Counted from the first letter of the stretch, positions 1-64,000 are shown. The stretch is DNA of 64,000 nucleotides from Candidatus Deferrimicrobiaceae bacterium (GCA_036504035.1 DASXVV010000009.1:248001-312000), one strand, 5' to 3'. Notes: generated from the sequence alone by a model not told the origin. Made by a program: numbers and translations.

Positions 1-263
1 TAGACGATGGCGTGACTAAGGTCAACAATCTCCGAAATCGTTTCGTGCATTTTTCAGCCCAATCATGGTCACTCAATCCAAGCGGACTTCCGCAAATGTT
101 CAAGGATTGTCTCGCTGTAGTCTCCTTCTTGATCGGGAAGGCGGGAGGCATCCCAGCATGCGAGATCGGCCTGATCGAAAATTTGACACATGCCCACGTG
201 GAAGCAGTAAAGCTGGCTGACGAGATCGACTCGATGTACCACCCGCGAGGGGGATTTTTCTGA
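1..263 (+). CDS. Hypothetical protein, C-terminal fragment (cut by window edge)
   Basis: The frame is open from base 3, so the real start lies outside the window and the GTG at 12 is probably internal. The visible 86 residues include LRNRFVHFSAQSWSLN followed by SGLP, a pattern I recall from uncharacterised bacterial proteins in which an R-N-x-F-x-H-F block precedes a W-S stretch. The R-N/H spacing resembles HEPN-type proteins, but the fragment is too short to assign. It converges on the STAND nuclease gene downstream. No function is claimed. Confidence 0.5.
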   Translation, partial: DDGVTKVNNLRNRFVHFSAQSWSLNPSGLPQMFKDCLAVVSFLIGKAGGIPACEIGLIENLTHAHVEAVKLADEIDSMYHPRGGFF

Positions 264-441
264 TAGCAAAGAGACGGATTTAAGAGAAAACTCTCGTGTG
301 ATTAATCTGCATATCTTAAAGAAGCCTTCTCTATGTCGAGCGAGAAATCGTCGATGGAGCCTTTCGTATAGCGCAAGTTCAGCACCTTCATCGAAAATCC
401 CGGAAGTGGTTTACCGCCATCGAGTGGGGCAGCGGACGGCG

Positions 442-2724
442 CTACTTCTCCCGCAGGTCGCTCAGCAACCCGTCGAACATCCCACGCACGTCGTCGACGT
501 ATGAATCGGTCGATCGCCTTGGACCGTCATCCAGCGACTCGGGGTCGGTGCGCTCGCTTTCGACTTCATCGGCACGTCCGTACAGGCGCTGAGTGAATTC
601 GTCTGTGGCAACGCCCAATCGCTCGCCCACATATTCGATGTCCGATGCTACCGAGCGCAGCGTGTCGGGATCATCGTCCCACCCGAGTGGATGATCGGAT
701 GCGAACTCCACAAACTGCCGCCGTAGCGTCTCCTGCTCCACCTCCGATACAGCATCTGGAAATTTTTCGCAGAAATTCGCGACAGCGCGAAACTCTTCAT
801 CCGTATCGAGATTCGTCAACAAGCATTGTCGCGCGGCGACGAACGGCGCATCCCCCTGCTTGAGACCACGCTTGCTCAACATCTCGAGTAGCCTGACCAG
901 GTCCTCACGGTCGGCGTTGCCTGATTTCCACCGTTCGGCCAGTGACCCGATGACCGACGCGACTAGATCCTCTGTGTGTGGACTTTTCAGGCCATCGAGG
1001 ACGCTGATGAAGAAAACCATCCGGCTTTCGTACGATGGCGGGTACGGCACCAACCCGATCGTTTGACCATACCGGTCCACCTGTCGGATCGTCGTGGCGC
1101 TTTCACTCCACAGGTTAGCAGCCAGCCTCTTGACGTAGTCGCGGCTCGCGGCATCGATGCCGGGATAGCGCCGCCCTCGCCGGCCATTCCATAGCCTGTT
1201 GTACTGCTCATAGAAGTACGCGCTGTGAAAGAGGTCGGCGATGTCCACGTCAGATCTCGCCAAAAACTGTTCCATGAAATCTTTGACTGACGGATTGTGA
1301 AATGAGATGGCAATGTCGCGCCCGAATTCCCCGCTCTTGATGAAATTACCGTCCAACTCCTTCAACGCGTCGAGCCAGTCGCCGGGTACCGTCGCAAAGC
1401 CAAAGCGCTTCTGGCGGAATGCGTAGAAAGTCCAGAAGGCTCTTTCGAGGTTTTCCAGTTTTGTTTCGTCCGGTAGGGACGTCAGCACGATCAAAAGGTG
1501 CCGAGCCGCCTCCGAAATCTGGTGCCGGAACGCGTGGTCCCACAGCCGCGACGGGTTGTCGAGGCTTTCGACGAACTCGCGCAGGTATAGGGTTGGCGCC
1601 ACTGTCGTCGCATGGCACGGCTGCGTCATATACTCGATGACGCGCGGGTTGTAATTGTGGTGCTCGAGAATCTTTTCGTACCCGCGCCCCTCAAGCAGAG
1701 CCAGTTTGTATTCCTTCGGCACCTCTGAGAAATAAATGTGGTTGTAAAGGATTTTGGCCCTCACCGGGCGCGTATAGTCGTTGAGGTTGACGACGCACAA
1801 CGGTAGATCAATCGACGGATGCGCAAAGGCTTCGTAGCGGTTCCGAGCGATGTTGAGGATGTATTCGCGGGTGGTGAGAATGAAGCGCCAGTTCGGATTC
1901 TCTGACACCCCCTCCATGAGCTCGATGATCTGCTGGTCTTCGTTCTTCTGCAGCATCTCTAGAGAGGTCTTTCCCAAAAAATCATCAAAGTAGAAAACCT
2001 GCTTGGACTTCTGGTTCTTCACGGGACGCAGCTCGGAGAGATCATGTGCTATACGAAACGCAGTGAATCCCTGGCGATCGACGAGATCTGCGAGCAGCAC
2101 TTCCGCTAACGTCGTCTTACCAATTCCCGGAATGCCCGCCACGATGCAGAAATGTGTCTTCTCCAGAATCCTTTGCGATCGTTCGAAGCTTGGGTTTGGT
2201 ACGTAACGGGATAGACGCAGCCGTATGCGATCGAGATGCGCCTCGGAGTCGCCAAAGATGCCGGCGTGGAGCACACGTTCGAGGACGCCCGCGCTCGTCA
2301 GCCATAGCTTAAAGTGCTGACGCTCGATGTCCTCGTACTGAGTGAGCAGATTGTTGATGTCATCCTTGCCCAGGATGTCCGACCAGGCAACACACCAAGG
2401 CGACAGCAGCGCGAGCAGTTCGTCTTTTCGCTGTGGCGTCAGGCCGACGGAGGTCGCGAGGATATATCGCGTGGGCTTGAGCGCCTCAAGCTTAGGCCGC
2501 TCCTTTTGTTTCAGAGCGCGCACGAGCGCGTCATAGCCTGAATCCGCGTAGTGCTTGACCTGGAGGATGAGCGTGTCGGCATTTGTGCAGTGGCGAAAAT
2601 CAATCCCGGAGTCGCGACCCGCCGTGAAGCTCTCGAGCCGGACCCCAAGCGGCTTTTGCAGAAGGTCGCGGCAAAGTAATTCGAAGTCATGCGGCGACAA
2701 CGATCGGAAGTCGTACTCAGCCAT
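442..2724 (-). CDS. Nuclease-STAND NTPase (Mrr-like endonuclease plus nSTAND3-type ATPase), candidate phage defence protein
   Basis: A 760-residue protein. Residues about 1-110 look like an Mrr-type PD-(D/E)XK endonuclease: SGIDFRH (D42) and LILQVKHY (Q55, K57) give the D...QxK catalytic pattern. Residues about 170-470 form a STAND-type P-loop ATPase: Walker A GIPGIGKTT (197-205), then the acidic strand VFYFDDFLGKT as Walker B. The stretch YVPNPSFERSQRILEK just before the P-loop is typical of nSTAND3 proteins. The C-terminal 280 or so residues are helical and probably act as sensor. STAND nucleases are widely antiviral: ligand binding drives oligomerisation and nuclease activation. The specific trigger here is unknown. 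It ends the minus-strand accessory block. No strong Shine-Dalgarno is visible before ATG 2722-2724. Confidence 0.8.
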   Translation of the reverse strand: MAEYDFRSLSPHDFELLCRDLLQKPLGVRLESFTAGRDSGIDFRHCTNADTLILQVKHYADSGYDALVRALKQKERPKLEALKPTRYILATSVGLTPQRKDELLALLSPWCVAWSDILGKDDINNLLTQYEDIERQHFKLWLTSAGVLERVLHAGIFGDSEAHLDRIRLRLSRYVPNPSFERSQRILEKTHFCIVAGIPGIGKTTLAEVLLADLVDRQGFTAFRIAHDLSELRPVKNQKSKQVFYFDDFLGKTSLEMLQKNEDQQIIELMEGVSENPNWRFILTTREYILNIARNRYEAFAHPSIDLPLCVVNLNDYTRPVRAKILYNHIYFSEVPKEYKLALLEGRGYEKILEHHNYNPRVIEYMTQPCHATTVAPTLYLREFVESLDNPSRLWDHAFRHQISEAARHLLIVLTSLPDETKLENLERAFWTFYAFRQKRFGFATVPGDWLDALKELDGNFIKSGEFGRDIAISFHNPSVKDFMEQFLARSDVDIADLFHSAYFYEQYNRLWNGRRGRRYPGIDAASRDYVKRLAANLWSESATTIRQVDRYGQTIGLVPYPPSYESRMVFFISVLDGLKSPHTEDLVASVIGSLAERWKSGNADREDLVRLLEMLSKRGLKQGDAPFVAARQCLLTNLDTDEEFRAVANFCEKFPDAVSEVEQETLRRQFVEFASDHPLGWDDDPDTLRSVASDIEYVGERLGVATDEFTQRLYGRADEVESERTDPESLDDGPRRSTDSYVDDVRGMFDGLLSDLREK

Positions 2725-2800
2725 CAGCTATAAACCGAATGAAGGGATTTTTTCGCTCCTCGCGCCAGGAGGACAAGATCCGTTCCGGCCGTCGCATTGT

Positions 2801-2992
2801 TCATAAATTTACGTTTTTCTTTGATGCGGAGTGAGTAGGAAATCCACCACCGGCTCGCGAAGCCATTATATTTGTCCCCAAGGAATTGGGAACACCGAAA
2901 CCCGCGGACACCGCTAGCATTCCGGCGATGTCCATAGTCCTTGCGAGTCTTAGCTGGACGATGGTAAGGATAAGTATAGCCGTGATCGTCAT
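2801..2992 (-). CDS. Small ORF overlapping the NERD gene, doubtful
   Basis: A 63-codon frame whose ATG overlaps the NERD stop codon as ATGA, the geometry expected for translational coupling. The N-terminus is hydrophobic (MTITAILILTIV) and could be one membrane segment. The rest is glycine/serine-rich with no recognisable motif. The overlap could be chance. Confidence 0.2.
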   Translation of the reverse strand: MTITAILILTIVQLRLARTMDIAGMLAVSAGFGVPNSLGTNIMASRAGGGFPTHSASKKNVNL

Positions 2993-3729
2993 AGTCCCCT
3001 AGTACTGGCCGAATGCGGATTGCGAAGCCGGTTAAAAATTCGTCCCGCTTCCCCCGTGTTCAGCCGATCCGGAAGTCGTTCCAAAAATGTCGGCAGGAAC
3101 TTGAGGTTGATGACGACGGCGCCTTTTGCCTTGCCGCTGACCTTCACGAACGCGTTGCTGAAAATGATCACGGGTTCCGCGGTCGACTCCTTGATCTCCC
3201 ACTTGGCCAGCATTTCCCGTACGGCGAAACATTCCGCCCACGCCTGCTTCAGAAAATCTTTCTCGAACACCTTTCCATCACGCAGCAGGATTCCGTTATC
3301 GAACGTCACGGTTCCCCGATGGCTTTTCACTTCCAGCGTAAAAACCCCTTTGGGGCCAACCAGGATGTGGTCGATGTTTCCGCGACCGGTATCAAAGTCA
3401 TTGATGATGAAGTTCCCATCCGGAAGCCCCTCGATGACCGCGCCAGTTTTCTCCTCGGCAATAGCCCCTCGTTCGGCTTGCTTGGCGCGCTTGATCGTTG
3501 CGTTCCCTTTTTTCTCGAGCACCTTGATGCCAACCAGAAAGAGCCCCCCGACGACCAGCGAGCCAGTCAATCCCAACGACATGACCGTTTTCACATTCCG
3601 GCTGTAAACGAAGATCGCCAGCCATACCAGCAGCAGAATTCCCAAGGCCGCCGCCATCCGGCTTGCCTGCATCTTTCGGGTGCTCTCCCCGGCTTTACCT
3701 CTAACGTTTTTGCGAACGGGCGAAGCCAT
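2989..3729 (-). CDS. Membrane-anchored NERD-domain protein
   Basis: 246 residues. A basic N-terminus (1-25) is followed by two hydrophobic segments (about 26-43 and 50-68), then a soluble domain with NERD (nuclease-related) features: the hinge GRGNIDHILVGPKGVFTLEV and EVKSHRGTV supply the D, E and K residues of the restriction-endonuclease-like core. NERD proteins are thought to be nucleases or DNA-binding proteins, and membrane-tethered forms occur in defence and DNA-uptake contexts; the function here is unproven. A GAGGAG ribosome site lies five bases before ATG 3727-3729, across the end of the upstream gene (11 bp gap), so the two are very likely one transcript. Confidence 0.75.
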   Translation of the reverse strand: MASPVRKNVRGKAGESTRKMQASRMAAALGILLLVWLAIFVYSRNVKTVMSLGLTGSLVVGGLFLVGIKVLEKKGNATIKRAKQAERGAIAEEKTGAVIEGLPDGNFIINDFDTGRGNIDHILVGPKGVFTLEVKSHRGTVTFDNGILLRDGKVFEKDFLKQAWAECFAVREMLAKWEIKESTAEPVIIFSNAFVKVSGKAKGAVVINLKFLPTFLERLPDRLNTGEAGRIFNRLRNPHSASTRGL

Positions 3730-3740
3730 GGAATCTCCTC

Positions 3741-4634
3741 TTAGGTCGAATGATTACCGGGAAGAACTGCCTCGCTCAGAGTAAGCCGGCCATCCTCATA
3801 CTTGTATTGACGCCAACGCGAAAAGGCTCCCTCGCGAATTGGTTGTGCAGCCAAGGGATTATGAAGGACAACGAAATCTTCCCCATGAATAACCGGGGAA
3901 TTCGCCGCATCAACCGCTGAATGGATGATCGCGCTTATGCCCGCATATGCTGGGTTGAGAAATGCTGTCGTCGGTATTTGCGCCCCTGCCAATTTGCTGA
4001 TCGCTTCTCGCTTTTCGAAATACCTGTCGACAATCTTCCCAGTTCGAACATCGAAAGATACGGCTGGATGTCCGAAAGGCAGGTATGCCTGAATCGGATA
4101 TGGAATCACCCCTCCAAACGAGGCATGTGGGATCATGCGGCAATTAATCGCCAAAATATACCCGTCATCTATCCCGATGATCCCCTTTTCGAGATCGCGC
4201 TGGTACTTCGCGTGCTTTTCTGCGAGTGCGTGCGTATATCGGAGAAGGATTTTCTCGGTGGGAACGTTGAATGCGGCCCCCGGAGGGAACTCAGAAACTC
4301 TGTCTGGTCCTTCCCCGCCCTCAGGTGCGATGGCCTCGACCCACACCCGCCTGCCGTCAATTTCGATGAAGAACTCCGGCCCTTCATCAGATGGCTTGAA
4401 GAGCGTGAACCCCGAGTCTATGAGGGCGACAGCCAAGTACATTTCCCAGTAGCGCTGAAGGAAGTGCTTACACGCGTCCTCTCGGAAGTGTCGATCGGCG
4501 TAAGGCTGATAAATTTCCCAAAGGCGTTCGATGTTGATTTTTACTGGCCGAAGAAATTCCGACCGCTGGATGTTCAAATACCCGCAGTCGCAGTCCTTGA
4601 TCCCAGGAAGGAAGAAGGAGGTTGATGCGGACAT
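3741..4634 (-). CDS. Hypothetical protein, possible degenerate PD-(D/E)XK fold
   Basis: Unrecognised function. The central part reads GPEFFIEIDGRRVWVEAIAP, resembling the beta-strand/acidic/ExA core of diverged restriction-endonuclease-like proteins, although the expected lysine is replaced. I chose ATG 4632-4634 (297 residues). The frame stays open to an ATG at 4740-4742, but that start would overlap the upstream gene by 64 bp and its GAGGA sits directly against the start codon. Neither start has a well-placed ribosome site, so the N-terminus is uncertain. Gene order and 11-44 bp spacing place it in an operon with the HTH/coiled-coil gene upstream and the NERD gene downstream, hinting at a shared nucleic-acid role. 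Confidence 0.6.
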   Translation of the reverse strand: MSASTSFFLPGIKDCDCGYLNIQRSEFLRPVKINIERLWEIYQPYADRHFREDACKHFLQRYWEMYLAVALIDSGFTLFKPSDEGPEFFIEIDGRRVWVEAIAPEGGEGPDRVSEFPPGAAFNVPTEKILLRYTHALAEKHAKYQRDLEKGIIGIDDGYILAINCRMIPHASFGGVIPYPIQAYLPFGHPAVSFDVRTGKIVDRYFEKREAISKLAGAQIPTTAFLNPAYAGISAIIHSAVDAANSPVIHGEDFVVLHNPLAAQPIREGAFSRWRQYKYEDGRLTLSEAVLPGNHST

Positions 4635-4678
4635 GCACGTCGGTTGCGATGCTTTCGCTGCTATAGGGGCAACCTGCT

Positions 4679-5776
4679 TCACCGCTGATCGTCCCGAAAG
4701 GGATTTATCCTTTCGGCATACGCCATCGCCCATTTGCCCCATTCCTCGTCACGTTGGCCAGACTGTCGAGCGACTTCAACGAATGCCAGTATGCGCTTGG
4801 ATTTTTCCCATGCATCTATTTCCTTCTCTAGCTCCTGAATCCGCCGCATTTCGGCTTCTCGCTTCGCCTGAAGTTCAGCTTGCCGGGCCCTTTCTGCCGC
4901 CCTTTCCCTTTCCTCCCTTTCACGTCGACGATGTTCCAATATTTCGTTTGCTGCGAATTTACGGATGATCTCAAGAAACTCCCCGAGCCGTTCCTCCAAA
5001 CGAATATTTTTCGTGTCCGTGCAAGTTTTCCGAAGCCCGTACCCGCCCCAACTGTCGATCTTTAGGATTAGCTCTCCGTTCGGATGATAGTCCCACCGGC
5101 TGGACCAAACATATTCCCCTCGCGCTTTCTTGCGAATCTCCGCTGGCGTGGGAACGTGGTCAGACCGTTTGACGCGTTCCTCCATTCCAATCCGAATATT
5201 TTCCCCGAGGATCACGACAAGCGTCTCGTTGTCTTCTCGCCCGCCGATTTTTACCTGCCAACCCAAGGCTTCCATCGATTTAATCAAGACGCTATAGATC
5301 CGCAGAGCCCGTCCGAGGTTCGCAGGGCTTACGCGGAGGTCGAGATTCCCACGACCGCACGACATGACTCCATATTCGCCTGGCTTCATTCCCTTGAAGG
5401 CCTTTCGCGCTTGGTCGACGAACCTATGAGGGCTGTGAAGCGTTTCCGGAACGGGAATATCCTCGGGGATGGCAACGTTTAATTCGTTTGCAAGAATCAG
5501 CCCTGCCTCGTCGAGGACAGGGGCATCGACAATGTACCGTTTGGATAAAATCGTCGGATGATCCGAGAAGGCCGGTAACGGCTTTCTCGGCCCTTTGCGG
5601 CTGGCTGGACGCCTTGCCCAATACCCCTGCGGCGGGAGAGGCACAGAGAGCTTCTTGCAAATCTTCTTGAGAGCGACATCGGAAATTCCGTATCGCTTCG
5701 CCAGCGTCCTCATCGGTTCAGCCCAAACTTCTTCGAAGAGCTTTTCCCGCTGGTACGTAGTTGTGACCCACGCCAT
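4679..5776 (-). CDS. Hypothetical HTH-like protein with C-terminal coiled coil
   Basis: 365 residues. The first 60 residues contain YQREKLFEEVWAEPM, then LAKRYGISDVALKKICK and VPLPPQGYWAR, a conserved opening found in many uncharacterised bacterial proteins; ISDVALKKICK looks like a recognition helix. The middle is unassigned. From about 275 onward it is charged and coiled-coil forming (RRREREERERAAERARQ). The start is ATG 5774-5776 because GAGGAGGGG lies six bases upstream; an ATG 21 bp earlier would place that ribosome site inside the gene. It is first in the minus-strand cluster, so it could regulate or nucleate the group; that role is inference. Confidence 0.7.
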   Translation of the reverse strand: MAWVTTTYQREKLFEEVWAEPMRTLAKRYGISDVALKKICKKLSVPLPPQGYWARRPASRKGPRKPLPAFSDHPTILSKRYIVDAPVLDEAGLILANELNVAIPEDIPVPETLHSPHRFVDQARKAFKGMKPGEYGVMSCGRGNLDLRVSPANLGRALRIYSVLIKSMEALGWQVKIGGREDNETLVVILGENIRIGMEERVKRSDHVPTPAEIRKKARGEYVWSSRWDYHPNGELILKIDSWGGYGLRKTCTDTKNIRLEERLGEFLEIIRKFAANEILEHRRREREERERAAERARQAELQAKREAEMRRIQELEKEIDAWEKSKRILAFVEVARQSGQRDEEWGKWAMAYAERINPFRDDQR

Positions 5777-5952
5777 GGCAGTCCCCTCCTCGAGCAACGA
5801 TAGTGGGGACCATTTTAGGCGCAGATGGGACCGCGGAGGTGCCTGCCCACAGGAAGTTCGTGAACTGTCCGATCCAAATGGTTATCGAGCATATCTAGGC
5901 TACAGAACCGGGGAAAATCCATTTCTCCCGATTATCGATTGGCCCCTGCCTA

Positions 5953-6483
5953 CTACGGGTCCGGAATAACAACAGAGATCGTCTCCCGACGGCGGGTGTC
6001 GAAGAGCAGATTCCGAGTTGCGTCGACAGGGAAGTGTTCCTTCAACGGACTTACCGGGGTATCGGCCAATAGCAGGGAGACATGCCCGGGGCTCTGCCCA
6101 AGCCGTTGAAAATGGATCTTCGCCATGAAGGCGTATTCGTTCATGACGCCGAGAATCTGACGGCTCGCCGTCTTGCCGAATGCCACCTCTGTCATCCGTC
6201 CGATTTCCTCTTCCACGAGATCGAAGGGGATGCCAAGTTTCACGAGATGGATCGCAAGCGCACCGGGAAGTTTTCCACCCAAGTCGCCGTGAACCTCACG
6301 CATCGGGATCAGCAATCCGAGAAACGACCTCGCGCTCACGCAGAGCCATAGCCGCTGGTTTCGAGTGATAAGTGGGTTTACATACCAATCGCCAAGCGCC
6401 GTTGTCGACGGAGGAACCGGATCGGTCGGCTCGACGCCGAGCCGTTTCAGGGCTTTCACCGTGCAGCGGAGGGTAAACATCAT
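5953..6483 (-). CDS. DUF6933-like protein
   Basis: 176 residues opening MMFTLRCTVKALKRLGVEP, then PPSTTALGDWYVNPLIT and LWLCVSARSFLGLLIP. This order (short N-terminal strand with RCT..., P-T-T-x-L-G-D-W-Y, then a hydrophobic self-recognition stretch) matches the family I know as DUF6933, whose function is unknown. Length is typical. It follows the 113-residue gene upstream with a 51-bp gap on the same strand and may be co-transcribed. Confidence 0.7.
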   Translation of the reverse strand: MMFTLRCTVKALKRLGVEPTDPVPPSTTALGDWYVNPLITRNQRLWLCVSARSFLGLLIPMREVHGDLGGKLPGALAIHLVKLGIPFDLVEEEIGRMTEVAFGKTASRQILGVMNEYAFMAKIHFQRLGQSPGHVSLLLADTPVSPLKEHFPVDATRNLLFDTRRRETISVVIPDP

Positions 6484-6534
6484 ATCGCTCCAAGAAGGAG
6501 GAATATGGGCCGGAAGCGAATTGACATTGGCCCT

Positions 6535-6876
6535 CTAATGCAACTGCCTGGGGGCGACCGTGGACATATCCTCCCAGCAGCCTTGCCAGTTGCAGATATT
6601 CCCTCCATCGTCGCATTGCGGGCACTTCCATTCGATATTGGGCTGGCCATCGAGTGACCTGCTGGGACCGATCCGAACGAAGATGGTTCCGGGGCATGGG
6701 CGCCGACCTGGGCGTCGACGACACGGGACGCCCGTATCTTCCCAATCATGCGGAAGTGAGCGCGTTGCCCGCATGATGATCCGTTCAAGAAATTCGGCGA
6801 ATTTACGGGCCGGGCCTGGAATAGCGTCCGGTTGGTGCTTTCCGGTTTTTTGGGTTTTATGAGGTTTGCGGGGCAA
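6535..6876 (-). CDS. Hypothetical protein with CRRRPGRRPC motif, possible zinc-binding
   Basis: 113 residues. The central PCRRRPGRRPCPGTIFVRI block and the end IEWKCPQCDDGGNICNW recur together in small uncharacterised proteins. The paired cysteines (C-x8-C, C-x2-C and a later C) suggest a metal-binding fold, and the arginine cluster suggests nucleic-acid contact. Two overlapping frames exist here; this one is preferred because of the recognisable motifs. Function unknown. Confidence 0.6.
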   Translation of the reverse strand: MPRKPHKTQKTGKHQPDAIPGPARKFAEFLERIIMRATRSLPHDWEDTGVPCRRRPGRRPCPGTIFVRIGPSRSLDGQPNIEWKCPQCDDGGNICNWQGCWEDMSTVAPRQLH

Positions 6877-6980
6877 TAGTTGATCCCAAGGTCATTTCCC
6901 GAATGATGGGTACGGCCCGAATAATATAGCATTCCGTGCAGACAGGCATGGCGACATCATCCCGGGCATAGTATATTCAC

Positions 6981-7005
6981 GAGTAGTCTACTTACGTTTC
7001 TACTC
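6981..7005. promoter_or_regulatory. Palindrome with a third half-site upstream of the ATPase gene
   Basis: AGTAGTCTACT at 6982-6992 is a perfect palindrome around a central T, and a third half-site CTACTC follows at 7000-7005, ending three bases before the GGAGGG ribosome site of the ATPase gene. AT-rich TAGTATATTCAC lies just upstream and may be the -10 region. The arrangement looks like an operator; the binding protein is unknown. Confidence 0.4.
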
Positions 7006-7020
7006 ATGGAGGGCACCGCA

Positions 7021-8415
7021 ATGCCATTTGTCGGGAGAACCGAGGAACTCCGGTTCCTGGGGAAACACCATGAGGGAACGGAATTCCGGTTCATTCCGAT
7101 CTACGGGCGGCGGCGCGTGGGTAAAACCACCCTGGTCCGGGAGTTCGTGAAGGACAGGCCGGCCATCTACTTTCTGGCCGACACCGTTTCGGAATCCGAA
7201 CAGCTGAAAAATCTCGGCCGCGCGGTCGGTGAGCACTTCGAAGACACCCTGCTCGTCGAAAACGGATTTCGGGACTGGCAGCAGTTTTTCAAATACCTCA
7301 GTGATAAATGCGCCAAGCGGCGCCTTGTGCTCGCCATCGACGAGTTCCCTTACCTTGTCAGCGCGAACAAGGCGATCTCCTCGATCTTCCAGAACGGAAT
7401 CGACACGTACCTGAAGAAAACAGGCCTATTTCTCATCCTCCTGGGATCGAGCATCGGCATGATGGAACGCGAAGTCCTCTTCGCCAAGGCGCCCCTCTAT
7501 GGTCGTCGAACCGGCTCTCTCGAAGTTCGAGAACTTCCTTTCCTTGCGCTGAAGGATTTCTTTCCGGGGATGGATTTCCGGAAGCGTGCAGCGATCTACG
7601 CAACGTTCGGTACACTTCCTGCCTATCTGGAAAAGATCCGCCCGAACGAGAGCATCATCCGCAACATCGGAGAGCAAATCCTGGACCGCCATTCCTTCCT
7701 CTACAACGAGGTGGAGTTCCTTCTGAGGGAGGAACTCCGGGAACCGCGAGACTACTACGTCATCCTTCGGGCCATCGCGCAGGGGAAAAGAAAACTCTCC
7801 GAGATCATCAACGACACCGGATTCGAGAAGTCCCACGCCTCTCGATATCTTGACGTCCTGCGCAGCATCGGCCTCGTGGAAAAGGAAATGCCTTCCACCG
7901 AAAGAACGCCGGAAAAGAGCCGCATCGGTCTCTATCGCCTCCATGATCGTTTCTTCGGTTTCTGGTTCAAGTATGTCCTTCCGAACCGCGGAAAGATTGA
8001 GATCGGCAATCCGGACCATGTTCTTCGCGAGGTCGAGCAGACATTGGATATGCACGTTTCGATCGCATACGAGTTTATCGCGAGGGAACTGTTCCTTGAC
8101 GTCGCCAAGCAGGAGAAATGGCCCATCACGGCAATTGGACGATGGTGGTCCCGCAACGAAGAAATCGATTTCGTCGCCCTGGACGAAGAGGAGCGATCCA
8201 TCTGGTTCGGCGAATGCAAATGGAGCAGGAAAAAGGTCGGCACGGATATCTACGAAAATCTGGTCCGGAAGGCAGGCTTGGTCGAATGGAACATCGGCAA
8301 GCGTTCCGAGAGGTTCATCCTGTTCAGCCGAAGCGGATTTACCCCCGCGATGCATGAAGTCGCAAAGAGAGAGAACGTGATCCTGGTCGAAGGAGAGGAG
8401 CGAATTCACGGGTAA
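7021..8415 (+). CDS. Archaeal-type ATPase with C-terminal DUF234 nuclease-like domain
   Basis: 464 residues. MPFVGRTEELRFL is the typical opening of Arch_ATPase proteins, followed by Walker A YGRRRVGKTTLV and Walker B LVLAIDEFPYL. A winged-helix region (KLSEIINDTGFEKSHASRYL) precedes the C-terminal DUF234-type domain with NEEIDFVALDEE and WFGECKWSRK, which carries a D...ExK nuclease-like signature. The family is widespread, often in mobile or defence regions, and poorly characterised. GGAGGG at 7008-7013, seven bases upstream, fixes ATG 7021; a frame-extending ATG at 7006 overlaps that site. It sits alone on the plus strand, divergent from the small minus-strand genes, with a palindrome at its promoter. 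Confidence 0.8.
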   Translation: MPFVGRTEELRFLGKHHEGTEFRFIPIYGRRRVGKTTLVREFVKDRPAIYFLADTVSESEQLKNLGRAVGEHFEDTLLVENGFRDWQQFFKYLSDKCAKRRLVLAIDEFPYLVSANKAISSIFQNGIDTYLKKTGLFLILLGSSIGMMEREVLFAKAPLYGRRTGSLEVRELPFLALKDFFPGMDFRKRAAIYATFGTLPAYLEKIRPNESIIRNIGEQILDRHSFLYNEVEFLLREELREPRDYYVILRAIAQGKRKLSEIINDTGFEKSHASRYLDVLRSIGLVEKEMPSTERTPEKSRIGLYRLHDRFFGFWFKYVLPNRGKIEIGNPDHVLREVEQTLDMHVSIAYEFIARELFLDVAKQEKWPITAIGRWWSRNEEIDFVALDEEERSIWFGECKWSRKKVGTDIYENLVRKAGLVEWNIGKRSERFILFSRSGFTPAMHEVAKRENVILVEGEERIHG

Positions 8416-8496
8416 TTTACGCCATCGGACGGTCTGCCGAAGAGCCGTCGCCTCCTCCACACAATCGCATGTTCCCGTTCATTATGACGCCCCACC

Positions 8497-8515
8497 CACC
8501 GGGTCACACCCGGTG
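8497..8515. repeat. Perfect short inverted repeat
   Basis: CACCGGGT-CAC-ACCCGGTG forms an 8-bp hairpin with a 3-nt loop downstream of the ATPase gene. There is no following T-run, so it is a weak terminator at best. It could be a remnant of an insertion-element end, given the transposase relic about 100 bp away. Confidence 0.4.
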
Positions 8516-8593
8516 CACTGGCGCCGGCGGAGCGAGGGACCGGATGCCCCGAGCGTGAGCCGGGCGGGCGGCAAGCGATCGACCCGGCCCGGA

Positions 8594-8646
8594 GCAACGG
8601 GAATCTTCAACACGGGCCAGGGCAGCCAGTTCACGAGCGCCGATCC
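8594..8646 (+). pseudogene. Relic of IS3-family transposase (rve domain fragment)
   Basis: The frame at 8600-8644 reads GIFNTGQGSQFTSAD, close to the invariant IFNTDQGSQFTS block that contains the second catalytic aspartate of IS3-type integrase domains; here that D is replaced by G. Sequence on either side does not continue the transposase, so only about 15 codons are recognisable. It marks the edge between the accessory island and the housekeeping region. Confidence 0.45.
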
Positions 8647-8665
8647 ACCCCGCGCACGAAGGTAT

Positions 8666-9457
8666 TTATCGGGCGGCCGGAGCGATCTTCGTTTCCCACG
8701 CCTGCATCTTGTCGCGGGCCGCGCGGGCTTCGGGCGCGTTCGGGACCAGTTCGAGGTAGCGTTTCATGTGCCCGATCGCCTTTGCGTACATTCCCGTCTC
8801 TGCGTATAGGAGGGCTGCGTTGTACTGCCCCTCGGCCCAGAATGGATGGATGGCAAGCCCCTGTTCGTAGAATGAGGCGGCGCCTTCGAAATCCTTGTTC
8901 GCCGACGCTTCCTCCGCCAGCGTCTTGTACCGGCGGGCCCCCTCGGGGAGCTCGGGTCTCGGCCGCATCTCCCGCCATGCGGCCGCTTTTTCGCTGAACT
9001 CGGCAAAGGCCGCGTTGTCGCCGGCCAGCGGCTGGGCCGACGTTAGATACCCGAGCGCGTGGACGGCGTCCACGAACCGGCGGGCCTCCCCCGGCGAATC
9101 CCAGGCAGCCTGCTCTGCGGTTTCGGGCCCCAGTTCGACGAAGGACTCCTTGCCCGATTCCTTCACTGAAAGATCGTTAAGTTCCCGAAACCGATACTGT
9201 CGTGTACGGGCCTCCCCGTTCGCCAGCCAAGTCAGGGAAAAGGCGTCGTCAAGGACACGTGTTTCCCTGTATGGCCTTCCCCCGTGGATCTTCGCCGTGC
9301 GGAGCGTTTCCGCAAGGCTCCTCCGGGCTTCGGAGACCATCAGGGCAGGCGCCCCCTGCGTGCCGGGCCTATAAGTCGTGCGGGAACATCCGGTGAGAAG
9401 CGATACCATCGCCAAAGTGATGATGGCACGAACGCCGAAGTCGAAAGAGATTTTCAC
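8666..9457 (-). CDS. TPR-containing lipoprotein
   Basis: 263 residues from GTG 9455-9457, chosen because GGGAGG lies five bases upstream; the frame also extends upstream to an ATG at 9542-9544 but that gives no sensible signal. A lipoprotein signal with lipobox LLTGC occurs near residues 20-24, so the protein is probably anchored in the envelope. The C-terminal third has tetratricopeptide features (NKDFEGAASFYEQGLAIHP, then AEGQYNAALLYAETGMYAK). The middle is unrecognised. It is a single gene on this strand. Confidence 0.75.
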   Translation of the reverse strand: MKISFDFGVRAIITLAMVSLLTGCSRTTYRPGTQGAPALMVSEARRSLAETLRTAKIHGGRPYRETRVLDDAFSLTWLANGEARTRQYRFRELNDLSVKESGKESFVELGPETAEQAAWDSPGEARRFVDAVHALGYLTSAQPLAGDNAAFAEFSEKAAAWREMRPRPELPEGARRYKTLAEEASANKDFEGAASFYEQGLAIHPFWAEGQYNAALLYAETGMYAKAIGHMKRYLELVPNAPEARAARDKMQAWETKIAPAAR

Positions 9458-12116
<2,659 letters not shown>

Positions 12117-12151
12117 CGCTTTCAACTCGAACTTCACCATCCGCCCAGCAA

Positions 12152-12185
12152 AAGGCGCCCGGCAGAAATGCCGGGCGCCTTTTTT
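12152..12185 (+). terminator. Rho-independent terminator of icd
   Basis: AAGGCGCCCGGC (12152-12163), loop AGAAAT, GCCGGGCGCCTT (12170-12181), followed by T residues to 12185. A perfect 12-bp stem with T-run, 36 bp after the icd stop. Confidence 0.92.
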
Positions 12186-12299
12186 ATTGAACCGCAAGAC
12201 CGTTCGAGCGAATCTCCTTCGGGGATCAAGAAAGCTTAGCCGGATACGCTCTCGCCTCCGGTATCATGTAGATAAATAATCTTGCGTGGGAGAAACCGG

Positions 12300-12794
12300 A
12301 TGAATTTGACTGACCGAGCCCGATGCGCCGCGACGGCCGGGTTCGCCTTTTTGGCCGTGGCGTTGGGAGCGACGCCTTCCACCCACGCCGCGCCGCAATC
12401 CGCCGCCGTTCCAGGCGCGAAGTCTGTGGCCGGGAAACCGGCTCCCGCCGACTACCGGGCCTTGCCGAAACCCGGCGCGCGCGTCACGCTCGACGCCGGG
12501 CATTACTTCACCTACGGTTTCACCAAGCCCGCCAAGATCGGCGTGGCGATCATGAGGGTCGAGATCTTCACGCGCGACGGGAAGCACGACACCTCGTTCG
12601 GCGTCAAGGGCGACGCGGACATGCCCTCGATGCGAGGCGCCCACACCATGGGCGACAAGGATTTCGCCCTGTCCAAAAAGGGCGACTACCTTTTGCCGAT
12701 CCCGCTGGTCATGCCGGGCGACTGGGAAGTCCGCCTCACATTCGTGAAGGACGGGAAGACGGTCCTGCGTGGCGCCTATCTCTTCGACCTTTAG
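12300..12794 (+). CDS. Secreted YtkA-like domain protein
   Basis: 164 residues from ATG 12300 (GGGAGAA six bases upstream; a TTG 18 bp earlier is less likely). A Sec signal peptide ends near THAAPQSA. The mature domain has the YtkA/FixH-like pattern DMPSMRGAHTM ... LPIPLVMPGDWEVRLTF, an immunoglobulin-like sandwich seen in periplasmic proteins linked to copper and haem-oxidase assembly. First gene of a six-gene plus-strand cluster; its end overlaps the next gene by 26 bp. Confidence 0.7.
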   Translation: MNLTDRARCAATAGFAFLAVALGATPSTHAAPQSAAVPGAKSVAGKPAPADYRALPKPGARVTLDAGHYFTYGFTKPAKIGVAIMRVEIFTRDGKHDTSFGVKGDADMPSMRGAHTMGDKDFALSKKGDYLLPIPLVMPGDWEVRLTFVKDGKTVLRGAYLFDL

Positions 12795-13788
12795 AAAGGC
12801 CTATCTCGGCATCGTTGCCCTGTTCCTGGGGTTGTCGGCAACGGCGCGCGCCGACAGCCACCTTCTCTACTTCGAAGCGCAAGGGGTCGCGGGCTACTCG
12901 ACGCTCGAGGACAAACCGGTCTTCAACTCGATGAACCCGGACGCGGAAATGCAGCGTTCCAGCGTCGGATTCGATTACCTTCACCGCTTCTCCGGCGAAG
13001 GCGGCGATTTCGGATCCCTCGGCATCCAGGGCCGGCTCGCCTACAACCGTAACGCAGAGGGAGAGAACGATCCCCGCGTCGAACCCCAGCTCTACAACGC
13101 CTGGTTCAAGCTTAAGACGCCCTGGACCGACGCCTGGATCGGCCACAACCGGCCGGCATTCGGGCTCGGCTCCTACTTCGACAGTCACCCCCTCCTCCTG
13201 CGCACGCTGCCCATCCAGGGGTTCGGCTACGACCGCGATTGGGGCGTCGGCACATACCGCGACTTCTCCCGGGGCAACCTTCAGCTCAGCGCCACGACCG
13301 GGACGGGCATGCCGCTCGAGGCCAAGGGCAACTACATGCTCGCCGGGCGGATTTCCTACGGGGTGCTGGCCGAGGATAATTTCTCCGCGGGCCTTTCCCT
13401 GGCCCTCGGCCGCACGCTCGACACGATGGGATACAAGGTGCGAAACGCCGACCCTGCCATGATGCGGCTGGCCGGCGCCGATCTCGCCCTGCTCCGCAAC
13501 CGGTTCGAGCACCGCTTCGACCTGCTCGCGGGCAAATGGCTTGGGGCCGACACCGTCGCCGCGATGTACCGGCTGGGTATCCTGCTCGACGCCGAGGGGA
13601 GGATGAAGCTCGAGGCGCAGCCCACCTGGTGGCGCGTCGACGGCGAGGGCGGCGAGAACCTTTTGCTGTCCGCCTGCTTCACCGGCCTCGTCACCTCCGA
13701 CCTGGCGTCCCGCACGATGTACGAATACGATCGCGATCGCGGCGATCATCGTATCGTCACGCAAATCTATCTCTACAAGCCGATGTAG
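12769..13788 (+). CDS. Outer-membrane beta-barrel protein
   Basis: 339 residues from GTG 12769-12771, the only start that keeps the signal peptide KAYLGIVALFLGLSATARA. The mature part has alternating aromatic/polar strands (HLLYFEAQGVAGYS, LGIQGRLAYN, RISYGVL, RTMYEYDRD) and ends in a hydrophobic strand (IVTQIYLYKPM), consistent with an outer-membrane barrel. No family assignment. It starts inside the YtkA-like gene, so the two are probably translationally coupled. Confidence 0.65.
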   Translation: MAPISSTFRKAYLGIVALFLGLSATARADSHLLYFEAQGVAGYSTLEDKPVFNSMNPDAEMQRSSVGFDYLHRFSGEGGDFGSLGIQGRLAYNRNAEGENDPRVEPQLYNAWFKLKTPWTDAWIGHNRPAFGLGSYFDSHPLLLRTLPIQGFGYDRDWGVGTYRDFSRGNLQLSATTGTGMPLEAKGNYMLAGRISYGVLAEDNFSAGLSLALGRTLDTMGYKVRNADPAMMRLAGADLALLRNRFEHRFDLLAGKWLGADTVAAMYRLGILLDAEGRMKLEAQPTWWRVDGEGGENLLLSACFTGLVTSDLASRTMYEYDRDRGDHRIVTQIYLYKPM

Positions 13789-13811
13789 GCCATCACGCCC
13801 CCGGAGCATCC

Positions 13812-14483
13812 ATGAAGACTGCCCGCGAACCGATGATCCGCCGCCGAAAGGCAATCCGGCATTTCCTCGCCTCCCTGGTCGCACTGATCGCTGCACTGGC
13901 GGCCACGGCGTCCTTCGGCGCCGTCGGCTGCGACCTGAACGACCCGGACCGCGACGTCGCCCGCCTATTCCCCGATTCGAGCGGGTACCGGACCTCCTAC
14001 GTCTCCATCGACAAGCGGGGCGGCGAACCGATGCTCCGCCGGATCGAGAAACGTCTGGGCGACCGGTTCCACGGCATCTACGAGACGATCGACGTCCCCT
14101 ACACGATCTACGACATCTACAGCGGGAAGAAGAAGGTCGGTTACATCCACGGCGTCAACCAGAAGGGGCAGTTCGGCGGCATCCAGGTGTTCGTCGCGCT
14201 CGACCTCGACGGGAAGATCAAGTCGTTCTACATCCAGAAGATGACCAGCGAATGGGCGAAGAAGCTGCGCGATCCGAAATTCGGCAAGCAGTTTACCGGC
14301 ATGTCGCTCGCCGACCTCGATGCGTACGACCCGGTTACCGGCCACGGGAACGGGAAGATCGCCGGGGTCAGGAATCCGGCGCCCGAGGCCGAAGCCGATT
14401 ACCGCGCCGCGCTGCGCGCCCTCAAGAAGAATCTCATCCTCATGGACGAATTCGTCCTCGCTGCGGAACGGAGCCGGAAATGA
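13812..14483 (+). CDS. Exported FMN-binding-like domain protein
   Basis: 223 residues from ATG 13812 with GGAG five bases upstream. A membrane-spanning signal (HFLASLVALIAALAATASFG) is followed by a domain whose KKKVGYIHGVNQKGQFGGI and VFVALDLDGKIKSFYI resemble FMN_bind domains of NqrC/RnfG proteins. The usual S/T-G-A-T flavinylation motif is not visible near the C-terminus, so covalent FMN binding is doubtful. Its stop overlaps the permease start (ATGA), tying it to the ABC transporter. Confidence 0.55.
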   Translation: MKTAREPMIRRRKAIRHFLASLVALIAALAATASFGAVGCDLNDPDRDVARLFPDSSGYRTSYVSIDKRGGEPMLRRIEKRLGDRFHGIYETIDVPYTIYDIYSGKKKVGYIHGVNQKGQFGGIQVFVALDLDGKIKSFYIQKMTSEWAKKLRDPKFGKQFTGMSLADLDAYDPVTGHGNGKIAGVRNPAPEAEADYRAALRALKKNLILMDEFVLAAERSRK

Positions 14484-15664
14484 TCACCCGATTCGGAATC
14501 GCCTCGAAGAACCTGCTCCGGAAAAAATCCCGGACGCTGCTTACCATGGTCGGGATCATGCTCTCCGCCTGGGTGCTCGTCAGTCTTCTCGGCTTCAACC
14601 GGGGCTACGAGATCGCCCTCAACCGCGACATCGAGAACATGGGCTACCAGCTCATGGTCATGGCCAAGGGGTGCCCTTACGAGGCGGCCACGATGATGCT
14701 GCAGGGCGGGAAGGGGCTTCGCTACATGCCCCAGACCATGGTCGACAACATCACGCGGGAACCCGAGGTCGAAAGCGTCACGCCCATCCTGATGCAGGCG
14801 TTCTTCGACCCGAACAAGGGCGAGAGCGGGGGGATCGCCGGCTACTTCGGCGTTGACCCCGCCACCTATCCGGGGATGAAGCCGTTCTTCCGATTTCGTC
14901 AGGGTGGCTGGTTCAAGGACGGAAACTCCGACGAGGCGGTCATGGGGTTCGAGGCGGCCGAACTTGAGCAGCGCGAGGTGGGCGACATGACGCTCGTCCC
15001 CGAGAAGAACGTCAAGCTCAAGATCGTCGGGATCCTCGAACGGACGGGAAGCCAGGACGACGGCACGACCTTCGTCCCGCTGAAGACGCTGCAGCGGATC
15101 GCCGGGACCGACAAGATCACCACGATCGGCATCAAGATCAAAAAGAACGCCGACATGGCCGCGCTCGAGAACCGGCTCTACCAGCTGCCCGACGTCCAGG
15201 TGGTCAGCTTCAGCCAGGTCAAGCAGACCATCATGAAACTCATCTCCACGGCCCGGGTCATGGTCCTTTCGATCGCGGTCGTCGCCATTCTCATCGCCAT
15301 GGTCGGCGTGGCCAACACGGTCCTCATGTCCGTGCTGGAGCGAAAGCAGGAGATCGGCATCCTCAAGACGATGGGGGCGATGCCTTCCGACGTGTTCCGG
15401 CTGGTCTGGACCGAGACGCTGATCCTGTGCGCGGGAGGCGGGCTGGCCGGCATCGGGATGGCCTTCGCCTTCGCGCACGTGACGGACCTCCTCGTGCGGC
15501 GGATCCTCCCTTATGCCCCGAGCGGCGGGCTGGTGTCGATCGATCCTGCGCTGGCGTGCCTGTCGTTCGGCATCATCCTGCTCGTGGGGCTTTTGAGCGG
15601 CCTGTACCCGGCATGGCAAGCCGGGCGCGTCCGCCCACTCGAATCGATCCGGGGAGAGGGGTGA
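14480..15664 (+). CDS. ABC transporter permease, FtsX/MacB type
   Basis: 394 residues. One N-terminal membrane helix (LLTMVGIMLSAWVLVSLLGF, about 20-40), a large periplasmic domain (about 45-260), then three C-terminal helices (VMVLSIAVVAILIAMVGVAN, an ILCAGGGLAGIGMAFAFA region, and CLSFGIILLVGLLSGLYP). LERKQEIGILKTMGAMPSDV is the typical MacB/LolCE cytoplasmic coupling segment. Such permeases are mechanotransmitters acting on periplasmic substrates rather than classic transmembrane carriers. ATGA overlap with the preceding gene; the ATPase partner follows immediately. Confidence 0.88.
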   Translation: MITRFGIASKNLLRKKSRTLLTMVGIMLSAWVLVSLLGFNRGYEIALNRDIENMGYQLMVMAKGCPYEAATMMLQGGKGLRYMPQTMVDNITREPEVESVTPILMQAFFDPNKGESGGIAGYFGVDPATYPGMKPFFRFRQGGWFKDGNSDEAVMGFEAAELEQREVGDMTLVPEKNVKLKIVGILERTGSQDDGTTFVPLKTLQRIAGTDKITTIGIKIKKNADMAALENRLYQLPDVQVVSFSQVKQTIMKLISTARVMVLSIAVVAILIAMVGVANTVLMSVLERKQEIGILKTMGAMPSDVFRLVWTETLILCAGGGLAGIGMAFAFAHVTDLLVRRILPYAPSGGLVSIDPALACLSFGIILLVGLLSGLYPAWQAGRVRPLESIRGEG

Positions 15665-15669
15665 CCGGC

Positions 15670-16371
15670 ATGGAACAGCGAACCAGCAATCACTCGTCGC
15701 TCGAAGCGCGGGAGCTGACTCGCGTCTACCGGCGCGGCAGCGAGGAGATCCGGGCGCTCGACGGCGTTTCGCTCAAGATCGAGCGAGGCGATTTCGTCTC
15801 GTTCATGGGCCCCTCCGGCTCGGGGAAAACCACCCTCGTCAACCTGCTCGGCTGTCTCGACAATCCCACGTCGGGAGAGCTGTCCCTCGCCGGGCGCCCG
15901 ATCTTCGGAACGGGCAAGCCGCTCGGCGAACGGGAGCTGACGAAAGTCCGACGGGAGCTGTTCGGCTACATCTTTCAGAATTTCTACCTGATTCCCACCC
16001 TGACGGTGCGCGAAAACGTGTCGCTGCCGCTCGCCTTCTACCGAAGGCCCGGAGTCGAGGGGGAAATGGAACGGCTGCTCGAAATGCTCGGGATGAGCCA
16101 CCGGATGAATCACCTCCCGGGGCAGATCTCCGGGGGCGAGATGCAGCGGGTCGCCATCGCGCGCGCGCTCGTCAACCGGCCCGAGATCCTGTTGGCCGAC
16201 GAGCCGACCGGCAACCTCGACAGCCAGCGGTCCGGCGAGATCGGCGAAGTGCTCCAGGAACTGAACGGACGGACGGGGCTGACGATCATCATGGTTACGC
16301 ACAATGCCGAGCTCGGAATGCTCGGCAAAAGGCGGATCGAGATGCGCGACGGTCACGCCCACGAGATTTAA
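15670..16371 (+). CDS. ABC transporter ATP-binding protein, MacB/LolD type
   Basis: 233 residues. Walker [11 protein letters not shown]-loop [15 protein letters not shown], signature [15 protein letters not shown], Walker [14 protein letters not shown] and H-loop VTHN are all present, typical of the MacB/LolD/FtsE subfamily. I start at ATG 15670, about eight bases after GGGGAGAGGGG; a GTG at 15661 is too close to that site. Energises the permease encoded just upstream. Confidence 0.92.
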
Positions 16372-16406
16372 ATAATTACACGATGCCGCTCCAGGAGGAA
16401 TCTACT

Positions 16407-16871
16407 TTGACGAAACCGATCCGCACCCTGTTCCTTTTCCCGTTCCTGAGTCTTGTCCTCGCAGCAACCGCAATGGCGTCCTCCCCGGTGGAACCGCCGC
16501 AAAAGTGCGAACAGTGCGGGATGGACCGAGAACGGTTCGCCTACAGCCGGATGATCGTCGAGTATGCCGACGGCAGCAAAGCCGGCGTCTGCAGCATCCA
16601 CTGCGCCGCTGCGGACATGGCAAAGGGGGCGGGCAAGGCGGTCAAGACGCTACGGGTCGCCGATTACAACACCCGTGAGATCCTGGACGCGAATATCGCC
16701 ACGTGGGTCGTCGGGGGAAAGGCGAAGGGCGTCATGACCGGCGTCCCCAAGTGGGCGTTCGCCGACCGGAAAGAGGCGCTGACCTTCGTCAAGGCCTTCG
16801 GCGGCAAGGTGACGCCCTTCAAGAAGGTGTTTGCGGCGTCGAAGGCCGAAGTGGCCGAGTGGGGCCGTTAA
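16407..16871 (+). CDS. NosL-like metal-binding protein
   Basis: 154 residues starting at TTG 16407-16409; AGGAGGAA at 16393-16400 is ideally placed for it, while the ATG at 16383 lies upstream of that site. After a signal peptide (LFLFPFLSLVLAATAMA) comes KCEQCGMDRERFAYSRM and VCSIHCAAADMA, the Cys/Met arrangement of NosL proteins, which bind Cu(I) and support nitrous-oxide reductase maturation or other copper delivery. No nos genes are in the window. Last gene of the envelope cluster, overlapping the convergent thioredoxin-like gene by 4 bp. Confidence 0.82.
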   Translation: MTKPIRTLFLFPFLSLVLAATAMASSPVEPPQKCEQCGMDRERFAYSRMIVEYADGSKAGVCSIHCAAADMAKGAGKAVKTLRVADYNTREILDANIATWVVGGKAKGVMTGVPKWAFADRKEALTFVKAFGGKVTPFKKVFAASKAEVAEWGR

Positions 16872-17821
16872 TCGCCTTTCGGCAGGAACCGCGTCAGCGC
16901 CTCCTTGAGCGCCCCTTCCGCCTCCGGCTTCACCGCGCCGGATGCATCGACGAGCGCAGACGGATCGAAGCCGGCCAGCTTCCGCTCGTGCTCATCCCGA
17001 AGCCCCCGCTTCGCGAGTTCGCGCAGCATTTCGTCACGCCTTCCGAACGCCTTCGCCTCGTTCAGGACAATCGCCTTGAGCAACAGCGGATCCAGGTAGT
17101 CCGAATCCCGGCGGAGTGCCTCGTCCAGCTTCTCGACCGCGTTCTCGGGAACCACGGGCAGAAGTCCCCGGGACGTGCGGGCCAGCAGGAACAGCCGCTT
17201 GCCCAGGTTGAAATACTGGAGCGCATGGTTCTTCGGCGTGTGCGCCAGAAGATACTCGGTCGCCTCCGGCCGCTTCGGCGGGGGAATCCCGAGGAAGGCG
17301 TCGAGAAGCGCGGGAATCTCGTCGCGGGCCACCGAAGGGAATCCCGGGTACGACGCGGCTATCCGAAGCGAGTTGTCCACCACCAGGATCGTCGGCACGC
17401 TGATGATGCCGATCTCGTTGTAACCCTTGAGCCCCGGGTCGATGACGACGGGGAAGGCGACTCCGGCCGCCCCGGCGGTCGACTTGACCAGGGCGACGGC
17501 GTCGGCGGACATCTCCGCATGATCGGCATCGATCGCAAGGAAACGGAGCCCCGACTTCTCGTACCGCGCCCGTGATTTTTCAATGAACCCCAGCAATTCG
17601 GCCGACCGCTCACTCCAGGTCGCCCAATAGACGACGACGAGCCCCTTCTCTCCGGAAAAGGAGGAAAGCTTTCCCCCGGCGCCCGTTACGCCCGAGAGTT
17701 CGATATCGGTCAGGCGTGCCCCATTCTCCGTCCCCCGTAATGCAAACGCCGTATTGAATATTGACGATACGATCAGGAAGGCTGCGAGTATGGCCCAAAA
17801 GATCCATTTTCCCTGGCGCAT
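16868..17821 (-). CDS. TlpA/thioredoxin-like protein lacking the CXXC motif
   Basis: 317 residues from ATG 17819-17821 with AAGGGAGG four bases upstream (a GTG 15 bp earlier would overlap that site). A signal anchor (WIFWAILAAFLIVSSIFNTAFA) is followed by a thioredoxin-like domain: VVVYWATWSERSAELLGF occupies the active-site position, with S-E-R-S replacing C-x-x-C, and the cis-proline loop ISVPTILVVD is retained. The C-terminal 130 residues are helical, possibly TPR-like. It cannot do dithiol chemistry; a binding or scaffold role is inferred. It lies 18 bp downstream of the NYN gene. Confidence 0.75.
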   Translation of the reverse strand: MRQGKWIFWAILAAFLIVSSIFNTAFALRGTENGARLTDIELSGVTGAGGKLSSFSGEKGLVVVYWATWSERSAELLGFIEKSRARYEKSGLRFLAIDADHAEMSADAVALVKSTAGAAGVAFPVVIDPGLKGYNEIGIISVPTILVVDNSLRIAASYPGFPSVARDEIPALLDAFLGIPPPKRPEATEYLLAHTPKNHALQYFNLGKRLFLLARTSRGLLPVVPENAVEKLDEALRRDSDYLDPLLLKAIVLNEAKAFGRRDEMLRELAKRGLRDEHERKLAGFDPSALVDASGAVKPEAEGALKEALTRFLPKGD

Positions 17822-17839
17822 CCTGCCTCCCTTCACGGG

Positions 17840-19282
17840 TCAGCGGTCCGGGCGACGAATCATCAGGAGATGATACAGGTGCCGGGAGCCGATCACGGCG
17901 TGTACTGCCGGGCAACGGTCGATCAGGCCCGCATCGTCCGTCGCCAGGATGCAGCTCCCCTTCCGCTCGCGGGCGACCCGGTCGGCGATCCAGTCGTCGG
18001 CCAGTTCGTTTCCTTTGTGGGTGAACACCACAGTCAGGCCGAAGGCTGCCGGCTCTTCGCGATCCTCCACTCCGTCGTAGACGGCAAAGACCCGTGCGAA
18101 AGACGACGCCATCCGTTCGAGCGCAAAGTTCAGCTGGACCCGTTTCCCGGCGAAATCGGGAATCACCCCGCCGTCGCCGATCGTCGGCTCGTTCGTGATC
18201 AGCAGGTTGTTCCCGTCGACCAGCAGCGTGTAGCGCGATGCGCCGCCCTCCCGGAGCAGCGATTCGAACGTCTCCTCACGCAGCCCCACGCGACCGGTCG
18301 ACCGGATCGTCTCCGACCGGATCACTCGCCGCACCTTTCCCTCGATCGCGCGACGGAGCCGCTCGTGGCCGGCGGCGTCGACGAGGCCTGCTTCGGCCAG
18401 CGTCGCCGCGACGGCGGTAAACCGTTCGAGCAGCGGCAGGGCCGCCTTGCCGTCGGGCAACTCCCCGATCGGGCGAAGAAGCAAGGGGACGGCCTCGGGA
18501 TCCGGCGGAGCCAGGAGCGCAGCGCACGCGGGGTCGGAAAGCATCCTGGCCCGGCGCGTCTCCAGCGCACGGATGGCGGCGGCCAGCTCGGGGACCGCCT
18601 TCAGGGAATCGCGCCCGGCGAACCGCAGCTCGCCCAGCAATCTTCCGATCCGGTCGTGTTCCTCGCGAAGGGCGCGGACCGTTCCGTAACGGGCGTTGAC
18701 GGCCGCCTGACGGTCGAGCGCCCGAGTGGCCAGCGCGATCGCATCGGCGTTGTCGATCCGCGCCCTATCGACGGCATCCCGCCCCTCGGGGCTCTCGAAG
18801 TCGAGACCAATCTCCCGGCGCCAGCGCTCGAACAGCTCCCGCGCAACTTCTTCGCTGCGCGCCCGCTCCCCGGCAAGCTCCCGCTCGGCCGCCTCCTGCC
18901 CGCGGACCGCCTTCTGCAGATCGGACTTCAGTGCCTTGCGATCCTTCCGCGCGCGATCGAGCGCCTCCTCGATGACGGCCATGTCGGCGCGAAGTCGTGC
19001 GGCCTGCTTGTCCTGGCGGCCTGGCCGGTGGGGAGCGGATGAGGCGGCTTCCGCCGAATCGGACTCGGCGGCCGACGGTTCTTCCGGGATTTCGGATTTC
19101 GTTCCCGCGACCTGCTTCAGCGCGGTCAAGAGATCGCCCCGGCCTTCGACCCGTCCCGGCAGCCCGGGCTTTCCGGGATGCGTCGGGATCGCCAGCGTCC
19201 CCACCGCCTTTCCAGGGGCGTGATCGGCGACTACGGCTTCGATCGTCGCCTCGAGATCGGGGGAGGGTGCTTTCTTCTTCAC
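17840..19282 (-). CDS. Coiled-coil protein with C-terminal NYN (PIN-like RNase) domain
   Basis: 480 residues. The N-terminal 90 are disordered; 95-160 form a coiled coil (RKDRKALKSDLQKAVRGQEA); the middle is helical and unassigned. From about 345, YTLLVDGNNLLITNEP, VFAVYDGVED, VVFTHKGNELADDWIADR and SCILATDDAGLIDRC match the NYN/YacP PIN-like fold with its acidic residues, so ribonuclease activity is plausible. Its start overlaps the preceding stop by 4 bp; it is the last member of an overlapping chain beginning with the U32 gene. Confidence 0.75.
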   Translation of the reverse strand: MKKKAPSPDLEATIEAVVADHAPGKAVGTLAIPTHPGKPGLPGRVEGRGDLLTALKQVAGTKSEIPEEPSAAESDSAEAASSAPHRPGRQDKQAARLRADMAVIEEALDRARKDRKALKSDLQKAVRGQEAAERELAGERARSEEVARELFERWRREIGLDFESPEGRDAVDRARIDNADAIALATRALDRQAAVNARYGTVRALREEHDRIGRLLGELRFAGRDSLKAVPELAAAIRALETRRARMLSDPACAALLAPPDPEAVPLLLRPIGELPDGKAALPLLERFTAVAATLAEAGLVDAAGHERLRRAIEGKVRRVIRSETIRSTGRVGLREETFESLLREGGASRYTLLVDGNNLLITNEPTIGDGGVIPDFAGKRVQLNFALERMASSFARVFAVYDGVEDREEPAAFGLTVVFTHKGNELADDWIADRVARERKGSCILATDDAGLIDRCPAVHAVIGSRHLYHLLMIRRPDR

Positions 19283-20676
19283 CGGGCTTCGCCTCCCGCA
19301 TGCATCCCCTCGGGCAGCGCTTCAATCATGAAGATCGCGGGGAAATGGTTGGCCCTGAATTCCGTCTTCGCCCGGTCGTGCCGCGCCTGCAACTGTGCGA
19401 GCCGATCGAGCGCCTCCTCCCGCGACTCCCGGAGCGACTCCCGCCCGGACTTCGCCTTCGCAATCCTCAGGTCGATCTTCCGGACTCCGGACAGCAGCGA
19501 GGCCATCTCCCGGTCGATCGGCGCAAGCTCGCCCATCATCCGCTCGTAGTCGTCGAAGGCGCCTTCCAGCTTCCTGATCACGTCGTCGACCGCCGCGACA
19601 AGCCCCTCGGGCGGGGAGGAACCCCCGCCGCCCTTCCGACTGCGAAGGGACCTGATGAGCCGATCCCGGAGCGGGCCGGTTCCTTTTTCCCCCCGGCAGA
19701 TCTCGCCGTAAAGACTGATGGCCTTCCAGAACGCCTGCGGCGTCAGGAAGTCGGATTCTTTCCGGACGCGACCGAGCGCCATCAGCACGACGGTCTCCAT
19801 CCAGCCTTCCTGGACGGAGGTGCGATCCAGGCCCGAGGGAAATGCGTCGTGACGGACCGGCCAGCGGCGAAGCGTCGCGATCCGATCCCGGCACGCCTCG
19901 AGCTCCGGGCCGAGATCGAGCCAGTTGCTCCAGCGCCGGGGAAGTCCTTGAACGCTCCCCCCGGAACGGATCGAAAGCGCGCGGATGGCGCGCCGGGCGA
20001 ATTCGAAATCGGAATCGGGAATCCACGTGACCGGCCGCTTGAGCAGGTTGTAGCGCTCGAGCGCGGCCAGCCGCCCTTCGAGCCGCGCCCGATGCCGTGT
20101 CGCCCCGTTGATGAGACGGACGAAGAAAAGGGCGGCGGGACGACCGAGGAATGGGCCGATCTCGCCGACGGCGGCGTGGTCTACCGTCCCCCGGGAAGCG
20201 GCAGCCCGACGAGGGGGAGGCGCGACCGCCTTTCCGGCCATAATCTCCTTCCAGACAGGAACGGAGGGGGGATCGTCCGGACGGAAACCGAGCTGGACGG
20301 CGCGTTCGACCGCCGTGACCACCGTCCTGACGAAGGCCGCGGCAGCCGCGCGTGCGTCGATGTACCCGACCGAAAGCCCGGCGTTGATCAACGTATCGAC
20401 CCTTTTCGCGATGGCGACCACTTCATCGGACGTCTCGACGGTCCGCCCTTCTTTCCTGGCGAAGTCGAGGATCACGATCAACAACCCGTTGGCGACCGCC
20501 TCCTCGACCGGAAACTCGTGCCAGAAACCGACAGGACTCCCGCCCTGCGAAACGTTCGGCCGGTCCAGGTGGAGCGACAGCAGCTCCAGGAGCTGGCCGA
20601 ACTGGGAGTGGGACGCCAGCGTCGCAGGCCGTTTCGCCGGAAGGTGTCCTGCCGTTTTCGCCGGGCGCCGGATCAA
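19279..20676 (-). CDS. Hypothetical protein
   Basis: 465 residues, not recognised. The N-terminal half is mixed alpha/beta with no visible catalytic motif; the C-terminal 100 residues are strongly helical and likely coiled coil (ESLRESREEALDRLAQLQAR). No signal peptide or membrane span, so cytoplasmic. Overlaps both neighbours by 4 bp, implying coupled translation. Confidence 0.7.
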   Translation of the reverse strand: MIRRPAKTAGHLPAKRPATLASHSQFGQLLELLSLHLDRPNVSQGGSPVGFWHEFPVEEAVANGLLIVILDFARKEGRTVETSDEVVAIAKRVDTLINAGLSVGYIDARAAAAAFVRTVVTAVERAVQLGFRPDDPPSVPVWKEIMAGKAVAPPPRRAAASRGTVDHAAVGEIGPFLGRPAALFFVRLINGATRHRARLEGRLAALERYNLLKRPVTWIPDSDFEFARRAIRALSIRSGGSVQGLPRRWSNWLDLGPELEACRDRIATLRRWPVRHDAFPSGLDRTSVQEGWMETVVLMALGRVRKESDFLTPQAFWKAISLYGEICRGEKGTGPLRDRLIRSLRSRKGGGGSSPPEGLVAAVDDVIRKLEGAFDDYERMMGELAPIDREMASLLSGVRKIDLRIAKAKSGRESLRESREEALDRLAQLQARHDRAKTEFRANHFPAIFMIEALPEGMHAGGEAR

Positions 20677-21536
20677 TAAAGATCCCCCGACTCGTCGTCG
20701 ATGTCGAAATCCTCCTCGCCTTCACCGTCGAGGTCGAGCCCGAGTTCTTCTTCACCCGACAACGCCTCGGCTGCGGTCGCCGGCGGTTCCCCATCGTAGA
20801 GGATCGCATCCTCGACGGTCTCCAGCGCGAATTCCCCTTGTCGATACGCCTCGATCAGGTCCTGAAGCTCGAAGAACATGTCCAGCGGGAAAGACCGGTC
20901 GGGGCCGAAGGCGGATTCGTCGATGCCGAAATACGCGAACCGGGCGACCGGGATCGGCTCGGTGGCATCCTCGGGATCGATGTCGATCAAGGGATGGTTC
21001 TCGGCTGCCCAGATGGCGATGAGGAGCCATTCCTTGAACGTGAAGCGGTTGATGGCGCCCTGGAGGATCTCGGAATAATCCGGGCGCTCCTTGAGACGGT
21101 AAGCCCACGACAGGATGATTGGATGAAAAGGGCGACGGTCGTCGTCGGGCTTGCGCGCATCCATCGCCAGGGCAGCCCGGATCGCCCCCAGGACGTTTTC
21201 GACGTTCGCCACGTACGCGCCCATCGAAAAGCCACCGTCGAGATGGCCGAGAAGCTCGTTGATCCGGTGTTGCGTCAGGTTGTCGGCCAGCACGTCGCCG
21301 GGATTTTCCTTGTCGGCAATCTCGCCGAGGATGATATCGAGCGCCTGTGCCGCCCGGCCGGTTTCGAGACCGATCAGGTCATAGTTCTGGAGCAGCGCGA
21401 TGGCGGTCGAGGGATCGTCGTGGACCGGGGCCAGCGCTTTCTTGCTGATGATGTCGTCGTAGATCGTCTTGACGTCGCCCTGCCCGTAGGAAGCGGCGAA
21501 CCGCGTCGCCAGCTTGTTGAAGGAATCCTGGTCCAT
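20673..21536 (-). CDS. Hypothetical acidic protein
   Basis: 287 residues starting MDQDSFNKLATRFAASYG. ATG 21534-21536 shares a base with the upstream stop (TGATG). No recognised family. The body is helical with aromatic patches (FTFKEWLLIAIWAAENHP); the C-terminal 40 residues are extremely acidic (EEELGLDLDGEGEEDFD), suggesting a protein-interaction tail or nucleic-acid mimicry. Cytoplasmic by appearance. Overlaps the next gene by ATGA. Confidence 0.7.
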   Translation of the reverse strand: MDQDSFNKLATRFAASYGQGDVKTIYDDIISKKALAPVHDDPSTAIALLQNYDLIGLETGRAAQALDIILGEIADKENPGDVLADNLTQHRINELLGHLDGGFSMGAYVANVENVLGAIRAALAMDARKPDDDRRPFHPIILSWAYRLKERPDYSEILQGAINRFTFKEWLLIAIWAAENHPLIDIDPEDATEPIPVARFAYFGIDESAFGPDRSFPLDMFFELQDLIEAYRQGEFALETVEDAILYDGEPPATAAEALSGEEELGLDLDGEGEEDFDIDDESGDLY

Positions 21537-21937
21537 CAGTGACCCCGGACCCGTGTCCCGTACATGTACCCGCTGATGTCGGGCGAGCTGGTCGCCCACG
21601 ACAGGTACCCGTGGATCTTCTTGAGATAATCGGCGCCCCTTGGGACCACGGCGATCCTTTCGAGAAGTTCAGCCATACCCGACCCGTGCCGGCATGCGAG
21701 CACCTGCTTGCCCCCCAGTTGCACGAGATCGGCGCCCGCCGCCGTTCCGACCCGGGTGCATCCGGAGATGATCGCCGCGAAATCGTACGGCTCCATCAGA
21801 TCGACGATCTGCTCGCCCGTCAATGCCAGCATTTGCGCCGCCGTGTCGTTCCTGGAGTCGACCGTGATGCCGATCTCCCCGTCTTCACGGACATAGGCGC
21901 GGACCGCCTCCAGAAATTCATCGTACTCATGCTCCAT
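21536..21937 (-). CDS. Small hypothetical protein
   Basis: 133 residues, unrecognised. Compact soluble protein beginning MEHEYDEFLEAVRAYVREDG, with one C-terminal aromatic stretch (YLKKIHGYLSWATSS). Overlaps the J-domain gene by 11 bp and touches the next gene through TGATG, so its co-translation with the chain is well supported although its role is unknown. Confidence 0.65.
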   Translation of the reverse strand: MEHEYDEFLEAVRAYVREDGEIGITVDSRNDTAAQMLALTGEQIVDLMEPYDFAAIISGCTRVGTAAGADLVQLGGKQVLACRHGSGMAELLERIAVVPRGADYLKKIHGYLSWATSSPDISGYMYGTRVRGH

Positions 21938-22436
21938 GCGTCGTTCCCCCCTCGATGATCATCAACCACAACGTCCCCGGCTCTCCGCCGTTCTTCCCCG
22001 GCTCGCCCAGCCCCTCGAGCTCGTACCAGGCGACCTTTTGCCCTTCGGGTTGAATGCCGACCCGCACCGGCGAAACCCTTCCAACCCCCGTCGGAACCGG
22101 CTTGCGCGCGCTCGCGGCCTGCACCCACGTCTTCCCTGCCCGCGGTGCGTTCCGGGCGGTCGGGAGCACGGACCGCAACAGGCGCTTGCCGACCCGCTTC
22201 CGTTCGAACAGCTCGGCGACCGAATCGACATGCCCAAATTCGAGCTCGAACCGCTTGCGACGCTCGGGATGCGTCAGGATCCGGTAAGCCTCGGTCGCCG
22301 CATGGAAAAGCGCCTCGCTCTCCGGGTTCCCCTGGCTACGGTCGGGGTGGCACATGAGCGCAATCTTGCGATAGGCTGCCCGGATTTCCGGTTCGCTCGC
22401 ATCCTCCGCGACGCCGAGCAAGGCATACAGGTTCAT
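21927..22436 (-). CDS. J-domain (DnaJ-like) protein
   Basis: 169 residues. Residues 1-70 form a J domain: LYALLGVAEDASEPEIRAAY, the HPD triad at 30-32 (MCHPDRS), then AYRILTHPERRKRFE. No glycine/phenylalanine region or zinc finger follows, so it is a specialised co-chaperone that could recruit DnaK to a partner. The C-terminal 100 residues are unassigned. Start ATG 22434-22436 overlaps the U32 stop (ATGA). Confidence 0.88.
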   Translation of the reverse strand: MNLYALLGVAEDASEPEIRAAYRKIALMCHPDRSQGNPESEALFHAATEAYRILTHPERRKRFELEFGHVDSVAELFERKRVGKRLLRSVLPTARNAPRAGKTWVQAASARKPVPTGVGRVSPVRVGIQPEGQKVAWYELEGLGEPGKNGGEPGTLWLMIIEGGTTHGA

Positions 22437-24814
22437 CCGCCCGCCTTCCGCTCGAAATTGAACGACGAGGCGCCGGGAACCGGCTCCCCTTCCCGCGCGG
22501 CCCGCAGCATGGGCTCGCGCTCCCCGGTCGGAACCCCCGCCAGCTCGGCGACGAATCCCCGGCAACCGGCGGCCCGGAGCCGATCGCGATACCCCGTCAC
22601 CGAGAACGGCACACCGGGACGAAGCACCGTCAGCCCGTCCTCGGTCGATAGCCGACCGCCTCCTCCCGGCTCGATCGATACCCCGTCGTCCCCCGCGCTG
22701 CGGGAAACCGGAATTCGGGACACCATCAGCGCGGGCCTGCCGGCCAGCGTCACCCAGGGCACGATCGGAAGATCCGCGCCCAGAAGGAGGGCCAGATTCT
22801 CTCCGTCGTCCTCGGGCGACAGGACTGCGGCCGAGGCCCCCTGGTCGTGTAGGGCGCGCAATGCGGCGCTGTTCATCGCGCCCAGCCGCCAGCCGGCGAG
22901 GATGCGGACATCGCGCCCTTGCAACAGCGGAAAATGGGCGGGGTTGTTCGCTTCGAAATGGCGGAATCCCCGGCCAATAAGTCGATCGATCATTTCCGCG
23001 ACCGCCGCGGTGTCCTCGCCCGCGAGCCAGAAAGGAAGCCGCCAGACGATCCGGTTGCGGTCGGGGTCGATGCGATCGGACGCGGAGTCGAGATCTTCCC
23101 GAAGGACGCCTCGCCCGATCGGGACCAGGAAGCCGGCAACTCCGGAAGGGTCGAGTGACGCGATGTCTTCGATGGCCCCGACGCCCACCCATAGTTCGGA
23201 AGGCGCTCCCGTGGCCGCACGCGGGGTGGTCCGAAAAGCGTTCCGGGCGGCTTCGTCGACCTCCTTCCGGTTCCGGGCATGGCGATCTGTCGCCTCGCTT
23301 CCGAATGCGGCGTAGAAGGACCGACGGATTTCCTTGATCCGCGAGGGAGGAATGAAGCGGTCGCCCAGCTGTGACGCCTCGAAGCCCGAAAGCGCGAACG
23401 GCGTTCCGCCAGTCTCCGCAAAACGCGCACGCAACGCCTCGGAGCCATTTCCGTCCCTCGCCGCCGCCAGCGTCCCGACCGCGAATTCCTTTCCGAAGGA
23501 GAAATCGTCGGTGGTCCCCAGAATGGAAAGGGTCTCTCCTTGCAGCGACAACGCCAGGTTGCACGAGATACGATCCGACGGGACCGCGGCAAGCCTGCGA
23601 AGGCAGGCGGCCTCGCTTGCCATCCCGGATGCACCGTCTGCGACCTTGTACACGGTGTCGCCTATGGCGAATCGGAACGGGGCCGAGATGGCCACCTGAG
23701 TGCCCGGCTGCGCTACGGTCCCCCCGCCGCCCTTGGTCTCGATTCTCCGCACGGTGAAGGTTCGCCCCTCGCGTCCGGTGGCGGGCTGGACGCGCAAACG
23801 GTCGCCGGCATGGAGCCGCTGGGTGGTCACGAAGCGAATGCCTTCCCGCCCGACGGCCTCGACACGGCCGATCTCCTCCCCGACCGCGCCTTCGCGCACA
23901 GGGTCGGTCAGGTCGTCCGGCTTCCCTTCGACCAGAAAGCCGGACGTGCCGGTCCGCCCCCGCGCACCCGTCAGGAGCGATCTTGCATCCGACACCGCCG
24001 CATCGTATCGGTCGAACGGCGCATCGATCAGCCGCCGGTAAGCGGACACGGAGGCCGCGACGTAACCGGCCGGCTTCATCCGCCCCTCGATCTTGATGGA
24101 GGCGACCCCGGCGTCGGCCAGCGACCGGACCGCCTCGATCCCCCAGAGGTCGCGCGTCGAAAAGGGATATTCCCCCGCCCCGTCGAACCTGTAGGAGCGT
24201 CGGCACGGCTGGGCGCAATCGCCCCGATTGCCGCTGCGTCCGCCGAGGAACGACGAAAAGAGACACTGGCCCGAGATGCAGAAGCACAGGGCGCCATGGA
24301 CAAACGTCTCGATCTCGATTGGCGATTCTGCAGCGATGGCGCGGATCTCGGGAAGCGTGAGCTCGCGCGCCAGAACTACGCGTCGGAACCCGAGCGTAGC
24401 CAGTTGCCGGACGCCGGACAGGGTGTGGACGGTCATCTGCGTCGATGCATGAAGCGCGAGCGACGGAAAATGCGCGCGTGCGATCCGCGCCAGCCCCTGG
24501 TCCTGGACGATCACCGCATCGACGCCCGCGTCGGCCAGCATCGAGAGGATTTCCACGATCTTGGGAAGCTCATGCTCCTTGAGCAGCGTGTTGAGCGTGA
24601 CGTACAGCCGGCGTCCCTCCCTGCGGCACAGGGAAGCCATCCGCGAGAGATCGTCGGGTGTGAAATTCCGGGCGCGGGAACGCGCTGAGAAATCGTGCAG
24701 GCCGGCGTAGACGGCGTCGGCGCCGTTCTCGATCGCGGCAAAGAAGGCCTCGACCGACCCTGCCGGCGCGAGAAGTTCCGGTTTTATTCCGATTCGGTGG
24801 ACCAATGAAGTCAT
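22433..24814 (-). CDS. U32 family peptidase/RNA-hydroxylase-like protein
   Basis: 793 residues. The N-terminal 300 are a U32 domain: PELLAPAGSVEAFFAAIENG, LYVTLNTLLKEHELP, and the cysteine-rich signature FVHGALCFCISGQCLFS followed by RGDCAQPCR. The long C-terminal half fits the DUF3656-containing U32 proteins, the subfamily of E. coli RlhA (23S rRNA C2501 hydroxylation). The RNA-modification role is by family analogy. First gene of the overlapping chain running down to the NYN nuclease-like gene. Confidence 0.85.
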   Translation of the reverse strand: MTSLVHRIGIKPELLAPAGSVEAFFAAIENGADAVYAGLHDFSARSRARNFTPDDLSRMASLCRREGRRLYVTLNTLLKEHELPKIVEILSMLADAGVDAVIVQDQGLARIARAHFPSLALHASTQMTVHTLSGVRQLATLGFRRVVLARELTLPEIRAIAAESPIEIETFVHGALCFCISGQCLFSSFLGGRSGNRGDCAQPCRRSYRFDGAGEYPFSTRDLWGIEAVRSLADAGVASIKIEGRMKPAGYVAASVSAYRRLIDAPFDRYDAAVSDARSLLTGARGRTGTSGFLVEGKPDDLTDPVREGAVGEEIGRVEAVGREGIRFVTTQRLHAGDRLRVQPATGREGRTFTVRRIETKGGGGTVAQPGTQVAISAPFRFAIGDTVYKVADGASGMASEAACLRRLAAVPSDRISCNLALSLQGETLSILGTTDDFSFGKEFAVGTLAAARDGNGSEALRARFAETGGTPFALSGFEASQLGDRFIPPSRIKEIRRSFYAAFGSEATDRHARNRKEVDEAARNAFRTTPRAATGAPSELWVGVGAIEDIASLDPSGVAGFLVPIGRGVLREDLDSASDRIDPDRNRIVWRLPFWLAGEDTAAVAEMIDRLIGRGFRHFEANNPAHFPLLQGRDVRILAGWRLGAMNSAALRALHDQGASAAVLSPEDDGENLALLLGADLPIVPWVTLAGRPALMVSRIPVSRSAGDDGVSIEPGGGGRLSTEDGLTVLRPGVPFSVTGYRDRLRAAGCRGFVAELAGVPTGEREPMLRAAREGEPVPGASSFNFERKAGG

Positions 24815-24868
24815 CTTTTCAGGATACCGGATTTTGCGCCTCTTCGCCGACCTAAGCGATTCCGCCCA

Positions 24869-26215
24869 TTATTCGTCCTTTTCGAGGATGCCCGCGGGCA
24901 GGATGCCCGTCCGGCCGAACTTCTCCTGAATCTTGTCGACGGTCCGGTTGAGCGCGTCCCGCCGTTCGGGCGAGGATGGAATTGTGCCCCGGCCGGTCGT
25001 CTCCCCTGTTACGGCTGCCTTCCCGCCCGGGGGAGCGAACAACGAGAGTTGGACTGCCCTTCCCCGGAGGTTTCCTTCCGCGAACAGAGCTGTGCCACGA
25101 TCGGGCTCTCCCGCTTTCTCGACGACGACGTCGTCCGGCGTTTCGGGCATCGCGAGCGCCTCCTCCCCCGACATGTTCGACAGGGATATCCCCAGCAGGC
25201 GCACCGGGCGGCTCCCGGCTTCGGTCTTGTCGAGCAGGCGACGGGCGATGCGGTAGATCGTTCCGCCGTCGTCGGTCGGCTGCTGGAGCGATTCGGCGCG
25301 GGTCACCTGCTCGAAGTCGGCATATTTCACCTTGAGGGTGACCGTCCTGCCCCGGAATCCGTGGCGACGCATCCGCGACGCGACCCGGTGTGAGAGGTCG
25401 AGCAGTTGCCGCTCCATGGTCTTGCGGCCGCGGATATCCTGCTCATAGGTGTCCTCGTGCCCGATCGATTTCACCTCGTTCCCGGTCTCGACCTCCCGCT
25501 CGTCGATTCCGTTCGCGAGCGCGCGCAGCTGCGCCCCATGGCTCCCAAGTTTCCCGACCAGCGTGTCTACCGGAATCGCCGCGAGATCTCCGATCGTGCG
25601 GATGCCCATCCGCTGCAGGAGGCTTTCCGTGACCTTCCCCACCCCCCACAGCCGGCCCACCGGCAACGGCGCGAGGAACGCCACCTCGGCCCCGGGCGGG
25701 ACGACCACGAGGCCGTCGGGCTTTTCGAGATCGGAGGCGATTTTCGCGACGTGCTTCGAGGAAGCAACCCCCGCGGACACGGTCAGGCCGGTTTCGGTGC
25801 GCACCGCGTCCTTGATCGCCCGCGCGATCTCGATGGGGGTGCCGAACAGCCGTTCGCAGCCGGTGACGTCGAGGAAGGCCTCGTCGACCGATAGCGGCTC
25901 GACCAGCGGGGTATACCGGTGGAAGATGGCGAAGACCTGCCGGGAGACCTCCCGATAACGCGCCATGCGGACCGGGAGAAAGATCCCCTTCGGGCAAAGG
26001 CGATGCGCGGCCGACATCGGCTGCGCCGACCGGACGCCGAACTTTCGCGCCTCGTAGGACGCGGCGCACACGACCCCGCGCCGTTCGCTTCCCCCGACGA
26101 TCACCGGCTTCCCCGCGAGCGTCGGGTCGTCCCGGACCTCGACCGAGGCATAGAAGGCGTCCATGTCGAGATGGAGGATCGCGCGCGGACGGGCCGTCCG
26201 GGATTCGTTCATCAT
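24869..26215 (-). CDS. dinB: DNA polymerase IV (Y-family)
   Basis: 448 residues. Catalytic blocks LHLDMDAFYASVEV and PLSVDEAFLDVTG carry the metal-binding D, D and E residues; helix-hairpin-helix region IRTIGDLAAIPVDTL and little-finger domain follow. A beta-clamp motif QLSLF occurs before a roughly 60-residue C-terminal tail. Error-prone translesion polymerase. Start taken as ATG 26213-26215, which overlaps the lipB stop within ATGATG; the second ATG is equally possible. It is the distal gene of the dehydrogenase-lipB operon; no LexA-like box was noticed immediately upstream. Confidence 0.93.
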   Translation of the reverse strand: MMNESRTARPRAILHLDMDAFYASVEVRDDPTLAGKPVIVGGSERRGVVCAASYEARKFGVRSAQPMSAAHRLCPKGIFLPVRMARYREVSRQVFAIFHRYTPLVEPLSVDEAFLDVTGCERLFGTPIEIARAIKDAVRTETGLTVSAGVASSKHVAKIASDLEKPDGLVVVPPGAEVAFLAPLPVGRLWGVGKVTESLLQRMGIRTIGDLAAIPVDTLVGKLGSHGAQLRALANGIDEREVETGNEVKSIGHEDTYEQDIRGRKTMERQLLDLSHRVASRMRRHGFRGRTVTLKVKYADFEQVTRAESLQQPTDDGGTIYRIARRLLDKTEAGSRPVRLLGISLSNMSGEEALAMPETPDDVVVEKAGEPDRGTALFAEGNLRGRAVQLSLFAPPGGKAAVTGETTGRGTIPSSPERRDALNRTVDKIQEKFGRTGILPAGILEKDE

Positions 26216-26838
26216 TCGACCCAGCCCAGGGTGCGGCAGCACGCGTCCGCGACCGCGGCCCGGACCTCCGCCATCGGCGGCGCCTTCCCGAGCAGTTCGG
26301 CCATGGAAGTCGCCTCGCGCCCCCGCAGCCCGCAAAGGTTGATCTTCCGGAAATAAGCCAGGTCGGTCGTCACATTGAGCGCGAAGCCGTGATAGGTCAC
26401 CCACCGGCGGACGCCGACGCCGATGGAGGCGATCTTCTTCGGGCCGACCCAGACTCCGGTCAGTCCGTCCACGCGCTCCGCCGGGATGCCGAAGCCGGAC
26501 AGCGCCTCGATCAGCGCGGATTCGAGCGATCGGACGTACCGGTGAAGCTCCGGCTTTTGAAGGCGGACGATCGGGTAGCCGACGAGCTGCCCCGGACCGT
26601 GGTAGGTGATGTCCCCGCCTCGGGAGATCCGTTCGAGAGCGATGCCCTCGCGGGAAAGCGTTTCCTCGGGGACAAGCAGGTTGGACGAATCGCCGGTGGA
26701 GCCGAGCGTGTAGACGTGCGGGTGGGTAAGCAGAAGGAGGGTGTCGCCGACGGCGTCGTCGGCGCGCCGCCCGAGGATCTCGAGCTGCATCTCGAGCGCG
26801 GGACGATACGCGACTTCTCCCAGCCAGACGCTTTCCAT
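26212..26838 (-). CDS. lipB: Octanoyl-[ACP]:protein N-octanoyltransferase
   Basis: 208 residues. SRGGDITYHGPGQLVGYPIV is the LipB signature; LTGVWVGPKKIASIG supplies the conserved lysine and KINLCGLRG the catalytic cysteine. It transfers octanoate from acyl carrier protein to lipoyl domains, the first step of lipoate synthesis. It lies 17 bp downstream of the E2 gene, whose product is its likely substrate. No lipA is in the window. Confidence 0.95.
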   Translation of the reverse strand: MESVWLGEVAYRPALEMQLEILGRRADDAVGDTLLLLTHPHVYTLGSTGDSSNLLVPEETLSREGIALERISRGGDITYHGPGQLVGYPIVRLQKPELHRYVRSLESALIEALSGFGIPAERVDGLTGVWVGPKKIASIGVGVRRWVTYHGFALNVTTDLAYFRKINLCGLRGREATSMAELLGKAPPMAEVRAAVADACCRTLGWVE

Positions 26839-26855
26839 TCGGGGGCGGCCGTCGG

Positions 26856-28202
26856 TCAGAGGGAGAATTCCCCCGCCTCGAGAATCTCGCGCACGCGGAA
26901 CAGGAAGCCGTTGCCGGCGACCCCGTCGACGACCCGGTGGTCGTAGCCCAGGACGAGGTACATCATCGGCCGGATGACGATTGAATCGGCGCCGTCGACC
27001 TCGGACACGACCGGACGCTTGACGACCTGCCCCATCCGAAGGATGCCGACCTGCGGCTGGTTGATGATCGGCGTGCCGAACAGGTTGCCCTTGGGCCCCG
27101 GATTGCTGACGCTGAAGGTGCCGCCGTTCAGCTCGTCGGGCAAAATCCGGTGGTTGCGCGCCCGGGCGGCCAGGTCGTCGACGGCATCGGATAACGCGCC
27201 CAGCGAAAGCTTTTCGGCGTCGCGAACCACGGGGACCATCAACCCTCGTTCGGTCTCGACCGCCACCCCGAGGTGGACCGCCTTCCGGATGATCAGGCTC
27301 TCACCCGACACGATGGCGTTGAGCGTCGGGAACTCGGCAAGCGCCCGCACGGCGGCGATGAGGAGAAACGGCAGCACCGTCACGCTCCTCCCCTGCTGCT
27401 TGAACCCGGCCCGTAGCGCCATGATCCGGTGCATGTCGACCTCGGCGACCGCGTGGACGTGCGGTGAGGTCTGCTTGCTGCGGACCATCCGCTCGGCGAT
27501 CATCTTGCGGATCGGCGAAAAGGGGATGACCTGATCGCCTTCCGCGATCCCCTCCGCGCCCGAGGCGGGCGGGGTGGCGTGAGAGGCGGCCGCCGGCGGC
27601 GCTTGCGCGTCGCGCATCGCGGCCGCGCCAGGGACGGCCGCGCCAGGGACAGCCGAAGCGGCGGATAGTGAAACGGATGAAACACCTCCGCCGGCGAGAA
27701 ACGCCTCGACGTCCCGCTTGGTGACCCGCCCGTCGATCCCGGATCCCGCAATCTTCGACAGATCGAGCCCGTGCTCTGCCGCCATTCGAGCGACGACCGG
27801 CGTGATGCGCAACGTAGACGCGCCCGACGCTGGCGGACGGGAAAGCGGCGGAGTGGCGGGGGTCGGCACCGCGGGGGCAGCGGGAATCGGCGGCATCGCC
27901 TCGCCCTTCCGCGCGATCCACGAGGGCATCCCCTCCTTCTCCTCATCCCAGGCGCCGGTCGCGGCTTCGGTCTCGATCCGGGCGATCACAGCCTTGATCG
28001 GGACGACCTCGCCCGTTTTCGCGAGCAGTTCCGCCACGACGCCCGCTTCGGGCGACGGGATCTCGGCATCGACCTTGTCGGTCGAGATCTCGAGCAGCGC
28101 CTGGTCTTTTGCGACCCGGTCGCCCGGCTTGACCAGCCACTTGACGACGGTTCCCTCGACCACGCTTTCCCCGAGCTGCGGCATCACGACGTCGACGATC
28201 AT
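26856..28202 (-). CDS. Dihydrolipoamide acyltransferase (E2) of a 2-oxoacid dehydrogenase complex
   Basis: 448 residues from ATG 28200-28202, AGGAGG four bases upstream. One lipoyl domain (1-76; lipoylated lysine in EISTDKVDAEIPSP), a Pro/Ala linker, a peripheral-subunit-binding domain (RITPVVARMAAEHGLDL ... GSGIDGRVTKRDVEAF), a second Ala-rich linker, then the catalytic acyltransferase domain ending YDHRVVDGVAGNGFLF with the HxxxDG active site. Substrate (pyruvate, branched-chain 2-oxoacid or acetoin) cannot be fixed from motifs. Eight bp after E1beta. Confidence 0.92.
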   Translation of the reverse strand: MIVDVVMPQLGESVVEGTVVKWLVKPGDRVAKDQALLEISTDKVDAEIPSPEAGVVAELLAKTGEVVPIKAVIARIETEAATGAWDEEKEGMPSWIARKGEAMPPIPAAPAVPTPATPPLSRPPASGASTLRITPVVARMAAEHGLDLSKIAGSGIDGRVTKRDVEAFLAGGGVSSVSLSAASAVPGAAVPGAAAMRDAQAPPAAASHATPPASGAEGIAEGDQVIPFSPIRKMIAERMVRSKQTSPHVHAVAEVDMHRIMALRAGFKQQGRSVTVLPFLLIAAVRALAEFPTLNAIVSGESLIIRKAVHLGVAVETERGLMVPVVRDAEKLSLGALSDAVDDLAARARNHRILPDELNGGTFSVSNPGPKGNLFGTPIINQPQVGILRMGQVVKRPVVSEVDGADSIVIRPMMYLVLGYDHRVVDGVAGNGFLFRVREILEAGEFSL

Positions 28203-28210
28203 GGATCCTC

Positions 28211-29185
28211 CTAGTAACGCGCCAGCTTCCGGATCGCCTCGGTGATCTTGTGCAGATCCGGAAGTATCCACGCTTCCAGCGGCGCGGCGAACGCGTTGTG
28301 GGTGTCGGCCGATGCCAGGCGCATCACCGGCCCGTCGAGATCCTCGAAAAGCTCCTGGCCGATGCGCGCCGCGATCTCGGCGCCGATGCCGCCAGTCAGC
28401 CGGGCCTCGTGGACGATCAGCGCCTTCCCCGTCTTGCGCACCGACGCGCTGATCGCGTTCCAGTCGAGGGGGGCGAGCGACCGCAGGTCGATCACCTCGA
28501 CGGAGATTTCGCCGGCCAGGTCGCGCGCCGCCTGCACCGCAGGGTGGACCGTCGCACCGTAAGTGATGACGGTCAGGTCGGTTCCTTCGGCCCGGAGCGC
28601 CGCCTGCCCGAGGGGAACGAGATACTCTTCGTCGGGGATATCTTCCTTGATGCGCCTGTAAAGGAACTTGTGCTCGAAGTAAAGCACGGGGTCGTCGTCG
28701 CGCACCGCGCTCTTCAGGAGCCCCTTCGCGTCGTAGGCGGTCGCCGGGGCGACGATCTTCAGCCCCGGGACGCTGAAGAACCAGCTTTCGGGATTCTGCG
28801 AATGGTAGAGCCCCCCGTGGACGCCCGCCCCCGACGGCCCCCGGATGACGATCGGGCAACTCGTCTGCCCGCCGTGCCGGTACCGGAGCGTCGCGGCCTG
28901 GTTGACGATCTGGTCGAACCCGCAGGAGATGAAATCGATGAACTGCATCTCGAGGATGGGGCGCATCCCCTGGACGGCGAGGCCGACGCCCGCCCCGATG
29001 ATCAGCGACTCGGCGATCGGCATGTCGACCACCCGGAGCTTCCCGAACCGATCCTGGAGCCCCTCGGACACCTTGAACGCTCCGCCCATGACGCCGACGT
29101 CCTCACCCATGAGCATCACGTTTTCGTCGCGCGCCATCTCTTCGGCCATGGCCTGGTTGATCGCTTGGAGATAAGTGACCATCAT
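28211..29185 (-). CDS. 2-oxoacid dehydrogenase E1 component, beta subunit
   Basis: 324 residues. VTYLQAINQAMAEEMARDE, MLMGEDVGVMGGAFKVSEGL, and VDMPIAESLIIGAGVGLA are standard for the TPP-binding beta chain; IRGPSGAGVHGGLYHSQNPE is the conserved active-site stretch. Forms an alpha2beta2 heterotetramer with the adjacent alpha subunit and decarboxylates the 2-oxoacid. GGGAGG nine bases upstream favours the first of two adjacent ATG codons (29185); the E1alpha stop overlaps it. Confidence 0.93.
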   Translation of the reverse strand: MMVTYLQAINQAMAEEMARDENVMLMGEDVGVMGGAFKVSEGLQDRFGKLRVVDMPIAESLIIGAGVGLAVQGMRPILEMQFIDFISCGFDQIVNQAATLRYRHGGQTSCPIVIRGPSGAGVHGGLYHSQNPESWFFSVPGLKIVAPATAYDAKGLLKSAVRDDDPVLYFEHKFLYRRIKEDIPDEEYLVPLGQAALRAEGTDLTVITYGATVHPAVQAARDLAGEISVEVIDLRSLAPLDWNAISASVRKTGKALIVHEARLTGGIGAEIAARIGQELFEDLDGPVMRLASADTHNAFAAPLEAWILPDLHKITEAIRKLARY

Positions 29186-30162
29186 GCCGGCGAACCTCCC
29201 GGAATCGGCGTCGCGTAGAGATCGTCCATCGCTTCGGGGCCTTCCGGCTCCGGGCTCGCCTCGGCGAACGCCACCGCATCCGCGACGACCTGTTGCGCGC
29301 GGGCCAGCGTCTCGGCCTTGATCGCCTGCAGGTCGTACTTCCGTTTGTCGAGGTAGTGCTCCCACAGCTCGATCGGGTCGCGGCTCTCCCAGGTCACCAG
29401 CTCTTCATCGGTGCGGTACGCCGCGCGATCGTGCTCGGAGTGACCGTGATAACGATAGGTCTTCAGCTCGATGAACGTAGGGCCTTCGCCCCGCCGTGCC
29501 CGGTCTGTGGCCTTCTGCATCGCCTGCAGCACCGCGTGAAGGTCGTTGCCGGACGCCACCTCGCCCTTGAACCCGTAGCCCGCCGCGCGATCGGCCACGT
29601 TTTCGACCGCGAACTGAAGCTCGTTGGGCGTCGAGTAGGCGTAGAAGTTGTTCTCGCAGACGTAGATCACGGGCAGCTTGTGCACCCCCGCGAAATTCAT
29701 CGCCTCGTGGACGTCTCCGCGGCTGCTGGCCCCCTCGCCGAAAAAGGCCACCGCGACCCGGTCCTCGTTCTTCATCCGGAACTTGTAGGCCATGCCCGTG
29801 GCGACCGGCAGCGTCGAGCCGAGCATCGACGTCGCGCCGAAGATGCCGTGCGGCAGGTCGCCCCCGTGCAGGTAGGAATCCTTCCCCTTGGAGAAGCCGT
29901 CGCGCCGCCCGAAGATCTGCGCCATCAGCCGGTTCGGGTCGGCCCCCTTCGCCAGGACCGCCCCCATATCGCGGTGCAGCGGGAAGATCCAGTCGTCGAC
30001 CCGCAATCCGTGGCAGACGCCGATCGAAGCCGCCTCCTGTCCGCGACCGGAATAGACGCCGCCCGCCAGCTTGCCCTGCTTGTCGAGCGCGGAGACCCGT
30101 CCTTCGAATTCGCGGACCAGCACCATCCGATAATAAAGATCGCGCTCCGTCTGTTCGTTCAT
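29182..30162 (-). CDS. 2-oxoacid dehydrogenase E1 component, alpha subunit
   Basis: 326 residues. The TPP-binding motif reads AFFGEGASSRGDVHEAMN ... ENN, and the phosphorylation-loop equivalent YRYHGHSEHD is present. GFSKGKDSYLHGGDLPHGIF and the overall length match two-chain E1 enzymes of pyruvate, branched-chain or acetoin dehydrogenases. It overlaps the beta-subunit gene by 4 bp and follows lpdA by 22 bp. Confidence 0.93.
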   Translation of the reverse strand: MNEQTERDLYYRMVLVREFEGRVSALDKQGKLAGGVYSGRGQEAASIGVCHGLRVDDWIFPLHRDMGAVLAKGADPNRLMAQIFGRRDGFSKGKDSYLHGGDLPHGIFGATSMLGSTLPVATGMAYKFRMKNEDRVAVAFFGEGASSRGDVHEAMNFAGVHKLPVIYVCENNFYAYSTPNELQFAVENVADRAAGYGFKGEVASGNDLHAVLQAMQKATDRARRGEGPTFIELKTYRYHGHSEHDRAAYRTDEELVTWESRDPIELWEHYLDKRKYDLQAIKAETLARAQQVVADAVAFAEASPEPEGPEAMDDLYATPIPGGSPA

Positions 30163-30184
30163 CGCCTTCGATTCTCCGTGGGGT

Positions 30185-31558
30185 TCAGCTGTCGATCGCT
30201 TCGCCGGCCAGGATGCGCGCTGCCTCTCGCAATCCCTCGGAAAGCGTCGGATGGGCATGGACGGTGCGACCCAGCTCCCGGACGGTCGTCTCGAGCGATA
30301 TGCCCAGCGCCGCTTCGGCGATCGACTCGGAGGCGCCGTGGCCGATGATGTGACAGCCGAGCAGCTGCCCGTACCGCTCGTCGGCCACCAGTTTGACGAA
30401 CCCCTCGGTGTGCCCGGCCGCGGTCGCCCGCCCGTTCGCCAGGAACGCCACCTTCGAGGTCTTGACCGCGATTCCGCGACGCTTCGCCTCCTCCTCGGAT
30501 AGCCCCACCGTCGCGACCTCGGGTTCGCAGTAGACGCACGACGGGATCCGGTCGCGATCGACCGGCGCGCCCGGCTTCTGCCCCGCGATGATCTCGGCCG
30601 CCGCAATGCCCTCGGCCATCGCCTCGTGCGCGAGCATCATCCCGCCGATCACGTCGCCGATCGCGAAGATCGAGGGGCAGTCCGTCCGGTACTCGGCGTC
30701 GACCATGACGATCCCCCGTTCGAGCCGAACGCCGACGCTTTCGAGGCCGATCCCCTCGGTCATCGGCTTTCGTCCCACCGCAACGAGCACCTTTTCGGCC
30801 GCAACCGCCTCTTCCCGATCGCCGATCCCGACCGTCAGCGTCCCCGAACCGGCGTCGTAGGCCTTCGCCGTCGCGCCCGTCATCACGCGAATGCCCTGCT
30901 TCGAGAGCGACTTCTCGAGGGCGCGCGCCACCTCGGTGTCGACACGCGGAAGCAGCTGGTCCATCATCTCGACGATCGTCACCTGCGCGCCGAATGTGCT
31001 CCACGCATAGCCGAACTCGACGCCCACCGCCCCGCCGCCCAGGACGGCGACCGACTTCGGGCATTCGGACAGCATGAGCGCGTCGTCGCTGGTCAGGATC
31101 GATTTCCCGTCGGGGACGAACCCGGGGATCCCCTTGACGGAGGTGCCGACCGCGACCAGGATGGCGCGGGCAAAGATCTCCTCGTCGCCGACCCGGACCG
31201 TGCGCGGGGAGGCCACGACGGCCCGCCCCGCGACGAACTCGACCTTGTTTTTCTTGAGCAGGTAGGCCACGCCGCGCCCCATCTTGGCCGCCACGTCTCG
31301 GCTGCGCTTGATCACCGCAGGCATGTCGACGACGGCGCCATCGCACCGGAGCCCCAGGCTCTCGGCGCTTTTCATCGTCGCGTATCCTTCGGCGCTGGAC
31401 AGGATCGCCTTCGTCGGGATGCACCCCCAGTTGACGCAGGTGCCCCCGAGCGCCGCCTTCTCGGTGATCGCCGTCTTAAGCCCGAGCTGCGCCGCCCGGA
31501 TCGCGGCGACGTATCCCCCGGGGCCCGACCCGATGACCAGCAGATCGAATTCGCGCAT
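30185..31558 (-). CDS. lpdA: Dihydrolipoyl dehydrogenase (E3)
   Basis: 457 residues. FAD-binding LLVIGSGPGGYVAAIRAAQL, redox-active disulfide GGTCVNWGCIPTKAI, NAD site VAVLGGGAVGVEFGYAWSTF, second FAD motif SIFAIGDVIGG, and the C-terminal catalytic HAHPTLSEGL (His and Glu). It reoxidises the dihydrolipoyl groups of E2 with NAD+. Placed 13 bp after the aldehyde dehydrogenase gene. Confidence 0.96.
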   Translation of the reverse strand: MREFDLLVIGSGPGGYVAAIRAAQLGLKTAITEKAALGGTCVNWGCIPTKAILSSAEGYATMKSAESLGLRCDGAVVDMPAVIKRSRDVAAKMGRGVAYLLKKNKVEFVAGRAVVASPRTVRVGDEEIFARAILVAVGTSVKGIPGFVPDGKSILTSDDALMLSECPKSVAVLGGGAVGVEFGYAWSTFGAQVTIVEMMDQLLPRVDTEVARALEKSLSKQGIRVMTGATAKAYDAGSGTLTVGIGDREEAVAAEKVLVAVGRKPMTEGIGLESVGVRLERGIVMVDAEYRTDCPSIFAIGDVIGGMMLAHEAMAEGIAAAEIIAGQKPGAPVDRDRIPSCVYCEPEVATVGLSEEEAKRRGIAVKTSKVAFLANGRATAAGHTEGFVKLVADERYGQLLGCHIIGHGASESIAEAALGISLETTVRELGRTVHAHPTLSEGLREAARILAGEAIDS

Positions 31559-31571
31559 CGCTTCCTCCGCC

Positions 31572-33008
31572 CTACGGTTTGATCATCACCATCTTGATGT
31601 TCGTCATCTCCTCGACCGCGAAACGGACCCCTTCGCGCCCGAGCCCGCTCATCTTGTTGCCGCCGTAAGGCATGTGGTCGACGCGGAAAATGGAACTGTC
31701 GTTGACCATGACACCGCCCACGTCGAGATGCTCGATCGCGTGGAACGCCTTCCGGATGTCGTTGGTGTAGATGCCGGCCTGCAGGCCGAACGGCGAGTCA
31801 TCGACCATCTTCACCGCTTCCTCGAACGAATCGTAGGTCACGATCGACACCAACGGCGCGAACGCCTCCTGGCACATCACCTTCATCCGGGAATGCACGG
31901 TCGACAGGACCGTGGGTTGCAGCACCCGTCCCAACCGTTTCCCGCCGCACAGCAGCGTGGCGCCCTGGGCGACGGCCTCATTGATCCATTCCTCGGCCCG
32001 CACCGCCTCGCGCTCCTCGATCATCGGGCCGACGTCGGTATCCTTTTCGAGCGGATTGCCGACCTTGAGCGCCCGAGTCTGCTCGACGAAGCGCCGGGTG
32101 AACTCGACCGCGATATCCTTGTGGACGTAAAGCCGCTGGAGCGAGATGCACACCTGCCCCGAGTTGGCGAAGGCGCTCACGACGCAACGCGGCACGGCGG
32201 CGTCGATGTCGGCGTCGGGCTCGATGATCGTGCCCGAGTTGTTGCCGAGCTCCATCGTCACCTTCTTGAGCCCCGCCTTGCGGATGATCGCCTCGCCCAC
32301 CGGCGGGCTTCCGGTGAAGGACACCTTCGAGATGCGCGGGTCGGCGACCATCCGGTCGCCCACGACGCCTCCGGGCCCGACGACGACGTTGAGCACGCCC
32401 GGCGGAAGGCCGGCCTCCTCGAAGATGCCTGCCATGCGCAGCGCGATCAACGGCGTCGTCGACGCGGGCTTGAGCACGACCGTGCAGCCGGCGGCCAGCG
32501 CCGGGCCGATCTTGTGCGCCACGAGGTTGAGGGGGAAGTTGAACGGCGTGATGGCGGCGATGACCCCCACCGGGACGCGCATCCAGAATCCGATCCGGTG
32601 CTCGCCGGCCACGCTGGCGTCGAGCGGAACCGTCTCGCCGTGGATGCGCTTGGCCTCCTCGGCCGCGAAGCGGAACGTCTCGATCGAGCGCGTCAATTCG
32701 GCGAGCGCATATTTCCAGGGCTTGCCCGCCTCCTGCGCGATGAGCGCCGCCAGCTCGTCCTTGCGTGCATCGAACAGCGCCGTCGCCTGGTGGAGGATCT
32801 CGTATCGACGGTGGGCCGGGAGCCGGGAATACGCGGGAAAGGCCTCTTTCGCCGCGGCGATCGCCCGATCGACGGCGTCGGCGTCGGCCAGCGGCACCGA
32901 GGCGATGACCTCGCCGGTATATTTGTCGACGACCGGCATCGACTGGGCGCCGTCCTCCCATTTTCCGCCGATATAAAGCTTGTATCCGGCTGCTTCGCGA
33001 CCGCTCAT
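31572..33008 (-). CDS. NAD(P)-dependent aldehyde dehydrogenase
   Basis: 478 residues. Catalytic cysteine in ANSGQVCISLQRLYV; general-base glutamate in VTMELGNNSGTIIEP; cofactor region VSFTGSPPVGEAII and FNFPLNLVAHKIGPALAAG. It belongs to the non-phosphorylating GapN/lactaldehyde/semialdehyde-type group; substrate unknown. As first gene of the operon it may feed or drain an aldehyde linked to the 2-oxoacid complex. A TAGAAT box on the minus strand near 33040 is a possible -10. Confidence 0.9.
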   Translation of the reverse strand: MSGREAAGYKLYIGGKWEDGAQSMPVVDKYTGEVIASVPLADADAVDRAIAAAKEAFPAYSRLPAHRRYEILHQATALFDARKDELAALIAQEAGKPWKYALAELTRSIETFRFAAEEAKRIHGETVPLDASVAGEHRIGFWMRVPVGVIAAITPFNFPLNLVAHKIGPALAAGCTVVLKPASTTPLIALRMAGIFEEAGLPPGVLNVVVGPGGVVGDRMVADPRISKVSFTGSPPVGEAIIRKAGLKKVTMELGNNSGTIIEPDADIDAAVPRCVVSAFANSGQVCISLQRLYVHKDIAVEFTRRFVEQTRALKVGNPLEKDTDVGPMIEEREAVRAEEWINEAVAQGATLLCGGKRLGRVLQPTVLSTVHSRMKVMCQEAFAPLVSIVTYDSFEEAVKMVDDSPFGLQAGIYTNDIRKAFHAIEHLDVGGVMVNDSSIFRVDHMPYGGNKMSGLGREGVRFAVEEMTNIKMVMIKP

Positions 33009-33080
33009 GCCGACCCCCGGAAAGAAGTGGTTTTGCCCATTCTACACCGCGGCCCTGGCTTGTGCTAAGGTGTTGAACCG

Positions 33081-33830
33081 ATGAGGATCGACCTGCCCAT
33101 CCCGTGCCGAAGCGCGATCATCGTCGCGGACGCACATCTCAACGCCGACGACGGGCACACCCGCGATTTCCTTCGACTCGCGGAGTTCGCCCTGGCCGAA
33201 AACCGCCCCCTTTTCCTGCTCGGCGACATCTTCGACCTCTGGTTCGGGGCGGCCGCGCTTACGTTTCGCTTCCAACGCCCTGTCGTGGAACGGTTGCGCG
33301 CGCTGCGGGACGAAGGTCTGAAAAGCTACTACGTGGAAGGGAACCGCGATTTCTTCATCAAGCGGCCCTACGAAGGCGATCTGTTCGAATCGGTGTCCGA
33401 GGATTCGATGCAGGTCAGGCTCGGGGGAAAAACGGTGTACCTGGACCATGGCGACACGGTCAACCGGGCCGACCGCGCCTACCGCTTCTGGAAGGCGATC
33501 TCGAAGAACCGGCTGGCGTTCGGGATCGCCACGATGCTCCCCCCGTCGATCGTCCTCCCGCTGGCCGACCGGATCGAAAAGCGTCTCAAGCCCACCAATC
33601 CCCGGTTCAAGGGACGCTTCCCGGAAGCCGAAATTCTCGCCTTCGCCGACCGGACGTTCAAGGCCGGCGCCGACTTCGTGCTGCTCGGCCACTTCCACAC
33701 CGAGTTCCTCCGCCGCACCGTATCCGGCGGCCGAACCCGGACGCTCGCCGTCCTCCCCTGCTGGAAGGAAGCCCACTGCGCCCTGGTCCTCGACGAAAAC
33801 GGCGAAGCCGCCTTCCGCACCCTCCCCTGA
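33081..33830 (+). CDS. Calcineurin-like phosphoesterase, LpxH-like
   Basis: 249 residues with all metal-site blocks: VADAHLN (D-x-H), FLLGDIFDLWFG, VEGNRDFFI, YLDHGDTVN and LLGHFHTEF. Length and GDIFDLW resemble UDP-2,3-diacylglucosamine pyrophosphatase (LpxH), which makes lipid X for lipid A; without other lpx genes nearby the exact substrate is inferred. Divergent from the aldehyde dehydrogenase gene. Confidence 0.8.
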   Translation: MRIDLPIPCRSAIIVADAHLNADDGHTRDFLRLAEFALAENRPLFLLGDIFDLWFGAAALTFRFQRPVVERLRALRDEGLKSYYVEGNRDFFIKRPYEGDLFESVSEDSMQVRLGGKTVYLDHGDTVNRADRAYRFWKAISKNRLAFGIATMLPPSIVLPLADRIEKRLKPTNPRFKGRFPEAEILAFADRTFKAGADFVLLGHFHTEFLRRTVSGGRTRTLAVLPCWKEAHCALVLDENGEAAFRTLP

Positions 33831-34133
33831 CACACGCCAGCGACCGCGACCGTCAACGGAGTTGACGCCGGTTCGCGCCCAAGGCCCCCACCCTTTCATG
33901 CGGATGCCCATCGCTTCCGTAAGCGAAGGGGGTTGGGGGTCTGAACGCAGTGCCGATGGATAGAAACGTTGCGGCTGCCTACGGAGTGAACGGCCCCCAC
34001 CCGCGAAGCGAGGATTCGCGGGGCATCCGCTTCGAAGGGTTTCCGCGCGCAACGGCGCGTTGACCCGGCCCGCGAAAGACCGTTAAGATACGGGATCGAT
34101 CGTTAATTGGGATCCGGGAAGGTGGATATATCC
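33831..34133. other. Intergenic region with short hairpins and an imperfect repeat
   Basis: 303 bp without a credible gene. GGCCCCCACCC occurs twice, each time after a GGAGT-like block. TCGCTT-CCGT-AAGCGA and CGCGAA...TTCGCG form small hairpins. It looks like a decayed repeat element. The leader and AAGGTGG ribosome site of the next gene are at its right end. Confidence 0.35.
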
Positions 34134-35021
34134 ATGGGCATCGCTTCGAACAGACGTTCACGCTTCGGGAAGATCGCCGGAATGGCGGGAACCCTGCTCC
34201 TCCTCGCCCTATTGCTCCCGGCCGCCGCACATGCGGATCTCTCCGGAGACGAGGATTCCTACTTCTATCCCACGATCGGCAAGTTCACCCGCAACGATTC
34301 GGGACCGGGATTCTCCTCGAAGGAAAAAGGCGAGGACTACGGCATCGGGGTCTTCTTCCGCACACCGCTGGGGACCCGGATGGAAGCAAGCCCCAACGTC
34401 GAGGAGGCCACCGAGAACGATCGTCGCTTCATCGCCAATTTCAAGATCGAACTCCACTACATCAAGGCCAACCTTACGACGTCGGCCGACAGCCCCGCAG
34501 CGCTGGTCCCGACCACGCTCCGGGGAGACAATACGACCGCATCCGCCATCGGCAAGACACAATACCGGATCGCACACGGGGAGGGGGACGTCGGCTACCG
34601 GGCCAAGCTCAACCCGACGACCAGCGTCGAGCCCTTCCTGGGGCTTGGGTACATCTACGAGATGCGCGACCTGGACAGCTACCAAGGGCTGATCGGGCAT
34701 ACGACCTACGAGCAGATCCTTCACGGGAAAGCGGGCGTTCGCGGCGAGATCGATCTCGGCCGTGAGATGTCGCTGTTCGGAGAGATCGGCCTGCGCCTCC
34801 CGCTGCTCACCCGCATCAAGGAGAACCTGGCACCGACCATCACCTGCAAACCGGGCATGGGGTTATCGGACAGCGAGACGGTCGGGTTCCGCTATGCCCA
34901 GTACCGGATCTTCCTCTTCCACGAGAAGATGGCGTTCAAGGAAGCCACCAGCGGCACCGGAATTCTCCGGCCCGAGTCGAAGGAAGAGACCGTCGGCCTT
35001 CGGTTCGGAATCGGCTACTGA
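34134..35021 (+). CDS. Outer-membrane beta-barrel-like protein
   Basis: 295 residues from ATG 34134, eight bases after AAGGTGG (a TTG at 34107 would also keep the frame). Signal peptide TLLLLALLLPAAAHA. The mature protein has alternating strands (DYGIGVFFRTPLGTRMEA, VEPFLGLGYIYEM, GLRFGIGY at the end) ending in an aromatic residue, as in outer-membrane barrels. No family recognised. Convergent with the small membrane protein gene 16 bp away. Confidence 0.65.
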   Translation: MGIASNRRSRFGKIAGMAGTLLLLALLLPAAAHADLSGDEDSYFYPTIGKFTRNDSGPGFSSKEKGEDYGIGVFFRTPLGTRMEASPNVEEATENDRRFIANFKIELHYIKANLTTSADSPAALVPTTLRGDNTTASAIGKTQYRIAHGEGDVGYRAKLNPTTSVEPFLGLGYIYEMRDLDSYQGLIGHTTYEQILHGKAGVRGEIDLGREMSLFGEIGLRLPLLTRIKENLAPTITCKPGMGLSDSETVGFRYAQYRIFLFHEKMAFKEATSGTGILRPESKEETVGLRFGIGY

Positions 35022-35037
35022 GGGCTTTCCCCTTGGC

Positions 35038-35484
35038 TCAGTCCCTGAACGCCGACCCGATCACCCAGGCGTAAAGCACCACCGACACCGCCTCGATCGC
35101 GCCGAACAGGACGGCGATTCGGTCGAGGCCATACCCGACAGGCATCAACGCCCCCGCGAGCATCCCCGCCAGCCCGACATTGGCCAGCACGAACTGCCCC
35201 TGCGCCCAGCCCGCATGGATAGCCCCCGGGCGACCGAATCGCCCGGGAATCAGCATCAGGCCGAACGCGTAGAAGGCGAATAGAGCCCCCCCGACAAGCA
35301 GCATGTGGGTGTGGACGAACTGGAAGTTGTCGTTTCCCCACGCCAGCATTCCCAGCCCGAGCAGGGACCCCAGCGACAGGTAGAACAGCGAGACGCGGAG
35401 GTAGCGGCGGGCAACCCGCAAAACCGGGTCGCTCGCCGCCCCCCCGCCCAAACCGCCTTTCGGCAATTCCCCGCCTTCGCTCAC
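35038..35484 (-). CDS. Small four-helix membrane protein, haem-copper-oxidase-subunit-I-like
   Basis: 148 residues from GTG 35482-35484, overlapping the RNase stop as GTGA. Four hydrophobic spans (VSLFYLSLGSLLGLGMLAWG; MLLVGGALFAFYAFGLML; FVLANVGLAGMLAGALMPV; VLFGAIEAVSVVLYAWVIG). FVHTHMLLVGGALFAFY resembles the haem-ligand helix of short cbb3/NorB-related proteins. It is far shorter than an oxidase subunit, so haem binding is a guess. Translationally coupled to rne/rng. Confidence 0.65.
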   Translation of the reverse strand: MSEGGELPKGGLGGGAASDPVLRVARRYLRVSLFYLSLGSLLGLGMLAWGNDNFQFVHTHMLLVGGALFAFYAFGLMLIPGRFGRPGAIHAGWAQGQFVLANVGLAGMLAGALMPVGYGLDRIAVLFGAIEAVSVVLYAWVIGSAFRD

Positions 35485-38075
35485 GCCACCGGCGCCGGTC
35501 CGATATGGAAGCCGCCCACAGGCAGCGAAGGATCGGCCAGGAACGAGACGCGCGTGTTGCACAGCCGTTCGAGGCGGGTAATCTCGTCCCGCTTCTGGTT
35601 GAGCAGCGTCTCGAGAAGCGCCGGATTGAGACGCGCCAGCACCTCTTTGACGCCCTCGCGCGACATCTCGTCGTGCAGCTTGCGAAGAAGTCGAACCGCC
35701 ATCGCATCGGGAGTCAGGACGAACCCGGTGCCTGCGCACAGGTCGCAATCCTTGAGCATCACGTCGAAGAAGGAGATGCCCATCCGCTGGCGGCTGATCG
35801 CGACCAGGCCGAACTTCCCCATCGCGGAGACGTCGTTCTTGGCCTTGTCCTTCCGGAGGCCATCCTTGATGGTGCGTTCGACTTCCTTGATGTGGTTCTT
35901 GTTCTCCATGTCGATGAAGTCGACGACGATGAGGCCGCCCATGTCCCGGATGCGGAGCTGCCGCGTGACCTCTTCCGCCGCTTCCTTGTTGGTGCGGAAA
36001 GCGGTGTCTTCGATATCCCGGTCCTTGCTGGAGCGGCCCGAGTTGACGTCGATGCTCCAGAGCGCCTCGGTCTTGTCGATCACGATATGGCCGCCGGAAG
36101 GAAGTCCGACACGGCGCGAGGTGGCCTTGTCGAGCTGCTCGTCGAGGTTGAACTTGCTGAAGAGCGGCCGCTTCTGGCGGTAGAGTTTCAACTTGTTCTT
36201 CTGCTTCGGGTAGTAGATGTCGAAGAACTCGACCGCCTTGCGGTGCGAATCCTCGGAATTCATGATCACTTCGGCGAAGTCGGACGAATAGTTGTCGCGC
36301 AGGGTGCGGATAACGATGTCCTGCTCTTCGTAGAGCAGCGCCGGCGCCTTGAGACTCTTCCCGCCGTCGAGCACCCGGTGCCACAACCGGATGAGGTTTT
36401 CGAGATCGGCCTTGAGGTCCTTGAGGTTGCGCCCCTCTCCCTCGGTGCGGACGATGAAGCCCAGGTGATCGGGGTACTCGAGCTTTTCCATCTGCTTGCG
36501 CAGCCGCTCGCGCTCCTTCTCGCCCGTGATCTTCTTCGAGATGCCGAACCGCTTCATGCCGAGCATCATGACGAGGTATCGGCCCGCGATGCTGATGTAG
36601 GAGGTGAGCGCCGCCCCCTTGACGGAGGACTCCTCCTTGGTGACCTGTACGAGGATCTCCATCCCGGAGCGAAGCGGCGGCCGCTTTTCGTCCTCGTCCC
36701 AGTTGTCCAGGTTCTCGGTAAGCGCCCCGCCGCAATACTCGTTAAGCGGCAGGAAGCCGTGCCGCCCCCCGCCGAACTCGACGAACGCGGCCTCGATCGC
36801 CGGGGCGATATTGATGACCTTCCCCTTGTAGATGTTCCCCTTGAACTGCTTGCGGCGCTGGTTCTCGAACTCGAAGTAGTCGAGGATGTTGTCGTTGACG
36901 ATCGCCACCCGGATCTCCTCGGGGTGCGTGCCGTCGATCATCATGACCCGGCGCGAATCGCTGCTTGCCGACGTGTCGGTGTATTCGATGTCGCCGTCGA
37001 GGTCGTCGTCCTCGGTCTCGGCGCCTTCGACCGACGCGGCTTCCGCGGCCTCGACCGTGGAAAGCCCTTCTTCGGCCGCCTCGGGTTCAGGCCCGGCTGC
37101 GCCTTCCCCACCCCGGCCCCGGCGGCGGCGAGAGCCGCGACGCTTCCGCCCCGCGCCTTCCCTCGGCGATTCCTCCGCGGTGGGTTCCTTCGCGACGACG
37201 GGTGCCTCGGTGGCAGCGACGACCTCGGGATGGCCCCCCTCTTCCCCGTGGAGTTCCTCTTCCTCGTCTTCCTCGTGCGGAGCGGCGCTCGGTGCGAGCG
37301 GCATTCCGTCCGGCCCCTTGCCCCGGCGATTCCGACGGCGGCGCCGACGCCGGCGGCGCTTGATTGCGCCCTCGACCGGCACGCCGGGTTCGCCCGGCAA
37401 TTCGGAGAGCGGCGCACCGGGCTGCGCCTCGACCGTCGAAAGCTCGCCGGCATTTTGGGGCGCCTCGGCGAACGACGCGGCCTCCGCGGCAGCGGCGGTC
37501 ACCGCCTCCCCCGCGTCCACTTGGCCCGGCTGGCCGGTCCCGCGGCCCTTCCCGCCACGGCGGGAGCGGCGGCGCCGGGGGCGTCCGCCGACCGAGCCAT
37601 CCTCGGGAGACGGCACGCCACCTTCGGCGACTTCAGGCGCGGCCGGCTCGGAGGGCGGCGGCGTCATGACGGGCGTCGGCTTCGCCGCGGGCGAAGACGT
37701 TACGACGATCTCGACCGCCGCGGACTGTGCCGATGCGAAGGGAGCTTCGGCCGCGCCCTCTTTGGGTGCGACCTTCCTGGTCGTGCGGCGCGGCTTGCGC
37801 GCCTTCGGGGCGGTCGCCGCTTCGCTATCGGCGGCGGGGGCGGTCGCCGGCACGGAAGTCGCCGAAACGGTCGCTTCGGCCGTCTCGACCGGAGTCTTCT
37901 TGACGGTGCGTCGAGCCCTTTTCTTGGGAGCCTCGGCCGCAGCGGACGGATCGGACCCGACGGATTCGGCGACCGGCGGGTTGGCCGTCGCGGCATCGGG
38001 CTGCGCCGACGCGGTGTCTTCCTTCTTGCGCCGGGGGGCCCGGCGGGTCGTGCCCTTGGGATTGCTTTCGGTCAT
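35481..38075 (-). CDS. Ribonuclease E/G with long N-terminal extension
   Basis: 864 residues. The catalytic half starts near 375: RVMMIDGTHPEEIRVAIV, an S1 RNA-binding segment (NIYKGKVINIAPAIEAAFVE), the active-site aspartates in LWSIDVNSG and LIVVDFIDM, and a zinc-link cysteine pair CDLCAGTG. It is Rne/Rng family, endonuclease for rRNA/mRNA processing. Residues 1-375 are low-complexity Ala/Pro/Glu sequence with three arginine clusters (about 165-179, 238-254, 310-325). E. coli RNase E has its disordered scaffold at the C-terminus, so this is an inverted layout. AT-poor codon use matches neighbours. Confidence 0.9.
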   Translation of the reverse strand: MTESNPKGTTRRAPRRKKEDTASAQPDAATANPPVAESVGSDPSAAAEAPKKRARRTVKKTPVETAEATVSATSVPATAPAADSEAATAPKARKPRRTTRKVAPKEGAAEAPFASAQSAAVEIVVTSSPAAKPTPVMTPPPSEPAAPEVAEGGVPSPEDGSVGGRPRRRRSRRGGKGRGTGQPGQVDAGEAVTAAAAEAASFAEAPQNAGELSTVEAQPGAPLSELPGEPGVPVEGAIKRRRRRRRRRNRRGKGPDGMPLAPSAAPHEEDEEEELHGEEGGHPEVVAATEAPVVAKEPTAEESPREGAGRKRRGSRRRRGRGGEGAAGPEPEAAEEGLSTVEAAEAASVEGAETEDDDLDGDIEYTDTSASSDSRRVMMIDGTHPEEIRVAIVNDNILDYFEFENQRRKQFKGNIYKGKVINIAPAIEAAFVEFGGGRHGFLPLNEYCGGALTENLDNWDEDEKRPPLRSGMEILVQVTKEESSVKGAALTSYISIAGRYLVMMLGMKRFGISKKITGEKERERLRKQMEKLEYPDHLGFIVRTEGEGRNLKDLKADLENLIRLWHRVLDGGKSLKAPALLYEEQDIVIRTLRDNYSSDFAEVIMNSEDSHRKAVEFFDIYYPKQKNKLKLYRQKRPLFSKFNLDEQLDKATSRRVGLPSGGHIVIDKTEALWSIDVNSGRSSKDRDIEDTAFRTNKEAAEEVTRQLRIRDMGGLIVVDFIDMENKNHIKEVERTIKDGLRKDKAKNDVSAMGKFGLVAISRQRMGISFFDVMLKDCDLCAGTGFVLTPDAMAVRLLRKLHDEMSREGVKEVLARLNPALLETLLNQKRDEITRLERLCNTRVSFLADPSLPVGGFHIGPAPVA

Positions 38076-38124
38076 ATCTTCTTCTCCTGATGGTTCGGCG
38101 CGCCGCTCGATGGCGGGGCCGTCC

Positions 38125-38784
38125 TCATCGCGCTAGCCGGAACCGTCCGTTGCCTAGAAACGCGGGCAGCACGCTCGGCAGGTCGCAGACATCCTCGACC
38201 ACCGCGTGCGCCGACGATTCGCCTGCGCGTCCCCCGACCCAGACGGTGAACATGCCCAGGTCGAGCGCGGGGAGCAGGTTCTCGGGACGGTCCTCGCAAA
38301 AGAGCGATTCGGCCCCGGTGGCTCCGGCTTCCCGCAACAGCTTGGCGTAGGCGAACGGAAACGGCTTGGCGATGTATTCCATGAACTCGATGCCGTAGAT
38401 CGCGTCGAACGCATCCTCGACTCCCAACGCAGACAACACCCTGCGGGCATAGGACTCGGAACCGTTCGTGAAAACCGCTGTCCGCCCCGGCAAGGCGGCC
38501 AGCATTTCCCCGAGGTCTTCCCGGCGGGGGACCAGTTCGGGGATGGGAACATCGTGGACGAACTCGAGATATTCGCCGGGGGGGACGTTGTGGTGATGCA
38601 TCAGCCCCCGAAGCGTCGTGCCGAATTCGCCGAGATATCCCTTGCGGATCGCACGCGCCTCGGGCGCGTCGACCCCCAGTTTCTGCCGGACGTAAAGCTC
38701 GATCCGGTCGTCGACCGCGCGCCATACCGGCACCGCGGGCGGATAGAGCGTGTTGTCGAGATCGAAGATGAACAGGGGATTCAT
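38125..38784 (-). CDS. HAD-family phosphatase, pyrimidine 5'-nucleotidase type
   Basis: 219 residues. Motif I FIFDLDNTLYPP, motif II VFTNGS, lysine in IAKPFPFAY, motif III FCEDRPENLLPA. The FDLDNTLYP opening and length match the SDT1/pyrimidine 5'-nucleotidase group of HAD hydrolases. Substrate unproven. Upstream of rne/rng on the same strand (49 bp) and 7 bp after the TldE gene. Confidence 0.85.
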   Translation of the reverse strand: MNPLFIFDLDNTLYPPAVPVWRAVDDRIELYVRQKLGVDAPEARAIRKGYLGEFGTTLRGLMHHHNVPPGEYLEFVHDVPIPELVPRREDLGEMLAALPGRTAVFTNGSESYARRVLSALGVEDAFDAIYGIEFMEYIAKPFPFAYAKLLREAGATGAESLFCEDRPENLLPALDLGMFTVWVGGRAGESSAHAVVEDVCDLPSVLPAFLGNGRFRLAR

Positions 38785-38791
38785 GCCGGTT

Positions 38792-40126
38792 TCATTCCCC
38801 GCCCACGTCGATCGCGGCGATCGAGAGCGAAGGCGCCCCGACGTTGCCGAACCAGCGGAAATCGGAGCCCGCGGCCGTCACGCCGGACAACAGCGAGAGG
38901 ATGTTTCCGGAGACCGCGAACCCGTGGAGCGGCGCTCCCACCGCGCCCCCCGTGATCCGGAATCCCGAGGCGCCGATCGAGAAGTCGCCGGAAACCGGAT
39001 CGGCAGTGTGGATGCCCATGAATTCGGTGAGGAGGATGCCGTTTCCCGTCTCGCGGCACAAGGCGGCAAGGTCGGCCTTTCCCGGCCCGATGCTCAGGTT
39101 CGAGATGCCGACCCCGGGCGGCGTCTTGTCGCCCGGCCGGCGGCAGGAAGCCGTCGAGGCCGCGCCCGTCTTCCGGGCCCAGAAGCTGTCGGAAAGGAAT
39201 CCACGCAGGATCCCTTTCTCGACCAGGGGAACCCGGCGCGAAGCGACCCCCTCGTCGTCGAATGCGCATGCCGAGGCGCCGTCCGGATCGAGCGGGTCGT
39301 CAGTAATGTCGATCACGCTCCCGGCGACCGGGCGTCCGACCTTGCCCGCAAGCATCGACTTCCCCTTGGCCACCTGCGAGGCAAGGAACGACGGGACCAG
39401 TACCTCGAGCAATTCCGCAACCGCGCCGTTTTCGAGGACGGCCGGGGTCCGGCCCGAGGAAACCTTTTCGGCGCCGAGCATCCGGACCGCGCGGTGCGCC
39501 CCCTCGGAGGCGACGGCCTCGAGCGACAGGCCGTCGAGCGACCGGGCGAAGCCGAAACCGTAGCCGGCCTGCCCCTCTCCTCCCGATTCGGCGACCGCCT
39601 CGACGTGGGCCGAGCAGAAAGAGAGGCGCTGGTCCCCCCGCGCCCCGGCCGAGTTGCGGAAAGACGTTTGGGCGACGGTCTCGGAGAGTGTGGCCGTGCG
39701 CACCCGGGCGATCCGGGGATCGGCAGACAGCGTGGCCTGCTCGAGCCCTGCGGCGAAAGCGGCGCGCGCGGCGTCGTCGGTCGATTCGACCCGGGCGTCG
39801 TACAGGGCGAGCGCGGGCGGCGGCGTTCCGTCGTCGGGAAGCGCGTGTGCCGGGTCGGGCGCCACGGAATCGGCGCAGAACAGCGCCGCCTCGACCATCC
39901 GCTGCAGCTCGGCGTCGTCTTCGCGGAAGCCGTAGGAAAAGCCCATCCGGCCGTTCCGGAAGACGCGCAGACCGAGCGACATCGTGTCGGAAAGGGAGAT
40001 GCCGTCGAGCCGGCCGTTGCGGGCGTCATAGCGCCGGACGCGGGACCGCCGGACGAAGAGCTCGGACGCGCCGCCCCCCCGGGACCCGATCTCGCGCAGG
40101 ACGCGCTCGAAAAGCCGGTCTGCCAC
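38792..40126 (-). CDS. TldE/PmbA-family metalloprotease-related protein
   Basis: 444 residues from GTG 40124-40126 (AAGGA upstream; the codon shares a base with the acetyltransferase TAG). Family features: RNGRLDGISLSDTMSLGLRV, GYGFGFARSLDGLS, and the C-terminal GNGILLTEFMGIHTADPVSG and FRITGGAVGAPL. PmbA/TldE pairs with TldD to cleave peptides such as microcin precursors and CcdA; TldE lacks the HExxxH zinc motif, as seen here. No tldD lies in the window. Confidence 0.85.
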   Translation of the reverse strand: MADRLFERVLREIGSRGGGASELFVRRSRVRRYDARNGRLDGISLSDTMSLGLRVFRNGRMGFSYGFREDDAELQRMVEAALFCADSVAPDPAHALPDDGTPPPALALYDARVESTDDAARAAFAAGLEQATLSADPRIARVRTATLSETVAQTSFRNSAGARGDQRLSFCSAHVEAVAESGGEGQAGYGFGFARSLDGLSLEAVASEGAHRAVRMLGAEKVSSGRTPAVLENGAVAELLEVLVPSFLASQVAKGKSMLAGKVGRPVAGSVIDITDDPLDPDGASACAFDDEGVASRRVPLVEKGILRGFLSDSFWARKTGAASTASCRRPGDKTPPGVGISNLSIGPGKADLAALCRETGNGILLTEFMGIHTADPVSGDFSIGASGFRITGGAVGAPLHGFAVSGNILSLLSGVTAAGSDFRWFGNVGAPSLSIAAIDVGGE

Positions 40127-40593
40127 TATTTCCTTCCCGAGAAGTCTGCGACCAGGGCGATCTCGTCGCAATCCGGGAACTTGGAGCACTTGAGGCAGTC
40201 GGTCCAGATCTTGTGCGGAAGCTCGGCCTTGTCGACCTGCCGGAAACCCAGTTTCTCGAAGAAAGCGGGCTTGTAGGTCAAAGCGAACACCTTGGTGATC
40301 CCCAGGACGATCGCTTCGGAGATGCAGGCCTCGACGAGCAGCGTGCCGACGCCCCGGCGGCCGATTTCGTCATGGACCGCCAGCGACCGGACCTCGGCCA
40401 GGTCGTCCCACATGATATGCAGCGCGGCGGAACCAAGCGGCGGGCCGTCTTCGTTCTCGACGTAGACGACGTAATCGCGAATGTTTTCGTAAATCTCGCT
40501 GAGGGACCTCGGGAGCATGTCGCCCTTGCGCGCGTAATCGCCGACCAGCTTCTGGATGGCCTTGACGTCGTCGATTCTCGCCTTCCGGATCAT
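40126..40593 (-). CDS. GNAT acetyltransferase, short ArgA-type N-acetylglutamate synthase
   Basis: 155 residues. GNAT acetyl-CoA site VRSLAVHDEIGRRGVGTLL; the C-terminal PAFFEKLGFRQVDKAELPHK and IWTDCLKCSKFPDCDEIAL are diagnostic of the short ArgA-like synthases that acetylate glutamate for arginine biosynthesis. No amino-acid-kinase domain. Overlaps recN by 4 bp and the TldE gene by 1 bp. Confidence 0.85.
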   Translation of the reverse strand: MIRKARIDDVKAIQKLVGDYARKGDMLPRSLSEIYENIRDYVVYVENEDGPPLGSAALHIMWDDLAEVRSLAVHDEIGRRGVGTLLVEACISEAIVLGITKVFALTYKPAFFEKLGFRQVDKAELPHKIWTDCLKCSKFPDCDEIALVADFSGRK

Positions 40594-42269
40594 GCCCCAC
40601 CTGCTTTCCCGATCAGTTCCCGCGCGTGCGCCCTGGCCTCGGCGGTCACCTCTGCGCCCGAGACCATGCGAGCCAATTCGTTAATCCTATCCTGTTTCCC
40701 GAGCAGTTTCACCCTAGTCGTAACGGCGTCGCTCCCCGATTCCTTGCTGACGAGAAGGTGGGCTTCGGCGAAAGCGGCCACTTGGGGAAGGTGGGTGACG
40801 CAAAGAACCTGCGTACCGGATGAAAGCGCCTTGAGGCGCGCGCCGATCCGCTCGGCCACCTTGCCTCCGATGCCGGTGTCGATTTCGTCGAAAACGACGG
40901 TCCGCCGCCCCCCGCCCGAAGCCGATACGTTGCGCAGGGCGAGCATGACGCGCGAAAGCTCTCCGCCGGAGGCGACCTGGGCCAAGGGGCGCATCTCCTG
41001 CCCCGCATTGGCGCAGAATTGCAGCTCGGCCTCGTCGAGGCCGGAGGCGGAGAGAGACGCCGGCTCGGGCGCCCGGGAGACGATCTCGGCGGACAGGCGC
41101 GCCCCTTTGAGGTCGACCCGGGCCAGCTCGGCCTCGGCCGCCTGCGTCATGGGGAGTGCGGCCTTCCGCCGCGCCGCGCCGAGCGTCACGGCGCATCGGA
41201 GCGCCTCGGTCTCCTCGTCTTCGAGCGCGGCCCGCAGCTGCCGCTCCTCGTCGAGCGCCCCATCAAGCCCTTCCCGCTCTGCGCGAAGCGCGTCGAGGTG
41301 GAGGATCAGCGCCGGGGCGTCCATCGCATATTTGCGCTCGAGGCGCCGAAGCTCGCTCAGCCGCTCCTCGAGCCGCTCGCGCCGCGCCGGCGAAGTGTCG
41401 ATGCCCCGCCCGTGCGCGGACAGCTCCCGTGCGAGCTCGTCCGACTCGAGCTTGAGCGACACGACCCGCTCGCCGAACGCGGCCAGTCGCGGATCGGCCG
41501 CGGCGGCTTCCCGGAGCCGTGCGGCGGCGAACGCCAGGGCGGCCTGGGCGCCGCGCTCGGAATCGGTCAGCGCCTCGACGGCCCCCGTAAGCGACGCCAG
41601 CACCTTCTCGCCGCCCTTGAGCAGCGCCAGATCGGCCGCGACTTCCTCGGCCTCGCCGGGAACGAGCTTCGCCTTCGACAGCTCGGCGATTCGGAAGTCG
41701 AGCCCCTCGATCCGGTCGCGCGCGGTCGCGCTGCGGATTTCGGCCTCGGAGACCTCGCGACGCAGCGCCGCGATTCGGCGGAAGCGACGGCGGACATCGG
41801 AGGCCTGCGCGACCGTGCCGGCAAAGGCATCGATGGCGGCAAGCGCGGCCGGCTTGGACATCAGCAGCGGCACGCTGTGCTGGCTGACCATCTCGACGAG
41901 GAGCGGGGAGATCGACGCCAGGGCGGACTGCGCCGCAGGCCGGCCGTTGAGCCAGCAGCGGCTGCGGCCGCCGGCGGGAACGACACGCCGCAGCACCAGT
42001 TCGTCTTCCCACGGCAGCCCCGCCTCTTCGAAGGCGTCGTGCAGCTCCTGGCGGCCGGACAGGTCGAACAGGGCGGTCACCTCGGCCTCGGTCTCGCCCG
42101 CCCGGATCGATTGCGGGTCGCCCTTCTCGCCCATCGCCAGGCGGATCGCTTCGACCAAAACGGATTTTCCCGCGCCGGTCTCGCCGGTGACGACGTTGAG
42201 GCCCGGCGCGAAGGGAACGCTGACGTCTTCGAAGACGGCGAGGTTGCGGACGGAGAGCTCGATCAGCAT
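40590..42269 (-). CDS. recN: DNA repair protein RecN
   Basis: 559 residues. SMC-like ATPase: N-terminal Walker A VVTGETGAGKSVLVEAI, central coiled coils interrupted by a hinge, C-terminal signature QVASGGELSRVMLALR and Walker B VVFDEIDTGIGGKVAE. Acts in recombinational repair of double-strand breaks. Follows nadK by 13 bp, a common bacterial pairing. Confidence 0.96.
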   Translation of the reverse strand: MLIELSVRNLAVFEDVSVPFAPGLNVVTGETGAGKSVLVEAIRLAMGEKGDPQSIRAGETEAEVTALFDLSGRQELHDAFEEAGLPWEDELVLRRVVPAGGRSRCWLNGRPAAQSALASISPLLVEMVSQHSVPLLMSKPAALAAIDAFAGTVAQASDVRRRFRRIAALRREVSEAEIRSATARDRIEGLDFRIAELSKAKLVPGEAEEVAADLALLKGGEKVLASLTGAVEALTDSERGAQAALAFAAARLREAAAADPRLAAFGERVVSLKLESDELARELSAHGRGIDTSPARRERLEERLSELRRLERKYAMDAPALILHLDALRAEREGLDGALDEERQLRAALEDEETEALRCAVTLGAARRKAALPMTQAAEAELARVDLKGARLSAEIVSRAPEPASLSASGLDEAELQFCANAGQEMRPLAQVASGGELSRVMLALRNVSASGGGRRTVVFDEIDTGIGGKVAERIGARLKALSSGTQVLCVTHLPQVAAFAEAHLLVSKESGSDAVTTRVKLLGKQDRINELARMVSGAEVTAEARAHARELIGKAGGA

Positions 42270-42282
42270 GGCGCGGGAAAAA

Positions 42283-43137
42283 TTACCGCTCTCCCCACTT
42301 GAGTTTGGTGCGCAGGACGGCGAAGTAGTCCTTGAAGGGAGAGCGGATGAACCGGAGCGGCAGATCGGCTTTCTTGACCTCGATGACGTCCCCCTCGCGC
42401 AGCCCGAATCCCACCTGCCCGTCGAGCGTCAGGCAGACGTCGGTCTCCTTCGCCTTGAGCTCGGCCCGGATGATCATGTCCTCGGGCACGACCAGCGGGC
42501 GGTTGGTCAGCGTGTGCGGGCAGATCGGCGTGAGGATGATCGTGCGGAGCGTCGGGTAGACGATGGGGCCCATCGCCGCCAGCGAATAGCCGGTGGAGCC
42601 GGTGGGCGTCGAGATGATGAGCCCGTCGGCGCGGAACGTGGTGAGGTAGGTGTCGCCCACGGTCGTCTCGATGTCGATGATCTTGGCCAGCGCGCCCTTG
42701 TTGATGACCACGTCGTTGAGCACCGTGTAGTTGGCGACGCGCTCGCCGAGCCGGTGGACATGCGCGACCAGCATCATCCGCTCGTCGTATTCGATGTCGT
42801 AGTTGAAGATGCGCTCGAGGACCGGATAAAGCTCTTCGATGGTGATGGCGGTCATGAAGCCGAGCGATCCCAGGTTGACGCCGAGGATCGGCTTGCCGGT
42901 CATGCCGACCACGCGCGACGCGGACAGGAGCGTGCCGTCGCCGCCGATGACGATGAGAAAATCGCACTCGGCAGGCAGTCTCGCCCGCACGATCCCGTCG
43001 GTCCGGCCGGCCGCTTGCGCCGTCTCGCGGTCGAGCACGGACCTGAGCCCCCGCTCGGTCAGCCAGTCGACCAGGTCGTTGACGATCTTGCCCGCCCGCG
43101 GGTCGGTGTGCTTGGCGATGATCCCTGCGCATTTCAT
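42283..43137 (-). CDS. nadK: NAD kinase
   Basis: 284 residues from ATG 43135-43137 (in-frame ATG codons up to 30 bp earlier are possible; no strong ribosome site decides). Diagnostic motifs FLIVIGGDGTLLSASR, GVNLGSLGFMT and ADGLIISTPTGSTGYSLA. Phosphorylates NAD to NADP, and so supplies the cofactor used by the isocitrate dehydrogenase elsewhere in this window. Confidence 0.95.
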   Translation of the reverse strand: MKCAGIIAKHTDPRAGKIVNDLVDWLTERGLRSVLDRETAQAAGRTDGIVRARLPAECDFLIVIGGDGTLLSASRVVGMTGKPILGVNLGSLGFMTAITIEELYPVLERIFNYDIEYDERMMLVAHVHRLGERVANYTVLNDVVINKGALAKIIDIETTVGDTYLTTFRADGLIISTPTGSTGYSLAAMGPIVYPTLRTIILTPICPHTLTNRPLVVPEDMIIRAELKAKETDVCLTLDGQVGFGLREGDVIEVKKADLPLRFIRSPFKDYFAVLRTKLKWGER

Positions 43138-43182
43138 AGGCCTGTCAGGATAATCCATCGGAAGCAAAAGGGAAAGCGAACT

Positions 43183-44190
43183 TCAAGGCGTCGCCGGCGG
43201 GGAACGGTAATCGCAGTATGCGCCCTCAGCCTGCGTCGCGCGGTCGAGCTTCTCGCGGGCGATGCCCAGGCCCGGATCGAGCGAAAGGCACTTGCGGTAT
43301 TCCTCGAGCGCCTGCCCCTTCTGCCCGGTCCGCTGCAGGGAGATCCCGGTATTGAAGTAGATGTCGGCCAGCTCGGGGTAAAGCCGCTTCGCCTCGCCGT
43401 AGAGACGCAGCGCCGCCTCGTCTTTCTTTCCGCACGCGCAACTCGCCCCCAGCGTCTTGAAGAGGATCGCGGCCAGCGCCCGCCTGTCGAGCGTCCGGAG
43501 ATAGGGGCGCTCCTGCGACAGTTTGAAGACGCGCCGGTATTCGGCATCCGGCAGCTCTTTTCCTTCCCGCGACGTCTCGACGTTGATCCGGACGCCGCCC
43601 GATTCGTAGCGCACGAAGATGTGCCCGGGCAGGTAACTGCCCGTCAGCGGGATGCCCAGCCGCTCGCCGATCAGGTCGTAGAGCAGCGTCAGCCCGAGGC
43701 AGTTTCCCCGCTTCCGCTCGAGTACGCGGTCGAGGAGATAGAGGTCGGCGTCGGTGCCCGATGCATCGTAGGCGAACTTCTCTTCCCCGAACAGCACCTG
43801 ACCGATCGCCGCCAATGCCCGATGCGGTTCGCGGTCGCCGCCAAGCAGCGCTTCGACGCGCCCGGTAAGGCGTTCCAGATCGCCGGTCACCCGCTCCCGG
43901 TCGAACTTGCGTCCGGAAAGCTCGGCGCAGCCGCGCACACTCAACGCCAGCACTGTCTCTTCGAGGGAGGCGTCCGGCGACGGAATCGGCGTCAGGGGGG
44001 CCGTATCGAACCGGCAGGCGGCTTGGGACGCCTTCCCGCCCCCGCCGCCCCCGTGGCCGGCCCAAGACGGCAGGACGCAGAAAAGAACCCAGGCGGCGGC
44101 GAGCAGAATCCGGCCGGAAAAAAGAAGCCGGGCGGGGGGAATCCCCCTCGCCCGGCCTTTCGAACCCGTCGCCTTGCAATCGTCAATCAC
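43183..44190 (-). CDS. Exported SirB1/transglutaminase-like protein with TPR
   Basis: 335 residues. Signal peptide (RILLAAAWVLFCVLPSWA) is followed by a transglutaminase-like core: ERKRGNCLGLTLLYDLIG (C) and GSYLPGHIFVRYE (H), as in SirB1-type proteins. The C-terminal 100 residues contain TPRs (YPELADIYFNTGISLQRTGQ). Enzymatic activity is unproven for this family. It lies 2 bp after the secreted Ser/Asp-rich gene. Confidence 0.75.
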   Translation of the reverse strand: MIDDCKATGSKGRARGIPPARLLFSGRILLAAAWVLFCVLPSWAGHGGGGGGKASQAACRFDTAPLTPIPSPDASLEETVLALSVRGCAELSGRKFDRERVTGDLERLTGRVEALLGGDREPHRALAAIGQVLFGEEKFAYDASGTDADLYLLDRVLERKRGNCLGLTLLYDLIGERLGIPLTGSYLPGHIFVRYESGGVRINVETSREGKELPDAEYRRVFKLSQERPYLRTLDRRALAAILFKTLGASCACGKKDEAALRLYGEAKRLYPELADIYFNTGISLQRTGQKGQALEEYRKCLSLDPGLGIAREKLDRATQAEGAYCDYRSPPATP

Positions 44191-44192
44191 GC

Positions 44193-44558
44193 TTACGGAC
44201 CGTCGTTACCGGGCCGCGGATCGATCCCGCCAGGCGAATCGAGGTTGAACTGATGGGACGAATCGTCCATCGTGCCCGTTCCGAGACTGCTGTCGGGCGC
44301 CGGGGTCGACTCGACTTCCGGGTTGTCCACGCTTCCGGACGAATCCGGCGTCACGGCCGGAGCGCTGCTGTCGGTGTCGGTCATCGACCCGCTGCCGACG
44401 CTCTCATCGGACCCGTACCCGGAGTCCGCCGTCAGCATCGCATGCGTCATTCCCGGATGTTGGAAAGCGGCGCAACCATCGCCCGCCATCGCGATTCCAG
44501 AGAATGCGGCAAACAGGACGGTCGCCGCCATCAAAGCCAATAAATGGGTCAGTTTCAT
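44193..44558 (-). CDS. Small secreted Ser/Asp-rich protein
   Basis: 121 residues. Signal peptide LLALMAATVLFAAFSGIAMA, then a short segment with one cysteine and H/M residues (CAAFQHPGMTHAML) and a low-complexity Ser/Asp/Gly/Pro tail, probably disordered. No family recognised. Two bp before the transglutaminase-like gene, so the two may work together; a substrate relationship is only conjecture. Confidence 0.6.
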   Translation of the reverse strand: MKLTHLLALMAATVLFAAFSGIAMAGDGCAAFQHPGMTHAMLTADSGYGSDESVGSGSMTDTDSSAPAVTPDSSGSVDNPEVESTPAPDSSLGTGTMDDSSHQFNLDSPGGIDPRPGNDGP

Positions 44559-44702
44559 GATCTTTACCCCCTTTTCCCGCTTCTCCGATACCCTGAGACG
44601 GCGGGCCAGACGGTTGGGTTGATTGTTCGCCCTTTTCAGTTCCTTTGATGCGATTCGTTCTCGACAGGTTCAATGCTATTCTGCGGTTGGAAGGAATAAT
44701 CC

Positions 44703-46016
44703 ATGATGACGACCCGCTCCGCACGATCCCCGCTCGCCGACCGGATGCGCCCCGCGACGCTCGAAGCGTTCGTCGGTCAGGAAGCGCTACTGGGCGAAGG
44801 GAAGTTCCTCGCCTCGGTCCTTGCCGCCCGGCCGCTGCCCTCGGTCATCCTCTGGGGGCCTCCCGGGACCGGCAAGACCACGCTCGCCCGGATCATCGCC
44901 GCCGAAACGAATGCCCTCTTCCTCCCCTACTCGGCCGTGCTGTCGGGCATCAAGGAGATCCGGGAGGCGCTCTCTGAGCTGAAGACCGCCCGGAGCCGCG
45001 AGGACGACCGTCCCGCGATCCTGTTCATCGACGAGATCCACCGCTTCAACAAGGCGCAGCAGGACGCGCTGCTCCCGTTCGTCGAGGACGGCACCGTCAC
45101 GCTGTTCGGGACGACCACCGAGAACCCTTCGTTCGAGGTGCGCAACGCGCTTCTGTCGCGCTGCCGCGTGCTTGTGCTCTCCCCGCTTTCGGCCGCCGAC
45201 ATCCAGGCGATCGTGCTTCGCGGACTGACCGACACGGAACATGGCCTCGGGAAGCCGGAAAGCTTCCTCTCGGCGGATGCTCTACGCCACATCGTGGAGA
45301 CGGCGGACGGCGACGCCCGGACGGCGCTCAACGCGCTCGAGGCCGCCGTCGCCATCGCGGATCACCGGAAGCTGCCCGCGGTGGACCTGCCCGTCGCCGA
45401 GGAGGCGCTTCGCCGCAAGGCGCTGATGTACGACAAGGACGGCGAGGAACACTACAACCTGATCTCGGCGCTGCACAAGAGTCTTCGCGGATCCGATCCC
45501 GACGCGGCGCTCTACTGGTTCTGCCGGATGCTCGAGGGCGGCGAGGACCCGCTCTACATCGCCCGGCGGATGGTGCGCTTCGCCTCCGAGGACATCGGCA
45601 ACGCCGCCCCCGGCGCGCTCCAGATTACCCTGGCCGCGACCGAGACTTACCGGATGCTGGGCAGCCCCGAGGGAGAGCTCGCCCTCGCCCAGGCCGTGCT
45701 TTACCTGGCCACGGCGCCCAAGAGCAACCGCTGCTACACCGCCTTCAACAAGGCGATGCGGGAGGTCAAGACCGGCGGCAACCACCCGGTGCCAGACCAC
45801 CTGCGCAACGCGCCCACGAAGCTGATGAAGGAACTGGGCTACGGGAAGGAATACCGCTACCCGCACGACTTCGCCGACGCGTTCGTCCAGGAGAACTATT
45901 TTCCGGAGACGCTGGGCCGCCGCAGCTACTACACCCCGTCAGAAGCCGGGCACGAGAAAGTCATTTCTGAACGATTGAAGAGCTGGTGGGGCAGCCGGAA
46001 GCCGGAGAAGGGGTAA
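44703..46016 (+). CDS. rarA: Replication-associated recombination protein A (AAA ATPase)
   Basis: 437 residues. SPLADRMRPATLEAFVGQE opening, Walker A LWGPPGTGKTTLARI, Walker B AILFIDEIHRFNKAQQDALL, sensor 1 GTTTENPSFEVRNALLSRC and the C-terminal tetramerisation domain (YTAFNKAMREVKTGGNHPVP). Homologue of MgsA/WRNIP1, acting at stalled replication forks. Two adjacent ATG codons make the start uncertain by one residue. Confidence 0.95.
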   Translation: MMTTRSARSPLADRMRPATLEAFVGQEALLGEGKFLASVLAARPLPSVILWGPPGTGKTTLARIIAAETNALFLPYSAVLSGIKEIREALSELKTARSREDDRPAILFIDEIHRFNKAQQDALLPFVEDGTVTLFGTTTENPSFEVRNALLSRCRVLVLSPLSAADIQAIVLRGLTDTEHGLGKPESFLSADALRHIVETADGDARTALNALEAAVAIADHRKLPAVDLPVAEEALRRKALMYDKDGEEHYNLISALHKSLRGSDPDAALYWFCRMLEGGEDPLYIARRMVRFASEDIGNAAPGALQITLAATETYRMLGSPEGELALAQAVLYLATAPKSNRCYTAFNKAMREVKTGGNHPVPDHLRNAPTKLMKELGYGKEYRYPHDFADAFVQENYFPETLGRRSYYTPSEAGHEKVISERLKSWWGSRKPEKG

Positions 46017-46077
46017 GGGTGTCGGGGCACAGCATGGAATCGATTAATTTGCGGCAGTTGCGGCGAAATCGATACGA

Positions 46078-46473
46078 CTATAGCGTCTTCGGCGATGCCC
46101 CCCCGGCGGGAACGCTTCCGGACTTTTCCTTCGGGGCCGCGGGCGGCTCCTCTTTCCGGGGGAGGGTCGCCTCGATCCGCTTCGCGTTCGGCGAGACGGA
46201 CAGGGGGCGGACATACGATTCGTACCCGGGAGCCCGCACTTCGAGGGTGTGCTCCCCGACGGGAATCTTGAGCGGCCGCTCGTCGGAATAATCGGACGCC
46301 TTCCCGCTCACGGCGTTGTCGATCACGATCTCGGCGTCGGACGGCGTCACCAGGAACGAAACGCCCTCGGCCTCCGGGGGGCGGATCATCGGCTTTCCGC
46401 CGCATCCCCCTGCGGCGCAACACAGCCCGACCGCCCCGGCCAGCGCCAGCCCCCGAAAACGAGATCGCCTCAC
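46078..46473 (-). CDS. PEGA-domain lipoprotein
   Basis: 131 residues from GTG 46471-46473, overlapping the ferredoxin stop as GTGA. N-terminal lipoprotein-type signal (LALAGAVGLCCAAGGCGG), then a PEGA domain: FLVTPSDAEIVIDNAVSG and LKIPVGEHTLEVRAPGYES. PEGA domains are surface or envelope beta modules. Ends with a charged Pro-rich tail. Confidence 0.75.
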   Translation of the reverse strand: MRRSRFRGLALAGAVGLCCAAGGCGGKPMIRPPEAEGVSFLVTPSDAEIVIDNAVSGKASDYSDERPLKIPVGEHTLEVRAPGYESYVRPLSVSPNAKRIEATLPRKEEPPAAPKEKSGSVPAGGASPKTL

Positions 46474-46667
46474 GCCTCTTCCCCCCACGCGATGCACGCG
46501 ACCGGACAGAGGTCGATCGCCTGCCGGATCTCCTCCTCGGGCGCCCCGTGGGGATCGAACACCTCCGACTTGCCGTGCACGTTGAACCGGAACACCGCCG
46601 GGGACACGTCGATGCAGACGCCGCAGCTGATGCACTCCTTCTGGTCGACCACGGGCACTTTTCCCAT
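46470..46667 (-). CDS. Single-cluster 4Fe-4S ferredoxin
   Basis: 65 residues. One cluster motif C-I-S-C-G-V-C (residues 12-18) and a distal C in DLCPVACIAW (C54), the pattern of [4Fe-4S] ferredoxins of the Clostridium pasteurianum/Thermotoga short type. Electron carrier with unknown partner; the PEGA gene downstream overlaps it. Confidence 0.85.
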   Translation of the reverse strand: MGKVPVVDQKECISCGVCIDVSPAVFRFNVHGKSEVFDPHGAPEEEIRQAIDLCPVACIAWGEEA

Positions 46668-46734
46668 ACCGATGCGATCCCCCCTGTCCGCGTGCTGTTC
46701 AACCCAGCCCGATTATAAACCCTGCACCGACATA

Positions 46735-46764
46735 AAAAACGCCCCGCCGGTTTCCCGGCGGGGC
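46735..46764 (-). terminator. Terminator of the first CoA-transferase gene
   Basis: On the minus strand GCCCCGCCGG, loop GAAA, CCGGCGGGGC (arms at 46755-46764 and 46741-46750), followed by G then six T residues. It lies 35 bp after the stop at 46800. Confidence 0.9.
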
Positions 46765-46799
46765 ATCTGCTTTCCGTTCCCTGTCAGCGACGGTTTCGG

Positions 46800-48386
46800 C
46801 TATTCGCAGAGGTCGAGCTTGATGTCCCAGTTCTTGATGCGCATGGTGCCGTTCTTCGCCAGGTTGAGCTGCATCTTCAATGCCCGGTCCCAGAGCTGGG
46901 GCTCGTGGCCCGCCTTCTTGGCAAGGCATTCCTTCAACGCCATGTCGTAGTACTCATTGAGGATCGGCTTGTACTCGGGATGCGCGCACTTCTCGATGAT
47001 CACCTTGGCGCGGTCGCGCGGGCAGAGGCCGCGGACGTCGGCCAGCCCCTGCTCGGTGACCAGAACGTCGAGGTCGTGCTCGGTGTGGTCGATATGCGAG
47101 CAGTGCGGGACGACGCAGGAGATGCCCAGCGGGTCGGTCTTGGACGGGCGCGACGACGGCGTGTGCATGATCGACAGGTAGGCGTTGCGCAGGAAGTCGC
47201 CCGAGCCGCCGATCCCGTTGATCATGCGGGTGCCGCCGACCAGCGTGGAGTTCGCATGCGCGTAGATGTCGATCTCGACCGGCGTGTTCATCGCGATCAC
47301 GCCCAGGCGCCGGATCGGCTCGGGAGCGTTCGCGATCGACAGCGGGCGCAGCACGATCTTGTCGAAATACTTGTCCCAGTTCGCGACGAAGCGTGGGAAG
47401 CCGGGATCTTCGGAGAGCGAGAGCGAGCAGGACGACGCGCAGTCGAGCCGGCCCGAGTCGAACAGGTCGAGCATCGTGTCCTGGAGCACTTCGGTGAAGA
47501 CGCTCAGGTTGTAGAACGGCCCCTTGGCCAGACCGCCGACGACCGCGTTGGCGATGGAGCCGACGCCCGACTGGATCGGGAGCAGGCTCTTGGGCAGGCG
47601 ACCCGCCTTCACTTCGTGGGTGAAGAAATCGAGGATGTGGTCCGCGATCGCCGTGGACGTATCGTCCTGCTCGGCGAAGGCACGCCCCTTGTCGAACCGC
47701 TTCGATTCGACGACCGCGATGATCTTGTCGGGATCGCACTGGATGGCGGTGGTGCCGATCCGGTCGTCGGCCTTGCTGATCAGGAACGGCTGACGATGCG
47801 GCGGGTTCTGCGCGGAGACGAGGTCGTGCATCCCCTCGAAGGAAGGCATCGCGGTGTTGACCTCGAGGATGATCTTGTCGGCGATCATCAGCAACTCGGG
47901 AATGACGCCGCAGGACGCCGTAGGCACGAGAGCGCCCGTTTCGGTGACGGCGGAGACCTCGATGATGGCGATGTCGATCTTGCCGCTCTCGGTGTCTTTC
48001 GTATAGAAGCCGTAGCCCAGGTCCTGGGCGAACATCGACAGGTGCTTGTCGCCCATCCGGATGCGCCCGGTGTTGATGCCGGCCTGGATGTCCTTGCCGG
48101 TCTGGTAGGGCCAGCGGCGATCGATCATGTCGAGCGACGCCCAGCGGTTCTCGGTCTCGACGCCGACGGAAGCGCCGATGAACAGGTTGAAGCGGAGCTT
48201 GCCCTGCAGGTTGTTCTTCTCGACGTGATCGGCCAGTGCGATCGGCACGGCCTTGGGATAACCGGCCGGCGTAAAGCCGGACCAACCGATATTCATCCCG
48301 TTCTTGAAGAACCCGATCGTCTCCTCGGCCTTCATGACCTTGGACATCAGACTCGACCTGCGGACGCGGTTTTGCAGTTCAGACAT
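46800..48386 (-). CDS. Acetyl-CoA hydrolase/transferase family protein (succinyl-CoA:acetate CoA-transferase type), copy 1
   Basis: 528 residues from ATG 48384-48386, six bases after GGAGGG (a GTG one codon earlier is too close). Hallmarks: NIGWSGFTPAGYPKAVPIAL, IIEVSAVTETGALVPTASCG, the catalytic-glutamate region GDKHLSMFAQDLGYGF, and GGSGDFLRNAYLSIMHTPSS. In Geobacter this family makes acetyl-CoA from acetate with succinyl-CoA, replacing succinyl-CoA synthetase. Near-identical in layout to the next gene; it has its own weak promoter and terminator. Confidence 0.9.
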   Translation of the reverse strand: MSELQNRVRRSSLMSKVMKAEETIGFFKNGMNIGWSGFTPAGYPKAVPIALADHVEKNNLQGKLRFNLFIGASVGVETENRWASLDMIDRRWPYQTGKDIQAGINTGRIRMGDKHLSMFAQDLGYGFYTKDTESGKIDIAIIEVSAVTETGALVPTASCGVIPELLMIADKIILEVNTAMPSFEGMHDLVSAQNPPHRQPFLISKADDRIGTTAIQCDPDKIIAVVESKRFDKGRAFAEQDDTSTAIADHILDFFTHEVKAGRLPKSLLPIQSGVGSIANAVVGGLAKGPFYNLSVFTEVLQDTMLDLFDSGRLDCASSCSLSLSEDPGFPRFVANWDKYFDKIVLRPLSIANAPEPIRRLGVIAMNTPVEIDIYAHANSTLVGGTRMINGIGGSGDFLRNAYLSIMHTPSSRPSKTDPLGISCVVPHCSHIDHTEHDLDVLVTEQGLADVRGLCPRDRAKVIIEKCAHPEYKPILNEYYDMALKECLAKKAGHEPQLWDRALKMQLNLAKNGTMRIKNWDIKLDLCE

Positions 48387-48433
48387 CACTTTCCCTCCGT
48401 TTTATTGGATCGCAAATTACTGGATAGAAGTGG

Positions 48434-48462
48434 ATTTTCTCAAGATAAAACAGCGGGGTCAA
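48434..48462 (-). promoter_or_regulatory. Possible promoter of CoA-transferase copy 1
   Basis: Minus-strand TTGACC (48457-48462), 17-bp spacer, GAAAAT (48434-48439). The spacer shares CTGTTTTAT and TTGAG with the promoter of copy 2, so it looks like its decayed duplicate. Confidence 0.35.
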
Positions 48463-48521
48463 GGGATTGATCGTTATTCCCTTCAATATCGCGAGGTTGG
48501 AAGGATAATGGAAAGGATAAA

Positions 48522-48555
48522 GAAAAAGGCCCCACCGGTTTCCCGGCGGGGCCTT
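48522..48555 (-). terminator. Terminator of the second CoA-transferase gene
   Basis: Minus-strand AAGGCCCCGCCGG, loop GAAA, CCGGTGGGGCCTT with one G-T wobble (arms 48543-48555 and 48526-48538), continuing into a TTTTT run. Nearly the same hairpin as the one after copy 1. Confidence 0.88.
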
Positions 48556-48582
48556 TCGCGTTCGGTGGACGGACGGTTTCCG

Positions 48583-50169
48583 CTATTCGCAGAGATCGAC
48601 CTTGATATCCCAGTTCTTGATGCGCATGGTGCCGTTCTGGGCCAGGTTGAGGTGCATCTTCAATGCCCGGTCCCAGAGCTGGGGCTCGTGGCCCGCCTTC
48701 TTGGCGAGGCATTCCTTGGCCGCCATCTCGTAGTACTCGGTGAGGATCGGCTTGTACTCGGGGTGCGCGCACTTCTCGATGATCACCTTGGCGCGGTCGC
48801 GCGGGCAGAGGCCGCGGACGTCGGCCAAGCCCTGCTCGGTGACCAGCACGTCGAGGTCGTGCTCGGTGTGGTCGATGTGCGAGCAGTGCGGAACCACGCA
48901 GGAGATGCCCATCGGGTCGGTCTTGGACGGACGCGACGACGGCGTGTGCATGACCGAGATGAAAGCGTTGCGGAGGAAGTCGCCCGAGCCGCCGAGGCCG
49001 TTGATCATGCGGGTGCCGCCGACCAGCGTCGAGTTGGCGTGCGCGTAGATGTCGATCTCGACCGGCGTGTTCATCGCGATGCAGCCCAGGCGACGGATCG
49101 GCTCGGGGGCGTTCGAGATGGAGAGCGGGCGAAGCGTGATCTTGGGCGCGTAGAAATCCATCTTGTCGAAGAAGCGGGGGAAGCCCGGGTCTTCGGACAG
49201 CGACAGCGAGCAGGACGACGCGTGGTCGAGCCGGCCCGAGTCGAACAGGTCGAGCATCGTGTCCTGGAGCACCTCGGTGTAGACGGACAGGTTGTAGAAC
49301 GGCCCCTTGGCCAGGCCGCCGACGACCGCGTTGGCGATGGAGCCGACGCCGGACTGCAGCGGGAGCAGGTTTTTAGGCAGGCGCCCGGCCTTCACTTCGT
49401 GGGTAAAGAACTCGAGGATGTGATTGGCGATCGCCGTGGAACTGTCGTCTTCCTCGGAGAACGCCCGGCCCTTGTCGCGACGCTTCGACTCGACGATGGC
49501 GATGATCTTGTCGGGATCGCAGACGATCGACTCGGTGCCGATCCGGTCGCTGGCGCGGCTGATGAGGAAAGGCTGGCGATGCGGCGGGTTCTGCGCGGAA
49601 ACGAGGTCATGCATCCCCTCGAAGGAGGGCTGCCCGGTGTTGACCTCGAGGATGATCTTGTCGGCGACCATCAGCAGCTCGGGGATGACGCCGCAGGAGG
49701 AGGTGGGGACGAGGCCGCAATCCTCGGTGATGGCGGAGACTTCGATGATGGCGATGTCGATCTTGCCGGACTCGGAATCTTTCGTGTAGAAGCCGTAGCC
49801 GAGATCCTGGGCGAAGAGCGACAGGTGCTTGTCGCCCATCCGGATGCGACCGGTGTTGATCCCTTCCTGGATGTTCTTGCCGGTCTGGTAGGGCCAGCGG
49901 CGGTCGATCATGTCGAGCTGCGCCCAGCGGTCTTCGGTCTCGACGCCGACGGAGGCACCGATGAACAGGTTGAACTTCCACTTGCCCTGGAGGCCGTTCT
50001 TTTCGACATGGTCGGCAAGTGCGATGGGCACGGCTTTGGGGTAGCCGGCCGGCGTGAAGCCGGACCAGCCGAGGTTCATGCCCGGCTTGAAGAACTGGAT
50101 GGTTTCCTCGGCCTTCATGACTTTCGACATCAGACTGGTCCTGCGGATGCGTTTGTTCAGTTCGGACAT
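48583..50169 (-). CDS. Acetyl-CoA hydrolase/transferase family protein (succinyl-CoA:acetate CoA-transferase type), copy 2
   Basis: 528 residues from ATG 50167-50169 with GGAGGAGAC directly upstream. Same family blocks as copy 1 (NLGWSGFTPAGYPKAVPIAL, GDKHLSLFAQDLGYGF, GGSGDFLRNAFISVMHTPSS). Differences cluster in the middle, for example FFDKMDFYAPKITLRPL here against FVANWDKYFDKIVLRPL. It has the stronger promoter of the pair, so it may be the main enzyme. Substrate assignment follows the Geobacter precedent. Confidence 0.9.
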   Translation of the reverse strand: MSELNKRIRRTSLMSKVMKAEETIQFFKPGMNLGWSGFTPAGYPKAVPIALADHVEKNGLQGKWKFNLFIGASVGVETEDRWAQLDMIDRRWPYQTGKNIQEGINTGRIRMGDKHLSLFAQDLGYGFYTKDSESGKIDIAIIEVSAITEDCGLVPTSSCGVIPELLMVADKIILEVNTGQPSFEGMHDLVSAQNPPHRQPFLISRASDRIGTESIVCDPDKIIAIVESKRRDKGRAFSEEDDSSTAIANHILEFFTHEVKAGRLPKNLLPLQSGVGSIANAVVGGLAKGPFYNLSVYTEVLQDTMLDLFDSGRLDHASSCSLSLSEDPGFPRFFDKMDFYAPKITLRPLSISNAPEPIRRLGCIAMNTPVEIDIYAHANSTLVGGTRMINGLGGSGDFLRNAFISVMHTPSSRPSKTDPMGISCVVPHCSHIDHTEHDLDVLVTEQGLADVRGLCPRDRAKVIIEKCAHPEYKPILTEYYEMAAKECLAKKAGHEPQLWDRALKMHLNLAQNGTMRIKNWDIKVDLCE

Positions 50170-50268
50170 GTCTCCTCCTTCGGGTCTGGTGTGATGACGG
50201 AATGTAAGCGGTCACCGCGGCGGCAACCCCCGCCGGCTCGCGTGACCAGTTGAATCGCGCAGGAACAG

Positions 50269-50297
50269 GATATACCTCAACAATAAAACAGTGTCAA
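50269..50297 (-). promoter_or_regulatory. Sigma-70 type promoter of CoA-transferase copy 2
   Basis: Minus-strand TTGACA (50292-50297), 17-bp spacer, TATATC (50269-50274). Leader of about 90 nt to the ATG. Confidence 0.65.
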
Positions 50298-50528
50298 GAA
50301 CCAGTTGCCGAAAAAGGCGCTGTCATTTTAACAACCACGTTTTGTACCACGCTATAATATTGTTATTGAAAGGATTTATCGCTGCATTTTTTTATGACCA
50401 TTCCGTTTGGTTGCGATGAAAACAAATGCGGGTATTTTCCGAAACAGGCCCTTATCGAGCCCCATCCACGGCTTAGGCCCGAGACGGGCTTTCGGCGCCG
50501 ATAAGCCGACGGCTTCCGACCTTTTCGA

Positions 50529-50555
50529 TAAAGTTTCCGAAAAAGGGGCCGATAA
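50529..50555 (+). promoter_or_regulatory. Sigma-28 (FliA) flagellar promoter
   Basis: TAAAGTTT at 50529-50536, 11-bp spacer, GCCGATAA at 50548-50555: an exact match to the classical FliA consensus in both elements and spacing. It lies about 50 bp before the chemoreceptor ATG. Confidence 0.85.
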
Positions 50556-50603
50556 GTAATGGAGGTACGACCGTGATCCCGACACTTCCGGAGGCAATAC
50601 CCT

Positions 50604-52154
50604 ATGGATAATCCATTCGACAGCCTGCGCCACGAAAATAACCCCTCCGGCAGCATGGGACTCCGCGCCCGGCTGATCCTCATGATTACCGTCAGCCTCA
50701 TGGTCGTCCTGGGTTTCACCGCGGTCCTGCTGATCCGGCAGATCCGGGGGACGGTCCGCGACGATTCCGCCAATACGGCGAAGCTTTTGGCCGAAGGCGT
50801 GGGCGACGGCGTCAAGACGTTCGGCGAGATCGGAGACATGACAGGGCTCGAGAAGTTCCTGAAGAGCATCGGGGAGCGGAAGGATATCGAAGAGGTTCAC
50901 GCCGCGCGTGGGCCTGTCACCATCACCGACCACAAGGAGCGCCAGGGCGGGACGCCGAAGGACGAGGCCGAGCGTGAGGTCATCCGGACCGGCAAGGAGT
51001 ACCAGTCCGTCGATACCGACAAGCACACCATCCGCTTCGTCCTGCCGCTGCTCGCGATCCAGGACTGCATCGGCTGCCACCCCGCCGCCAAGGTGGGCGA
51101 CGTGACCGGCGTGGTCAGCGTGACCGTCAAGACCGAGAGCGCCGACGCCGCTGTCTCGACGATCACCTGGGTCACGATCTCCGCGCTGGGTCTCGGCATC
51201 CTGATCGAGGCGCTGCTGCTCTCGGTTCTCATCACGCGCAGCGTCATCCGGCCGGTCCAGACCGTCGCCGACGGGCTGATCGACGGCGCAGACCAGGTCA
51301 CCGGCGTGTCCCGGAAGATGGCGCACGCGAGCCATCAGATCGCCGACGGTGCCAATCAGCAGGCGGCCGCGCTCGAAGAAACCTCGGCGTCGCTCGAAGA
51401 GATCACGGCCATGACGCAGCAGAGCGCCGACAACGCCCGCCAGGCCAACGGGATGGCGAACGAGGCGCGCAAGGCGGCCGAGAAGGGGCAATCCGCGGTT
51501 CTCCGCATGTCCGACGCCATCTCCAAGATCAAGTCTTCCTCGGAGGCCACCGCGCGGATCATCAAGACCATCGACGAGATCGCCTTCCAGACCAACCTGC
51601 TGGCGCTCAACGCAGCCGTCGAGGCGGCCCATGTCGGGGAGGCGGGCAAGGGATTCGCGGTCGTCGCCGAGGAGGTCCGGAACCTGGCCCAGCGTAGCGT
51701 CGAAGCGGCCAAGAACACGACCGTCCTTATCGAGGAAGCGAAGCAGAATGCCGAGAACGGGGTGGCCGTCTCCAAGGAAGTTGCGACGGCTTTCGAGGAG
51801 ATCTCGGAACGGGTCCGCAAGGTCACCGAGCTGATCAGCGAAGTCTCGGCGTCAAGCGACGAACAGGCCCAGGGCATCACCCACATCAACCAGGCCGTCA
51901 CCCACATGGACCAGATCACGCAGGCCAACGCCTCCAACGCCCAGGAATCCGCCAGCGTCAGCGACGAGCTGGCCTCAGAGGCGGATCACCTCGACGCGAT
52001 GGTCGGGCAGCTGATCGAGATCATCGGCGGAGGCGCAAGCGGGCCCCAGGGCCCCGCCCATACGCAGGCGCCGGCGTTGAAAGCGGCCGCTCCGCGCAAG
52101 GCGGCGCTGCCGTCGGCCAAAAAGGGCGGCGGCTCCGGAATCGACGGGTTCTAG
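50604..52154 (+). CDS. Methyl-accepting chemotaxis protein with haem-c motif in the periplasmic sensor
   Basis: 516 residues. Membrane segments about 22-46 and 187-211 bracket a 140-residue periplasmic domain that contains [11 protein letters not shown], a CXXCH c-haem site at residues 155-159. The cytoplasmic part has a short HAMP-like linker and a signalling hairpin with [18 protein letters not shown] and [14 protein letters not shown]. The family precedent is the haem-c sensor chemoreceptors of Geobacter, which respond to redox state. The C-terminus is Ala/Lys-rich without the NWETF pentapeptide. GGAGG precedes ATG. Transcribed from the sigma-28 promoter, so co-regulated with flagella. Confidence 0.92.
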
Positions 52155-52164
52155 GCCGCCGCGT

Positions 52165-53310
52165 CTACCGGAGCGCCTGCCCGAGGTCGGCGATCAGGTC
52201 GTCGGCGCGCTCGATCCCGACCGACAGCCGCACGAGCGTCGGGAACAACCCGACAGCCGCCTGGTCCTCTACGGGGATGTCCGCGTGGGTCATCGTCGCC
52301 GGGTGCGTCACGAGCGACTCGACACCGCCCAGGCTTTCGGCCAAAAGCACCGTCTTCAACCGGTTCAGGAAAGCGGGAACCTTCTTCTCATCCGCCAGGT
52401 CGAACGAGATCACCGAGCCGGCGCCCGACGCCTGCGAAAAATGCAGGTCGCGGCGCGGGTGGCCGGGCAGTCCCGGGTAATACACCCGCGACACGCCCGG
52501 ATGCCCCGTCAGGAATTCGGCGATCTCCTGCGCATTCTCCTGGGCCCGCTCCACCCGGACCGCCAGCGTCTTGATCCCCCGCAACAGCAGCCAGCAGTCG
52601 AAGGGCGACGGCACGGCGCCGGCCGCCTTCTGGGCGAACGCCAGCCTCTCCCCGATCGCCGGATCCGATGCGACCACCGCCCCGCCGATCACGTCGTTGT
52701 GGCCGCCGAGGAACTTCGTCGCGCTGTGGACCACGACATCGATGCCCAGCGCCAGCGGACGCTGGAGCAGCGGCGACATGAACGTATTGTCGACGATCGA
52801 CAGGATGCCCTTCTTCTTCGCGACCTCCGACACCCCTCGAAGATCGGCGATCTTCATCAGCGGATTGGTCGGCGTCTCGATGAATAGCGCCCTCGTCTTC
52901 TTTCCGACCTTCCGCGCGATCGCCTTCGGGTCGCCCATGTCGACGTAGTCGAACGTGAGCCCGTACGGCCGGAGCAGTTGCTCGAACAGCCGATAAGTGC
53001 CGCCGTAAAGGTCGTCGGAACAAAGGATGTGGTCGCCCGCGCGGAACATCGTCATGACGGCGGAGATCGCAGCCATCCCGGACGCGAAAGAAACCGCCCG
53101 GCGGCCGCCTTCGAGGTCGGCGATCACCTGCTCGAGCGCATGCCGCGTCGGGTTCTCGGCGCGTGAATAATCGTACCCCTTGTGCACGCCGAACTTTTCG
53201 TACCGGTAGATCGCCGATGGATAGATCGGGACGCTCACCGCTCCGTACGCCTTGTCGGCCCCGACGCCGGCCTGCGCTGCGATGGTCTCGATCGACTTTC
53301 CCTTTTTCAT
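52165..53310 (-). CDS. Cystathionine gamma-synthase/lyase family PLP enzyme, copy A
   Basis: 381 residues from ATG 53308-53310, six bases after GGAGGG. PLP lysine in VVHSATKFLGGHNDV; YSRAENPTRHALEQVIADLE and ALFIETPTNPLMKIADL are standard for the Cys/Met-metabolism family. It could be cystathionine beta/gamma-lyase or gamma-synthase; motifs do not separate them. The start overlaps the end of the sirohaem synthase gene (ATGA). Confidence 0.9.
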   Translation of the reverse strand: MKKGKSIETIAAQAGVGADKAYGAVSVPIYPSAIYRYEKFGVHKGYDYSRAENPTRHALEQVIADLEGGRRAVSFASGMAAISAVMTMFRAGDHILCSDDLYGGTYRLFEQLLRPYGLTFDYVDMGDPKAIARKVGKKTRALFIETPTNPLMKIADLRGVSEVAKKKGILSIVDNTFMSPLLQRPLALGIDVVVHSATKFLGGHNDVIGGAVVASDPAIGERLAFAQKAAGAVPSPFDCWLLLRGIKTLAVRVERAQENAQEIAEFLTGHPGVSRVYYPGLPGHPRRDLHFSQASGAGSVISFDLADEKKVPAFLNRLKTVLLAESLGGVESLVTHPATMTHADIPVEDQAAVGLFPTLVRLSVGIERADDLIADLGQALR

Positions 53311-54614
53311 TCTTTTCCCTCCAGCGCCGATAATGGCGGTTCTGAGATCCGGTCGAGCGTCCCGGAAGCGCATCCGCCAACCGGTACGGCGCTTTCGCCG
53401 ACGAAGAGCATCGCCGGCGACTGCACCGCCTCGTTGCGGACGATCTCGGCTAGTCGCCCCAGCGTCCCCGGAACGATCCGCTGGTTCGGGCGACTGCCGT
53501 TCTCCACGATCGTGAACGGGGTGCCCGCAGGCCACCCGGCCTCGGCCAGGCCTTGGGCAATCGCTTCCACGCGCCGGACGCCCATGTAGATCGCCAGCGT
53601 CCCGCTCCGCGGGAAATCGCGCCAGTCGAAGCCGGCGCCCGGCTTGCCGCAGGCCTCGTGCCCCGCGAGGAACGTCACCGAGGAGGCGCGCGTCCGATGC
53701 GTCAGCGCGACGTTCGAAGCCGCGGCGCAGCCGGCCGCAGCCGTGATGCCCGGGACGATCTCGAAGGGTACCCCTTCCGCAGCCAGGTGCTCCGCTTCCT
53801 CGCCTCCCCGCCCGAAGATCAGGGGGTCGCCCGACTTCAACCGTATCACCGCTTTCCCCGCGCGGGCGAAGCGGACCATCGCCTCGTGGATCGCCGACTG
53901 CTTGATCGCCGCACCGTGCCCGACCGTCGCCCCCCTTCGTGCATAGCATATTTTCGGGGCGCGTTGCGGTGCGAGCGAGAGGATTTCCTCCGGGACCAGG
54001 TAGTCGTGGATCACGACGTCGGCGGCCCGGAGCAATCCGAGCGCCCGCACGGTCAGCAGGTCGGGGTCGCCCGGCCCGGCGCCGACGATGTAGACCTTAC
54101 CCGCAACGGGCCGACCCGAGCGGCGTCGTCGGCCGCGCTCGAGGCGGACAGACAGCTCCGGGGTATGCGCCTCGAGGAATTCCCGGATCGCGCGGGCCGC
54201 CCCGGGGTTCTTCCCCAGGGTCGTGACGGCAATGGTGAAATCGTTCTCTTCGACGACGGCAGGCATGATGAAGGTGCATCGGGCGGGATCGTCGGCGACG
54301 TTGACGGGGATCGACCGGTTGCGGGCGGCGACGGCGACCGCCGCGTTGACGGCCGGGTCGTCGGTCGCGGCGAAGGCGATTTCGATCCCTTCGAGATGCT
54401 CCGGCCGGAAAGGTTCCCGGAGCGCGACCAACTCCCCGCGCGCCGCAGCCTGCGCTACCCGGTCCTTGATCCTGGGCGCAACCACGGTGACGCATGCCCC
54501 GCGTGAGGCGAGTCCGAGCGCCCGGCGTCCGGCCACCGCACCCGCCCCGACGACCAGGATGCGCGCGCCCGCCACGTCCGCGACGATCGGCAGGTATCGA
54601 TTTATGGGCGCCAT
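53307..54614 (-). CDS. cysG: Sirohaem synthase, precorrin-2 dehydrogenase/uroporphyrinogen-III methyltransferase fusion
   Basis: 435 residues. The N-terminal half is Met8-like: ARILVVGAGAVAGRRALGL (NAD site) and NVADDPARCTFIMPAVVEEN. The C-terminal half is the SAM-dependent CobA/SUMT domain: YIVGAGPGDPDLLTVRAL, VIRLKSGDPLIFGRGGEEAE and GITAAAGCAAASN. It makes sirohaem for sulfite/nitrite reductase. The protein is slightly short of E. coli CysG. Sandwiched between two cystathionine-type genes, which suggests a sulfur-assimilation unit. Confidence 0.93.
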   Translation of the reverse strand: MAPINRYLPIVADVAGARILVVGAGAVAGRRALGLASRGACVTVVAPRIKDRVAQAAARGELVALREPFRPEHLEGIEIAFAATDDPAVNAAVAVAARNRSIPVNVADDPARCTFIMPAVVEENDFTIAVTTLGKNPGAARAIREFLEAHTPELSVRLERGRRRRSGRPVAGKVYIVGAGPGDPDLLTVRALGLLRAADVVIHDYLVPEEILSLAPQRAPKICYARRGATVGHGAAIKQSAIHEAMVRFARAGKAVIRLKSGDPLIFGRGGEEAEHLAAEGVPFEIVPGITAAAGCAAASNVALTHRTRASSVTFLAGHEACGKPGAGFDWRDFPRSGTLAIYMGVRRVEAIAQGLAEAGWPAGTPFTIVENGSRPNQRIVPGTLGRLAEIVRNEAVQSPAMLFVGESAVPVGGCASGTLDRISEPPLSALEGKE

Positions 54615-54615
54615 C

Positions 54616-55755
54616 TCAAGCCTTCCCGAGCGCCTGGAGCAGATCGTCGACCAGGTCTTCCGGATCCTCGAGGCCGACGGAAAGACGAACGAGGCTGTCG
54701 CGGATGCCCCGCTTCAATCTTTCCTCCCGCGGCATCGAAGCGTGCGACATCGTCGCGGGGTACGACAGGATGCTCTCGACGCCGCCCAGGCTGACGGCGA
54801 CCAGCGGCAGCGTGACCGCCTTCATGAATCGGACGGCGCTGTCGGCGTCGGACAGTTCGAACGAGACGACCGCGCCGGCCCCGTCGGCCTGGCCCGCGTG
54901 GGTCCCGCGCCCCGGATGCCCGGGGAGCCCCGGGTAATATACCCGCGCGATCCCGGGCGTCGCGGCAAGCCGTTCGGCGACGATCGCAGCGCTGCGCTGC
55001 TGCGCGTCCATCCGCACCGCGAGCGTCTTGATCCCGCGATGCAGCAAAAAGGCGTCCTGGGGCCCCAGGATGGCGCCGAACGCGCGCTGGACGAACCGGA
55101 CCCGTTCCCCGAGTTCTTCGTTCGCGGTCACCACGATTCCCGCCAGGAGGTCGCTGTGCCCGCCGAGGAACTTCGTCGCGCTGTGCATCACGAGGTCGAA
55201 TCCGTGTTCGATGGGGCGCTGGAGGTAGGGCGTCATGAAGGTGTTGTCGATCAGCGACAGGATGCCGGTCTCCTTCGCGATCGCCGCGACGGCCCGCAGA
55301 TCGGTGACCTTCAGGATCGGGTTCGAGGGGCTCTCCACGAACAGCGCCCGCGTGTTCGGCCTGAGCGCTGCCCGGACCTTGCCGGGATCGGCCATGTCGA
55401 CGAAGGTGGTCTCGAGACCCCACCCGCGGAACAGGGTGGTCAGCGCCCGGTAGGTGCCCCCGTAGACGTCCTCGGTCACGACCAGGTGGTCGCCCGGCGC
55501 AAACAGCATCAGCACCGACGAGATCGCCGCCATCCCGGACCCGAAGGCCGCCCCCGTCGTCCCGCCCTCGAGCACGGCGACCGCATGCTCGACCGCGTCC
55601 CGCGTGGGATTGTCGCCGCGAGCATACTCGTACCGGCCGGGTCGGAGGGGATCCTCCTGCCGGAACGTGGACACCTGGTAGATGGGCACGGTGGCGGCCC
55701 CGGTGTACGGGTCGGTCTCCTTCCCGGTATGGATGATGCGCGTCCCGAGCTTCAT
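54616..55755 (-). CDS. Cystathionine gamma-synthase/lyase family PLP enzyme, copy B
   Basis: 379 residues from ATG 55753-55755, seven bases after AAGGGG (an ATG 42 bp upstream is less likely). PLP lysine in VMHSATKFLGGHSDL; YEYARGDNPTRDAVEHAV and ALFVESPSNPILKVTDL are family blocks. Together with copy A the pair could perform gamma-synthase and beta-lyase steps of transsulfuration. First gene of the three-gene operon. Confidence 0.9.
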   Translation of the reverse strand: MKLGTRIIHTGKETDPYTGAATVPIYQVSTFRQEDPLRPGRYEYARGDNPTRDAVEHAVAVLEGGTTGAAFGSGMAAISSVLMLFAPGDHLVVTEDVYGGTYRALTTLFRGWGLETTFVDMADPGKVRAALRPNTRALFVESPSNPILKVTDLRAVAAIAKETGILSLIDNTFMTPYLQRPIEHGFDLVMHSATKFLGGHSDLLAGIVVTANEELGERVRFVQRAFGAILGPQDAFLLHRGIKTLAVRMDAQQRSAAIVAERLAATPGIARVYYPGLPGHPGRGTHAGQADGAGAVVSFELSDADSAVRFMKAVTLPLVAVSLGGVESILSYPATMSHASMPREERLKRGIRDSLVRLSVGLEDPEDLVDDLLQALGKA

Positions 55756-55795
55756 GGCGTTCCCCTTCTCGGCCGTATATCGAAATTCCCCAAAC

Positions 55796-55825
55796 ATTGT
55801 ATATATTATCTATAGATCATGTCAA
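55796..55825 (-). promoter_or_regulatory. Promoter of the PLP-cysG-PLP operon with an embedded palindrome
   Basis: Minus-strand TTGACA (55820-55825), 18-bp spacer, TACAAT (55796-55801). The spacer contains ATCTATAGAT (55808-55817), a perfect palindrome that could be a repressor site. The leader is only about 35 nt, so there is no room for a SAM riboswitch. Confidence 0.6.
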
Positions 55826-55965
55826 CACGGGCACCAAAGGGTGATCTCCCGGGCCAAAAGGGCGGCGGGATTCGGCAGACGCCTGCATTATTTGCTACCC
55901 GGAAGCAATGAACCGGAATATGATCGAATCATCCGCAAACCCGCAAAAGAGGCAAGGAGGAACGC

Positions 55966-57621
55966 ATGAAGCCGATGAAGCTTTTCCGTGTCGTCTGTCT
56001 TGTCGCCGTAACCGCCCTGCTGGCCGCCTCGGGCGTCTTTGCCCAGGGAACGGTCATCACGCTTCTGCACGTCAACGACACCCACTCCCACCTCGACGCC
56101 ACCGGGCCCAAGGATGCCGCGCTCAACGGCACGATCGGCGGCATGGCGAAGGCGGCCACGGTCATCGGGACCGAACGCGCCGCCGCGGGCCAAAACGTCC
56201 TCCTGCTGCACGCGGGCGACGTCTTCCACGGCGACCTCTTCTTCAACCGTTATTTCGGGATCCCCGAATTCCGGATGATGCAGCAGCTCGGCTTCGACGC
56301 GATGGCGGTGGGAAACCACGAGTTCGACCTCGGGCCGGACACGCTCGCCTGGTCGCTCGCGACCGCCTTCGGCGCCCCACCTTCGCCCTTGCCGCTGCTT
56401 TCGGCCAACCTCGCTTTCCCGGACAATTCACTCCTCCGCCCATGGATCGACAATTCGATCATCAAGAACGTCGGGGGCGTGACGGTCGGCATCTTCGGCA
56501 TGACCGTCCCGGGCGTCCCCACCACGAACTCCGGAGACGTGACGATCCTCGGGGCGGACAACGCGGCTCTCCTTTTCGGGATCGCGGCGCAGGAGATGGC
56601 GGCGCTTCGCGGGGCAGGGGCGAAGGTCGTGATCTGCCTGTCCCACCTCGGGATCCTGTACGACCGCGCGCTGGCGGCCAACGTCCCCGGCATCGACCTC
56701 ATCGTCGGCGGCCACGACCATTATGCGTTCGAGCAGCCGATCTCCGTCGCCAATCCGGGCGGCACGCAAACGCTGATCGTGCAGGCGGGCGATCACTACC
56801 GGGACGTCGGCCGGCTCCGGTTCTCCGTCGAGGGCGATGCCTTCCGGATGATCGACTACGCGCTGCTCCCCGTCGATGCCAAGGTTCCCGCGGCCCCGGG
56901 ACTCCAGGCGGCGGTCGATGAACTGAAAGCCGGGATCGTGGCGCAATACGGGGACGTCTACCGCACGGTGTTGGCGAGCGCGGAAAAAGATCTCGGGACG
57001 ACGACCGATCCCGACCGGCGCAAGCGCGACAGCGCCATGGGCAACCTGATCACCGACGCCCTGCGCCACCGGACCCGGACCGACATCGCCATCACCGCCA
57101 ACGGGCTGATCTCGGAAGGCATCACGGCCGGGCCGATCGTCGGGGCCGACATTTTTCGCCCCGTCAGCTACGGCTACGACCCGCAAACGGGACTCGGGCT
57201 CAAGCTCGCGACCTTCGATATCCGCGGCGTCGAGCTGGTCAAGGGGCTCGAGATCGGGCTGGCATACCTGGGGATCAACGAGGACTTCTTCCTCCAGGTC
57301 TCGGGGATGCGCTTCCGCTACGATTCGACCCGCCCCCCCGGCAGCCGGGTGCTTCCCGACACGATCCACATCGGAGGCCACCGGTTCTCGCCAACCGCCA
57401 CGTACAGCGTGACGGTCAACGAAGGACTCGCGTTCCTCCTCCCCAGGATGGGGCTCCAGGTGACGAACCTGACCGCGTTGCCCGACCTCGAATACATCGT
57501 CCTCCGGGATTACGTCACGCGGCTCGGAACGCTGGACACCGGTTCCCAGGGGCGGATCATGGATGAGGGGATCGATCCGGGGAAGCAAGGGAAGCACGAA
57601 AAGCACGAAAAGGATCATTGA
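55966..57621 (+). CDS. Periplasmic 5'-nucleotidase/2',3'-cyclic phosphodiesterase family protein
   Basis: 551 residues. Signal peptide (VCLVAVTALLAASGVFAQG) then the metallophosphatase domain: LLHVNDTHSHLD, LLHAGDVFHGDLFF, AVGNHEFDLGPD, VICLSHLG and IVGGHDHYAFE. The C-terminal 5'-nucleotidase domain includes MGNLITDALRHRTRTDIAIT and LISEGITAG. Likely dephosphorylates nucleotides or UDP-sugars in the periplasm. It ends with a Lys/His-rich tail (GKQGKHEKHEKDH). AGGAGGAACGC precedes ATG. Confidence 0.92.
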   Translation: MKPMKLFRVVCLVAVTALLAASGVFAQGTVITLLHVNDTHSHLDATGPKDAALNGTIGGMAKAATVIGTERAAAGQNVLLLHAGDVFHGDLFFNRYFGIPEFRMMQQLGFDAMAVGNHEFDLGPDTLAWSLATAFGAPPSPLPLLSANLAFPDNSLLRPWIDNSIIKNVGGVTVGIFGMTVPGVPTTNSGDVTILGADNAALLFGIAAQEMAALRGAGAKVVICLSHLGILYDRALAANVPGIDLIVGGHDHYAFEQPISVANPGGTQTLIVQAGDHYRDVGRLRFSVEGDAFRMIDYALLPVDAKVPAAPGLQAAVDELKAGIVAQYGDVYRTVLASAEKDLGTTTDPDRRKRDSAMGNLITDALRHRTRTDIAITANGLISEGITAGPIVGADIFRPVSYGYDPQTGLGLKLATFDIRGVELVKGLEIGLAYLGINEDFFLQVSGMRFRYDSTRPPGSRVLPDTIHIGGHRFSPTATYSVTVNEGLAFLLPRMGLQVTNLTALPDLEYIVLRDYVTRLGTLDTGSQGRIMDEGIDPGKQGKHEKHEKDH

Positions 57622-57629
57622 TGGAGAAG

Positions 57630-57663
57630 CAGGCGGCCGGACTCGAGAGTGCCCGGCCGCCTG
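57630..57663. terminator. Strong hairpin between convergent genes
   Basis: CAGGCGGCCGG (57630-57640) pairs perfectly with CCGGCCGCCTG (57653-57663) around a 12-nt loop. It lies between converging stop codons and could end transcription in both directions, but no T-run follows on either strand. Confidence 0.5.
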
Positions 57664-57673
57664 CCGGAAATAC

Positions 57674-58825
57674 TTAAAGTCCCGCCAGGATCTCTCCTGC
57701 CCGCTCCAGCGTTTCCTCTTTCTTCGCGAAACAGAACCGGAGCAGCTTCGGGTCGGTCCCGTCGCCGTAGAAGGGAGACAGCGGGATCGCCGCCACTTTG
57801 TGGACCCGCGTGAGCCACTCGGCCACCTCGGTGTCGGGCCGGTCGGAAAGCCGGCGATAGGAGACGAGCTGGAAATAGGTTCCCGCGCAGGGATAAGGCT
57901 CGAACGAGGATCCGCCGAGTAGCGACAGAAAGCGGTCGCGCTTCCGCTGGTAGAACGCGGCCAGGCCGGAGACGTTCGACGGATCGGACAAGTACCCGGC
58001 CAACGCGATCTGGAACGGGGTGTTGACGCAGTAGGTGACGAACTGGTGGACCTTCCGGATCTCCTGCATGATCGCCTCGGGAGCGATCGCATAACCGATC
58101 TTCCAGCCGGTCGCATGGAACGTCTTCCCGAACGAGAAGACCGCGACGCTTCGGGAGGCGAGACCCGGGCGCGCCAGGACGCTGCGATGGGGAACCCCGT
58201 CGAATACGATCCGCTCGTACACCTCGTCGCTCAACACGAAAAGCCCGTGCCGGCGCGCGATCGCCTCGAGCGCCTCGAGGTCGCTCTCGCCCAGCACGGT
58301 GCCGGTGGGGTTGTGCGGGTTGTTGACGACGATCAGCTTGGTGCGGGGGGTGATCCGCCGGCGGACTTCGTTCCAATCGACCTGGAATGCGGGAGGACGC
58401 AGGGGAAGATGGATCGGGACGCCGCCGTTGAGCCGTATGGCGGGGTCGTACAGGTCGTACACGGGGTCGAAGAGGATCGCCTCGTCGCCCGGGGCGATGA
58501 GCGCGGCAATCGACGAGTAGAGCGCCTCGGTCGCGCCGGCGGTCACCGTGACCTCGCCCTCGGGATCGATGGGCCGCCCGTAGCATGCGGACGCCGTCTC
58601 CGCGATGGCTTTCCGCAGCGGGAGGCAGCCCGGCATCGGGGCATACTGGTTGTGCCCGTCCCGCATGGCGCGGCCCACGAGCGCGATCAACGGCTCGGGC
58701 ACGTCGAAATCGGGAAAGCCCTGCGAAAGGTTGATGGCGCCTTGCTCCTGCGCCAGCCGCGACATGACGGCGAAGATCGAGGTGCCGACCTCCGGAAGGC
58801 GGGACCTGAGCGTCGGGACGGTCAT
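57674..58825 (-). CDS. Class I/II aminotransferase, methionine/kynurenine aminotransferase type
   Basis: 383 residues from ATG 58823-58825. PLP lysine in VAVFSFGKTFHATGWKIGYA; NNPHNPTGTVLGESDLEAL and NLSQGFPDFDVPEPLI are characteristic of the YbdL/kynurenine-aminotransferase branch, which often uses methionine and aromatic amino acids. The start overlaps the flavin-reductase stop (ATGA), so the two are coupled. Confidence 0.92.
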   Translation of the reverse strand: MTVPTLRSRLPEVGTSIFAVMSRLAQEQGAINLSQGFPDFDVPEPLIALVGRAMRDGHNQYAPMPGCLPLRKAIAETASACYGRPIDPEGEVTVTAGATEALYSSIAALIAPGDEAILFDPVYDLYDPAIRLNGGVPIHLPLRPPAFQVDWNEVRRRITPRTKLIVVNNPHNPTGTVLGESDLEALEAIARRHGLFVLSDEVYERIVFDGVPHRSVLARPGLASRSVAVFSFGKTFHATGWKIGYAIAPEAIMQEIRKVHQFVTYCVNTPFQIALAGYLSDPSNVSGLAAFYQRKRDRFLSLLGGSSFEPYPCAGTYFQLVSYRRLSDRPDTEVAEWLTRVHKVAAIPLSPFYGDGTDPKLLRFCFAKKEETLERAGEILAGL

Positions 58826-59394
58826 TGCCCGAACTTCTTCCCGACCTCCCACGCGTTGGCGAGGAAGCCGCCGACCCCGAAATAACGCCGGAGCCCAGTG
58901 TCGAACACGATCGGTTTCACCTTCGAGATGTCGGGATACCCCTTCTCCCCGATCACCGCGACATCGGCCTTCACATCGAGAATCCCGCCGACGAACAGCG
59001 TGTGCAGCCCTAAATCGGCGTGATGCACCAGGCGGCACTCGATGACGATCGGCGCTTCGGCGACGTACGGCGCATCGACGATCTCGCTGCGCACCGGGGT
59101 GAGCCCTGTCGCCGCGAACTTGTCGACGTCCCGCCCCGAGACGGTTCCGACGTAATCGACCTCGGCGGCCTGCGCCTCCGACGGGATGCTCACGGTGAAT
59201 GCCTTGCGCGCCAGGATCGCCTCGTAACTGTAGGTCGCTTTGCGCAGCGACACGTTCACGCTTACCGGCTGGGAATTGCAGATCCCGCCCCAGGCGATCG
59301 TCATGATGTTCGGCTTCCCCGCGGCATCGTAAGTGCCGACCATCCACACCGGCGCCGGCATCGCCAGCGTTTTCGCCCCCACGGATTGCTTCAT
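58822..59394 (-). CDS. Flavin reductase-like (flavoredoxin) protein
   Basis: 190 residues. AMPAPVWMVGTYDAAGKPNI, IAWGGICNSQPVSVNVSLRK and AFTVSIPSEAQAAEVDYVG match the FMN-binding flavin reductase-like fold. Small soluble flavoproteins of this type are common in sulfate- and metal-reducing bacteria; the electron partner is unknown. AAAGGGG lies upstream of ATG 59392-59394. Confidence 0.9.
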   Translation of the reverse strand: MKQSVGAKTLAMPAPVWMVGTYDAAGKPNIMTIAWGGICNSQPVSVNVSLRKATYSYEAILARKAFTVSIPSEAQAAEVDYVGTVSGRDVDKFAATGLTPVRSEIVDAPYVAEAPIVIECRLVHHADLGLHTLFVGGILDVKADVAVIGEKGYPDISKVKPIVFDTGLRRYFGVGGFLANAWEVGKKFGQ

Positions 59395-59544
59395 TCGTTG
59401 CCCCTTTCCCCGGCCGTCCGGGTCCTCCCAAGGATTCCGCCTTACCCGATCACTATACCGACCCGGAAGCCGGAGAGGTTCCAAGTTTTTATCCCGACCC
59501 GGTTGCAGTAAACTATTGTTGAATGCACCACACGGAGGTGAGCC

Positions 59545-59892
59545 ATGGAAGATCGCGAGAACAGGATCGGAACCGGCGCAGCACTGCTTCTGACCGGAGC
59601 GCTCATCGGGGCGGGAGTCGCTCTCTTGCTCGCCCCCCAGTCGGGCCGGGCGACGCGGAACGACATCTCCCGCATTGCCCGGCGGGCTCGCCGGAAGGCC
59701 AACCGGGCGATCGAGGACCTCGCCGGCAACGTCTCGGAACTGGTCGCCCAGGTCGGCGAGAAGGCCGAAGAGATCCTCGACAAGGGCAAGGACCTCACCC
59801 ACGACACGAAGAAGGAACTTCTCTCTGTCCTGGAATCGGGTCGGGACCGGCTCGAGGCGCAGCGGGCTAGGCTCCTCAAGAAGGTCGGCTGA
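59545..59892 (+). CDS. YtxH-like membrane protein
   Basis: 115 residues. One N-terminal membrane span (TGAALLLTGALIGAGVALLL) directly followed by APQSGRATRNDI, the YtxH signature, then a charged amphipathic helix (EDLAGNVSELVAQVGEKAEE). General-stress-type family of unknown mechanism. GGAGG precedes ATG. Convergent with the cytochrome gene. Confidence 0.85.
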   Translation: MEDRENRIGTGAALLLTGALIGAGVALLLAPQSGRATRNDISRIARRARRKANRAIEDLAGNVSELVAQVGEKAEEILDKGKDLTHDTKKELLSVLESGRDRLEAQRARLLKKVG

Positions 59893-59905
59893 ATCGACAC
59901 CGCGT

Positions 59906-60757
59906 TCATCGCGCCTGACCGGGTCCTCGAAGAGGGGTCTGCAACGATTCGACCAGTGCGGGGAGCGCTTTCTCTTCGATGCGTAATGGCGGCATCAGCG
60001 CGCGGGGACGGAATCCCCGCGGGTTGGCCACCCAACGGATTAGCGTTTTCGGGGTCCAGCGGTTTTTCGCATCCGGATTCCCCGGAGTATATTTCGTGAA
60101 TAGCCCCGACAGGTTCGGGCCGATGGCGCCGGTTCCCATGCCCACACCCTCGCGCGATATCGCCCGATGGCATCCACCGCAATACCTGACAAAGGGCGGG
60201 CCGCCGAGCCGATCGCCCCTGTCGCGGAAGTGGACCTTGAACGGAATTTCCCGTGCGTTTTTCGGGCTGACTTGGCCTGCCATGCCGTTCCCGTAGATTG
60301 CGTTGACCAGCGCGTGGACGGCTTCTTCATCGAATCGGAAATCGGGCATGTAGACGGCCGGGAGCCGAATCGCATCCTGAAGCCGGGCAGGACGGGAACC
60401 GAATGCGGCATCCAGGTCGGAGCCCAGCCGCGAGCCTTCCCCTCCCGATACGTGGCAGCGCCGGCAGCCGGAACGGGTCATCAAGTCCCGCCCTCGCGCG
60501 GTTGCCGCATTTCCGGGAAGCGTGAAGCGGGCATACGCGGCGGACAGGAAGCCGCCGTGCGCCAAGGTCTTGCGATCGGTCGACGGATTTCCCCTGTGAC
60601 AGGAAACACAACCGCAGACCTCCGCGTGATGGACCGGATGGCACCCCAGGCAGTGCACTTTTCCGACTGGCTGCGACGCATCCGATGCCCGGGGCACGAG
60701 CATGGCGAGCAGGAACGCAAGCAGCGGTGCGGTTCGCTTCAGAACGGCGAAACCCAT
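59906..60757 (-). CDS. Tetrahaem c-type cytochrome of the bc-type complex
   Basis: 283 residues from ATG 60755-60757. Signal peptide LLAFLLAMLVPRASDA, then four CXXCH sites: CLGCH (36-40), CVSCH (50-54), CRRCH (98-102) and CGGCH (193-197). PNLSGLFTKYTPGNPDAKNR near the end resembles a class-I cytochrome distal loop. Periplasmic electron acceptor of the complex. Overlaps the cytochrome b C-terminal subunit gene by 19 bp. Confidence 0.88.
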   Translation of the reverse strand: MGFAVLKRTAPLLAFLLAMLVPRASDASQPVGKVHCLGCHPVHHAEVCGCVSCHRGNPSTDRKTLAHGGFLSAAYARFTLPGNAATARGRDLMTRSGCRRCHVSGGEGSRLGSDLDAAFGSRPARLQDAIRLPAVYMPDFRFDEEAVHALVNAIYGNGMAGQVSPKNAREIPFKVHFRDRGDRLGGPPFVRYCGGCHRAISREGVGMGTGAIGPNLSGLFTKYTPGNPDAKNRWTPKTLIRWVANPRGFRPRALMPPLRIEEKALPALVESLQTPLRGPGQAR

Positions 60758-61158
60758 TCCCAGTTCTTCCCACGGCAGAAAACGGCGACCAACGTCAGGA
60801 CGACCACGATCCCGAAGAACAGGATGGCGATCAGGCCGCCCGTCCGGGGCGCCCGCTCGGTCTCCGGCGTGCCGTCGTCCGGCGTGATGCGGATGCCTTT
60901 GCCCGGGATCCAGGGAAGCCCTGCCAGAACGGCGAGCGACAGGATGGCCGGGTAGATCCATGCGGTCCCGTGACTGACCAGCTCCTGCACCCACAACAGG
61001 AACCAGGCGGACCTGGCGGGATTGGGCGGATTGCCGAAATCGGCCGCTTCCTGGAGGGGGGGAGGCCACGCAAGCGCCGCGATCGCCAGCACGACGAGGC
61101 ATGCCGCCATGGCCCGCCCGATCAATCGAAGAAACGTGGGCTCGCTCGGGATTCTCAC
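60739..61158 (-). CDS. Cytochrome b C-terminal subunit (subunit-IV-like)
   Basis: 139 residues with three hydrophobic spans (MAACLVVLAIAALAWPPPL, IYPAILSLAVLAGLP, LIAILFFGIVVVLTLVAVF). PPNPARSAWFLLWVQEL corresponds to the cytochrome b/b6-f subunit IV region in which a P-E-W-Y-like motif forms the quinol site; here it reads differently (ARSAWFLL). Overlaps the b6 gene by 4 bp. Confidence 0.8.
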   Translation of the reverse strand: MRIPSEPTFLRLIGRAMAACLVVLAIAALAWPPPLQEAADFGNPPNPARSAWFLLWVQELVSHGTAWIYPAILSLAVLAGLPWIPGKGIRITPDDGTPETERAPRTGGLIAILFFGIVVVLTLVAVFCRGKNWEWVSPF

Positions 61159-61775
61159 AGCCAGGGCAAGACCCCCTTGCTTTTACGGATCCGATAGAAG
61201 TGGAACCCGGAAAGGATGGCGATCGAGGCGGGAACAAGCAACGTGTGCAGCATGTAGAAACGGACCAGCGTGCGCGGTTGCCCCACCCCGTCGGGAGCCA
61301 GGAAGGAAACCAGAGAACAGGAGAAAGGCAGGGAACGCACGAGCTCCGTTCCGGTCTGGGTCGCCCAGAGCGCCAGCTGGTCCATCGGAAGCAGCGTGCC
61401 GCTCCACGCTCCGAACACGGCAAGCCCCATCAGGCCGCAGCCCAGGAGCCACGTCCATTCGCGCGGGGGACGGTATGCGCCCCGAAGAGCCACCCGAAGC
61501 GCGTGGAGCGCCAGGAGCACGAGGAAGACATGGGATGACAGCCGATGGAGTCCCCGGATGTACCGCCCGCAGAAAACGTCGGACTCGATCGACTGGATGG
61601 ACCCGTAGGCGCCCGCGGGCGACGGCACGTAATGAAACGCAAGCAGCATCCCCGAAACCGCCAGCACGAGGAAGGTGGTGAACGCCATTCCCCCGAGGCA
61701 AAAGGTGACCTTCAACCGAAGGTCCTCCTTCCGGACAGTTCGGGGAAACAGGTGGATGATGAAATCAAGAAACAT
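61155..61775 (-). CDS. Cytochrome b6-like subunit
   Basis: 206 residues with four membrane helices. Haem b ligands: H77 and H91 (H-X13-H, helix B) and H177 and H192 (H-X14-H, helix D), exactly the b6-type spacing. FHYVPSPAGAYGSIQSIESD and RGLHRLSSHVFLVLLALHAL are typical of Rieske/cytochrome b complexes. Oxidises menaquinol at the membrane. Together with the small downstream gene it forms a split cytochrome b. Confidence 0.94.
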   Translation of the reverse strand: MFLDFIIHLFPRTVRKEDLRLKVTFCLGGMAFTTFLVLAVSGMLLAFHYVPSPAGAYGSIQSIESDVFCGRYIRGLHRLSSHVFLVLLALHALRVALRGAYRPPREWTWLLGCGLMGLAVFGAWSGTLLPMDQLALWATQTGTELVRSLPFSCSLVSFLAPDGVGQPRTLVRFYMLHTLLVPASIAILSGFHFYRIRKSKGVLPWL

Positions 61776-62187
61776 CTTCGCTCCGACGGGATGATGTCAT
61801 CACGACGAGGGTGTCGCCCCTGTCCTCGACCGGCAGGCGCGCCAGCGCCTGGGTCGCCGGCCCCTTCAACACGTTGCCGGCCCGATCGAACTGGCTGCCA
61901 TGGCACGGGCAGGCGATCCCGTCGGGTCCGACCGAAACGGTGCAGCCCAGATGGGTGCAGACGAGGCTCATCGCATAAACGACGCCGCGCTCCTTGACGA
62001 CCACGACGCGGGATTCCCGATAGACCAGCGCCCCGCCCTCGGGAATGTCCGCCTTGGGAACCGTCAGCAGCTTCCGCCCATCCGCGGCCCGTTTCGCGGG
62101 AGAAAGCCACTTCCCGAGAAACAGCAGCGAGGCAGCGGCAGCTACCGACCCAATGAGCCGTCGACGCGATCGATCAACCGTTTCCAT
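61765..62187 (-). CDS. Rieske [2Fe-2S] protein
   Basis: 140 residues. Cluster ligands CTHLGC (C77, H79) and CPCHGSQF (C93, H96), with the C82/C95 disulfide. The N-terminus RSRRRLIGSVAAAASLLFLG is a membrane anchor resembling a Tat signal. Extracts one electron from quinol and passes it to the cytochromes c. Overlaps both neighbours (11 bp and 46 bp). Confidence 0.95.
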   Translation of the reverse strand: METVDRSRRRLIGSVAAAASLLFLGKWLSPAKRAADGRKLLTVPKADIPEGGALVYRESRVVVVKERGVVYAMSLVCTHLGCTVSVGPDGIACPCHGSQFDRAGNVLKGPATQALARLPVEDRGDTLVVMTSSRRSEDVS

Positions 62188-63404
62188 TTATTCACCAGCG
62201 CGATCTTGTATTCGCGATTCCGGGATTTTAGCCGGGCGATCCGTCCCTCGTCCAGGAACGCCCCGTTGATCACCCGCTGCCCCTCCCGGTCGCGGAATGC
62301 GGCAAGCGACAAGCCGTCGTCCTTCAACCGGAAGATGCGATCCGCCGCGGGTTCCCGCATCCATCGGTCGGGTGCGTCGTGGCACCCTTCGCACGTCACG
62401 CTGCCACGCCGGACGGTGTGCGGAAAGATCGTCTTCCACTCGGCCGCCAGCAACCGGTTCTCGACACGGTCCTTCATGCCGGGGCGAACGTCGGAATAAT
62501 AGAGGATGAACCGAGGCAGGATCGGGCTCACCTTCCCCTGCCCATCGATCCCGAGCGGCGGCGCATCCTGTCGGTGAAGGTATACGCTCTTCATGTATCC
62601 GCCCTTTTCGTGCCGCAGGTCGAATCGGGACTTCGCATCAACGATCCCGTCGATTCGGAGATAAAAAGTGCCATACGGTTGAGCCGCCCAGGCCGAATGA
62701 CAGGCGGAGCAGGTCATCCCGGACAGGTGCGACGAGATCGAATGCTCGACGATCTTCACGGACGCCTCGTGGCAGTCCGTGCAGCCCCGAGACGATCGAC
62801 GACCTTCCGCAAGGCTTTGCATGGAATGGCAGGCACCGCACGCCATGCCCGCTTCCGCGTGGACGTCGGGCAGCATCTTCAGGTAATACTCGCCATCCCG
62901 GGATATCCCGCGGGCAAACCGGGCGTTCTCTTCCCGGGGGGCCAACCCCAGGTACTCGGCCCCGATAAAATCGCCCGAATGGCAGCGAAGGCATTTCCCG
63001 ACCGGCGGCTTCGCTGCGGCGTGTCCACCCCCTTCGTGGCAATCGGCGCAGCCGGAAACGTGACACCCTGCACAGGCCTTTCCGAAGAAGGCCGGGTCGT
63101 ACCGCCCGATCGTCCTGGCGGCGAACGCCTTCTCGGGAGCGCGGGTCGCCATCGGCCCGTGCAGAACCGGGAGATATCCCGCGTGGCATCCGGCGGGGGT
63201 GCAACCATCGCGCGCGGCATCGGCTCCCCGAAATCGGCGGTCGCCCTTCGCCCCGTGACACCGGGTGCAGGTCAGCGAGGCGTGTCCTCCCGATCGCCTG
63301 ACGGTGCCGTGGCATTCCCCGCACCGGTCAGCCGGGGAAGCGAGCGAAGCGGCCGGGCTACCGATCAGCCAGCAGAGGACGATGAACCGCATCGCGAAGC
63401 GCAC
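62142..63404 (-). CDS. Multihaem c-type cytochrome (nine CXXCH plus one CX4CH)
   Basis: 420 residues from GTG 63402-63404, which sits 11 bases after GGAG (an ATG 12 bp downstream is the alternative). Signal peptide FIVLCWLIGSPAASLA. Sites in order: CGECH, CTRCH, CTPAGCH (CX4CH), CAGCH, CADCH, CLRCH, CGACH, CTDCH, CSACH, CEGCH. Probably a periplasmic electron wire or terminal donor of the bc-type complex. The C-terminus overlaps the Rieske gene by 46 bp. Confidence 0.9.
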   Translation of the reverse strand: MRFAMRFIVLCWLIGSPAASLASPADRCGECHGTVRRSGGHASLTCTRCHGAKGDRRFRGADAARDGCTPAGCHAGYLPVLHGPMATRAPEKAFAARTIGRYDPAFFGKACAGCHVSGCADCHEGGGHAAAKPPVGKCLRCHSGDFIGAEYLGLAPREENARFARGISRDGEYYLKMLPDVHAEAGMACGACHSMQSLAEGRRSSRGCTDCHEASVKIVEHSISSHLSGMTCSACHSAWAAQPYGTFYLRIDGIVDAKSRFDLRHEKGGYMKSVYLHRQDAPPLGIDGQGKVSPILPRFILYYSDVRPGMKDRVENRLLAAEWKTIFPHTVRRGSVTCEGCHDAPDRWMREPAADRIFRLKDDGLSLAAFRDREGQRVINGAFLDEGRIARLKSRNREYKIALVNKWKRLIDRVDGSLGR

Positions 63405-64000
63405 GGTAATCGAGTCTCCTTCGGTAGACGTTATCCGACGGCTTGTCGTGGCAGACGAGGCACAGGTTGACGGCAAGCGCGCGTTTGACCTCCGCCGCCG
63501 AAAGCGGCCTGGAATTTTCCCGCGTCACGGCCGCGTCCGCCCGAACCCGCCCCCCGTCCATCGACAGGAACGCGTCGAGCGCCTTGTCGTCGCGCTTCTC
63601 GCAGCGAAGGGTGCCCTCGAACGTGGCCCCGGAAAGGACTCCGGTGCCGAAGCCCAGGAAAGCCGGATCGGCGTGGCAGCGGACGCAGGCCACCGCCTTG
63701 TCCCCCGTGTTGTGCGAGAAGAACGGGGCGAACCGCAGCTGCGGCTTCCCTTTGTAGCGGGCCACGTATTCACGCCGGGTTTCACGCCCGCTCTCGTCGA
63801 CGGCGGAGATGAACGTCTGGCAGCCGGGCGTCACCGTCGCAATCCGCCCCTGCTCGTCGAGCGCAAGCGGAAACGGGAACAGCGCGCGATAGTCCTCGGT
63901 CTCGGAGAACGCCCCCTCCGTTTCCTGCCGGCGGATGAAATCGTACGAGGTCCGGGTCTTGTCATAAGTCGTATGGCAGCCGTAGCATTGCACGACGGTG
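63358..64000 (-). CDS. Multihaem c-type cytochrome, C-terminal part (cut by window edge)
   Basis: The frame is open to the end of the window (codons for T-V-V-Q-C-Y-G-C-H at the edge), so the start lies beyond 64000. Three CXXCH sites are visible: CYGCH, CVRCH and CLVCH. QLRFAPFFSHNTGDKAVACV suggests cytochromes of the cytochrome c7/NapC-like periplasmic class, but the family cannot be fixed. First visible gene of the oxidoreductase operon. Confidence 0.85.
   Translation of the reverse strand, partial: TVVQCYGCHTTYDKTRTSYDFIRRQETEGAFSETEDYRALFPFPLALDEQGRIATVTPGCQTFISAVDESGRETRREYVARYKGKPQLRFAPFFSHNTGDKAVACVRCHADPAFLGFGTGVLSGATFEGTLRCEKRDDKALDAFLSMDGGRVRADAAVTRENSRPLSAAEVKRALAVNLCLVCHDKPSDNVYRRRLDYRALRDAVHRPLLADR

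Follow-up and report, generated by a model that had tools for sequence, protein, structure and literature searches.

RlhA, the YdcP protein of E. coli, performs the prephenate-dependent hydroxylation of C2501 in 23S rRNA, while TrhP is involved in the hydroxylation of tRNA at U34. In both proteins the equivalents of the glutamate and the cysteines of the U32 motif were found to be essential for RNA hydroxylation (PMC6599085), and the same cysteine pattern recurs in the U32 families expected to bind a 4Fe-4S cluster (PMC6747719). UbiU and UbiV, which also possess a U32 domain, bind 4Fe-4S clusters and hydroxylate quinone precursors (PMC6747719). With regard to the YacP-type NYN nucleases, the rae1 gene of B. 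subtilis shares a transcript with yacO, which codes for a 23S rRNA methyltransferase, and the Rae1 protein cleaves at the ribosomal A site (PMC6613710). NYN nucleases rely on a cluster of aspartates (PMC11346440). No operon combining U32, J-domain and NYN genes was found described in the open-access literature, nor was any report found of a conserved unit in which an RNA-hydroxylase-type enzyme is joined by a Rae1-type nuclease and a dedicated co-chaperone.

Organization and conservation of the six-gene chain

The locus lies in a window of 64,000 nucleotides, which is the whole stretch of DNA analysed here, and consists of six ORFs on the minus strand running from 24814 to 17840 in the order U32, J, P3, P4, P5 and P6. 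The U32 and J genes overlap by 4 bp (22433-22436), J and P3 by 11 bp (21927-21937), P3 and P4 by 1 bp (21536), P4 and P5 by 4 bp (20673-20676), and P5 and P6 by 4 bp (19279-19282). The same six genes were returned by a codon-usage gene caller written for this analysis and trained on the genes of the window, three of the six chain genes among them. The chain proposed in the sequence-only reading, with its overlaps of 4, 11, 1, 4 and 4 bp, is thus confirmed by the ORFs, the gene caller and the sister species described below. The further step of that reading, in which the overlaps were taken to imply a complex, is not supported, as 9 of the 36 other same-strand neighbouring pairs in the window (25%, the chain excluded) overlap too. 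A single overlap is ordinary in this genome and makes weak evidence; the unusual features of the chain are the run of five successive overlaps, which has a probability of about 0.001 of arising at a given place, the number of possible places not being corrected for, and the preservation of this run. Neither a sigma-70 promoter detectable for the chain nor a terminator signal above shuffles was found at the locus, and the GC content of the chain resembles that of its neighbourhood.

The order of the six genes and all five overlap lengths are identical in G001 (L006:1204-8265) and match in G002 (L007) as far as its split contigs show. These two genomes represent two other species of the genus and are Deltaproteobacteria MAGs (records JANXQJ010000108.1 and JANXPS010000070.1). 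Identity between species is 58% for the U32 protein and 55% for P6 (both compared with G001 only), 66-68% for the J protein, 71-72% for P3, 72% for P4 and 55-56% for P5. The pN/pS values range from 0.18 to 0.52 across the six genes, with P3 and P4 having the lowest, and show constraint only, silent sites being near saturation. All six genes are under selective constraint.

On the upstream side the window contains a gene coding for a DinB-type DNA polymerase (24869..26215, minus strand), and in G001 and G002 a cysteine-synthase-like gene, absent from the window, is located between DinB and gene 1. On the downstream side, gene 6 is followed in G000 and G002 by a TlpA-like gene, which in the window codes for a TlpA/AhpC-like thioredoxin-fold protein (16868..17821, minus strand), and in G001 by a sensor-kinase-like reading frame. 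Since both flanks vary between the species and the six genes stay together, the six genes make up a discrete conserved unit. DinB and TlpA were considered as members of the unit and set aside, since the genes in these places are not the same in the other species.

The preservation of the unit bears on a rival explanation, which we regard as rather unlikely, namely that it is an operon of convenience in which an acquired U32 gene and a J/P3-P6 cluster are co-transcribed and act in unrelated processes. Such an arrangement would agree with overlaps being common in this genome. It agrees less well with the persistence of all six genes side by side, their overlaps identical, in three species (55-73% identity) in which both flanks changed; one would expect genes of unrelated function to have come apart in one or more of the three.

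The unit was found in three of the 26 genomes of its class, all from one genus, so that the neighbourhood is not limited to a single genome, although the three species in which the gene-order comparison recovered it belong to one genus only. No P5 was found in the 23 remaining genomes of its class, no P4 in 56 further relatives or in a 297-genome phylum sample outside the genus, matches judged to be due to chance aside, and no P3 in 116 further relatives beyond weak matches. A pattern-based scan of named GTDB genomes for P4 returned two sister MAGs only. The unit is present in every genome of the genus examined and nowhere else among the genomes searched.

Elsewhere in the window there are a defence-like gene coding for a protein with an Mrr-type restriction domain and an nSTAND3 NTPase domain (442-2724), a cluster of genes for an FtsX/MacB-type permease, an ABC ATPase and a NosL-like protein (12426-16871), the order of which is conserved in G002, and a gene for an RNase E/G family protein with an N-terminal extension of about 490 aa (35481-38075).

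The U32 protein and its relatives

Gene 1 (22433..24814, minus strand) codes for a U32-family protein of 793 aa, assigned by Pfam, motif scan and trees, which matches Peptidase_U32 at 7e-74 and DUF3656 at 1e-8. The motif E-x7-C-x6-C-x15-C-x3-C was found intact in the motif scan, and the glutamate and the four cysteines are present in the gene product: ETFVHGALCFCISGQCLFSSFLGGRSGNRGDCAQPC. An extra cysteine (ALCFC) inside the Fe-S motif is common to the chain U32 proteins and occurs in no other U32 protein of the motif scan.

RlhA of E. coli shares with the gene 1 product both Pfam domains and the motif of one glutamate and four cysteines, the two proteins being about 35% identical over the U32 part, while the C-terminal part is longer in the gene 1 product. 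In the trees, RlhA forms a very long separate branch, and the chain U32 groups with full-length relatives from other families of its phylum (39-45% identity, 98/98 support). The description of gene 1 as RlhA-like holds for its domain make-up, and an orthologue-type grouping with RlhA is not apparent in these trees. TrhP has the U32 domain and the motif in common with gene 1, and UbiU and UbiV have the domain; the gene 1 product falls below the NCBIfam equivalog cut-offs of all three, scoring 206.7 bits against 534 for TrhP, 169.1 against 440 for UbiU and 40.5 against 275 for UbiV.

The genus carries two U32 copies, the one in the chain and the usual U32 of the class, which adjoins an EF-G-like gene. 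At every locus examined (L055:3170-7688, L056-L060, L062, L063) this usual copy, of about 755-836 aa, is followed by the EF-G-like gene. A recent duplication of the fusA-linked class U32 as the source of the chain U32 was rejected by the tree, in which the two are separated by starred branches. The chain U32 is rather an acquired-looking second copy which, judging by the tree, belongs to a different, phylum-wide clade, and either horizontal gain or loss elsewhere in the class could account for its origin.

The U32 genes of the phylum-wide clade have no J or P3-P6 neighbours. Both this and the branching of the chain U32 with phylum-wide relatives, not with the class's own U32, lend some weight to the explanation by an operon of convenience, the U32 standing alone in its home clade and its position suggesting separate recruitment.

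In the same clade Hsp33 (hslO) is adjacent to the U32 gene in two loci (L100:5214-8617 and L103:8411-11621, with an overlap of 11 bp in L103) and close by in others (L099, L101, L106). A chaperone neighbour may be a recurring theme of this U32 clade, which is noted here without a statistical test.

The NYN protein, the J protein and the orphan products

Gene 6 (17840..19282, minus strand) codes for P6, a protein of 480 aa with a disordered and coiled-coil N-terminus, a helical middle part and a C-terminal YacP-type NYN domain (approximately residues 350-475). P6 alone gives no Pfam NYN match, being below the curated cut-off of PF05991, and the domain was recognised through relatives of about 600 aa in G182, G206 and G393, of which those tested (from G206 and G393) pass the cut-off of PF05991 (NYN_YacP). 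P6 aligns with the profile of this family with a probability of 99.8% in hhalign (E 7e-30), the profile including P6 matches the B. subtilis YacP structures 5mq8/5mq9 at 7e-6, and Asp356, Asp403, Asp429 and Asp450 are invariant in the alignment of P6 and its relatives. The assignment of the NYN domain to P6 is thereby secure at the level of sequence, and the last gene of the chain does appear to encode the NYN-nuclease-like protein proposed earlier, by way of the relatives and not by a Pfam match of P6 itself.

The long P6-type proteins were found in 19 of the 56 genomes of the class to which G206 belongs, along with five further short NYN-only matches. P6 is a short form of this apparently undescribed family, the members of which consist of a helical domain, a coiled coil and a YacP-type NYN domain: it aligns with them over about 370-400 residues, the NYN domain included, and lacks the extra N-terminal domain of about 200 aa that they carry. 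Unlike P6, they have no U32, J or P3-P5 neighbours. Their genes (loci L110:7887-9689, L140:6668-8461 and L143:1412-3172 among others) usually adjoin, divergently, a CutA-like gene. In one genus the long NYN gene is followed by QueC/QueF-like genes, and the G393 copy has a 4 bp overlap with a Dtd-like gene, all of these neighbours being named by sequence motif alone. The position of P6 relatives beside the Dtd-like and QueC/QueF-like genes, which are tRNA-related, would support a link to RNA. A family of coiled-coil NYN proteins, apparently undescribed and with some members encoded beside tRNA-modification genes, is thus brought to light in another class of the phylum.

In several genomes the long NYN gene is followed by one for a conserved cysteine-rich protein of about 200-235 aa, the two overlapping by 4 bp in one case (L140:5976-6671, L141:179-889, L142:7776-8486, L150:5794-6405 and L110:7157-7777). 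The L110 copy belongs to no Pfam family.

Gene 2 (21927..22436, minus strand) codes for a small protein of 169 aa, the J domain of which, suspected earlier, is established by a Pfam DnaJ match (9.5e-20, residues 2-63), with the HPD motif at residues 30-32. There is no zinc-finger or C-terminal DnaJ domain, and the tail, WYE...GEPGKNGGEPG.LWLMI in the alignment, is conserved between the species.

The products of the three genes in between had been called unrecognised, and indeed no relative of P3, P4 or P5 was confirmed outside the genus in the genomes searched. By sequence comparison, P3 (gene 3, 21536..21937, minus strand, 133 aa) is an orphan protein with two conserved cysteines, Cys60 and Cys82, and weakly resembles the N-terminal part of MetV-type proteins, with three orthologous matches at E 0.002-0.006 per genome and an hhalign probability of 74%. 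This likeness is kept as a weak lead. It bears, together with the substrate range of the U32 proteins, on an improbable alternative in which the unit is a small-molecule hydroxylation or Fe-S module, with the U32 protein and P3 acting on a metabolite, J, P4 and P5 serving in assembly or maturation, and the NYN protein regulating the mRNA of the unit. RNA is indeed not certain as the U32 substrate, given that UbiU and UbiV are hydroxylases of small molecules with a 4Fe-4S cluster. Nevertheless, gene 1 scores below the UbiU and UbiV cut-offs and has a DUF3656 domain like RlhA, and the MetV link is weak, concerns one protein family and involves a P3 without most of the MetV cysteines.

P4 (gene 4, 20673..21536, minus strand, 287 aa) is an orphan helical protein with a pI of 4.1 and a net charge of -39, and its very acidic C-terminal tail, pointed out in the sequence-only reading, is real and conserved. 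A P4 match in G018 was rejected because the ORF looks primase-like, as were matches in G226 and G268 (157-291), which fall in acidic, membrane-anchored TonB-like ORFs. P5 (gene 5, 19279..20676, minus strand, 465 aa) is an orphan basic protein with a pI of 10, a C-terminal coiled coil and a TTG start codon in all three species. AlphaFold2 models built on three-sequence alignments had a mean pLDDT of 39.7 for P4 and 48.8 for P5, too poor for a fold search. A comparison of P4 and P5 with the additional N-terminal domain carried by the long relatives of P6 led to the rejection of a correspondence. The acidic P4 and the basic P5 could bind each other, or RNA or ribosomes.

An RNase-like effector in the company of fast-evolving orphan proteins of narrow distribution might also suggest a system of defence or conflict whose effector would be the NYN RNase, sensed or held in check by the other proteins, especially as NYN nucleases occur in type III CRISPR systems (PMC11346440). 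This we consider very improbable. No PADLOC or PHROG family was matched above chance, the only PADLOC match of the unit being a weak one to the LeoA coiled coil (E 0.018); no relatives of P4 and P6 were found in plasmids and none of P3-P5 in viral contigs; the GC content is like that of the neighbourhood; and, unlike patchy defence genes, the unit has been retained by each of the three species of the genus and includes two strongly constrained members, P3 and P4.

A possible RNA-linked module and its comparison with known systems

The explanation that we favour, though only tentatively, is that the six genes are a single transcription unit, specific to a genus of Deltaproteobacteria-type bacteria, and encode a module for RNA- or ribosome-linked modification and quality control. 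The reading goes by analogy with rae1-yacO, the strongest precedent for a YacP nuclease paired with an RNA-modifying enzyme. The earlier observation that RNA-linked families stand at both ends of the co-oriented unit holds true, with the U32 hydroxylase motif at one end and the YacP-type NYN domain of P6 at the other. The suggestion of an RNA-modification or quality-control system built on it is supported as far as the conserved unit and its RNA-linked ends are concerned, and its functional part still goes by analogy.

In such a module a base in rRNA or tRNA would be hydroxylated by the U32-DUF3656 protein using an Fe-S cluster, in the manner of RlhA and TrhP, and P6, anchored by its coiled coil, would be a Rae1/YacP-type endoribonuclease whose target is RNA bound to ribosomes or selected in some other way. 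Hsp70 would be brought in by the mini J protein for the loading, assembly or release of the partners, and the acidic P4 and the basic coiled-coil P5 may serve as a scaffold or as RNA or ribosome adaptors. What we infer comprises the activity of the enzymes, RNA as the substrate, a physical complex, and what J, P3, P4 and P5 do. Against this it should be noted that the U32 and P6 families each occur elsewhere without the other partners, so neither needs this partnership, and that half of the unit (P3, P4 and P5) offers no hint of function.

If the RNA-linked module acts on ribosomes or tRNA, RNA hydroxylation would be linked to RNA turnover. A bolder proposal, for which the chances seem slim, is that the six products form one genus-specific ribosome- or tRNA-surveillance assembly, in which the hydroxylation of bases is coupled to the cleavage of RNA and which includes a co-chaperone of its own and three families unseen elsewhere. 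Were that the case, the phylum would harbour, in the wider coiled-coil NYN family, a class of RNA quality-control nucleases that has gone unrecognised.

RlhA is encoded without the operon partners that the chain U32 has. Minimal J proteins, the co-chaperones of class III/C, have an N-terminal J domain with HPD, as the gene 2 product does, which differs from them in its unique conserved C-terminal tail. Rae1/YacP of B. subtilis shares with P6 the YacP-type NYN domain and the conserved aspartates, and its gene, like the unit of P6, adjoins a gene of an rRNA-modification-type family; Rae1, however, is a single small domain (a 181-residue chain in 5mq8), to which P6 adds a coiled coil and a helical region.
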